From Sphingomonadales bacterium (GTDB lineage: Bacteria; Pseudomonadota; Alphaproteobacteria; Sphingomonadales; Sphingomonadaceae), in the NCBI GenBank assembly GCA_018334165.1, contig JAGXTB010000077.1:1-33837 (forward strand): a stretch of DNA of 33,837 nt. The letters are read 5' to 3'. Below, piece after piece: positions 1-33,837 of the stretch (position 1 is the stretch's first letter; each line of letters starts with the position of its first letter). The notes beneath the pieces were generated by a model. That model did not search any database and had not been told where the DNA came from. It was given only the letters and a program-made list of their open reading frames with translations. The position numbers were made by a program, and so were the translations under genes.

Positions 1-381
1 AAACCGGGCAAGCCGATCATGGTTGCGACCCGTGCGCACCAGGTGGTGGTCGGGCTGCCGGGCAATCCGGTCTCGAGCCATGTTACGGCCTATCTGTTTG
101 TGCTGCCCTTGCTGCGCGCGCTGCTGGGCGCGGCGGAGTGTCTGCCCTCGCCCATCGCCGGGATTGCCGCCGAAGACCTGCCTGCAGGCGGGCCGCGACA
201 GGAATTTCTGCGCGGCTTCTTTGACGGCCAGGCGGCGACCGCGCGGCTCAACCAGGACAGCGGTGCTCTGGGTTCATTGGCCCGCGCCAATGCGCTGATC
301 GACCGCCCGGTGGATGCCCCGGCGGTGGTGGCTGGCGGGCCGATTTCGCTCTATCTGCTCGAAAATGGCGGTATTGCTTGA
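1..381 (+). CDS. moeA: Molybdopterin molybdenumtransferase MoeA, C-terminal part (5' end outside window)
   Basis: MoeA inserts molybdate into adenylylated molybdopterin in the last step of molybdenum cofactor synthesis in the cytoplasm. The reading frame is open from base 1, so only about 126 C-terminal residues are present. The family signature GLPGNPVSS lies about 18 residues into the fragment, preceded by a KPGKP.MVATRA segment typical of the MoeA/MogA fold. The rest matches the small C-terminal beta-barrel domain (domain IV). The stop is TGA at 379-381. Ninety-six bases separate it from lexA, and that gap holds the LexA operators, so lexA probably has its own promoter. The identification rests on recognised motifs. 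The eukaryotic homologue gephyrin is excluded by context. Confidence 0.88.
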   Translation, partial: KPGKPIMVATRAHQVVVGLPGNPVSSHVTAYLFVLPLLRALLGAAECLPSPIAGIAAEDLPAGGPRQEFLRGFFDGQAATARLNQDSGALGSLARANALIDRPVDAPAVVAGGPISLYLLENGGIA

Positions 382-405
382 CGGGGGCGAATCTGTTGCT
401 TAATT

Positions 406-438
406 GTTCCGCATTCGTTCACTGAACGGCGCAGGAAC
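406..438 (+). promoter_or_regulatory. Double LexA operator upstream of lexA
   Basis: Two perfect alphaproteobacterial SOS boxes are visible. GTTC-N7-GTTC lies at 406-420, and GAAC-N7-GAAC, the same motif on the other strand, lies at 424-438, three bases apart. Alphaproteobacterial LexA is known to bind GTTC/GAAC direct repeats with a 7-nt spacer. The pair ends 39 bases before the lexA ATG. The expected role is negative autoregulation, released on DNA damage. No confident -35/-10 could be assigned. Confidence 0.85.
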
Positions 439-477
439 ATTCCCGTTCCCGGCCGTCTCATCGGGAGTGACTTTGGC

Positions 478-1158
478 ATGCTGACCCGCAAGCAGCACGA
501 GCTGATCCGCTATATCCAGGCCAAGCTGGAGGAAACCGGGGTTAGCCCTTCGTTTGAAGAAATGAAGGAGGCGCTCGATCTCAAGTCGAAGTCGGGCGTG
601 CACCGGCTGATCTCGGCGCTGGAAGAACGCGGGTTCATTCGCCGCCTGCCCAACCGGGCGCGGGCATTGGAAGTGCTCAAGCAGCCCGAGGACGTGACGA
701 GCAAGGCCCCGACCCGCGCCGACAATGTCGTGGCGCTGAAGCGGCCCGAACCAGCCCGCCCCGCCCCGGCCAATGATGTGATCGAGATTCCGCTCCACGG
801 GCGGATCGCTGCTGGTGTTCCGATCGAGGCGATGGAAACCGCTTCGATGCTGCCGGTCCCCGCCGCACTGCTTGGTTCGGGCGAACACTACGCACTCGAA
901 GTCTCGGGCGATTCGATGATCGAGGCCGGGATCCTCGACGGCGACTACGCGCTGATCCGCCGCACCGATACCGCGCGCGACGGCGAAATCGTCGTCGCGC
1001 TGGTCCGTGGTGAGGAAGCGACGCTCAAGTACCTGCGCCGCGAGAACGGCCGGGTCCGGCTCGATCCCGCCAACGCCGCTTACGAACCGCAGGTCTATGA
1101 TCCGCGCGAAGTGGTGGTCCAGGGCAAGCTGACCGGCCTGCTGCGGCGCTATCACTGA
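478..1158 (+). CDS. lexA: LexA repressor, SOS response regulator
   Basis: The 226-residue protein is a cytoplasmic DNA-binding repressor of DNA-damage genes that self-cleaves when stimulated by RecA filaments. The N-terminal winged helix (residues 1-65) begins [14 protein letters not shown] and includes a recognition-helix region around [17 protein letters not shown]. The C-terminal S24 peptidase half has a cleavage site Ala112-Gly113 (RIAAGVP), nucleophile Ser146 (SGDSM) and general-base Lys184 (ATLKYL). The linker of about 35 residues is Ala/Pro-rich and fairly long, as in alphaproteobacterial LexA. A GGGAG ribosome site lies at 463-467, 10 nt before the ATG. The upstream double operator indicates autoregulation. 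The 3' end overlaps the convergent comEC stop by a few bases. Identity is secure. Confidence 0.97.
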
Positions 1159-3422
1159 GGCGCAATGGCCGGGCGGCGCTCGGCCATCGCGGCATCGGCT
1201 TCACCGCTGGCGGTTGGCTGGGGATCGGGACGGCGAAACGGTTCGGCCGGGCGCCACCAACCGTGTTGGCCTTCACTCTGGGCGACCGAGAGGACCTCGC
1301 CCTCATCCAGCTTGACCGTCAACCCGCCGCTCTGGCCCAGCATGCGGCGATCGGCCTTGAACCAGCGCGGTCGGCACGAGAACGGCAAGTAACGTGCTGC
1401 GATCACGATGTCGGCCCGCTCGCAAGCTGCTGCCAGTGCCCGTTCGTCAGCGAACTCGGTGCCGCGCGCCATCAGCACTTGCCATGATCGCTCCCCGCGC
1501 TTGAGCTCGATCGCGCAGTACCCCTCGCTGCACCGCGCGCCTGGCCAGTCGTCGAGCATCCGCGTTTCGCCATTCATGCCCGCAGTCTCCAGCAGGTTGT
1601 CGCGGGTGTAATCGCTGCGGCTCTGGCGCAGCACCAGCAGCTCCTCCCCCGCCTCGCCGGTGATCCCGACGTGGCGGCCATCGCCCGAGATCAGCAGGTC
1701 CGGTGCCTCGACCTGATGCAACAGACTCAGGCCAATCAAACCGGGCACCAGCCCCAGCAATCGCACGCGCCCTTTCCATAGCGCCAGCCACAGCCCCCCC
1801 AGCACGAACAGCATGAAGGCACCCCGCCCCATCGACGGCATCATCGACACTGCTCCGGGCATGCTGGCCGTCCAGTGCGCCAGGCCCAGGAGCAGCTCCA
1901 GACTCTTGCCCGCCAGCCACCAGAACGGTGCCCCGGCCCCCACCGAATCGAACAGCAAGGCCAGCGCAATCAGCGGCATCGAGGCCAAGGTCGTCAGCGG
2001 GATCGCAATGACATTGGCCAGCGCGCCGTAAACCCCGGCGCGGTGGAAATGGAACAGCCCGATCGGCATCAAAGCCAGCTCGATCACCACCCCGGTCAGC
2101 AGCAGCGATCCCAAAGTGCGCAGCGCTCTTGCCCACCACGGCTCCTCGCGCGGGGTCAGGAACGCCTTGAGCGGATCTGCCCCGTGCAGCGCGACGATCG
2201 CGATCACAGCGGCGAAGCTCATCTGGAAACTGGGGCCGACCAGCGCTTCGGGCCAGAGCACCAGCACCACAGCCGCCCCCACCGCGACCAGTCGCATCGA
2301 CAGCGGCTCGCGGCCCAGCACCAGCGCCAGCATCACCAGCACCGCGCCAATGCAGCTACGGATGGTCGGTACTTCAGCCCCGGTCAGCAGGGTATAGCCG
2401 ATCCCCGCCCCCGCCCCGGCCGCCGCCGCCAGGATCGGCAGCCGCACCCGCAGTGCCAGCCAGGGCAGCAAGGCAAACAGCCGCAGCGCCAGGAAGTATG
2501 TGGCCGCGATCATCGCGCTGACATGCAGTCCGCTGATCGAGAGCAAGTGGGTCAGCCCGGCATCGCGCATCGCATCCTCGTCGGCCGCGGCAATCGCCCC
2601 GCGATCCCCGCTGGCAAAGGCTGCGGCAATCGCACCGGGTGATCCTGCAAGGTTCTCGCGCACGTGCTGCGACAGACTGCGCTGCAACTTGAGCAATCGT
2701 CCGTCGCCGCTTCCCGGCGCGATCAGCTTGGGACTGCCGAGAATACTTCCGGTCGCCGCGATCCCCGTGAACCACGCGGCTCGAGCAAAGTTGTAGCCGC
2801 CCGGCAGCATCGGCGGCGCCGGCGGGACCAGCCTCGCCTTGAACCGCACGGTGGCCCCTTCGGCCAGCTCGGGCCGGTCGAGCTCCTGCGCGAGGTTGAG
2901 CCGCACCACAATCGCGCGGCCCGTCCCCGGTTCTCTGGTGGCCAGCCGCAGCCGCACCCGTTCCTCGCCAGGCTGCTCCTTGCGTTCGAGCACTTTGCCA
3001 TCGAACCATCCGACCAATGGCCGCTCGATCGGCTTGGCCCCGACCAGTTCCGACTTGCCCCAAACCAGCAGCAGGCCAGCGACCAGAGCCAGCGGGAAGA
3101 GGATTCCGGCCTGGCGCAGATAGGGATGCCGCCCCAGCGCCGGAACCAGACCCGCCGCTGCCAGGGCCAGCGCAAGCAGGAACGCAATCGCTCCCAGCCA
3201 CTGCAAGGGATTGGCCAGCGCGAACCACAATGCGATCCCGCTGGCCAGGCCAACCACCAGCCAGGGACCGCGCTCGAACCGCGACGCGGCAAGGAATTTC
3301 TCAGCCCGGTCAAGACCGCTGGACAAGTTCAAGAGCTTGCGCCAAAGGCCATGCTGCAATGCAGCGTCAACCGGTCGCTCCTCCTCCCTCAAGGGCACCA
3401 GGGGCGTTGCATCGCTGGTCAT
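1152..3422 (-). CDS. comEC: ComEC/Rec2-family competence DNA channel protein
   Basis: ComEC forms the inner-membrane channel that takes up single-stranded DNA during natural transformation. With the ATG at 3422 the product has 756 residues. An N-terminal hydrophobic block with an OB-fold-like DUF4131 region (about residues 40-250) precedes the multi-pass Competence domain, which carries the family hallmark [15 protein letters not shown]. The C-terminal 150 residues resemble a degenerate metallo-beta-lactamase-like region ([13 protein letters not shown]), without an obvious HxHxDH motif. The frame stays open upstream to 3800, but the added residues are Arg/Pro-rich and unlike the family, so the start at 3422 was preferred. 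It lacks a good Shine-Dalgarno, so the start is uncertain. The gene is convergent to lexA and divergent from gltA. Confidence 0.9.
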
Positions 3423-3789
3423 GATCGAAAGGTGGTTTGATCGCGGCGATGTTGGCAACCGCAAGCGAATACCAGGTAGCTGAAACCAGCCTGGGATGCG
3501 CTCTTGCAGGGCCTTCTGCTCCGCCGATTGCGCTGCCAATTCGCTCCGGACTCGACGCATAAACGACTGGACAGGAAGCGTTCTCAAGGCCAGTCTGGAA
3601 AGCAGACTGGAAGCGTGCGGATGGGGCCGCACCGGGACGGCGAGAGCCCCTAGGCTCGCGCTAACCGGATCGAACGCTTTCCATGCCAGGTTTGAATTGC
3701 GGCCTCGCCACCGGCGCGGCGCGTCCAGGTAGGGCCAGGCCCGACCGGCGCGGCCATGCGGCAGGGCCCGGACAGTGCAAGGAGTGTAA
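3423..3789. other. Intergenic region between divergent comEC and gltA
   Basis: This 367-base stretch has no gene I recognise, although several weak frames cross it. It must hold the promoters of comEC and gltA. The only clear structure is a perfect hairpin at 3590-3610: an 8-bp stem CCAGTCTG/CAGACTGG around the loop GAAAG. No U-tract follows, so it is not an obvious terminator. From memory, related genomes often carry gltX (glutamyl-tRNA synthetase) at this point. No gltX sequence is visible here. Confidence 0.6.
3779..3784 (+). promoter_or_regulatory. Ribosome binding site of gltA deciding a GTG start
   Basis: AAGGAG precedes two consecutive GTG codons at 3790 and 3793, with spacers of 5 and 8 nt. 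There is no in-frame ATG near the conserved N-terminus, so a GTG start is required. Spacing slightly favours the second GTG. Confidence 0.7.
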
Positions 3790-5076
3790 GTGGTGGGCAA
3801 TCAGGCAAAACTCGTCACCGGTGGCGGCGAATACGAATTTCCGGTGGTGTCGGGCTCGGTCGGCCCGGATGTCATCGATATCCGCAAGCTCTATGCCCAG
3901 ACCGGCCAGTTCACTTTCGACCCCGGCTTCACCAGCACTGCCTCGTGCGAAAGCGCGCTGACCTATATCGATGGCGATGAGGGCGTGCTGCTGCACCGCG
4001 GCTATCCGATCGGCCAGCTGGCCGAACATTCCAGCTTCATGGAAGTCAGTTACCTGCTGCTCAACGGCGAGCTGCCGAGCAAGGCCGAGCTGGCCGCGTT
4101 CGAAACCACGATCAGCCGCCACACCATGCTGCACGAGCAACTGGCGACCTTCTATCGCGGGTTCCGCCGTGATGCGCACCCGATGGCGGTGATGTGCGGC
4201 GTGGTCGGCGCGCTCTCGGCCTTCTATCATGACAGCACCGACATTGCCGATCCCGAGCACCGCAAGATCAGCAGCCACCGCCTGATCGCCAAGATGCCGA
4301 CGATCGCGGCGATGGCCTACAAGTATTCGGTCGGTCAGCCCTTCATTTATCCGGACAACAAGCTGTCCTACACCGGCAACTTCCTGCGCATGACATTTGG
4401 TGTTCCGGCTGAGGAATACGAAGTGGTGCCGGCGGTTGAAAAGGCGATGGACCGGATCTTCATCCTCCATGCTGATCACGAACAGAACGCCTCGACCAGC
4501 ACCGTGCGCCTCGCCGGTTCGTCGGGCGCCAATCCGTTCGCCTGCATCGCGGCGGGCATTGCCTGCCTGTGGGGCCCGGCGCATGGCGGGGCCAACGAAG
4601 CCGCGCTCAACATGCTGCACGAGATTGGCACGCCTGACCGCATTCCGCACTATATCGAACGCGCCAAGGACAAGAACGATCCGTTCCGCCTGATGGGCTT
4701 CGGCCACCGCGTCTACAAGAACTACGATCCGCGCGCGACAGTGATGCAGCAGACCGTGCGCGAGGTGTTTGAAGCTCTGAAAGTCACCGATCCTGTGTTC
4801 GAAGTGGCACTGCGGCTTGAGGAAATGGCGCTCAACGATCCCTATTTCATCGAGAAGAAGCTGTTCCCCAACGTCGATTTCTACTCGGGCGTGATCCTCT
4901 CGGCGATCGGTTTCCCGACCACGATGTTCACTGTGCTGTTCGCGCTCGCGCGCACAGTCGGCTGGGTGGCGCAGTGGAACGAGATGATTTCGGACCCCAA
5001 CCAGAAGATCGGGCGTCCGCGCCAGCTCTATACCGGCCCGGTCCAGCGCGACTACGTGCCGCTCAGCCAGCGCTGA
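3790..5076 (+). CDS. gltA: Citrate synthase, type II
   Basis: The enzyme condenses oxaloacetate and acetyl-CoA to citrate, the entry step of the TCA cycle. The 428-residue length equals that of the hexameric Gram-negative type II enzyme. Key residues sit where expected: His230 ([12 protein letters not shown]), catalytic His265 (GPAHGGANE), His306 ([14 protein letters not shown]) and catalytic Asp363 (NVDFYSG). The N-terminal beta-rich extension characteristic of NADH-regulated type II enzymes is present (residues 1-50). Translation starts at GTG after AAGGAG. The stop lies two bases from the stop of the convergent kinase-like gene at 5079, leaving no room for a separate terminator between them. 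Identity is secure. Confidence 0.97.
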
Positions 5077-5078
5077 GC

Positions 5079-6491
5079 TTAATCGCTGTTCGTTGAAGTC
5101 GTCGGCGACTGCGCCAGCAGGTCGGCCGGGACATCGAGGATGAACCGGGCACCCTGCCCCGGCGCGCTGTCGATCGTCAGATCGCCGCCCATCGCCCGGG
5201 CGAGCCGGCGCGAGATGTAGAGCCCCAGTCCCGAACCACCGTCTTCGCCGCTGCGCCCCAGGCGTTCAAACTTTTCGAAAACCTTGGACTGCTGCTCGTC
5301 GCTGAGGCCCGGCCCCTGATCGGCAACGATCAGCCGCGCGCGGGCGCCGGCATCTTCCAGCCTGATCCAGACCTGCGAATTGTCAGGCGCATAGCGGATC
5401 GCATTGCCGACCAGGTTGAGCAAGATCTGTAGGACCCGCCGAAATTCAGCGATTGCGGGCAAGGTCTCGCCGTGCTTGGGCGGATCAATTGAAATCCCAC
5501 GTTCCTGCGCGCGGACCGCCAGGATCCCGGCAGCGCGGCGGGCGACATCGGCCAAGTCGATCCGGTCGGGCGCGGTGTTGAAATCCTCGGATTCGACAAC
5601 TTCAAGATCGGCCAGGTCCTCGACCAGAGCCAGCAAGTGCTGCCCGGCTGCGGCGATATCGGCGGCGTATTGGCTGTATTCTTCGGCGAGCGGCCCGGCC
5701 ATGCGGGTGCGGATCGTCTCGGCATTGGCGATGATCCGGGCGATCGGCTGGCGCAGCACCGGCGCAATATCGCGCCCGACCAGTCCCGGCCCGTTCTGCG
5801 GCAGGACAACTTCGTGGCTGTACGCTTGTTCCGGTTCGGGCAGCGGCGCATCGGCGCACAGACACAGCTCGAAGCCCGAGGGGGCGGATCCCGGCACCTC
5901 CTGCGGCAGCAGCGAAGCCCGCCAGTTACGCGTCGATCCAGCAATCTTGACGATTGCCCCGTCAAGCAAGCGCCAATGCATCGGCTGTTCGTGCGTGCCG
6001 CCCTCGATCTCGACGAAATCGGTCCAGGGCCGCCCCAGGCCAAGCGCCATCACCTTGCCCAGATCGGTCAGATCGGCGGCCTGCGTATCGACGCTGAGCA
6101 CGTTCTGCTGCGGATCGAGCCGCGCGGTCAGTTCGGCCACACTGCGGTCGATCGCGGCGCGGTTGGCGGCGATTGCGGCCGGATCTTCGGGTGGCAAGGA
6201 ACCAACCTGCCAGCTGCATACCCGCAGCGCGCAGCTCTCATCGCCCAGCGGCTCGACCTCGATCCAAGCGGCAATCGCATCGCGGCCATCGTTGGCATGG
6301 ATCAGGCGCGCCAGCTTGAGCTTGAACTCCTGCGCCTTGGCCACCAGCTCGCGCAGGGCCGGAATAGCGATAGCGCCGGGAATTTCCCCGCCGCAAACCA
6401 GTTGCAGGCCGGCCAGCGGCTCTTCGGCGCTGACCAGCAGGCCGGACGCGTCGCAGCGCCCTTGGGCAAGGAACTGGCGGGTTTCGCTCAT
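5079..6491 (-). CDS. Histidine-kinase-like protein lacking the phosphoacceptor histidine
   Basis: The 470-residue protein has no transmembrane segment, so it is probably cytoplasmic. Residues 1-235 form an unrecognised sensory region, perhaps PAS-like in part. Residues 241-300 align with a HisKA dimerisation helix, but the H-box, usually S-H-E-L-R-T-P-L, reads A-P-V-L-R-Q-P-I (243-250), placing Pro244 where the histidine should be. The HATPase domain looks intact: N-box LLNLVGNAIRYAP (Asn363), G1 DQGPG (391-395), F-box KVFEKFER, and G2 GSGLGLYIS (419-427). It should therefore bind ATP but cannot autophosphorylate at the standard site. No response regulator gene is adjacent. It is the last gene of a minus-strand group, 6 bases after the preceding gene. 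It may be a pseudokinase, or phosphorylate elsewhere. Confidence 0.85.
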   Translation of the reverse strand: MSETRQFLAQGRCDASGLLVSAEEPLAGLQLVCGGEIPGAIAIPALRELVAKAQEFKLKLARLIHANDGRDAIAAWIEVEPLGDESCALRVCSWQVGSLPPEDPAAIAANRAAIDRSVAELTARLDPQQNVLSVDTQAADLTDLGKVMALGLGRPWTDFVEIEGGTHEQPMHWRLLDGAIVKIAGSTRNWRASLLPQEVPGSAPSGFELCLCADAPLPEPEQAYSHEVVLPQNGPGLVGRDIAPVLRQPIARIIANAETIRTRMAGPLAEEYSQYAADIAAAGQHLLALVEDLADLEVVESEDFNTAPDRIDLADVARRAAGILAVRAQERGISIDPPKHGETLPAIAEFRRVLQILLNLVGNAIRYAPDNSQVWIRLEDAGARARLIVADQGPGLSDEQQSKVFEKFERLGRSGEDGGSGLGLYISRRLARAMGGDLTIDSAPGQGARFILDVPADLLAQSPTTSTNSD

Positions 6492-6497
6492 TGCGCG

Positions 6498-7469
6498 TCA
6501 GACGCCCGGATAGGCTGCCGAGCGCGACAGCAAGGCCGCCGCATGGTCGGAGCCAAGCTGTTCGAAACCGGGGGGCAGCGCCACCTGGGGGTGAAGCGAG
6601 ACGAATTGCTCTTCGATCGATTGCGGCCTCAGGCCAGCAGCACGCAGCGCCAGCGCCAGACGGGCCAGTTGCCCCTCGTTGGTCGCCAGCACCGCCATGT
6701 CGCGGTCCTGCCCGGATCCGAGTGCGAGCGCGCTGATGAACATCGCGGTCCCGGCATGGGTGATCGAAAGCGCCGCAGTGGCACCCCCGCCCATCGCGGT
6801 GATCAGGCGCGCAATCTGACCAAGCCGCGAACGGCCCTCGTCATAACTTGCCCGGATCGCCAGTTCGGCTGCGGCTGCTGCCTCTTCGTCGTTCCCGGCG
6901 TGGCCGCGCATGGCGAGAACCCCGGCGTGGACCAGATCGCCGGGAAGCTCGTTCAGCGGCAGCTGCATCCGGCGCTGGTTCTGGGCAAAGCGCGCTTGCG
7001 AAGCCAGCAGCGCCATCGCGCCTGAGGCCACGTTCGAATCAGAGGAAGCGATCAGCGCCTGGAGCAGCGGAGAAAGCACCGGGTCCAGCGCCAGGCGGGC
7101 CTGGAGCCGCTCGGTCAACTGCCATTCCAGCGCCAGAGCATGAACATGGCTCAAAAAGCCCGCATGGCCGACCAGACCATCGACCAGCCCGGCGATGTGC
7201 GCGGGCAGGTGATCGCGTTCCTCGCCGGTGCCGCCACCGATTGCCAGCTGATCGAGCAGCTGGCGGGCAACGTCGCTCATCATCCCCCGGACCCGGGCGA
7301 TGATCTCGTCGCCGAACACCGAATGCTCGTCGTTAGCCAGCAAGTGGCGCAAAATCGGCGAAATAGTGCCGATCAGCGCGTCGCCGTGCGCCAATTCATC
7401 GCGCAGCACCGCTCCCACTGCTTCCACGGAGATCGCCTGGGCAGAATATTCAGTCATGCCCTGTGCCAT
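6498..7469 (-). CDS. Alpha-helical protein of unknown function (possibly DUF2336-like)
   Basis: The 323-residue, mostly helical protein is rich in Ala and Leu, with no signal peptide and no clear transmembrane helix. Its centre (LSPLLQALIASSDSNVASGA, then LLASQARFAQNQRRM and LPLNELPGDLVHAGV) suggests repeated helical hairpins, as in HEAT-like or DUF2336 proteins. I could not confirm a family. The ATG at 7469 is 12 bases beyond the stop of the preceding gene. A second ATG at 7457 (MTEYSAQ), with an ACAGGG upstream, is equally plausible. A near-consensus CtrA-type site overlaps the gap upstream. The position between a membrane nucleotidyltransferase-like gene and a kinase-like gene suggests shared regulation, but the role is unknown. 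Confidence 0.75.
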   Translation of the reverse strand: MAQGMTEYSAQAISVEAVGAVLRDELAHGDALIGTISPILRHLLANDEHSVFGDEIIARVRGMMSDVARQLLDQLAIGGGTGEERDHLPAHIAGLVDGLVGHAGFLSHVHALALEWQLTERLQARLALDPVLSPLLQALIASSDSNVASGAMALLASQARFAQNQRRMQLPLNELPGDLVHAGVLAMRGHAGNDEEAAAAAELAIRASYDEGRSRLGQIARLITAMGGGATAALSITHAGTAMFISALALGSGQDRDMAVLATNEGQLARLALALRAAGLRPQSIEEQFVSLHPQVALPPGFEQLGSDHAAALLSRSAAYPGV

Positions 7470-7481
7470 AGCCTTGCTTGG

Positions 7482-7496
7482 TTAAGGTCGCGTTAG
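7482..7496 (+). promoter_or_regulatory. Candidate CtrA-type binding site
   Basis: TTAA-GGTCGCG-TTAG differs at one position from the alphaproteobacterial cell-cycle regulator site TTAA-N7-TTAA. It lies 13 bases upstream of the ATG at 7469 and overlaps the stop codon of the preceding gene. Such near-matches occur by chance, so this is tentative. Confidence 0.35.
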
Positions 7497-8669
7497 CCGA
7501 TTTTTGGCCCGGACCAGCACTAGCGCTGCAACCGCAGCCAGGCTGGCGCCGATATGCGCGGCCTGGCCGGCCACTCCGCCCAAGGTAGCCCCCATCAGCG
7601 CCAGCGCCGCCAGTCCCCGATCGCTCAGCCATCCGCTCCACCGGCCGGTCGGCAAGGCCGACAGAACCCGCAGCAACGCAATCAGCATGAACGGGGGAAA
7701 CAGGCCGTCGAGGAATGTGTGCCCGCCGCCACCCAGCGTGGCCCAGGCCAGCAGCACGATCAGTGCTCCGTCGATCGTCCAGGTATAGAGGCCAAGCGCG
7801 TCAATGCGCTTGCGCGTGGCGGCTTCATCGCGCTCGATCCGCACCAGCAGCGAAGCCATTTCGCGCAGCAGCCAGCCCAGCGCGCAAAGCCCCAGCCCCG
7901 CAGCGACGAAGCCGAACCAGCCCGCACCCAGCGCCAGCAGCAAGCTGGCCAGCGCGGCGATCAGCATGACATTGCCGCCAGTACCGGCATGCAGCATCGC
8001 CGGTCCAAACCCGCGCACTCCGAGCAAGGCCAAGGCGCGCGTGGGACCCAAGGGATCGGCATCGCGGGTCCGCTGGCGGATCCACAGCGGCTCGATCGCG
8101 TGAGCTTCGGCATCGCTGCGCACCAGGGTCCAGAACAGGCCGTCTTGCCCCGCCGCCGGAATGGCGCGCTGGCGCACGCCGGCCTGGAGCGCGATCCGCT
8201 GGAGCGTGGATACAGCATCGCAATCGGCCGGAAGATCGCCCAGTCGCTCGGCCAGGCGGCCCGGCAGGCGCATCGCCCCGGCAGCGGCATGGTTGAGGTC
8301 AATCCGTTCGAACCCGGCGGCCAGCCCCTGCTCGATCGGTTGGACCAGTACCGATTGGCCATCGGACAGCAGGTCACAAGCCTCGGCCGTCGAAGCAAAC
8401 AGGCCGTCGGCGAGCACGATCAATTCATCGGTCGCGGTGACCAGTCCGACCAGCGGCCGCGCGCCGGGAATGACGTGAAAATGCGCGCCCGCGCGTTCGG
8501 CCAGGTGTTGCAGCTCGACAATCGGGTTGGTCAGCGCCGGGGCTATGCAGACGATCCGTTCGCATTGCAGCGCCAGCGCCAGTGCCAGTTGCTGGCGCGC
8601 AACGGTCAGACCGCCGATGCGCAGGAATGCACGCGCGCCAAGGCCGCTTTCGGCGGCCGGTTCAAGCAT
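7482..8669 (-). CDS. Nucleotidyltransferase-like protein fused to a multi-pass membrane domain
   Basis: From the ATG at 8669 the product has 395 residues. Residues 8-45 (GLGARAFLRIGGLTVARQQL, then CERIVCIAP) resemble the start of sugar-nucleotide or MobA-type nucleotidyltransferases, where a G-G-x-x-x-x-R-Q-L segment follows the nucleotide-binding loop. A canonical LAAGxGxR loop is not obvious. Residues from about 225 to 390 contain roughly five or six hydrophobic helices. The overall layout recalls the bifunctional inositol-phosphate cytidylyltransferase/phosphatidyltransferase group, but I see no CDP-alcohol phosphatidyltransferase motif (DG..AR..G..D). The frame is open to a TTG at 8753, and neither start has a clear ribosome site. 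The product is probably at the inner membrane, with unknown substrate. Confidence 0.7.
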   Translation of the reverse strand: MLEPAAESGLGARAFLRIGGLTVARQQLALALALQCERIVCIAPALTNPIVELQHLAERAGAHFHVIPGARPLVGLVTATDELIVLADGLFASTAEACDLLSDGQSVLVQPIEQGLAAGFERIDLNHAAAGAMRLPGRLAERLGDLPADCDAVSTLQRIALQAGVRQRAIPAAGQDGLFWTLVRSDAEAHAIEPLWIRQRTRDADPLGPTRALALLGVRGFGPAMLHAGTGGNVMLIAALASLLLALGAGWFGFVAAGLGLCALGWLLREMASLLVRIERDEAATRKRIDALGLYTWTIDGALIVLLAWATLGGGGHTFLDGLFPPFMLIALLRVLSALPTGRWSGWLSDRGLAALALMGATLGGVAGQAAHIGASLAAVAALVLVRAKNRLTRP

Positions 8670-8785
8670 GGATAATACAGCGACCCGCAGCGTTCTTCTC
8701 CGCGCATTCGGGATGGGATCGCAGCTTTTAGGTCGGCTTGCCAGCACTGCCAAGCGGCCAGGCGGGCAAGCCCCCTGTTATCGTC

Positions 8786-9088
8786 TCAAACGGCTGAAAA
8801 ATCGGCCAGAAAAGCCTGCATCTGGCGCAGGACGCGCGGATCGCCGGGGGCACCTTCCAGCGCCTCTTCGGCCAGCTCGATCAATGCTTCGGCATGGAAA
8901 CTGGCGGCAATGCCCTTGAGCCGTAGCGCCGCCATCTGCCAGTTGGCATCGCAGCGCGAACGCGCCAGCAGGTCGAGCTGCCGCGCCACGCTTTCGCTAA
9001 AGGCTTGACGCAGCTCGAGAAACAGCACGCCATCATCGCCCGCCGCAGCGGCCAAGGTGGCATCAAGGGCTCCTGCTTCGTAGGCCAT
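8786..9088 (-). CDS. Small Hpt-domain-like protein without the phosphorylatable histidine
   Basis: The 100-residue all-helical cytoplasmic protein has an Hpt-type signature region, A-A-L-R-L-K-G-I-A-A-S-F at residues 53-64. It aligns with the consensus A-A-H-T-L-K-G-S-A-x-x-x, but the phosphotransfer His is replaced by Leu55. The preceding helix (ELRQAFSESVARQLDLLARS) and following helix (ALIELAEEALEGA) fit a four-helix Hpt bundle. The gene begins the minus-strand group that ends in a kinase-like protein with the corresponding defect. The bundle may act as a protein-binding module rather than a phosphotransferase. The start ATG is 69 bases from the divergent coiled-coil gene. The Hpt assignment is inferred from a short motif. 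Confidence 0.65.
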   Translation of the reverse strand: MAYEAGALDATLAAAAGDDGVLFLELRQAFSESVARQLDLLARSRCDANWQMAALRLKGIAASFHAEALIELAEEALEGAPGDPRVLRQMQAFLADFSAV

Positions 9089-9111
9089 CTCACCTCAATG
9101 ACATCAACAGG

Positions 9112-9126
9112 TTAAACCAGGGTTTA
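9112..9126 (+). promoter_or_regulatory. Candidate CtrA-type site in divergent promoter region
   Basis: TTAA-ACCAGGG-TTTA matches TTAA-N7-TTAA except for one base and is itself nearly palindromic. It sits in the 69-base gap between the divergent Hpt-like gene and the TipN-like gene. A further ATGGTAAA at 9140-9147 is one mismatch from a reverse CtrA half-site (ATGGTTAA). Control by CtrA is plausible but unproven. Confidence 0.4.
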
Positions 9127-9157
9127 TCCACAGGCCAAACATGGTAAACAGCCCGCC

Positions 9158-11779
9158 ATGACCAGGGGAACCCGCATCGCCGCCGTTGACGAAGATATGC
9201 CGCAAGGTGTTGAAATTGCGTCACCAATCGAACCCATCGACGCTGTGGAAGCAGAAACGGCCAGCGAAGACTGGTGGGAAGAACCTGCCCCCAAGGCGCG
9301 TCGCCCGTGGCTGGCAATCATCGCCGGAACCCTATCAGTGCTTGCGATTGCGGGCTGGACCGCGCTGTTCGTCATGGCCAACCTGGCCGAAATGCAAGGC
9401 GGCGGCAGCTTGACGCAATGGACCGACTGGATCCGTGACTGGTCGGTGCCGGTGCTGCTGGTGGCGGTCGCCTGGCTGCTGGCGATGCGCAACAGCCGCC
9501 GCGAAGCGCAGCGTTTTGGCGAGACCGCCCGGCTGCTGGGCGACGAATCCGCGCGGCTTGAAGAGCGTTTGACCACGGTCAATCGCGAACTCAGCCTCGC
9601 CCGTGAATTCATCGCCGCGCAGACCCGCGATATCGACTCGCTGGGCCGGGTCGCGACCGAACGGCTTTCGGTTCATGCCGACAAGCTGGCCGGGCTGATC
9701 CAGGACAATGGCTCGCGGATCGACGCGATCGGCGATGTCAGCTCGGCCGCGCTGGAAAACATGGAGAAGCTGCGCGGACAGCTGCCGGTGATCGCCAGCT
9801 CGGCCAAGGACGTGACCAACAATATCGCCACCGCTGGACGCACGGCCCACGCCCAGGTTGAAGACATGGTTGCGGGCTTCAACAAGCTCAACCAGTTCGG
9901 CCAGGCCAGCGAACGCCAGGTTGTGAGCCTGCGCAGCCTGGTCGATGAAACCATCGGCGAATTCACCAAGCAGGCCGAAAAGCTTCAGGAAATTGCCGAA
10001 TCCCGCTTTGCCGCATTGGGTGAGCGCAGCGCCGAATTCCGGACCGAACTCGACAATCACGAAGTCGAAGCCCTCGCCGCGATCCGCACTCGCGCTTCTG
10101 CCTTGTCCGAAGAGCTGGAGACTGCGCGCGGTGTGCTTGACGCGCAAGAAGCCGAAAGCCTGACCTCGCTGCGCGCCCGCCTTGGCGCGGTCCGTGATGA
10201 AAGCGCCGCGCTGGTCCGCTCGCTACGCGAGGGCGAAAGCGGCGCGCTGGAAGCCTGGAAGGCAGCAATCACCGGCCTTGAAAGCGATCTGCGCCGCGCC
10301 ATCGAGGAAGTGGCAGAGATTGACCGCAAGGCGATGGAATCGGCCCGTGGCCGGCTCACCGAACTGTCCGACGAAGCTGGCGCCATCGATGCCCGCCTGG
10401 TTGAGCGTGACAAGCTGTTCACCGCCCAGCTCGAAAAGCGCCTGGCCGATTTCGATGCGCGCCATGCCAGCTTTGTGGCCCAGCTTACCGAGCAGATGGC
10501 CTCGCTTGACGAAGTCGCGGCGCGCCACCGCGAAGTGCAGGATGCCCATGCCGCGGCAATCTCGGAACGCAGCGAGCACGTTGGCGCAAGGCTGGCGGAA
10601 CTTGTGACAACGATGGAAGGCATCGCCGGGCAAAGCGACCAGGTCGAAGGCCGGATGGCGCTGGGCCTCGACAACCTCTCCGGCAAATTGGCTGCAAGCA
10701 GAGCGGCGCTGGCCGGTACCGACACCGCCGTCGCCGTGCTGACCGACAACAGCGTGCGCCTGCTTGAGCTGATCCAGGCTAGCGTCCAGCACGCCACCGA
10801 GAACCTGCCGCGAGCGATGAGCACCAGCGAAGCCAAGCTGAGCGAGATTGAGCAACGCGTTTCGACTTTGCACGGCCTGGCCGGGGAAGCCGCCGCCAAA
10901 GGACAGTTGCTGGCCGGACATGCTGAGGCCGCAAGCGGCGGCTTTGCAACAACGCTTGAAACCGTGGCTTCGCTCCATGCCCAGATCAACGCCGAAGGCG
11001 CGCGCCAGACCGCGACGCTGGAGGCGCTGCAAAGCGCACTGGACAAGGTCCGCAGTGAAAGCCTGGCCCTGGCTGAGCAGGCCCAAGGCGAACTGGGCAA
11101 GGCCATTGCCGAACTCAACCAGTCAGCGCGCGATGCGGTGGCCGGGATCGAAACGATGAGCGCCGCCTCGATCGGATCGCTCGCCAGTCGGATCGGCCAG
11201 GAAAGCGCCAGCGCCGTCGAAGCGGCCATCCGCGAACGCACCGCCGAAGTCGCCGGGCAGCTTGAACAGGCAACTGCCAAGGCGGCCGGGGCAAGCCGTG
11301 AGGCGGCCGTGGCGCTGCGCGATCAGCTAGCCAAAGTCAACGAATTGACCGGCGCACTGGAACAACGCGTTGCCCACGCTCGCAACCGGGCCGAAGAGCA
11401 AGTCGACAACGACTTCGCACGCCGCGTTGCGCTGATCACAGAGGGACTCAATTCGAACGCAATCGATATTGCCCGCGCGCTCGATACCGAAGTTACCGAT
11501 ACGGCCTGGGCTGCGTATCTCAAGGGCGACCGCGGGATCTTCACTCGCCGCGCGGTCAAGCTGCTCGATACGCCCGAAGCCCGCGCAGTAGCCCAGCTCT
11601 ATGAGAGCGACCGCGAGTTCCGCGATCACGTCAGCCGCTACATCCACGATTTCGAAGCGATGTTGCGCCAGCTGCTGTCAACACGCGATGGTCACGCACT
11701 GGGGGTTACGCTGCTGTCCTCGGACATGGGCAAGCTCTATGTCGCGCTGGCCCAGGCCATAGAACGGCTGCGGAATTAG
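9158..11779 (+). CDS. Membrane-anchored coiled-coil protein, TipN-like polarity factor candidate
   Basis: The 873-residue protein has an acidic N-terminus (1-48), two closely spaced transmembrane helices (about 51-75 and 96-110), a very long Ala/Glu/Arg-rich coiled coil (about 113-770) and a conserved-looking C-terminal region (about 780-873, including WAAYLKGDRGIFTRRAVKLL and YIHDFEAMLRQLL). Caulobacter TipN, which marks the new pole and places the flagellum and the chromosome-segregation machinery, has about the same size and the same layout of two N-terminal membrane helices followed by a long coiled coil. This is similarity of architecture plus a weak memory of the C-terminal region, not an alignment. 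The two short helices likely form a hairpin that leaves the coiled coil in the cytoplasm. The gene diverges from the Hpt-like gene, with a CtrA-like site between them. Confidence 0.6.
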   Translation: MTRGTRIAAVDEDMPQGVEIASPIEPIDAVEAETASEDWWEEPAPKARRPWLAIIAGTLSVLAIAGWTALFVMANLAEMQGGGSLTQWTDWIRDWSVPVLLVAVAWLLAMRNSRREAQRFGETARLLGDESARLEERLTTVNRELSLAREFIAAQTRDIDSLGRVATERLSVHADKLAGLIQDNGSRIDAIGDVSSAALENMEKLRGQLPVIASSAKDVTNNIATAGRTAHAQVEDMVAGFNKLNQFGQASERQVVSLRSLVDETIGEFTKQAEKLQEIAESRFAALGERSAEFRTELDNHEVEALAAIRTRASALSEELETARGVLDAQEAESLTSLRARLGAVRDESAALVRSLREGESGALEAWKAAITGLESDLRRAIEEVAEIDRKAMESARGRLTELSDEAGAIDARLVERDKLFTAQLEKRLADFDARHASFVAQLTEQMASLDEVAARHREVQDAHAAAISERSEHVGARLAELVTTMEGIAGQSDQVEGRMALGLDNLSGKLAASRAALAGTDTAVAVLTDNSVRLLELIQASVQHATENLPRAMSTSEAKLSEIEQRVSTLHGLAGEAAAKGQLLAGHAEAASGGFATTLETVASLHAQINAEGARQTATLEALQSALDKVRSESLALAEQAQGELGKAIAELNQSARDAVAGIETMSAASIGSLASRIGQESASAVEAAIRERTAEVAGQLEQATAKAAGASREAAVALRDQLAKVNELTGALEQRVAHARNRAEEQVDNDFARRVALITEGLNSNAIDIARALDTEVTDTAWAAYLKGDRGIFTRRAVKLLDTPEARAVAQLYESDREFRDHVSRYIHDFEAMLRQLLSTRDGHALGVTLLSSDMGKLYVALAQAIERLRN

Positions 11780-11798
11780 GAAGCAAGGCTCCCTTTCC

Positions 11799-11867
11799 CC
11801 GTTCGTCCCGAGCGAAGTCGAGGGACAGCCCCATACGCGACCCCTCGACTTCGCTCGGGGCGAACGG
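11799..11867. repeat. Palindromic repeat between convergent genes (family copy 1)
   Basis: The arms, at 11799-11824 and 11841-11867, are imperfect reverse complements of about 26 bases around the core CGAGCGAAGTCGAG, with a 16-base loop. A related palindrome occurs at 31367-31430. The hairpin sits between the ends of the TipN-like gene and the convergent DUF1467 gene, so it may serve as a terminator in both directions. A repeat of this kind is common between genes in sphingomonads. Confidence 0.8.
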
Positions 11868-11904
11868 ACTTGGTTTGCCCTGAATTCGCCTAGTCGAAGT
11901 CAGC

Positions 11905-12171
11905 TCAAAAGTAGTTGGTGATGTCGATATCGTCGACGCCGATCCAGCCGTTGACGTAGTTCAGGTAGTAAAGCCCGAACAGCACCACCGACAGCACGGT
12001 CGCGCGCTTGGCCACGCGTTTGGCGCTGAAGTTTACCGGCGCACTGCTGACCTGGCCGGGGATCATTTCGGCCTGGTCATCATCGTGGCTGCGGATGCCG
12101 AAGGGCATCACCAGGAAGGCGCTCATGATCCAGAACAGGAAATAGATCGCCAGGATCGACGTGAGCTTCAT
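11905..12171 (-). CDS. DUF1467 family membrane protein
   Basis: The 88-residue inner-membrane protein has two hydrophobic helices, at about residues 3-24 (a segment with FLFWIMSAFLVMPFG) and 60-78. They flank a polar loop containing the acidic stretch SHDDDQAEMIPGQ. The N-terminal motif IYFLFWIMSAFLVMPFGIR and the G-Q-x-x-S-A-P-x-N loop fit DUF1467, a small alphaproteobacterial family of unknown function often found just downstream of rnj. The ATG begins one base after the rnj stop, so the two are probably co-transcribed. It is the last gene of the nuo-birA-coaX-rnj series and ends about 40 bases before a palindromic repeat. Family assignment is by recalled pattern and context. Confidence 0.8.
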   Translation of the reverse strand: MKLTSILAIYFLFWIMSAFLVMPFGIRSHDDDQAEMIPGQVSSAPVNFSAKRVAKRATVLSVVLFGLYYLNYVNGWIGVDDIDITNYF

Positions 12172-12172
12172 T

Positions 12173-13807
12173 TCAGTGATCCGCCAGAATGACCCGCACT
12201 TGCGGCTTTTTGCCCGACCAGCGCGAGGCGGCGCGGCGCGCGGCTAACCGGGCGGCTTCGACCACCACTTCGCGGTCGTGTCGCTGCCCGCCCTTCAGCT
12301 TGGCCAGCGCGACTTTCACGTCCTGCTGCGCTTCCTCAACGAAGTCATCATAGTCTTCATCGAGTGGCAGTCCGATAGCTTCAACATGGACACGGCCCTT
12401 GCCATCAAGCACCACGATCGCCAGCCCATTCTGGGCCAGACGGCGGCGCATCACCATCGCCTCGCCATCGGCCGGGCTGATGATATCGCCGTCAAGGATC
12501 AGGCGGCCTGCGCGGACTTCGTCGAACTTGCCGGGCTTCCCGGGGGCGAGGCGGACCAGATCGCCGTTCTCCTGGACCACAATCTGCTTGATCCCGCAGC
12601 TTTTGCCGAGCCGCCCCTGCTCTTTCATGTGCCGCACTTCGCCGTGGACCGGCACCAGTATCTGCGGGCGGATCCAGCTGTAGAGCGCCTCCAGCTCAGG
12701 TCGCCCGGGGTGACCGGAGACGTGGATTTCGCTCTGGCGATCCGTCACCATCACAACGTCGCGCGCAGCGAGGCGGTTCTGGATGCGTCCGATTGCCAGC
12801 TCGTTGCCGGGGATCTGGCGGCTGGAGAACAGCACTACGTCGCCCGCTTCCAGGGCGATCGGGTGGCTATCCTCGGCGATCCGGGCCAGCGCGGCGCGGG
12901 CCTCGCCCTGCCCTCCGGTCGCAAGGATCAGCACTTCGCCGCGCGGCAAGGACATGGCCGTATCGAAATCAACCCGCTCGGGCAGATCGAGCAGATAGCC
13001 GCAGGCTTGCCCGGTGCGGATGATCCGGTCGAGCGAGCGCCCGGCCACACACAGCTTGCGGTTGGTCGCTTTGGCCACCTCGCCCAGCGTCTGCAGCCGG
13101 GCGACGTTGGAGGCGAAAGTGGTGACCACCACCCGCTTGCCGTGATGACGCTTGACTTCATCCAGCAGAGCCGCACGCACCGCGCCTTCAGAGCCAGAGG
13201 CCTTGGGATTGAACACATTGGTCGAATCGCAGACCAAGGCCAGCACGCCCGCGTCGCCAATCGCGGTCAGTTCCTGCTGGGTGGCCGGGGTACCGATCAG
13301 CGGCTCGTCATCGAGCTTCCAGTCACCAGTGTGGAAGATATTCCCATACGGCGTATCGATCAGCAGCGCGTTGCCCTCGGCAATCGAGTGCGCCAGCGGG
13401 ACATAGCGGATGCCGAACGGGCCCAATTCGAACCGGTCGAGGTGATCGATCACGTTGAGCGTGATCTCCTTGGCGTTCCCGGCTTCCTCCAGCTTCTCGT
13501 TGACCAGCTTGGCAGTGAACGGCGTGGCATAGAGCGGCACGCCCAGTTCCTGTGCGAAATAGGGCACCGCGCCGATGTGATCCTCGTGCGCGTGAGTAAG
13601 CACGATCCCGATCAGGTCCTTGCGGCGTTCCTCGATGAAATCGAGGTCGGCGAAGACCAGTTCGGTGCCGGGGTATTCGTTGGCGCCGAAGGTCATCCCC
13701 AGATCGACCATCAGCCACTTGCCCTCGCAGCCATAGAGATTGACGTTCATGCCAATCTCGCCCGAGCCGCCGAGCGCGCAGAACAGCAGTTCCTTGCCTG
13801 GCTTCAC
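12173..13807 (-). CDS. rnj: Ribonuclease J
   Basis: The 544-residue cytoplasmic metallo-beta-lactamase/beta-CASP ribonuclease has 5'-exonuclease and endonuclease activity and matures rRNA and mRNA. The metal-binding motif THAHEDH is at residues 71-77. The N-terminus [13 protein letters not shown] and the beta-CASP region ([27 protein letters not shown]) are typical, and the length matches alphaproteobacterial RNase J. The start is GTG at 13807, whose GTGA overlaps the coaX stop, implying translational coupling. It sits downstream of coaX and just before the DUF1467 gene, a conserved arrangement in Alphaproteobacteria. Hairpin-bearing nuo mRNA made from the same strand could be one of its substrates, which is speculation. 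Confidence 0.96.
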
Positions 13808-14589
13808 GATGCTCCGTCCCGATTGGCGTATAACAAGGCAATTCCTCTCAAGGTCAGGTCAGGTTCGACCCTGTCAAACAAATCGGCGTGGGACTGGAAC
13901 AGCGGGGCGAGCCCGCCAGTGGCGATGACTTTGACCGGGCGGCCGATCTCGGCCTTCATCCGCGCGATCATGCCTTCGATCATGCTGACATAGCCCCAGT
14001 AGATCCCGATCTGCATCTGCCCCACGGTGTCGCGGCCGATCACGCTTTGCCCCGGTGGCGGTTCAATCGCGATCCGCGGCAGCATCGCGGCGGCGTTGTA
14101 AAGCGCATCGAGCGAAAGCGCGACGCCGGTGGCGATGCTGCCGCCCATATAGGCCCCGTCGGCGCCGATGTGATCGAAAGTGGTGGCGGTGCCAAAGCTG
14201 ATGACGATCTTGTCGCCGGCCTCCAGCGCCTGCGCGGCAATGGCGTTGACGGCGCGGTCGGCCCCCAGCGCCTTGGGCTCATCGACCTTCAGCGCGATGC
14301 CCCATTCGACCGGCGCGCGTCCGCCAATCAGGGCCTCGATCCCGAAATACTTCTGCGCGAGTTCCTGCAGGTTGTGCAACGCGCGCGGGACGACCGAGGC
14401 GATCACTACCGCACTGACATCGGCGCGTGCAAAGCCCTCCATTCGCAGCAGCTGATCGAGCCAGACCGCGTATTCGTCGGCCGTGCGTTTGACGTCTGTG
14501 GCAAGCCGCCAGCGTTGCACGATCGCGCCGTCATTGCCGACCAGCGCGAACTTCACATTGGTATTGCCGTTGTCGATCGCCAGCAACAT
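13804..14589 (-). CDS. coaX: Type III pantothenate kinase
   Basis: The enzyme phosphorylates pantothenate, the first step of coenzyme A synthesis. It belongs to the ASKHA fold and the CoaX type, which typically needs a monovalent cation. The 261-residue product starts [16 protein letters not shown], the phosphate-1 loop with DNGNTN. Further motifs are [12 protein letters not shown] and [10 protein letters not shown] (phosphate-2) and the glycine-rich [12 protein letters not shown]. The ATG at 14589 follows AAGGAGA, 5-6 bases away, and was chosen over longer frames because it begins exactly at the conserved motif. The gene is 10 bases after birA and overlaps rnj. A BirA-CoaX pair is common, since in some bacteria these genes are fused or adjacent. 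Confidence 0.95.
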
Positions 14590-14599
14590 GGCGGTCTCC

Positions 14600-15310
14600 T
14601 TATGCCAGGCGGACTTCGCCCGCGTGAATTGTGCGCGTGGTGCCGTCTGCGAGCCGCAGTTGCAAGGCTCCATCGCTGGCGAGCCCTGCAAATGTGCCCT
14701 GAAGCGGCGTTTCGCCGGGTTCACCCACCGCCAGCGAAGTCCCAAGCGGGTGCGCGGCGGCCTGCCAGCGGCGGATCAGCGGCTCAAGCCCATAGCTGCG
14801 CCAGCGTTCCAGCTCGGCGTCAAAATGCCGGGCCAGGCTGGCGGCGAACAGATCGCGGTCGGGCGCGGGGCCGAATGCCGAGAGGGCTATCGTCTCCCGC
14901 CCTTCTACGGCCGGTGCTTGGCCGAGGTTGACTCCGATGCCGACAATCACCGCCTTGCCTGCGCGTTCGAGCAGGATGCCGGAAAGCTTGGCCGCGCCGA
15001 TCAGCAGGTCATTGGGCCACTTGAGCTGGGCCTGATTGGGCGGCGGGATCAGCGGTGCGACGGCTTCCAGCAAGGCCAGCCCGGTGACCAGCGCCAGCGT
15101 TCCCAGCGGCGGGTCGCCCTGCCCCGGCCAGACCACGGTGGAACCCATGAAATTGCCCGCGCCGTCGAACCAGGCGCGGCCTTGCCGGCCGCGGCCTGCG
15201 TTCTGCCGGTCGGCGATCAGCCATTCACCATCGGCCACGCGCTCGTGCGCAGCGATCCGCGCCGCGAGGTCGGCGTTGGTCGAACCGGTTTCTGGAACAG
15301 TGCGGATCAA
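14600..15310 (-). CDS. birA: Biotin--[acetyl-CoA-carboxylase] ligase, monofunctional BirA
   Basis: BirA activates biotin with ATP and transfers it to the biotin carrier domain of carboxylases. The product of about 236 residues lacks the N-terminal DNA-binding domain of E. coli BirA, so it should be only a ligase. Motifs present are ETGSTNADL (substrate loop), the biotinyl-AMP loop [11 protein letters not shown], and [20 protein letters not shown]. The start is probably the TTG at 15310, whose TTGA overlaps the nuoN stop; no ATG lies between the nuoN end and the first conserved residues. The C-terminal SH3-like domain ([18 protein letters not shown]) is complete. It is the first non-complex-I gene of the operon tail. 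Confidence 0.93.
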
Positions 15311-16776
15311 GCCGCGACGAACAGCACGCCTGCCGACACTGTCGCCAGCGCGATCAGGCACTTGGTGATCAGATAGCCCAGCGGCGAGATGAACAGCGCG
15401 CAAATGGCCAGCAGCCATTCGTGGACCATGTCGCTCTTGCCGGTGACCTTGCCCGCGGGCTCGTCAAAATACATGATCTTGACGACCTTGAGGTAGTAGA
15501 AGGCCCCGATCACGCTGGCGGCGATACCAAGCGCGGCGAGCGGGACCATCCCGGCCTCGACCACCGCCTGGAACACCACCAGCTTGCCCCAGAATCCCAG
15601 CAGCGGCGGGATCCCCGCCAGGCTGAACATCACCGTCGCAAGCCCCAGCGCCAGCAGCGGGCGGGTGCGCGACAGGCCGGCGATGTCAGCGATTGCCTCG
15701 ACGTAGTTGCCCTTGGCATCCTTGAGCATCAGCACGGCCACGAACCCGCCAATCGTCATCGCGACATAGACCGCAAGGTAGAACAGCATCGCCGATGCGC
15801 CCGCAGGCGTTGCGGCGGCCAGGCCGAGCAGGATGAAGCCGACGTTGTTGATCGACGAATAGGCCAGCAGGCGCTTGATATTGCCCTGCCCGATCGCCCC
15901 CAGCGCGCCGACCACGATCGAGGCAATCGCCGCGAAGATCACGATCTGCTGCCAGGCGGCGGACTGCGGCCCGAAGGCCTCCAGCGACACGCGCATGGTC
16001 AGCGCCAGGGCCGCAACTTTGGGTGCCGTGGCGAAGAAAGTGGTGACCGGGGTGGGTGCGCCTTCGTACACGTCCGGGGTCCACATGTGGAACGGTACGG
16101 CGCTGACCTTGAAGGCCAGGCCTGCGAGCACGAATGTGATCCCGAACAGTGCGCCTTTGGACACCGTGCCTTCAGACAGCGCAGCGGCGATCCCGGCGTA
16201 GCTGGTGGTGCCGGTAAAGCCATAGGTCAGGCTCATCCCGAACAGCAGGATCCCGCTGGCGAGCGCGCCCAGCACAAAATACTTGAGCCCCGCTTCGGCC
16301 GAGCGCTGATCCGGCTTGAGGAACGCGGCGAGGACATAGGCGGCGAGCGAGTTGAGCTCGAGCCCCATGTACAGCGTCAGCAGGTCTTGCGCGGAGACCA
16401 TGATCCCCATGCCCAGCACCGCGAACAGCACCAGCACGGGATACTCAGGGCGATAGGCGCGGTGCTTTTCAAAGAAGGCGGGCGCGACCAGCAGCGATGC
16501 ACCGGCTGCGGCATAGATCAGCAGCTTGGCAAAGGCCGCAAAGGCATCGCCGCTGAACAGCCCGCCAAAGGCCGAGGCCGCTTCGCCGCGCAGGCCCTGG
16601 AACAGCACCGGCGCAGTCATCACCGCGGCGACGAACAGTGTCAGCACCGCCAGCCAGGTGACCGCGCGCGCATCGCGGCGGGTCTGGCCCCAGGCCGAGG
16701 CGACCAGGAGGACGATTGCCGAGATGCTCAGCAATTGTTCGGGCGCAGCGATGCGCAGTGACTGAAGCAGGTCCAT
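15307..16776 (-). CDS. nuoN: NADH-quinone oxidoreductase subunit N
   Basis: NuoN is one of three antiporter-like proton-pumping subunits in the membrane arm of respiratory complex I. The 489-residue product has about 14 hydrophobic helices. Signature segments include LYMGLELNSLAAYVLA (conserved Glu in helix 5), KYFVLGALASGILLFG, KVSAVPFHMWTPDVYEGAPTP (conserved Lys and the broken helix 7) and LLAYSSINNVGFILLGL (Lys of helix 8). Length and motifs fit the family. Its ATG shares one base with the nuoM stop (TGATG), and its stop overlaps the birA TTG. Confidence 0.97.
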   Translation of the reverse strand: MDLLQSLRIAAPEQLLSISAIVLLVASAWGQTRRDARAVTWLAVLTLFVAAVMTAPVLFQGLRGEAASAFGGLFSGDAFAAFAKLLIYAAAGASLLVAPAFFEKHRAYRPEYPVLVLFAVLGMGIMVSAQDLLTLYMGLELNSLAAYVLAAFLKPDQRSAEAGLKYFVLGALASGILLFGMSLTYGFTGTTSYAGIAAALSEGTVSKGALFGITFVLAGLAFKVSAVPFHMWTPDVYEGAPTPVTTFFATAPKVAALALTMRVSLEAFGPQSAAWQQIVIFAAIASIVVGALGAIGQGNIKRLLAYSSINNVGFILLGLAAATPAGASAMLFYLAVYVAMTIGGFVAVLMLKDAKGNYVEAIADIAGLSRTRPLLALGLATVMFSLAGIPPLLGFWGKLVVFQAVVEAGMVPLAALGIAASVIGAFYYLKVVKIMYFDEPAGKVTGKSDMVHEWLLAICALFISPLGYLITKCLIALATVSAGVLFVAA

Positions 16777-18305
16777 CAGTGCGCCCCCCCGTGTTCGACA
16801 TGGTCCGCGTGGGCAGCGGGCTTTCCTGCGGTCAGCTGGGCATCGCCGACCGGTTTGCCGGCGGCGAGCCGGGTCTCGACATAGCGGATATCGTTACGCA
16901 TCGGGGCCAGGAAGCTCTCCGGATAGACGCCCATCCACAGCACTGCGGCTGCGATCGGGGCAAGCATGGCCCATTCGCGCAAATTGAGGTCAGGCATGGC
17001 GGCGGCATCGGCGTTCTTGTGGTCGCCGAAGCAGATCCGGCGGTAGAGGTAGAGCATGTAGCCCGCCCCCAGGATGATCCCGGTCGCGGCCACGAAGGCG
17101 ACCAGGCTGGACTGCTGGTAGATCCCCGCCAGCGCCAGGAATTCACCCACAAAGCCGCTGGTTGCGGGCAGGCCGATCGAGGCCATGGTGAACAGCATGA
17201 AGAACAGCGCGTACTTTGGCATGTTGATCGAGAGGCCGCCGTAGCGATCGATCTCACGCGTATGCAGCCGGTCGTAAATCACGCCGACGCACAGGAACAG
17301 CGCGCCCGAGACCAGCCCGTGGCTGAGCATTACCACCATCGCGCCTTCAAGGCCCTGGGTGTTGAACGAAAACAGCCCGACCGTAACAATCGCCATGTGC
17401 GCGACCGAGGAATAGGCGATCAGCTTCTTCATATCGTGCTGGACCAGCGCGATCAGCGAAGTGACCACCACCGCGATCATCGACAGCCAATAAACCAGCC
17501 AGACGAAATCGGCGCTGGCCTGCGGGAACATCGGCAGCGAGAAGCGGATGAAGCCGTAGCCGCCCATCTTGAGCAGCACGCCGGCCAGGATCACTGACCC
17601 GGCGGTGGGTGCCTGCACGTGGGCATCGGGCAGCCAGGTGTGGACCGGCCACATCGGCATCTTCACCGCGAAGCTGGCGAAGAAGGCCAGCCACAGCCAC
17701 TTCTGGGCGTCCACCGCGAAGTCATAGGCCATCAGCGTCGGGACGTAAGTGGTGCCAGCTTCCTGCACCATCCAGATCATTGCGATCAGCATCAGCACCG
17801 AGCCGAGCAGGGTGTAGAGGAAGAACTTGTAGCTGGCGTAGATCCGCTCAGCCCCGCCCCAGACGCCGATGATCAGGTACATCGGGATCAGACCGGCTTC
17901 GAAGAAGATGTAGAACAGGAACAGGTCCTGCGCCGCGAAGACGCCGATCATCAGCGTTTCCATCACCAGGAAGGCGGCCATATATTCGCCGACGCGCTTT
18001 TCGATCGACTGGCTGGCGAGCACGCAGATCGGCATCAGGAACACCGACAGCATGATCAGCAGCAGCGCGATTCCGTCGATCCCCAGTTTCCAGGCAAAGC
18101 CTGAGAACAGCTCCTTGCTCTCCTGAAACTGCCACTGCGCGCCGCCGACATCGAACTGGCACCACAGCACCACGCCCAGCGCCAGATTGGCCAGCGTCGC
18201 GGCCAAGGCCACGGTGCGCGCCATTGGGGCATTGACAAACAGGCAGATGAAGGCGGCCACCAGTGGCACGGCCAGCATCAGCGAAAGGATGGGAAAGCCC
18301 AGCAT
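16776..18305 (-). CDS. nuoM: NADH-quinone oxidoreductase subunit M
   Basis: NuoM is the central antiporter-like proton channel of the complex I membrane arm. The 509-residue product has about 14 transmembrane helices. Diagnostic segments are LFYIFFEAGLIPMYLIIGVWGG (conserved Glu), KFFLYTLLGSVLML, VKMPMWPVHTWLPDAHVQAPTAGSV (conserved Lys and the discontinuous helix) and KKLIAYSSVAHMAIV. The C-terminal tail of about 35 residues is soluble and contains several His (HADHVEHGGAH), extending slightly beyond the usual end. The ATG lies one base after the nuoL stop, and the stop overlaps the nuoN start. Confidence 0.97.
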   Translation of the reverse strand: MLGFPILSLMLAVPLVAAFICLFVNAPMARTVALAATLANLALGVVLWCQFDVGGAQWQFQESKELFSGFAWKLGIDGIALLLIMLSVFLMPICVLASQSIEKRVGEYMAAFLVMETLMIGVFAAQDLFLFYIFFEAGLIPMYLIIGVWGGAERIYASYKFFLYTLLGSVLMLIAMIWMVQEAGTTYVPTLMAYDFAVDAQKWLWLAFFASFAVKMPMWPVHTWLPDAHVQAPTAGSVILAGVLLKMGGYGFIRFSLPMFPQASADFVWLVYWLSMIAVVVTSLIALVQHDMKKLIAYSSVAHMAIVTVGLFSFNTQGLEGAMVVMLSHGLVSGALFLCVGVIYDRLHTREIDRYGGLSINMPKYALFFMLFTMASIGLPATSGFVGEFLALAGIYQQSSLVAFVAATGIILGAGYMLYLYRRICFGDHKNADAAAMPDLNLREWAMLAPIAAAVLWMGVYPESFLAPMRNDIRYVETRLAAGKPVGDAQLTAGKPAAHADHVEHGGAH

Positions 18306-18306
18306 A

Positions 18307-20316
18307 TCAGTGCACCAGAACCCAGGTGATCGCGGCGGTCAGGCCCAGCAGCATGACCAATGCGTAGGAATAGAGGAAGCCCGTCTGGAGCTTGCTGGCG
18401 AGGCGGCTGCCCTGGGCAACCACCCAGGCCGAACCGTTGGGGCCAAAGCGGTCGATCACGCCGATATCGCCCAGCTTCCAGAACTTGTCGCCCAGCCAGA
18501 AGGCGGGACGCACGAAGATCCGGTCATAGAGCTCGTCGAAGAACCACTTGTTGTAAACGAAGGTGTAGATCGGCTTGATCGCGCCCGCGAACTTCGCGGG
18601 GAAGCCGGGGTTGGCGATATAGCCGTACCAGGCGATTCCCAGACCGGTGATCATCACGCCGAACGGTGCCCACTTCACCCAGGTCGGCACTCCGTGCATG
18701 CGGTGGATCAGCTCTTCGCTGAAGGTTACGCTGCCTTGCCAGAAATGGCCGGTGCCCGCGCTGATGAATTCGTGGTGGAACAGCAACCCGGCAATCACCG
18801 CGCCAAGGCTGAGCAGACCCAGCGGGATCAACATCGACAGCGGGCTTTCGTGCGGATGATAACCGGCGGTGCCGTCATCATGCTTGGCATGGCCATGCCC
18901 GTGGTGGTCGTCGTGGACCGCATGCTGCACATGCTCCGACTGGTCCCAGCGCGGCTTGCCCCAGAAGGTCAGGAACATCAGCCGCCACGAATAGAAGCTG
19001 GTCAGCAGCGCCGCGATGATCCCCATCCAAAAGCCGAAACTGCCCGCCACTGAATGGCTGGCATAGGCCGCCTCAAGGATCGAATCCTTCGAATAGAACC
19101 CCGCCAAGCCCACCACATCGACAATCCCAACCCCGGTGATGGCCAGGGTCCCGGCCATCATCGCCCAGAAGGTCAGCGGGATGTGCTTCCTGAGGCCGCC
19201 ATAGAAACGCATGTCCTGCTCGTGGTGCATCGCGTGGATCACGCTGCCCGCGCCCAGGAACAGCAGCGCCTTGAAAAAGGCGTGGGTGAACAGATGGAAC
19301 ATCGCCGCGCCCGGCGCGCCAACGCCCGCGGCGACGAACATGTAACCCAGCTGCGAGCAGGTTGAGTAAGCGATCACCCGCTTGATATCCCACTGCGTCG
19401 TGCCGATCGTCGCCGCGAACAACAGCGTTGCCGCACCAACATAGGTCACCACGTCCATCGCCACCGGGCTGGTCTGGAACATCGGCGAAAGGCGGCAGAC
19501 CATGAATACGCCCGCGGTCACCATGGTCGCGGCGTGGATCAGCGCGGAAACCGGGGTCGGGCCTTCCATCGCGTCGGGAAGCCAGGTGTGCAGCCCCAGC
19601 TGCGCCGACTTGCCCATCGCGCCGATGAACAGGAGGATGGACAGGATCGTCATCGTGTCCCATTCGCCGCCCAGGAAGTGGATCGTCGATCCGGCCATCG
19701 CCGGCGCGCGGACCAGAATTTCAGGGATCGAGACGGTGTTGAACACCAGGAAGGTCCCGAAGATCCCCAGCATGAAGCCCAGATCGCCGACGCGGTTGAC
19801 CACGAAGGCCTTGATCGCGGCAGCGCTGGCCGAAGGTTTCTTGAACCAGAACCCGATCAGCAGGTACGAGGCGAGCCCCACCCCTTCCCAGCCAAAGAAC
19901 ATCTGGACCAGGTTGTCGGCGGTCACCAGCATCAGCATGGCGAAAGTGAACAGGCTGAGATAGGCGAAGAACCGCGGCTGATCCGGGTCTTCGTCCATGT
20001 AGCCCCAACTATAGAGGTGGACCAGCGCCGAAACGGTGGTCACCACCACCAGCATGATTGCGGTCAGCGTATCGACGCGGAAGGCCCAGTCGAACTTGAG
20101 CGAACCCGACTGCACCCATTGCAGCACCGAGACGGTGTGCTCGTGGCTTTGCCCGCTGACAAAGCCCAGGAAGATCGGCCAGCTGAGCGCACAGGCGATG
20201 AACAGCGCGCCGGTGGTCAGCACCTTGACCGCGGTGTTGCCCAGCGCACGGTTGCCCAGCCCGCCGATGATCGCGGCCAGCAGCGGCAGGAAAACGATGA
20301 GGAGGATCGGATCCAC
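18307..20316 (-). CDS. nuoL: NADH-quinone oxidoreductase subunit L
   Basis: NuoL is the distal proton-pumping subunit of complex I, whose long lateral helix clamps the membrane arm. The 669-residue length is usual. Motifs include [17 protein letters not shown] (conserved Glu), [48 protein letters not shown] and [16 protein letters not shown]. Between helices, at about residues 455-490, sits a His/Asp-rich loop ([21 protein letters not shown]) not found in E. coli NuoL. Translation starts at GTG 20316 after AAGGGG. Six bases separate it from nuoK. Confidence 0.97.
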
Positions 20317-20322
20317 TTGGTC

Positions 20323-20631
20323 TTACCCCTTCATGTGGCTGACATCGTCAACCGCGATTGTCCCGCGGTCGCGGAAATAGAGCACCAGGATCGCAAGGCC
20401 GATCGCCGCTTCGCCAGCAGCAACGGTCAGCACGAACATCGCGAAGACCTGTCCGGTCAGATCACCCAGGAAGGCGCTGAAGGCGACCAGGTTGATGTTC
20501 ACCGCCAGCAGGATCAGTTCGATCGACATCAGGATCGTGATTACGTTCTTGCGGTTGAGGAAGATCCCCAGCACGCCCAGCACGAACAGGATCGAGCTGA
20601 CCGTGACATAGTGTTCGATGCCGATGGTCAC
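20323..20631 (-). CDS. nuoK: NADH-quinone oxidoreductase subunit K
   Basis: NuoK is a small three-helix subunit of the complex I membrane arm, related to MrpC. The 102-residue product begins at GTG ([30 protein letters not shown]) and carries the two conserved buried glutamates, one in helix 2 ([11 protein letters not shown]) and one in helix 3 ([17 protein letters not shown]). Length and sequence are standard. Thirteen bases separate it from nuoJ and six from nuoL, showing the tight packing of this end of the operon. Confidence 0.97.
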
Positions 20632-20644
20632 AGCTTTACTCCCC

Positions 20645-21262
20645 TCATAACTTCACCCCAGCGCCCACTTCCGGCGAAACATTGACCGTCGCCTCATCCG
20701 GGCGGCGGGCGTTCTGGCGGCTGATCACCTGCCCGCGCACGCCGCCGCGCTTGCGGTGGGTCAGCACGATTGCGCCGACCATGGCAACCAGCAGCAGGAA
20801 CCCGGCGACTTCGAACAGGAACAGGTACTTGCTGTAGAGCAGCAGTCCCACGGCCTCGATATTGCTCGTGTCCGCAGGAACCGCGGCGCTGCCATCGGCC
20901 ACGCCCAGCTTGATCCCGCCTTGGCCAATCGCGCCCAACCCGATCAACACTTCGGCCAGCAGCACTGCCGCCAGCAGCAGCCCCAGCGGGAAGTGCTTGA
21001 TGAAGCCTGCCCGAAGCTCGCTGAAATCGATGTTGAGCATCATCACCACGAACAGGAACAGCACCGCCACCGCGCCGACGTAAACGATCACCAGCAACAT
21101 CGCGATGAATTCGGCGCCCAGCAGCACCATCAGCCCGGCAGCGTTGAAGAAGGCCATGATCAGCCACAGCACCGAATGCACCGGATTGCGGGCCGAAATG
21201 ACCATTCCGCCCGACAGGATCGTCAGAGCCGCGAAGAGATAGAAGGACAGGGCGGTGATCAT
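20645..21262 (-). CDS. nuoJ: NADH-quinone oxidoreductase subunit J
   Basis: NuoJ is a five-helix subunit of complex I that contains the pi-bulge helix 3 important in coupling. The 205-residue product shows [54 protein letters not shown] in pieces typical of the family, including the [14 protein letters not shown] helix. A soluble C-terminal tail of about 35 residues follows the last helix. The start ATG at 21262 has only a weak ribosome site (CAGGTG). It lies 24 bases after a 146-bp terminal-inverted-repeat element that separates it from nuoI. Confidence 0.96.
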
Positions 21263-21285
21263 GCGGCACCTGCGGTTTGGATTGG

Positions 21286-21432
21286 TTCACGCGGAGGCGC
21301 GGAGACGCGGAGGGGTGGTGTCAACGGCGCAGCCGTGATGATCAAAGGACGCTGCCTTTTGCCGAACAGTCGCGTGACAGAAACAGGCCCGCGGCCGGCG
21401 CAAGTCCTCCGCGTCTCCGCGTCTCCGCGTGA
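21286..21432 (-). mobile_element. Gene-less terminal-inverted-repeat element between nuoI and nuoJ
   Basis: The core runs 21287-21432 (146 bases). Both ends carry TC followed by three copies of ACGCGGAG (one with a G for A), in inverted orientation. Read on the minus strand it shares exact ends, length and inner blocks with the element at 27755-27900. After the repeat both have a GGA-TTG-GC-GGCCGC-GGCC block with a few substitutions. Both also have a small hairpin CGGCTGCGCCG (here) or CGGCTTCGCCG (there), each 11 bases from the right repeat. The middle differs. No gene is encoded. It looks like a non-autonomous relative of the gene-bearing element at 30275-30717. Confidence 0.8.
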
Positions 21433-21493
21433 GAATGCGCATCCGCGTGAGCCAAATTCTCTCAAAGAACCCCGTCCAGTCATCACGCGGCCC

Positions 21494-21979
21494 CTATCGA
21501 TACGGCGCATCGGCTTCAAGGTTCGCGGCGATGGCCCGCTCCCACTTGTCCCCGTTCGCCAGCAGTTTGGCCTTGTCGTAGAGCAGCTCTTCGCGCGTTT
21601 CGGTGGCGTATTCGAAGTTCGGCCCTTCGACGATCGCATCAACCGGGCAGGCTTCCTGGCAGAAGCCGCAGAAGATGCATTTGGTCATGTCGATGTCATA
21701 GCGCGTGGTGCGGCGGCTGCCGTCGTCGCGCGGTTCGGCTTCGATGGTGATCGCCTGCGCCGGGCAGACCGCTTCGCACAGCTTGCAGGCAATGCAGCGC
21801 TCCTCGCCATTGGCATAGCGCCGCAGCGCATGCTCGCCGCGAAAGCGCGGCGACAGCGGGTTCTTCTCAAACGGATAGTTGATCGTCGCCTTGGGCCTGA
21901 AGAAATACCGCAGGGTCAGGAGGTGCGCTTTCACGAACTCCCACAGGGTGAACGATTTGATGAGTTGGGCGGCGGTCAT
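21494..21979 (-). CDS. nuoI: NADH-quinone oxidoreductase subunit I
   Basis: NuoI holds iron-sulfur clusters N6a and N6b, which pass electrons to N2 in the peripheral arm of complex I. The 161-residue product has two classical 4Fe-4S motifs: [16 protein letters not shown] and [16 protein letters not shown]. The N-terminal amphipathic part and the [18 protein letters not shown] lead-in are standard. Its ATG overlaps the stop of the small secreted-protein gene upstream (ATGA). Downstream, 231 bases, mostly a terminal-inverted-repeat element, separate it from nuoJ. Confidence 0.97.
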
Positions 21980-22410
21980 TGAGGCTTTGCCCCTCCGGTG
22001 CTTGTGTCTTGCTTTACGCAGTCTGCTTGACCTGATTCATCTCCAAACTCGGTTCTGCCCGTGGAGTATTTCGTCTGCCAATTAAGCTTGAAGCTGCGCG
22101 GCTCAACTGCAGGTTTCAAAGTCATCGTGCCAAAGACGTTGAGCCCACGCCATACTTCTGAGTATGAAAATTCGACGGCATCTCCAGCGGCTATGCCTTT
22201 CCAGTGTGTGTCAATATCCGGCCCAGGTCGCGGTGTGCCAAATGCGTGAATGCTCACGTTTGAAATGCTCTTTCCGTGAACCTGGTACGTTAGAGAAAAC
22301 CCCAATTTGGTCTTTGGATTGAAGCAGTAATAGGCCGCATCTGGCACTGCTGCCGATGCAGGAGCGCCAACGAGGCAGAAGGCCAATGCAGCGATTGCAG
22401 GACGAATCAT
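21976..22410 (-). CDS. Small secreted protein of unknown function, inserted between nuoH and nuoI
   Basis: The 144-residue protein has a clear signal peptide: [20 protein letters not shown], with cleavage expected after ASA. The mature part is beta-rich in appearance ([32 protein letters not shown]) and has two cysteines, at about residues 29 (AYYCF) and 133 (QADCVK), that could form a disulfide in the periplasm. I do not recognise a family. The ATG overlaps the nuoH stop by four bases (ATGA), and its own stop overlaps the nuoI ATG the same way, so it is translationally coupled at both ends. Base composition looks less GC-rich than nuoH and nuoI, suggesting acquisition. A longer frame to 22434 is open but lacks the signal-peptide start. 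Confidence 0.8.
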
Positions 22411-23447
22411 GCCCCCTGCCTCCACATCAGCCAACCGCTCACCACGCAGACGAACAGCAGGCTCACCGGCAGGAACACCTTCCAGCCCAGGCGCATCAGC
22501 TGGTCATAACGATAGCGCGGGACGGTCGCTTTGACCCATGAGAAGATGAAGAAGAACAGGAAGATCTTGGCGAACAGCCACAGCCAGCCCGGGATCCAGT
22601 AAAGCGGCGCCCACTCGATTGGGGGTAGCCATCCGCCCCAGAACAGCGTCGCGTTGAGCGCGCACATCAGCAGGACGTTGGCATATTCGCCCAGCCAGTA
22701 GAGCGCGAAGCTCATCGAGCTATATTCGGTCTGGTACCCGGCGACGAGCTCGCTTTCGGCCTCGGTCAGGTCGAACGGCGCGCGCTGGGTTTCAGCCATG
22801 CCGCTGATCAGGAACATCACCGCCATCGGGAACAGCAGCGGGTTGAAGCCATAGCCGTTGAGCAGGCCGAACATATGCTCGCGCTGGCCCAGCACGATGC
22901 CGTTCATGTTGAAGGTGCCGGCGTACATCACCACGCAGATCAGGATGAACCCGATGGACACTTCATAGGAAATCATCTGCGCGCTGGCGCGCATTGCCGA
23001 GAAGAACGGGTACTTCGAATTCGACGACCAGCCCGCGATGATCGTGCCGTAAACCCCCAGCGACGAGATCGCGAGGATATAGAGCAGCCCGACATTGATA
23101 TCGGCCAGGATCGCCCGGCCGTTGAACGGGATCACCGCCCAGGCCATCAGTGCGACGGTAAAGGTGATAATCGGCGCAAGCAGGAACAACACTTTGTTCG
23201 ACGCGCTGGGGACGATGGTTTCCTGCAGGAATACCTTCAGGCCGTCTGCGAAGGACTGGAGCAGCCCCCACGGCCCCACCACATTCGGCCCCCGGCGCAG
23301 CGCCATCGCCGCCCAGATCTTGCGGTCGACGTAAATGATCATCGCCACGCTGAGCATCAGCGGCAGGGCGATGAGCAGGATGCCGGAGATCGTGGCGATG
23401 AACCACGACCATTCGTAGGGCAGCCATTGTTGGAAAAACTCGGTCAT
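22407..23447 (-). CDS. nuoH: NADH-quinone oxidoreductase subunit H
   Basis: NuoH is the membrane subunit that docks the peripheral arm and forms most of the quinone channel of complex I. The 346-residue product has eight hydrophobic helices. Motifs include ERKIWAAMALRRGPNVVGPWGLLQSFADGLKVF (here read with VDRKIW), GWSSNSKYPFFSAMRASAQMISYEVSIG, and the acidic loop AETQRAPFDLTEAESELVAGYQTEYSSM. Its ATG overlaps the stop of the small membrane-protein gene upstream, and its stop overlaps the start of the secreted-protein gene downstream. Both overlaps are four bases. Confidence 0.97.
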   Translation of the reverse strand: MTEFFQQWLPYEWSWFIATISGILLIALPLMLSVAMIIYVDRKIWAAMALRRGPNVVGPWGLLQSFADGLKVFLQETIVPSASNKVLFLLAPIITFTVALMAWAVIPFNGRAILADINVGLLYILAISSLGVYGTIIAGWSSNSKYPFFSAMRASAQMISYEVSIGFILICVVMYAGTFNMNGIVLGQREHMFGLLNGYGFNPLLFPMAVMFLISGMAETQRAPFDLTEAESELVAGYQTEYSSMSFALYWLGEYANVLLMCALNATLFWGGWLPPIEWAPLYWIPGWLWLFAKIFLFFFIFSWVKATVPRYRYDQLMRLGWKVFLPVSLLFVCVVSGWLMWRQGA

Positions 23448-23713
23448 TCTTTGCCCACCCGGTCATGAATGGCGATCAGAACCTGGATAACTGCCCCATT
23501 GGCAACGAGGTACAGCGCCTCCGTCAGCGCGTAGTAGAGCGCTTTGGATTTGGTGACCTGCGGCATTGCCCCAGTCGTTTCATCCAACCCGGAGGTTTGG
23601 TACAGAATACCCATCTCGACAAAGGCATTGCCCAGGCTCCAGACGAACATCACTGCGGCAGCGATATAGAATACCCGCGGCAAACGCCTCACCAGATCAC
23701 CGAGACCCGTCAT
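23444..23713 (-). CDS. Small two-helix membrane protein inserted between nuoG and nuoH
   Basis: The 89-residue protein has one hydrophobic helix at about residues 14-34 (VFYIAAAVMFVWSLGNAFVEM), a polar loop (YQTSGLDETTGAMPQVTKSK) and a second helix at about 60-82 (ALTEALYLVANGAVIQVLIAI). I do not recognise a named family. The ATG at 23713 overlaps the nuoG stop (ATGA), and the stop overlaps the nuoH ATG (ATGA), so it is inserted without disturbing either neighbour. The location between a peripheral-arm and a membrane-arm gene allows a role as an accessory or assembly factor of complex I. Passive carriage is equally possible. Confidence 0.8.
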   Translation of the reverse strand: MTGLGDLVRRLPRVFYIAAAVMFVWSLGNAFVEMGILYQTSGLDETTGAMPQVTKSKALYYALTEALYLVANGAVIQVLIAIHDRVGKE

Positions 23714-25713
23714 TCCGCCGCCTCCGCGAAAGTCTCGCCGTGCAGCAGCTCGGCCGAGCAGCGCTGCATAGTCTCGCTGGCGCGGGCGATCGGGTTGGTG
23801 AGGTAGAAGTCCTTGATCGGATAGGCTTCGATCGTGCCCTTGGCCCCGGCCTTGCCTTTCGGCAGCGCACCGCAATCCGCAAGACCCTCGCGGCCCAGCG
23901 CCGGGACGGCCTTGGCCATCGCGGTGCGCAGCGCATCGAAGCTGTCGAACCCGACCGAAACGCCCAGCGCATCGGCCATGGCGCGCAGGATCGTCCAGTC
24001 CTCGCGCGCGTCGCCGGGAGCAAAGACGGCTTTGTCGGCCCACTGCACCCGGCCTTCGGTGTTGACGTAAGTGCCCGGCTTCTCGCTGAAAGCGGCGGCG
24101 GGCAGGATCACATCGGCGGCATGCGCGCCCTTGTCACCGTGGTGGCTGATGTAGACGATCATTGAACCTGCGAACTTGGTGTAATCCACCTCGTCCGCGC
24201 CCAGCGAAATCAGCATCTTGGGCTTGGCCTTGACCAGATCGGCAATGCCGCCCTTCTGAGCATAGCCCAGCATCAGCCCGCCCATGCGGCTCGCCGCCAT
24301 GTGGAGCACGTTGAAGCCGTTCCAGCCATCACGGACCAGCTTGTACTTGGTCGCCAGCGCCAGGCAGGCATCCAGCGCGCCCTTGCCCAGCCCTGCCCCG
24401 CCAAGGATCAGCGCAGGCCGCGCCGCGCCCTTGAGCGCGGCTTCGGCTTCGGCCGGAAGCTTGTCGATCACCGACAGGTCGGTACCGAGGAAGGTCGTCG
24501 GCACGGTGGTTTCCCACTCCGGCCCGACCACGAACAGTTTGGCCCCGCGCTTGGCCGCCTTGCGCAAGCGGCTCTGCACCAAGGGGGCTTCCCAGCGAAC
24601 ATGGCTGCCGACGATCAGGATCGCGTCAGCCTCTTCGATGCCCGCAAGGCCAGAATTGAAGTTCACCGCAGCGAGGTTCGAGCAATCGTAGTCCAGCCCG
24701 GTCTGGCGGCCTTCAAGCAAGTCCGAACCGAGCGCCCCGGCCAAGGCCTTAGCCGCAAACATGGTTTCGCAATCAACCATGTCGCCCGCGACCACCGCAA
24801 CCGACTTGCCGGGGTTGATCTTGGCGACAGCGGCAAAGGCTTCTTCCCAGGTCGCCGCAACCAGCTTGCCGTCACGGCGTAGCCAGGGCTTGTCGAGCCG
24901 GCGGCGGGTCAGGCCATCGACCTGGTAGCGCGCCTTGTCAGAGATCCACTCCTCGTTCACGTCATCGTTGACGCGCGGCAGGATCCGCAGCACTTCGCGC
25001 CCGCGGCTGTCGAGGCGGATGTTGGCCCCGCAAGCGTCCGACACGTCGATCGACAGCGTCTTCTTGAGCTCCCACGGCCGCGCCTCGAAAGCATAGGGCC
25101 GCGAAGTCAGCGCGCCGACCGGGCAGAGGTCGATCACATTGGCGCTCATCTCGTGGCTCGACGCCTTTTCGAGATAGGTCGTGATCTGCATGTTCTCGCC
25201 GCGATAGAGCGCGCCGATTTCGTCCACGCCCGCCACTTCCTCGCTGAAGCGCACGCAGCGGGTGCACTGAATGCAGCGGGTCATCACGGTCTTGATCAGC
25301 GGGCCCATGTACTTCTCGGTCACCGCGCGCTTGGGCTCGTGATAGCGGCTCGCGCCCCGGCCATAGGCAACCGACTGGTCCTGCAGATCGCACTCGCCGC
25401 CCTGGTCGCAGATCGGGCAATCGAGCGGGTGGTTGATGAGCAGGAACTCCATCACCCCTTCGCGCGCCTTCTTGACCATTTCGCTGTCGGTGCGGATTTC
25501 CTGACCCTCGGCGGCCGGCAGCGCGCAGCTCGCCTGCGGCTTGGGCGGCCCGGGCTTCACTTCGACCAGACACATCCGGCAATTGCCGGCGATGCTGAGC
25601 CGCTCATGATAGCAGAAACGCGGGATTTCCTTGCCAGCCAGCTCGCACGCCTGCAGCACGGTAGCGCCCTGCGGGACTTCGAGTTCGAGGCCATCTACGG
25701 TGACTTTAGGCAT
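23710..25713 (-). CDS. nuoG: NADH-quinone oxidoreductase subunit G
   Basis: NuoG is the largest peripheral-arm subunit, carrying one 2Fe-2S and two 4Fe-4S clusters between NuoF and NuoI. The 667-residue length fits the shorter alphaproteobacterial/mitochondrial type, not the 900-residue E. coli form. The ferredoxin-like N-terminus has Cys34, Cys45, Cys48 and Cys63 (CYHERLSIAGNCRMC). Next come the N5 region NHPLDCPICDQGGECDLQD and the N4 motif CIQCTRCVRF. The molybdopterin-oxidoreductase-like C-terminal half is present without catalytic function. The ATG shares one base with the stop of the upstream secreted-protein gene (TGATG), and the stop overlaps the downstream small membrane-protein gene. 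Confidence 0.97.
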   Translation of the reverse strand: MPKVTVDGLELEVPQGATVLQACELAGKEIPRFCYHERLSIAGNCRMCLVEVKPGPPKPQASCALPAAEGQEIRTDSEMVKKAREGVMEFLLINHPLDCPICDQGGECDLQDQSVAYGRGASRYHEPKRAVTEKYMGPLIKTVMTRCIQCTRCVRFSEEVAGVDEIGALYRGENMQITTYLEKASSHEMSANVIDLCPVGALTSRPYAFEARPWELKKTLSIDVSDACGANIRLDSRGREVLRILPRVNDDVNEEWISDKARYQVDGLTRRRLDKPWLRRDGKLVAATWEEAFAAVAKINPGKSVAVVAGDMVDCETMFAAKALAGALGSDLLEGRQTGLDYDCSNLAAVNFNSGLAGIEEADAILIVGSHVRWEAPLVQSRLRKAAKRGAKLFVVGPEWETTVPTTFLGTDLSVIDKLPAEAEAALKGAARPALILGGAGLGKGALDACLALATKYKLVRDGWNGFNVLHMAASRMGGLMLGYAQKGGIADLVKAKPKMLISLGADEVDYTKFAGSMIVYISHHGDKGAHAADVILPAAAFSEKPGTYVNTEGRVQWADKAVFAPGDAREDWTILRAMADALGVSVGFDSFDALRTAMAKAVPALGREGLADCGALPKGKAGAKGTIEAYPIKDFYLTNPIARASETMQRCSAELLHGETFAEAAE

Positions 25714-26453
25714 CAGCGTGACACTCCAGCCTGGCTCTTGGCCATGGCCAATCGGTAGTAATTGATGGCAACTGTTCCACGCAGCACGTGCTTGTCAAAA
25801 GTCAGCTTTTCCCCGGCCACAAGGCAAGCGCCCAGAGCAGGAGTTGCCTTACCAATTGCGCTAGCTTCTTCTGCGCTTTCGGGTTTGGTCAGCAGCCACT
25901 CTTTCGCTGTAGCTTGATCGCGACGAACCACGCATTCCCCAAACTGTGAGAGCCAGGCTTTGGCGACACTGGCGTCCCGTGCCTTCTTCACCGTCTCCTT
26001 GGCGGCGTTCGAGCGGGCTTTGGCATAGGCTGCCTCAAAATCGCTGGCCGATTGCGGGGCGAGATGGGTTAGCGGACCAACGCTGTCGAAGCTGCCGACC
26101 TCAACAACCTTAAGGTCCTTGTTGACCAGCACGTCCGCAAGCGAAGCCCTGTAGAGATCGGGATCAACGACGATACCCTGATCTCCACGCAACATCAGTT
26201 CTTTGCATCCAAAAATGAATGCCAGCTTTTTGGAAGTGTAGATGTCAGCGAACTTGCGTTCCATGGTGTGGTTGTCAACGTTGGCCAAAACCAGTTCGCG
26301 CGCGCGGTCATGGTGGTTGCGCACCGTGCAGGTCGCGTAAGAACGCACGTCTTCGCGATACTCGGCCAGTCTGCTGCCGGACAAGCCTGCCTCTGTCTGG
26401 GAAGCGGACAGTAACCCAGCGCCAATAGCGAGAATGCTGAGAAGCAGCCTCAC
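25713..26453 (-). CDS. Secreted protein of unknown function, inserted between nuoF and nuoG
   Basis: From the GTG at 26453 the product has 246 residues. A signal peptide is evident ([23 protein letters not shown]), with cleavage likely after TEA. The mature part is helical, with four cysteines in the pieces YATCTV, IFGCKE, GECVVR and GACLVA, which could form two disulfides in the periplasm. I recognise no family. The GTG overlaps the nuoF stop (GTGA), and the stop shares one base with the nuoG ATG. The same frame continues upstream into nuoF, but only as a shadow. Base composition appears lower in GC than the flanking nuo genes. The coupled position is unusual for a secreted protein. Confidence 0.8.
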
Positions 26454-27736
26454 TCCGCCGCCTCCCGCACATTCTCGGCGATCCGCTTTTCCAGCTCGGG
26501 GCGGAAGTGGCGGATCAGGCCCTGGATTGGCCAGGCGGCAGCGTCGCCCAGCGCGCAGATGGTGTGGCCTTCGACTTGCTTGGTGACGTTCCACAGCATG
26601 TCGATCTCTTCCACGTCGGCATCGCCGGTGCGCAGGCGTTCCATCACGCGCCACATCCATCCGGTGCCTTCGCGGCAGGGGGTGCACTGGCCGCAGCTTT
26701 CGTGCTTGTAGAAGTAGGACAGGCGGCTGATCGCGCGGACGATGTCGGTGCTCTTGTCCATCACGATGACGGCGGCAGTGCCCAGGCCCGATCCGGCTTC
26801 CTTGCAGCCATCGAAGTCCATCGGCATATCGGGGCACATCGATCCGGGGACCAGCGGCACCGAGCTGCCACCCGGAATCACCGCCAGCAGGTTGTCCCAC
26901 CCGCCGCGAATGCCGCCGCAGTGCTTTTCGATCAGTTCGCGGAACGGGATGCTCATCGCTTCCTCGACCACGCAGGGCTTTTCGACGTGCCCGCTGATCT
27001 GGAACAGCTTGGTGCCCTTGTTGTTGTCGCGCCCGAACGAGCTGAACCACCCGGCCCCGCGCCGCATGATCGTGGGGGCGACGGCAATCGATTCAACGTT
27101 GTTGACCGTGGTCGGGCAGCCATAGAGCCCGGCGCCGGCCGGGAACGGCGGCTTGAGCCGCGGCTGGCCCTTCTTGCCTTCCAGGCTTTCGATCATCGCG
27201 GTTTCTTCGCCGCAGATATAGGCGCCCGCGCCGCGGTGGACGAAGACGTCGAAATCGTAACCGCTCTTGCAGGCGTTCTTGCCGATCAGCCCGGCATCAT
27301 AGGCTTCCTGCACGGCCGCGAACATCGTCTCGGCCTCGCGAATGTACTCGCCGCGGATGTAGATATAGGCGGCGCGCGCACCCATCGCGAAACCGGCGAC
27401 CAGCGCGCCTTCGATCAGCTTGTGCGGATCGTGGCGGATGATCTCGCGGTCCTTGCAGCTGCCGGGTTCGGATTCGTCGGCGTTGATCACCAGGAAGCTG
27501 GGCCGTGCCGGGTTCGGCTCCTTGGGCATGAACGACCACTTGAGGCCCGTCGGGAACCCCGCCCCGCCGCGCCCGCGCAGGCCGCTGGCCTTGATTTCCT
27601 CGACGATGGCATCGCGGCCCTTGGCCAGGATCGCCTTGGTATTGTCCCAATCGCCACGCTTGCGGGCAGCCGCGAGCTGCCACGGCTGGTAGCCGTAGAG
27701 GTTGGTGAAGATGCGGTCTTTATCTTGAAGGCTCAT
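26450..27736 (-). CDS. nuoF: NADH-quinone oxidoreductase subunit F
   Basis: NuoF binds NADH and FMN and holds cluster N3, the electron entry point of complex I. The 428-residue product has the FMN/NADH-binding region [20 protein letters not shown], the glycine-rich [22 protein letters not shown] in pieces, and the cluster motif [12 protein letters not shown] with a distant fourth Cys ([12 protein letters not shown]). An excellent GGGAGG ribosome site lies 6 bases before the ATG. It immediately adjoins the outer arm of the 146-bp inverted-repeat element lying between nuoE and nuoF. Confidence 0.97.
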
Positions 27737-27753
27737 GCTGCGCCTCCCATTGA

Positions 27754-27900
27754 TTCACGCGGAGACGCGGAGACGCGGAGGAGTTGTGCTGGCCGCAGGC
27801 CATTCAAATCTGCGCAAGTCTCCAGTTTGAACATGCGTTGCAGGAACAGGGCGGCTTCGCCGCGCGCGCTACTCCTCCGCGTCTCCGCGCCTCCGCGTGA
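27754..27900 (+). mobile_element. Gene-less terminal-inverted-repeat element between nuoE and nuoF
   Basis: The core runs 27755-27900 (146 bases), bounded by inverted copies of TC plus three ACGCGGAG units. The right copy has one G for A, exactly as in the 21287-21432 element, which lies in the opposite orientation. Outside the core, CCATTGATT (27747-27755) and AATCAATGG (27903-27911) extend the inverted symmetry, which is not the direct repeat expected of a simple target duplication. Inside are a GGCCGCAGGCC block and a CGGCTTCGCCG mini-hairpin. No gene is encoded. In the operon transcript it would form a long stem just ahead of the nuoF ribosome site. Confidence 0.82.
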
Positions 27901-27920
27901 GAAATCAATGGCGAAACCCA

Positions 27921-28589
27921 TCACCAGTCCCCCCGGTAATCGTGGTTGGCCTTGACCATCTCTTTGAGCGTGCTGGGCCCGCCCAGCGGCTCGACCGTGT
28001 GGCGACCCGGCTCCTGCGTCCCGGCCTTGGGGCTCTTGCCCGAGGCCAGCGCGTCGAGCACGGTATCGAGCCGGTCGGCGGTCAGGTCTTCGTAGTTGTC
28101 GTCGTTGATCTGGACCATCGGGGCCGAGGCGCAGTTGCCCATGCATTCGACCTCGGTCAGCGTCCACATCCCGTCGGCGGAGGTATGCCCCTTGGCCATG
28201 CCGCGCTTCTTACAGGCGGCCATGATGTCGTCAGACCCGCGCAGCATGCACGGCGTGGTGCCGCAGACCTGGACGTGGAACCTGCCCACCGGAACCAGAT
28301 TGTACATGGTATAAAAGCTCGCGACCTCGACCACGCGGATCACCGGCATGTCGAGCTGCGCCGCGACAAATTCCATCACCGGGATCGGCAACCAGCCCTG
28401 CGTCTGCGTTTCCGCCCCAACCTGGCGCTGGGCCAGATCGAGCAGCGGCATCACCGCCGAGCGCTGACGCCCGGCCGGATAGCGTGCGACAATCGCCTTG
28501 GCCTGCTTGGCGTTGTCCTTGGACCACGCAAAAGCACCCCACCGTGCGCGCAGTTCGGGGGTATCGGGTTCGAGATGACGGTCAGCCAT
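27921..28589 (-). CDS. nuoE: NADH-quinone oxidoreductase subunit E
   Basis: NuoE carries the 2Fe-2S cluster N1a next to the flavin subunit NuoF. The 222-residue product is thioredoxin-fold, with the cluster ligands in VQVCGTTPCMLRG and VECMGNCASAPMVQIN. The helical N-terminus (RQRSAVMPLLDLAQRQVG) and VVEVASFYTMYN are standard. A C-terminal extension of about 40 residues (KSPKAGTQEPGRHTVEPLGG) is common in Alphaproteobacteria. The ATG at 28589 begins exactly at the conserved N-terminus and shares bases with the stop of the upstream small gene (TAATG). A longer frame to 28721 is only a shadow of that gene. Confidence 0.97.
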   Translation of the reverse strand: MADRHLEPDTPELRARWGAFAWSKDNAKQAKAIVARYPAGRQRSAVMPLLDLAQRQVGAETQTQGWLPIPVMEFVAAQLDMPVIRVVEVASFYTMYNLVPVGRFHVQVCGTTPCMLRGSDDIMAACKKRGMAKGHTSADGMWTLTEVECMGNCASAPMVQINDDNYEDLTADRLDTVLDALASGKSPKAGTQEPGRHTVEPLGGPSTLKEMVKANHDYRGDW

Positions 28590-29041
28590 TAGTCGTCTTT
28601 CACCACCTGATTGATGTTTATGCGTGGCGGTGCGCCCAACCGGAAGTCGATCTTCGAAATCCGAGCGGAATCGCCTTCGACAAGCAAATAATCTACACCA
28701 GCTTCTTTGCCACCGACGCAACGCATGCGCATTGTGACTCTGTCGGAAGAAACGTTGTCAATTCCCGAGATCTGACACTTGCTCAAAAACAATTGTGTAC
28801 TCTTGACAGTGAGGCCACGGACCTTCGGCCCTTCATCGAGATCTTCTAGTCCTTGAACTGTAGCACCTTCGGCAATCACGTTATTAAATCTGACTTCATC
28901 GCCGTTGAGCGCGCTAAAGTTAAGTCGATTTACAACATTAAGTGCAACAATGTTCCAGCCGTTGACACTTTGATTCACAGGCCCAGCGTGTGCGCCGACC
29001 GCAGCCAAGGTAAGAGCAGCAACACCAATAGGTCGTCTCAC
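28589..29041 (-). CDS. Small secreted protein of unknown function, inserted between nuoD and nuoE
   Basis: The 150-residue protein starts with GTG at 29041 and has a signal peptide ([18 protein letters not shown]), with cleavage likely after AHA. The mature part has two cysteines, in SKCQISG and MRCVGG, spaced for a possible disulfide, and many Val/Asn residues suggesting a beta-rich fold. No family recognised. It starts within the nuoD stop (GTGA) and its TAA overlaps the nuoE ATG. It is visibly the most AT-rich gene of the window, with runs such as AACAACATTAAG-like codon use foreign to the nuo genes. That suggests horizontal acquisition followed by exact integration into the operon. Confidence 0.78.
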
Positions 29042-30249
29042 CGGTCACACTCCCCAAACACCACATCGATCGCGCCCAGAATGGCGGTCGCATCGGGCAG
29101 CATGTGGCCCTTGCACATGAAGTCCATCGCCTGAAGGTGGCTGAAAGCGGTCGGACGTATCTTGCAGCGATAGGGCTTGTTGGTGCCGTCGGAGACCAGA
29201 TAAACCCCGAATTCACCCTTGGGGCTTTCGGTCGCGACGTAAACTTCACCGGCGGGGACGTGGAAGCCTTCGGTGTAGAGCTTGAAGTGGTGGATCAGTG
29301 ATTCCATCGACTGCTTCATCTCGGCCCGCTTGGGGGGGGAGACCTTGCCGTCGGTGCTGGCGACTGGCCCTGTGGGCATGTCGCGCAGGCACTGCTTCAT
29401 GATCCGGGCCGACTGGCGCACTTCCTCGACGCGGACCATGAAGCGGTCATAGCAGTCCGAGCGGGTGCCGACCGGAATATCGAATTCCACGCGGTCGTAT
29501 ACGTCGTAGGGCTGGCTCTTGCGCAGATCCCACGGAATACCGGCAGCGCGGATCATCGGGCCGGAGAAGCCCCAGGCCAGCGCGTCTTCCTTGGAGACCA
29601 GCGCGATATCGACATTGCGCTGCTTGAAGATGCGGTTGTCGACCACCAGGCTCATCGCGTCTTCGAACAGGCGCGGCAGGCGGTCGTCGAGCCAGACGCC
29701 CAAATCGTCGAGCAAGGCTTGCGGCACGTCCTGGTGGACCCCGCCGGGGCGGAACCAGGCCGAGTGCATGCGGGCGCCCGAAGCGCGCTCGAAGAAGTTG
29801 AGGCAATCCTCGCGGATTTCGAACAGCCACAGGTTCGGCGTCATCGCGCCGACGTCCATCATGTGCGACCCCATGTTGAGCATGTGGTTGCAGATCCGGG
29901 TCAGCTCGGCGAACAGCACGCGCAGGTATTGCCCGCGCAGCGGCACTTCCAAGTTGAGCAGCTTTTCGATCGCCAGCACATAGGAGTGCTCCATCGCCAG
30001 CGGCGAGCAATAGTCGAGCCGGTCGAAGTACGGCAGCGCCTGCAGGTAGGTCTTGTGCTCGATCAGCTTTTCGGTGCCGCGGTGGAGGAGGCCTACGTGG
30101 CAATCGACGCGTTCGATATTCTCGCCATCGAGCTCCAGCACCATCCGCAGCACACCGTGCGCGGCCGGGTGCTGGGGGCCGAAATTGATCGTGTAATTGG
30201 TGATGACTTCATCGCCAGTGGTGGGCGATTCTTCGAGCTGGAAGGTCAT
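29038..30249 (-). CDS. nuoD: NADH-quinone oxidoreductase subunit D
   Basis: NuoD is the 49-kDa-type subunit that, with NuoB, forms the quinone-reducing site near cluster N2. The 403-residue length is usual for unfused NuoD. Motifs include [22 protein letters not shown] (with the quinone-contacting His) and [30 protein letters not shown] in pieces. The C-terminal end [41 protein letters not shown] is the conserved hydrogenase-like terminus. The ATG has a GGGAG site 9 bases upstream and overlaps the stop of the GxxExxY gene (ATGA). The stop overlaps the start of the small secreted-protein gene. Confidence 0.97.
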
Positions 30250-30686
30250 TGCACTGCTCCCGTCGAAGATTGGTTCACGCGGAGACGCGGAGACGCGGAG
30301 GGGGTATAACCGTTCACGATGCGCTGCACGTTACCCTTGATGGTTGCCCCGCCGAAGTTAATCAACAGCCCACAGGTCAAATCCATCAGCCGAAGATAGG
30401 TGTTTACCTGCTTCCCGTGGACGGGAAGCAATTTCTCAACCGACTTCAATTCAACCAGCAAAAGCGAATCCACGAGCATATCAATCCGCATTACAGACTG
30501 GATCACGTGGTGTTTGTATCTGATCTCAACCTTGCGCTGAGTCTCTACGCTATAGCCACGCTCTTGCAGCATAGCTGCAAGAATGAGCTCATAGACATTC
30601 TCAAGCAGCCCAGGACCCAAATCCCGATGCAGCTGAACCGCGCAGTCAAGCACGTCGCCAGAGATTTCTTCCAAATCTCTCACCAC
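30246..30686 (-). CDS. GxxExxY protein, PD-(D/E)XK nuclease fold, carried in the inverted-repeat element
   Basis: With GTG at 30686 the product has 146 residues. The family motif G26-x-x-E29-x-x-Y32 ([10 protein letters not shown]) is exact. The nuclease-like signature follows: Asp69 (MRIDM), Glu79-x-Lys81 (VELKS), and Gln93-Tyr97-Leu98 (KQVNTYL). This is the PDDEXK_3 family (PF13366), whose cellular role is not established. GGAG from the element's right terminal repeat sits 5 bases before the GTG and can act as ribosome site. Residues 129-137 (PSASPRLRV) are encoded by the left terminal repeat. The TGA stop overlaps the nuoD ATG. The frame is open to 30752 through the repeat, but that would overlap nuoC. 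Active-site residues are intact, so it is probably functional. Confidence 0.88.
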
Positions 30687-30717
30687 AAATTCTCCGCGTC
30701 TCCGCGTCTCCGCGTGA
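30274..30717 (-). mobile_element. Terminal-inverted-repeat element carrying a GxxExxY gene, between nuoC and nuoD
   Basis: The core runs 30275-30717 (443 bases). Its ends are inverted copies of TC plus three ACGCGGAG units, at 30274-30302 and 30691-30717. The same ends bound two gene-less 146-bp elements elsewhere in this operon. The interior is less GC-rich than the nuo genes and is almost filled by the GxxExxY coding sequence. Outside the ends, GGTTC (left) and GGAACC (right) keep the inverted symmetry. There is no transposase of a known family. The element lies 5 bases beyond the nuoC stop region, so nuoC is intact. Confidence 0.8.
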
Positions 30718-30726
30718 GGAACCGGG

Positions 30727-31353
30727 TCATGCTCCTCCCTCCGCCTTCTCATCCCCAGGCAGCACGTATTCGGCGCCTTCCCACGGGCTCATGAAATCGA
30801 ACTGGCGCAGGTCTTGCGCCAGCTTGACCGGTTCATAGACCACGCGCGCTTCCTCGGGGCTGTAGCGCAGCTCGACATAGCCGGTCAGCGGGAAGTCCTT
30901 GCGGAATGGGTGGCCTTCAAAGCCATAGTCGGTGAGGATCCGGCGCAGGTCCGGGTTGCCGTCGAAGATCACCCCATACATGTCGAACACCTCGCGTTCG
31001 AGCCAGCCGGCGTTGGGCCACAGGCTAGTCACGCTGGGCACCGGACTATCCTCGGCGGCATTGACCTTGACCAGCAGGCGATGGTTCTTCGTCACGCTGA
31101 GCAGCATGTAAACCACTTCGAAGCGTTCGGCCCGGTCGGGGTAATCGACCCCGGCCATTTCCATCAGCTGCTGGTATTGGTGCTCGTCGCGCAAGGTGCG
31201 CAGCGCACCCACGATGGCATCGCGCGCGACGGTCAGCACCACTTCGCCGTGGGCTTCTTGCGCGGAGATCAACGACTTGCCGAGCGCCTTGCTGAGCGCA
31301 GCGACAACGCCTTCGTTCGAGGCGGTGCGCGGGGCGGAGTGGACTACGGCCAT
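30727..31353 (-). CDS. nuoC: NADH-quinone oxidoreductase subunit C
   Basis: NuoC is the 30-kDa-type subunit of the peripheral arm, contacting NuoD. From the ATG at 31353 (MAVVHSAPR) the product has 208 residues. Conserved blocks are YQQLMEMAGVDYPDRAERFEVVYMLLS, SLWPNAGWLEREVFDMYGVIFDGNPDLRRILTDYGFEGHPFRKDFPLTGYVELRY in pieces, and the C-terminal QFDFMSPWEG. An upstream in-frame ATG at 31401 lies inside the palindromic repeat and was rejected. nuoC and nuoD are separate genes here, not fused. The inverted-repeat element with the GxxExxY gene follows directly. Confidence 0.96.
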   Translation of the reverse strand: MAVVHSAPRTASNEGVVAALSKALGKSLISAQEAHGEVVLTVARDAIVGALRTLRDEHQYQQLMEMAGVDYPDRAERFEVVYMLLSVTKNHRLLVKVNAAEDSPVPSVTSLWPNAGWLEREVFDMYGVIFDGNPDLRRILTDYGFEGHPFRKDFPLTGYVELRYSPEEARVVYEPVKLAQDLRQFDFMSPWEGAEYVLPGDEKAEGGA

Positions 31354-31366
31354 TAGATACCTACCT

Positions 31367-31430
31367 CCGTTCGCATCGAGCGAAGTCGAGATGCCGCGCA
31401 CAGTGTCTCGACTTCGCTCGACACGAACGG
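31367..31430. repeat. Palindromic repeat between nuoB and nuoC (family copy 2)
   Basis: The inverted arms, at 31367-31391 and 31405-31430, share the core CGAGCGAAGTCGAG and the outer CCGTTCG/CGAACGG with the copy at 11799-11867. They form an imperfect stem of about 24 bp with a short loop. It fills most of the 103-base nuoB-nuoC gap. Within an operon it cannot be a complete terminator. It could stabilise or process the transcript. Confidence 0.8.
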
Positions 31431-31456
31431 GTGTGGTTTGTGGATCAGTTCGCAGC

Positions 31457-32011
31457 TCATCGCTCGACCGTCCCGACCCGGCGGATCTTGCGCTGGAGCT
31501 GCATCACGCCATACATCAGCGCCTCGGCAGTCGGCGGGCAGCCGGGGACGTAGATATCGACCGGAACGATCCGGTCACACCCGCGCACCACCGAATAGCT
31601 GTAGTGGTAATAGCCGCCGCCATTGGCGCAGCTGCCCATCGAGATGACGTATTTCGGCTCCGACATCTGGTCGTAAACCTTGCGCAGCGCCGGGGCCATC
31701 TTGTTGCACAGCGTGCCCGCGACGATCATCACGTCCGATTGGCGTGGGGACGCGCGCGGGGCGAAGCCGAAGCGTTCCATATCGTAGCGCGGCATGTTGA
31801 CATGGATCATCTCGACCGCGCAGCAGGCGAGGCCAAAGGTCATCCACCACAGCGAGCCGGTGCGGGCCCACTGGAACAGGTCCTCGGTGTTGGTGACCAG
31901 GAAGCCCTTGTCACCCAACTCACCATTGAGGTCATTGAAGAACGCCGCGTCAGGCGCGGTAACCGGGCCGTTCCACAGCGGGCGGCCAAGGGCATCAACC
32001 GGAACACTCAT
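31457..32011 (-). CDS. nuoB: NADH-quinone oxidoreductase subunit B
   Basis: NuoB ligates cluster N2, the terminal iron-sulfur cluster that reduces quinone. The 184-residue product contains the ligand cysteines in [10 protein letters not shown] (two adjacent Cys), MGSCANGG and [14 protein letters not shown], and the usual [20 protein letters not shown] block. The ATG at 32011 overlaps the nuoA stop (ATGA) and begins the normal N-terminus MSVPVDALG. An upstream frame to 32092 is a shadow of nuoA. It is followed by a palindromic repeat before nuoC. Confidence 0.97.
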
Positions 32012-32382
32012 TCCCAATCCAAAGCCCCCATTTTCCAGGCATAGACCAGACCCAACACCAGTTCGGCAATAAACACCATCATCGCAATCCACGCCGCCCA
32101 GCCCAGGTCCAGGAAGGTCACTGCCCAGGGGAACAGAAACGCGGCTTCAAGATCGAAGATGATGAACAGAATCGCGACCAGATAGAAGCGCACGTCGAAC
32201 TGGCTGCGCGGTTCCTCGAAGGCGGGAAAGCCGCATTCGTACTCGCTGTTCTTCTCGTCATTCGGCTGGTGCGTGCCGGTCAGCCGGGCAACGCCCATCG
32301 GCGCGAACACGAACAAGGCCGAAAGCCCGAAGGCGATTCCCAGGAAGATCAGGATCGGCAGGTATTGCGACAGGTCTACCAA
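32008..32382 (-). CDS. nuoA: NADH-quinone oxidoreductase subunit A
   Basis: NuoA is a three-helix membrane subunit at the interface of the two arms of complex I and the first gene of the operon. The 124-residue product has helices at about residues 7-30, 66-88 and 95-116. The conserved loop [42 protein letters not shown] (in pieces) contains the Cys of the quinone-site loop and the essential acidic residues. The 242-base region upstream should carry the operon promoter. The stop overlaps the nuoB start. Confidence 0.97.
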
Positions 32383-32515
32383 GGCGCGGACTCACCTAGC
32401 TTTCAGATAGCCCGCGCCCTAGTCCCGGCCAGCCCCCCGCGCAAGGGGGACTGCCCTTAGAATTGCTCAAATTTCCACGCCGAAACACAAAATACGATCC
32501 GATGTCCGCGATTCC

Positions 32516-32620
32516 CCCCTCCCGCTTGCGGGAGGGGTCGGGGGTGGGTCAGTCGGCCACCCGGAACCTTGCGATTTGATTCACTTGCCCACCCCTAGCC
32601 CCTCCCGCAAGCGGGAGGGG
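32516..32620. repeat. Nested palindrome upstream of nuoA, probable terminator of the aldehyde dehydrogenase gene
   Basis: Two perfect hairpins, CCCCTCCCGC-TT-GCGGGAGGGG (32516-32537) and CCCCTCCCGC-AA-GCGGGAGGGG (32599-32620), are themselves inverted with respect to each other. The symmetry extends to GGGGTGGGT (left) and GCCCACCCC (right). The right hairpin begins 5 bases past the stop of the dehydrogenase gene on the minus strand, fitting a terminator, though no strong U-run follows. Similar palindromes are common between sphingomonad genes, so this is also a dispersed-repeat candidate. Confidence 0.8.
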
Positions 32621-32624
32621 AACC

Positions 32625-33837
32625 TTACTTCTTCAGCTCACGCGCCAGGGTGGACTGGGTGGTCTTGCCATAGGGCGGCTTGAAGCCCGAGAGCTTGCCG
32701 ACATCGAGCCCCGGCTGGCGATAGACCGCGCGGCCGTGGCTGAAGGTCTTGAACCCGTCCAGCCCATGGTAATTGCCCATTCCCGAAGGCCCGACCCCGC
32801 CGAACGGCAGATCTTCCATCGCATTGTGGAACAGCACGTCGTTGACCGTAACCCCGCCCGAGATCGTGCGGCTGAGCACGTGTCGCTCCTCGACCTTGTC
32901 GCTGCCGAAGTAATAGAGGCCAAGCGGACGGTCATGCGCGTTGACGTAATCGATCGCCTGATCGATCGAGTCATAGGTCATCACCGGCAGGATCGGGCCG
33001 AAGATTTCCTCCTGCATGACCTTCATGTCGTCGGTGACATTGCGCACGATGGTCAGCGGCATCTTGTTGCCGTTTGAAGCCTTGAAGTCCTCGCCCGCGG
33101 GATTGACCTCGATCAGCTCGGCGCCCTTGTCCTGCGCGTCCTTGAGATAGCCTTGCAGGCGTTCGAAGTTACGGCCGTTGACCACCGAGGTGTAGTCGTC
33201 ATTGGCGAGCAGCGTCGGGTACATCTCGGCCACGCCGCTTTTGACGCTTTCGATCACCTCGCCTTCCTGGTCCTTGGCAACCAGCAGGTAATCGGGCGCG
33301 AGACAGATCTGCCCGGCGTTCATCATCTTGCCCATCGCGATCCGCGATCCGGCCTTGGTCTTGTCGGCGCTGCGGCCGATAAAGGTCGGGCTCTTGCCGC
33401 CCAGTTCCAGCGTCACCGGCACCAGATTGTCCGCTGCGGCGCGCATGATGTGTTTGCCCACGCTGGTCGCGCCAGTGAAGATCATATGGTCGAAGGCGAG
33501 CTTGCTGAAAGCCGTGCCGACTTCGACCCCGCCGGTGAAAACCGCCATTTCTTCTTCGGCGAAGTACTGCGGGACAACCTCGGCAAAGACCTCCGCGACG
33601 CGCTCGGTGAACTCGCTCGGCTTGATCATTGCACGGTTGCCAGCTGCCAGGATCCCGGCCATCGGCACCATCACCATGCCGACCGGGAAGTTCCACGGCG
33701 CGATCACCCCGACCACGCCCTTGGGCTGCCAGACCACTTCGGCCTTTGCGCCGAGCAGATTAAGCGGGAACATCGGTTTGCGCTTTTCGTTGCGACTCCA
33801 GGCCTCAAAATGCTTCTTCGAGTGCTTGAGCGCGCCA
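32625..33837 (-). CDS. Coniferyl-aldehyde-dehydrogenase-type NAD(P)-dependent aldehyde dehydrogenase (5' end outside window)
   Basis: The frame is open through the right edge, so about 403 C-terminal residues of a protein usually near 470 are present. It oxidises an aldehyde to the acid in the cytoplasm. ALDH motifs are GVVGVIAPWNFPVGM (cofactor binding), FTGATSVGKHIM (Rossmann glycine), VTLELGGKSP (general-base Glu), MNAGQICLAPDY (nucleophile Cys), EEIFGPILPV and PFGGVGPSGMGNYHG. The Q-I-C-L-A-P-D-Y active-site context and compact C-terminus resemble coniferyl aldehyde dehydrogenase (CalB) more than betaine or succinate-semialdehyde enzymes. The substrate is not provable. It ends just before a hairpin and is on the same strand as nuoA, but the palindrome argues for separate transcription. 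Confidence 0.9.
   Translation of the reverse strand, partial: GALKHSKKHFEAWSRNEKRKPMFPLNLLGAKAEVVWQPKGVVGVIAPWNFPVGMVMVPMAGILAAGNRAMIKPSEFTERVAEVFAEVVPQYFAEEEMAVFTGGVEVGTAFSKLAFDHMIFTGATSVGKHIMRAAADNLVPVTLELGGKSPTFIGRSADKTKAGSRIAMGKMMNAGQICLAPDYLLVAKDQEGEVIESVKSGVAEMYPTLLANDDYTSVVNGRNFERLQGYLKDAQDKGAELIEVNPAGEDFKASNGNKMPLTIVRNVTDDMKVMQEEIFGPILPVMTYDSIDQAIDYVNAHDRPLGLYYFGSDKVEERHVLSRTISGGVTVNDVLFHNAMEDLPFGGVGPSGMGNYHGLDGFKTFSHGRAVYRQPGLDVGKLSGFKPPYGKTTQSTLARELKK

Follow-up and report, generated by a model that had tools for sequence, protein, structure and literature searches.

The intervening sequences (IVSs) of rRNA exist in gene-less form as well, and the palindromic elements of Rickettsia are repeats able to stay open in reading frames; for the latter we know of no pairing of ends and gene with a nuclease. 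In PMC4990558 the IVSs of 23S rRNA are described as having taken the place of small helix loops and their origin is called unclear; the Coxiella IVS is given there as 428-444 nt long, with a 28-bp terminal stem, heptamer direct repeats and one small ORF (S23p). REPIN/RAYT systems and TIRtrons are presented in PMC3733652 as a gene flanked by its own repeat family, the gene product being a tyrosine transposase. MITEs, as portrayed in a review (PMC10969869), are short and gene-less, with inverted ends, many copies and ends common to a coding element. The octamer elements described here resemble MITEs in all these respects, the coding element in their case bearing a gene for a predicted nuclease; they differ in that no target duplication was found and no known transposase is their partner, in occurring as concentric nests, and in that none of the coding copies checked would yield the short form by deletion of its interior. 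With REPIN/RAYT and TIRtrons they have in common inverted-repeat pairs in many copies and one gene between the same repeats, but the partner is a predicted PD-(D/E)XK protein rather than an HUH tyrosine transposase, and the octamer arrays finish in TTCAC, without the GTAG tag. Like the Rickettsia palindromic elements, which PMC3733652 names, they are palindromic and can stay open in reading frames. In open-licence PMC text, judged mostly by title, no account of an octamer element was found; passages on GxxExxY do not concern such an element, and the repeat strings of the element had no match.

The window, ie the whole stretch of 33,837 nucleotides that was analysed, is one contig (C77) of a genome of 3.09 Mb in 247 contigs. 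It carries a nuo operon on its minus strand, of which nuoH and a nuoI-type ferredoxin were assigned by Pfam; the remaining nuo names, taken from the reading frames, are presumptive. Two gene-less units of 146 bp lie in the operon, one between nuoI and nuoJ and a twin of equal length between nuoE and nuoF (Table 1). Both had been proposed in an initial annotation made from the sequence, and its coordinates needed correction only at the start of the first unit, which is 21287, one base from the position given. As that annotation also stated, the two are in opposite orientation and have identical ends: one end is TCACGCGGAGACGCGGAGACGCGGAGG and the other carries, in both units, the same off-consensus base, a G for A at the 11th position. 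Each arm consists of TCAC and then three octamers of the CGCGGAGA type, with TTCAC as the outermost bases, and the two arms make a stem of 26 bp. The inner blocks near each end are likewise common to both units, and the partial extra end reported just outside the nuoI/nuoJ element is present. The middle had been called diverged, which holds with a qualification. When the nuoI/nuoJ unit is reversed and set against its twin without gaps, 102/146 positions match, and in the middle 92 bases 48/92 match, so the middle is diverged yet not unrelated. Inverted arms of 26 bp (up to one mismatch, 60-130 bp apart) were confined in the window to these two units, the search giving seven overlapping placements, all within them, and none in ten mononucleotide shuffles combined. 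A third copy lies in the nuoC/nuoD gap and carries a gene, which the earlier description does not mention.

Table 1. Features of the octamer elements in the window.
Feature	Start	End	Strand
Gene-less 146-bp element, nuoI/nuoJ gap	21287	21432	- (element orientation)
Variant end repeat of three 8-bp units, with G at base 11	21287	21312	+
Inner hairpin HR, minus-strand sequence ACGGCTGCGCCGT	21324	21336	-
Inner hairpin HL, minus-strand sequence GCCGCGGGC	21387	21395	-
End repeat, consensus form	21407	21432	-
Partial extra end CCGCGTGAG, immediately outside the nuoI/nuoJ element	21443	21451	
Twin 146-bp element, nuoE/nuoF gap	27755	27900	+
Inner hairpin HL of twin, GCCGCAGGC	27792	27800	+
Inner hairpin HR of twin, GCGGCTTCGCCGC	27851	27863	+
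ORF of GxxExxY / PDDEXK_3 protein, 168 aa (domain 30315-30665), spanning both end repeats	30246	30752	-
443-bp copy, nuoC/nuoD gap, same ends as the 146-bp units, enclosing the GxxExxY gene	30275	30717	-

In the genome as a whole the end sequence was found at 44 sites with up to three mismatches, and at none with a reversed-pattern control. These sites give 22 inward-facing pairs: 16 are short (130-147 bp, 13 of them 141-147 bp), five measure 181-239 bp and one is 443 bp. Units of the 146-bp type are present on many contigs, and the short elements are gene-less, with terminal inverted repeats and many copies. In each of the five longer copies an outer pair of octamer arms encloses an entire element of a different end subtype (inner elements CGCCAAGA, ACACGAAG, CGCGAAGG, CGCAGAGG and CCCGAAGCAC), ie concentric nests, so that their variation in length is regular. 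For two of these subtypes the ends agree with those of other GxxExxY copies in the genome (L055 and L056), and free short elements with these two end subtypes also occur in it. Three end sites are left unpaired, namely an outward pair in L053 and a single array in L052. The outward pair (about 697-764) has its ends 12 bp apart and lies between frames that we read as sufC-like and sufD-like; another outward pair, in a second end subtype, is at L233 1501-1548. These pairs, only about 10-12 bp apart, resemble the junction of two abutting elements. The lone three-octamer array (L052, about 661-686) crosses an open frame that, in our reading, resembles shikimate dehydrogenase (aroE).

When the 16 short copies are aligned, the ends are conserved, with a block GCCGCAGGC on the left and a block GCGGCTTCGCCGC on the right; the middle is divergent. 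Both inner blocks are also common to 14 more elements with quite different ends, hand-picked and oriented by those blocks. The 30-sequence alignment so obtained comprises all 16 short octamer elements, the five nest inner elements and nine elements of other subtypes; the 197-bp C215 element, the C53 element and elements without a fetched locus were omitted. Because the MAFFT columns near the left hairpin are unreliable, hairpin pairs were counted on ungapped blocks, and 2/30 left-hairpin assignments (both L038 elements) are doubtful. The closing pair of the left hairpin, which is outside the search motif, is Watson-Crick in 18/30 elements against 7.1 in shuffles (0/10,000 reach 18) and shows all four types, A-T, G-C, C-G and T-A. 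The next pair outward gave p = 0.06, and pairs farther out no covariation signal in the 30 elements. In the right hairpin the two outer pairs change on both sides (p about 0.001). The initial annotation had inferred a defined unit under constraint at its ends and spacing, and had set against it copies of widely varying length without common blocks. The copy lengths, both alignments and the covariation bear out a defined unit, constrained in its ends, length and inner blocks; simple repeat expansion is ruled out by the constant length and constant inner blocks of the copies.

The nuo sites are largely unoccupied elsewhere. The nuoI/nuoJ gap is 231 bp in the source genome and 9-28 bp in 26/29 relatives; in the remaining three (L061, L070, L075) it holds another palindrome family, and in G023 a further one. 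For the other two sites, sought in 20 of these 29 relatives, the nuoE/nuoF gap is 0-3 bp in 12/17 (184 bp in the source genome) and the nuoC/nuoD gap 0-5 bp in 9/17 (477 bp), the rest being longer. The copies therefore most likely arrived in the source lineage. The near-empty gaps, read by eye, contain no octamer sequence. The exact pre-insertion sequence was not found at nuoE/nuoF, where the relatives are too diverged and about 38 extra bases flank the element.

Both 146-bp units fold strongly on both strands, with z of -5.7 to -9.1, and this strength surely owes much to the inverted arms. Such folds, the covarying inner hairpins and the position of the window copies in nuo operon gaps would also suit a functional RNA hairpin, a processing or attenuation site of the operon that is not mobile now. 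We think this improbable, since the sites are near-empty in most relatives, the same unit is found on many contigs, and an Rfam scan of window positions 20900-31500 gave no family at gathering score; the scan likewise leaves no known RNA family as the identity of the units.

The 443-bp copy lies within the 168-aa ORF, the only one found there. The ORF product matches the GxxExxY profile TIGR04256 at 120.6 bits (cut-off 35) and PF13366 (PDDEXK_3) at 119.8 bits (cut-off 22), the two E-values for the GxxExxY assignment being 1e-34 and 4.3e-35, and its closest named relatives, among the matches listed, are from Sphingomonas and other sphingomonads. The source is accordingly taken to be a sphingomonad. 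When the window protein was aligned with 42 others chosen from 80 contig loci (the best 80 of 563), the PD-(D/E)XK active-site residues D65, E75 and K77 were invariant in all 43 proteins, as were G22, E25 and Y28; Q89 and Y93 were nearly so. A stop in one frame of the matched span was seen in 10/80 loci (L127, L129, L136, L141, L151, L152, L156, L160, L170 and L174), reflecting either gene decay or spans joined across frames. A structure model (pLDDT 88.7) gave as its best match SSO0001, which we take to be a Cas4 protein (E 5.7e-4, Z 9.6, TM only 0.51), followed more weakly by MGME1, lambda-group exonucleases and Holliday-junction resolvases; no sequence relative was found in the PDB. GxxExxY is predicted to be a small PD-(D/E)XK nuclease, perhaps with a fold of the Cas4/MGME1 group.

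The short elements have their ends in common with this copy, which bears a predicted nuclease. Their inner hairpins are not shared in the same way: four of the five coding copies checked (the window copy, L054, L055 and L056) have neither block, and the fifth, in G061, has one left-type block, the right block being absent. The short form therefore cannot be derived from these coding copies just by removing their interior, and the two forms may differ in their movement signals. The initial annotation's term MITE-like accordingly stands for the short, gene-less build, the inverted ends and the many copies; it does not stretch to the rest, as the 22 elements show no target duplication, the short form is not a deleted coding copy, and the partner is a predicted PD-(D/E)XK nuclease and not a known transposase. 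A copy holding the nuclease ORF alone, with its predicted active site invariant, could also be a homing-like selfish gene, the end repeats being its binding sites and the short copies dead remnants. That seems very improbable to us: the relatives' near-empty nuo gaps lack octamer sequence, and the short copies keep a conserved, covarying inner structure not expected of remnants.

The association of the GxxExxY gene with octamer ends was followed at several levels. The source genome has five GxxExxY matches, the window copy included. Three of the other four have inverted arms scoring above all 20 of their own shuffles; the remaining one is truncated where its contig stops and has the right arm only, which is identical to that of L056. 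On plasmids, 4/7 loci have arms (Sphingomonas, Gemmatirosa, Bacteroides and Bernardetia) and 3/7 are without convincing ends; the phage collection gave no match. A strict end rule applied to loci from named records of many phyla (again the best 80 of 563) was passed by 61/80 and failed by 19/80. Full windows were available for 73 of these 80, and 58/73 reached a score of 14, against 1/287 control windows shifted by 900-1100 bp within the same loci. Relatives of this family of palindromic elements occur in many bacterial phyla. Within the genus, 26 loci are listed, with end scores of 15-39, in a table that excludes L226-L228 (partial or weak matches) and second copies without a locus; the end test covered 24/26, short contigs being excluded, and all 24 full-length loci were above 14. 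The best lag in GxxExxY arms was 8 in 65/83. Beside one GxxExxY element, a tmRNA gene is located about 60 bp past the right arm (L119 1974-2315). Another locus, L103, titled Arthrobacter sp. TPD3018, holds an element resembling the Sphingomonas ones, and its name may be wrong.

Among 119 genomes of the genus, the gene is present in 30 (in 29 it scores above the cut-off, in G031 below it; G062 and G096 have partial genes) and end sites are present in 45. The sites are present in 24/30 gene-bearing and 21/89 gene-less genomes (Fisher p = 6e-8, which ignores phylogeny), and 8/89 gene-less genomes have at least five. Six gene-bearing genomes are without a site of the tested end pattern, and in five of them the ends are of other subtypes (L210, L214, L217, L222 and L224). 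The ends of short elements are also closer to the gene ends of the genome that carries them than to those of other genomes (0.829 against 0.778 in eight genomes, p = 0.0012, or 0.0095 without the source genome; G087 was represented by 31/47 sites minus the gene's two). In four of the eight (G009, G095, G100 and G087) the gene ends of another genome fit the short elements better.

No target-site duplication was detected in the 22 elements: the best match between flanks averaged 2.41 nt, against 2.44 for mismatched flanks, and 18/22 had no direct match at the exact ends. The flanks outside the ends have a weak consensus, read outward, close to ATTGGT. A hairpin-target score of the flanks was 9.25 for matched and 8.40 for mismatched flanks (p = 0.018), with L051 far the best case. 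As matched flanks are only slightly above mismatched ones, we make no claim of general hairpin targeting from the flanks alone.

Placement in loops was seen more directly in G007, a genome of the same genus estimated to be 100% complete, in which there are 98 end sites at two mismatches and no GxxExxY match was found. It also contains 285 REP sites of a CCCGCGAAGGCGGGGGCCCCGC palindrome unrelated to the octamer family, of which 30 loci (L272-L301) were examined. The loops are 23-45 nt in 22/30 and 87-101 nt in 5/30, and the latter are filled by a short octamer palindrome. The partner REP arm was not detected in 3/30, one of which holds an octamer palindrome too, so that such a palindrome lies beside or inside the loop in 6/30. 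In the filled loops the spacers on either side of the octamer palindrome total 19-24 nt (counted by eye), near the size of an empty loop, and these loops are the nearest to a filled/empty comparison that was obtained. Two of the short loops (L273 and L295) retain a CTCTGCGTG scrap of octamer end, perhaps footprints of loss.

These loops can be read in another manner. GxxExxY might be a passenger captured in a loop, the palindromes themselves arising and spreading by replication slippage or template switching between hairpins, or through composite repeats on which a transposase of REPIN type acts. G007 would fit, having 98 sites without a detected gene and octamer palindromes carried by the loops of a REPIN-like family that is abundant there; so would the absence of the inner hairpins from 4/5 coding copies, and the nests, which resemble loop replacement. 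We nevertheless hold it to be unlikely, because octamer ends enclose the GxxExxY family in several phyla, each gene copy being matched by arms of its own, and gene and ends co-occur strongly. Furthermore, the two PF01797 (tyrosine transposase) loci of the source genome have no octamer-end or GTCGAG pattern within about 1.5 kb, and mobilisation by the genome's own tyrosine transposases was rejected on the same result.

The 146-bp unit belongs, as a gene-less form, to a family of small palindromic DNA elements that has been little described. The existence of the family is strongly supported, and its elements are probably mobile. Our preferred reading, to which we give a probability of about 0.6, is of a MITE/IVS-like family that settles in hairpin loops and has GxxExxY as its likely partner enzyme. 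The family exists in a coding form (443 bp here, with the one gene GxxExxY) and a short form with two conserved mini-hairpins in its loop. An element would move as a folded single strand, either of DNA or of RNA that is then copied; a nuclease of matching subtype would recognise the octamer stem and trim or cut it, and the element would be placed into the loop of another hairpin, which would give nests and no target duplication. We infer, in other words, that GxxExxY moves the elements and that hairpin loops are the target. By analogy with rRNA IVSs, one would expect the stem to serve as an RNase III-type site once it is transcribed as part of an operon, nuo for example.

Several results count against this reading. 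Neither a clean pre-insertion sequence nor movement was observed; eight gene-less genomes, G007 among them, have five or more sites; both inner hairpins are absent from four of the five coding copies; half of the eight genomes compared do not have the best end match at home; plasmid and contig loci in the proportions given above fail the end tests; and the TM score is low. The loop target is argued from the nests and one composite palindrome, which may have spread from a few events, with little support from the flanks.

Among described systems, the comparison with IVSs bears on origin as well as on form. In the 443-bp copy too, one small ORF is framed by a long terminal stem made of short direct repeats, and the placement of elements within one another and in the loops of an unrelated palindrome family recalls the IVSs, which replace hairpin loops (PMC4990558). 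It differs in that the window copies sit between nuo genes and not in a 23S rRNA helix, and in that GxxExxY elements have octamers and a predicted nuclease where an IVS has heptamers and a four-helix protein. TIGR02436, a four-helix bundle that we presume to be the S23p family, was examined in the same phylum (L302-L331): inverted arms were found at 16/27 loci (27 of the 30 being tested, short contigs excluded), with period 7 in 15/16 arms. No known RNA family reached gathering level in the 20 TIGR02436 loci scanned, and none of the 20 GxxExxY loci scanned (of 80) overlapped rRNA. We therefore regard octamer elements with GxxExxY and heptamer elements with S23p as probable sister types. More tentatively, there could be a class of minimal mobile elements that cross phyla, have a Cas4-like PD-(D/E)XK nuclease as their sole protein and enter the loops of other hairpins as folded hairpins, without target duplication, IVSs (heptamer ends, four-helix protein) being a sister type of that class; we lean somewhat against so broad a class.

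GxxExxY proteins, annotated in many genomes with a name that gives no function, are now tied to a defined DNA element. Since octamer and heptamer elements are alike in size, stem and one-gene layout, the origin and movement of rRNA IVSs become testable outside rRNA. An element with only a nuclease that settles in hairpin loops would, if real, be a new way of spreading, and the minimal class, if it exists, would offer a mechanism for the unexplained origin of IVSs. Octamer arrays that are read through may explain the odd protein ends that they encode.

Other palindromes are present in the window. A second family (CCGTTCGTnTCGAGCGAAGTCGAG type), the one that fills the nuoI/nuoJ gap of L061, L070 and L075, occurs at 11792-11877 and 31360-31440, with arms 17 and 14 nt apart. 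At 32516-32620 there is a 38-bp inverted repeat built on CCCCTCCCGCTTGCGGGAGGGG, both arms of which have a core that forms a hairpin of its own.
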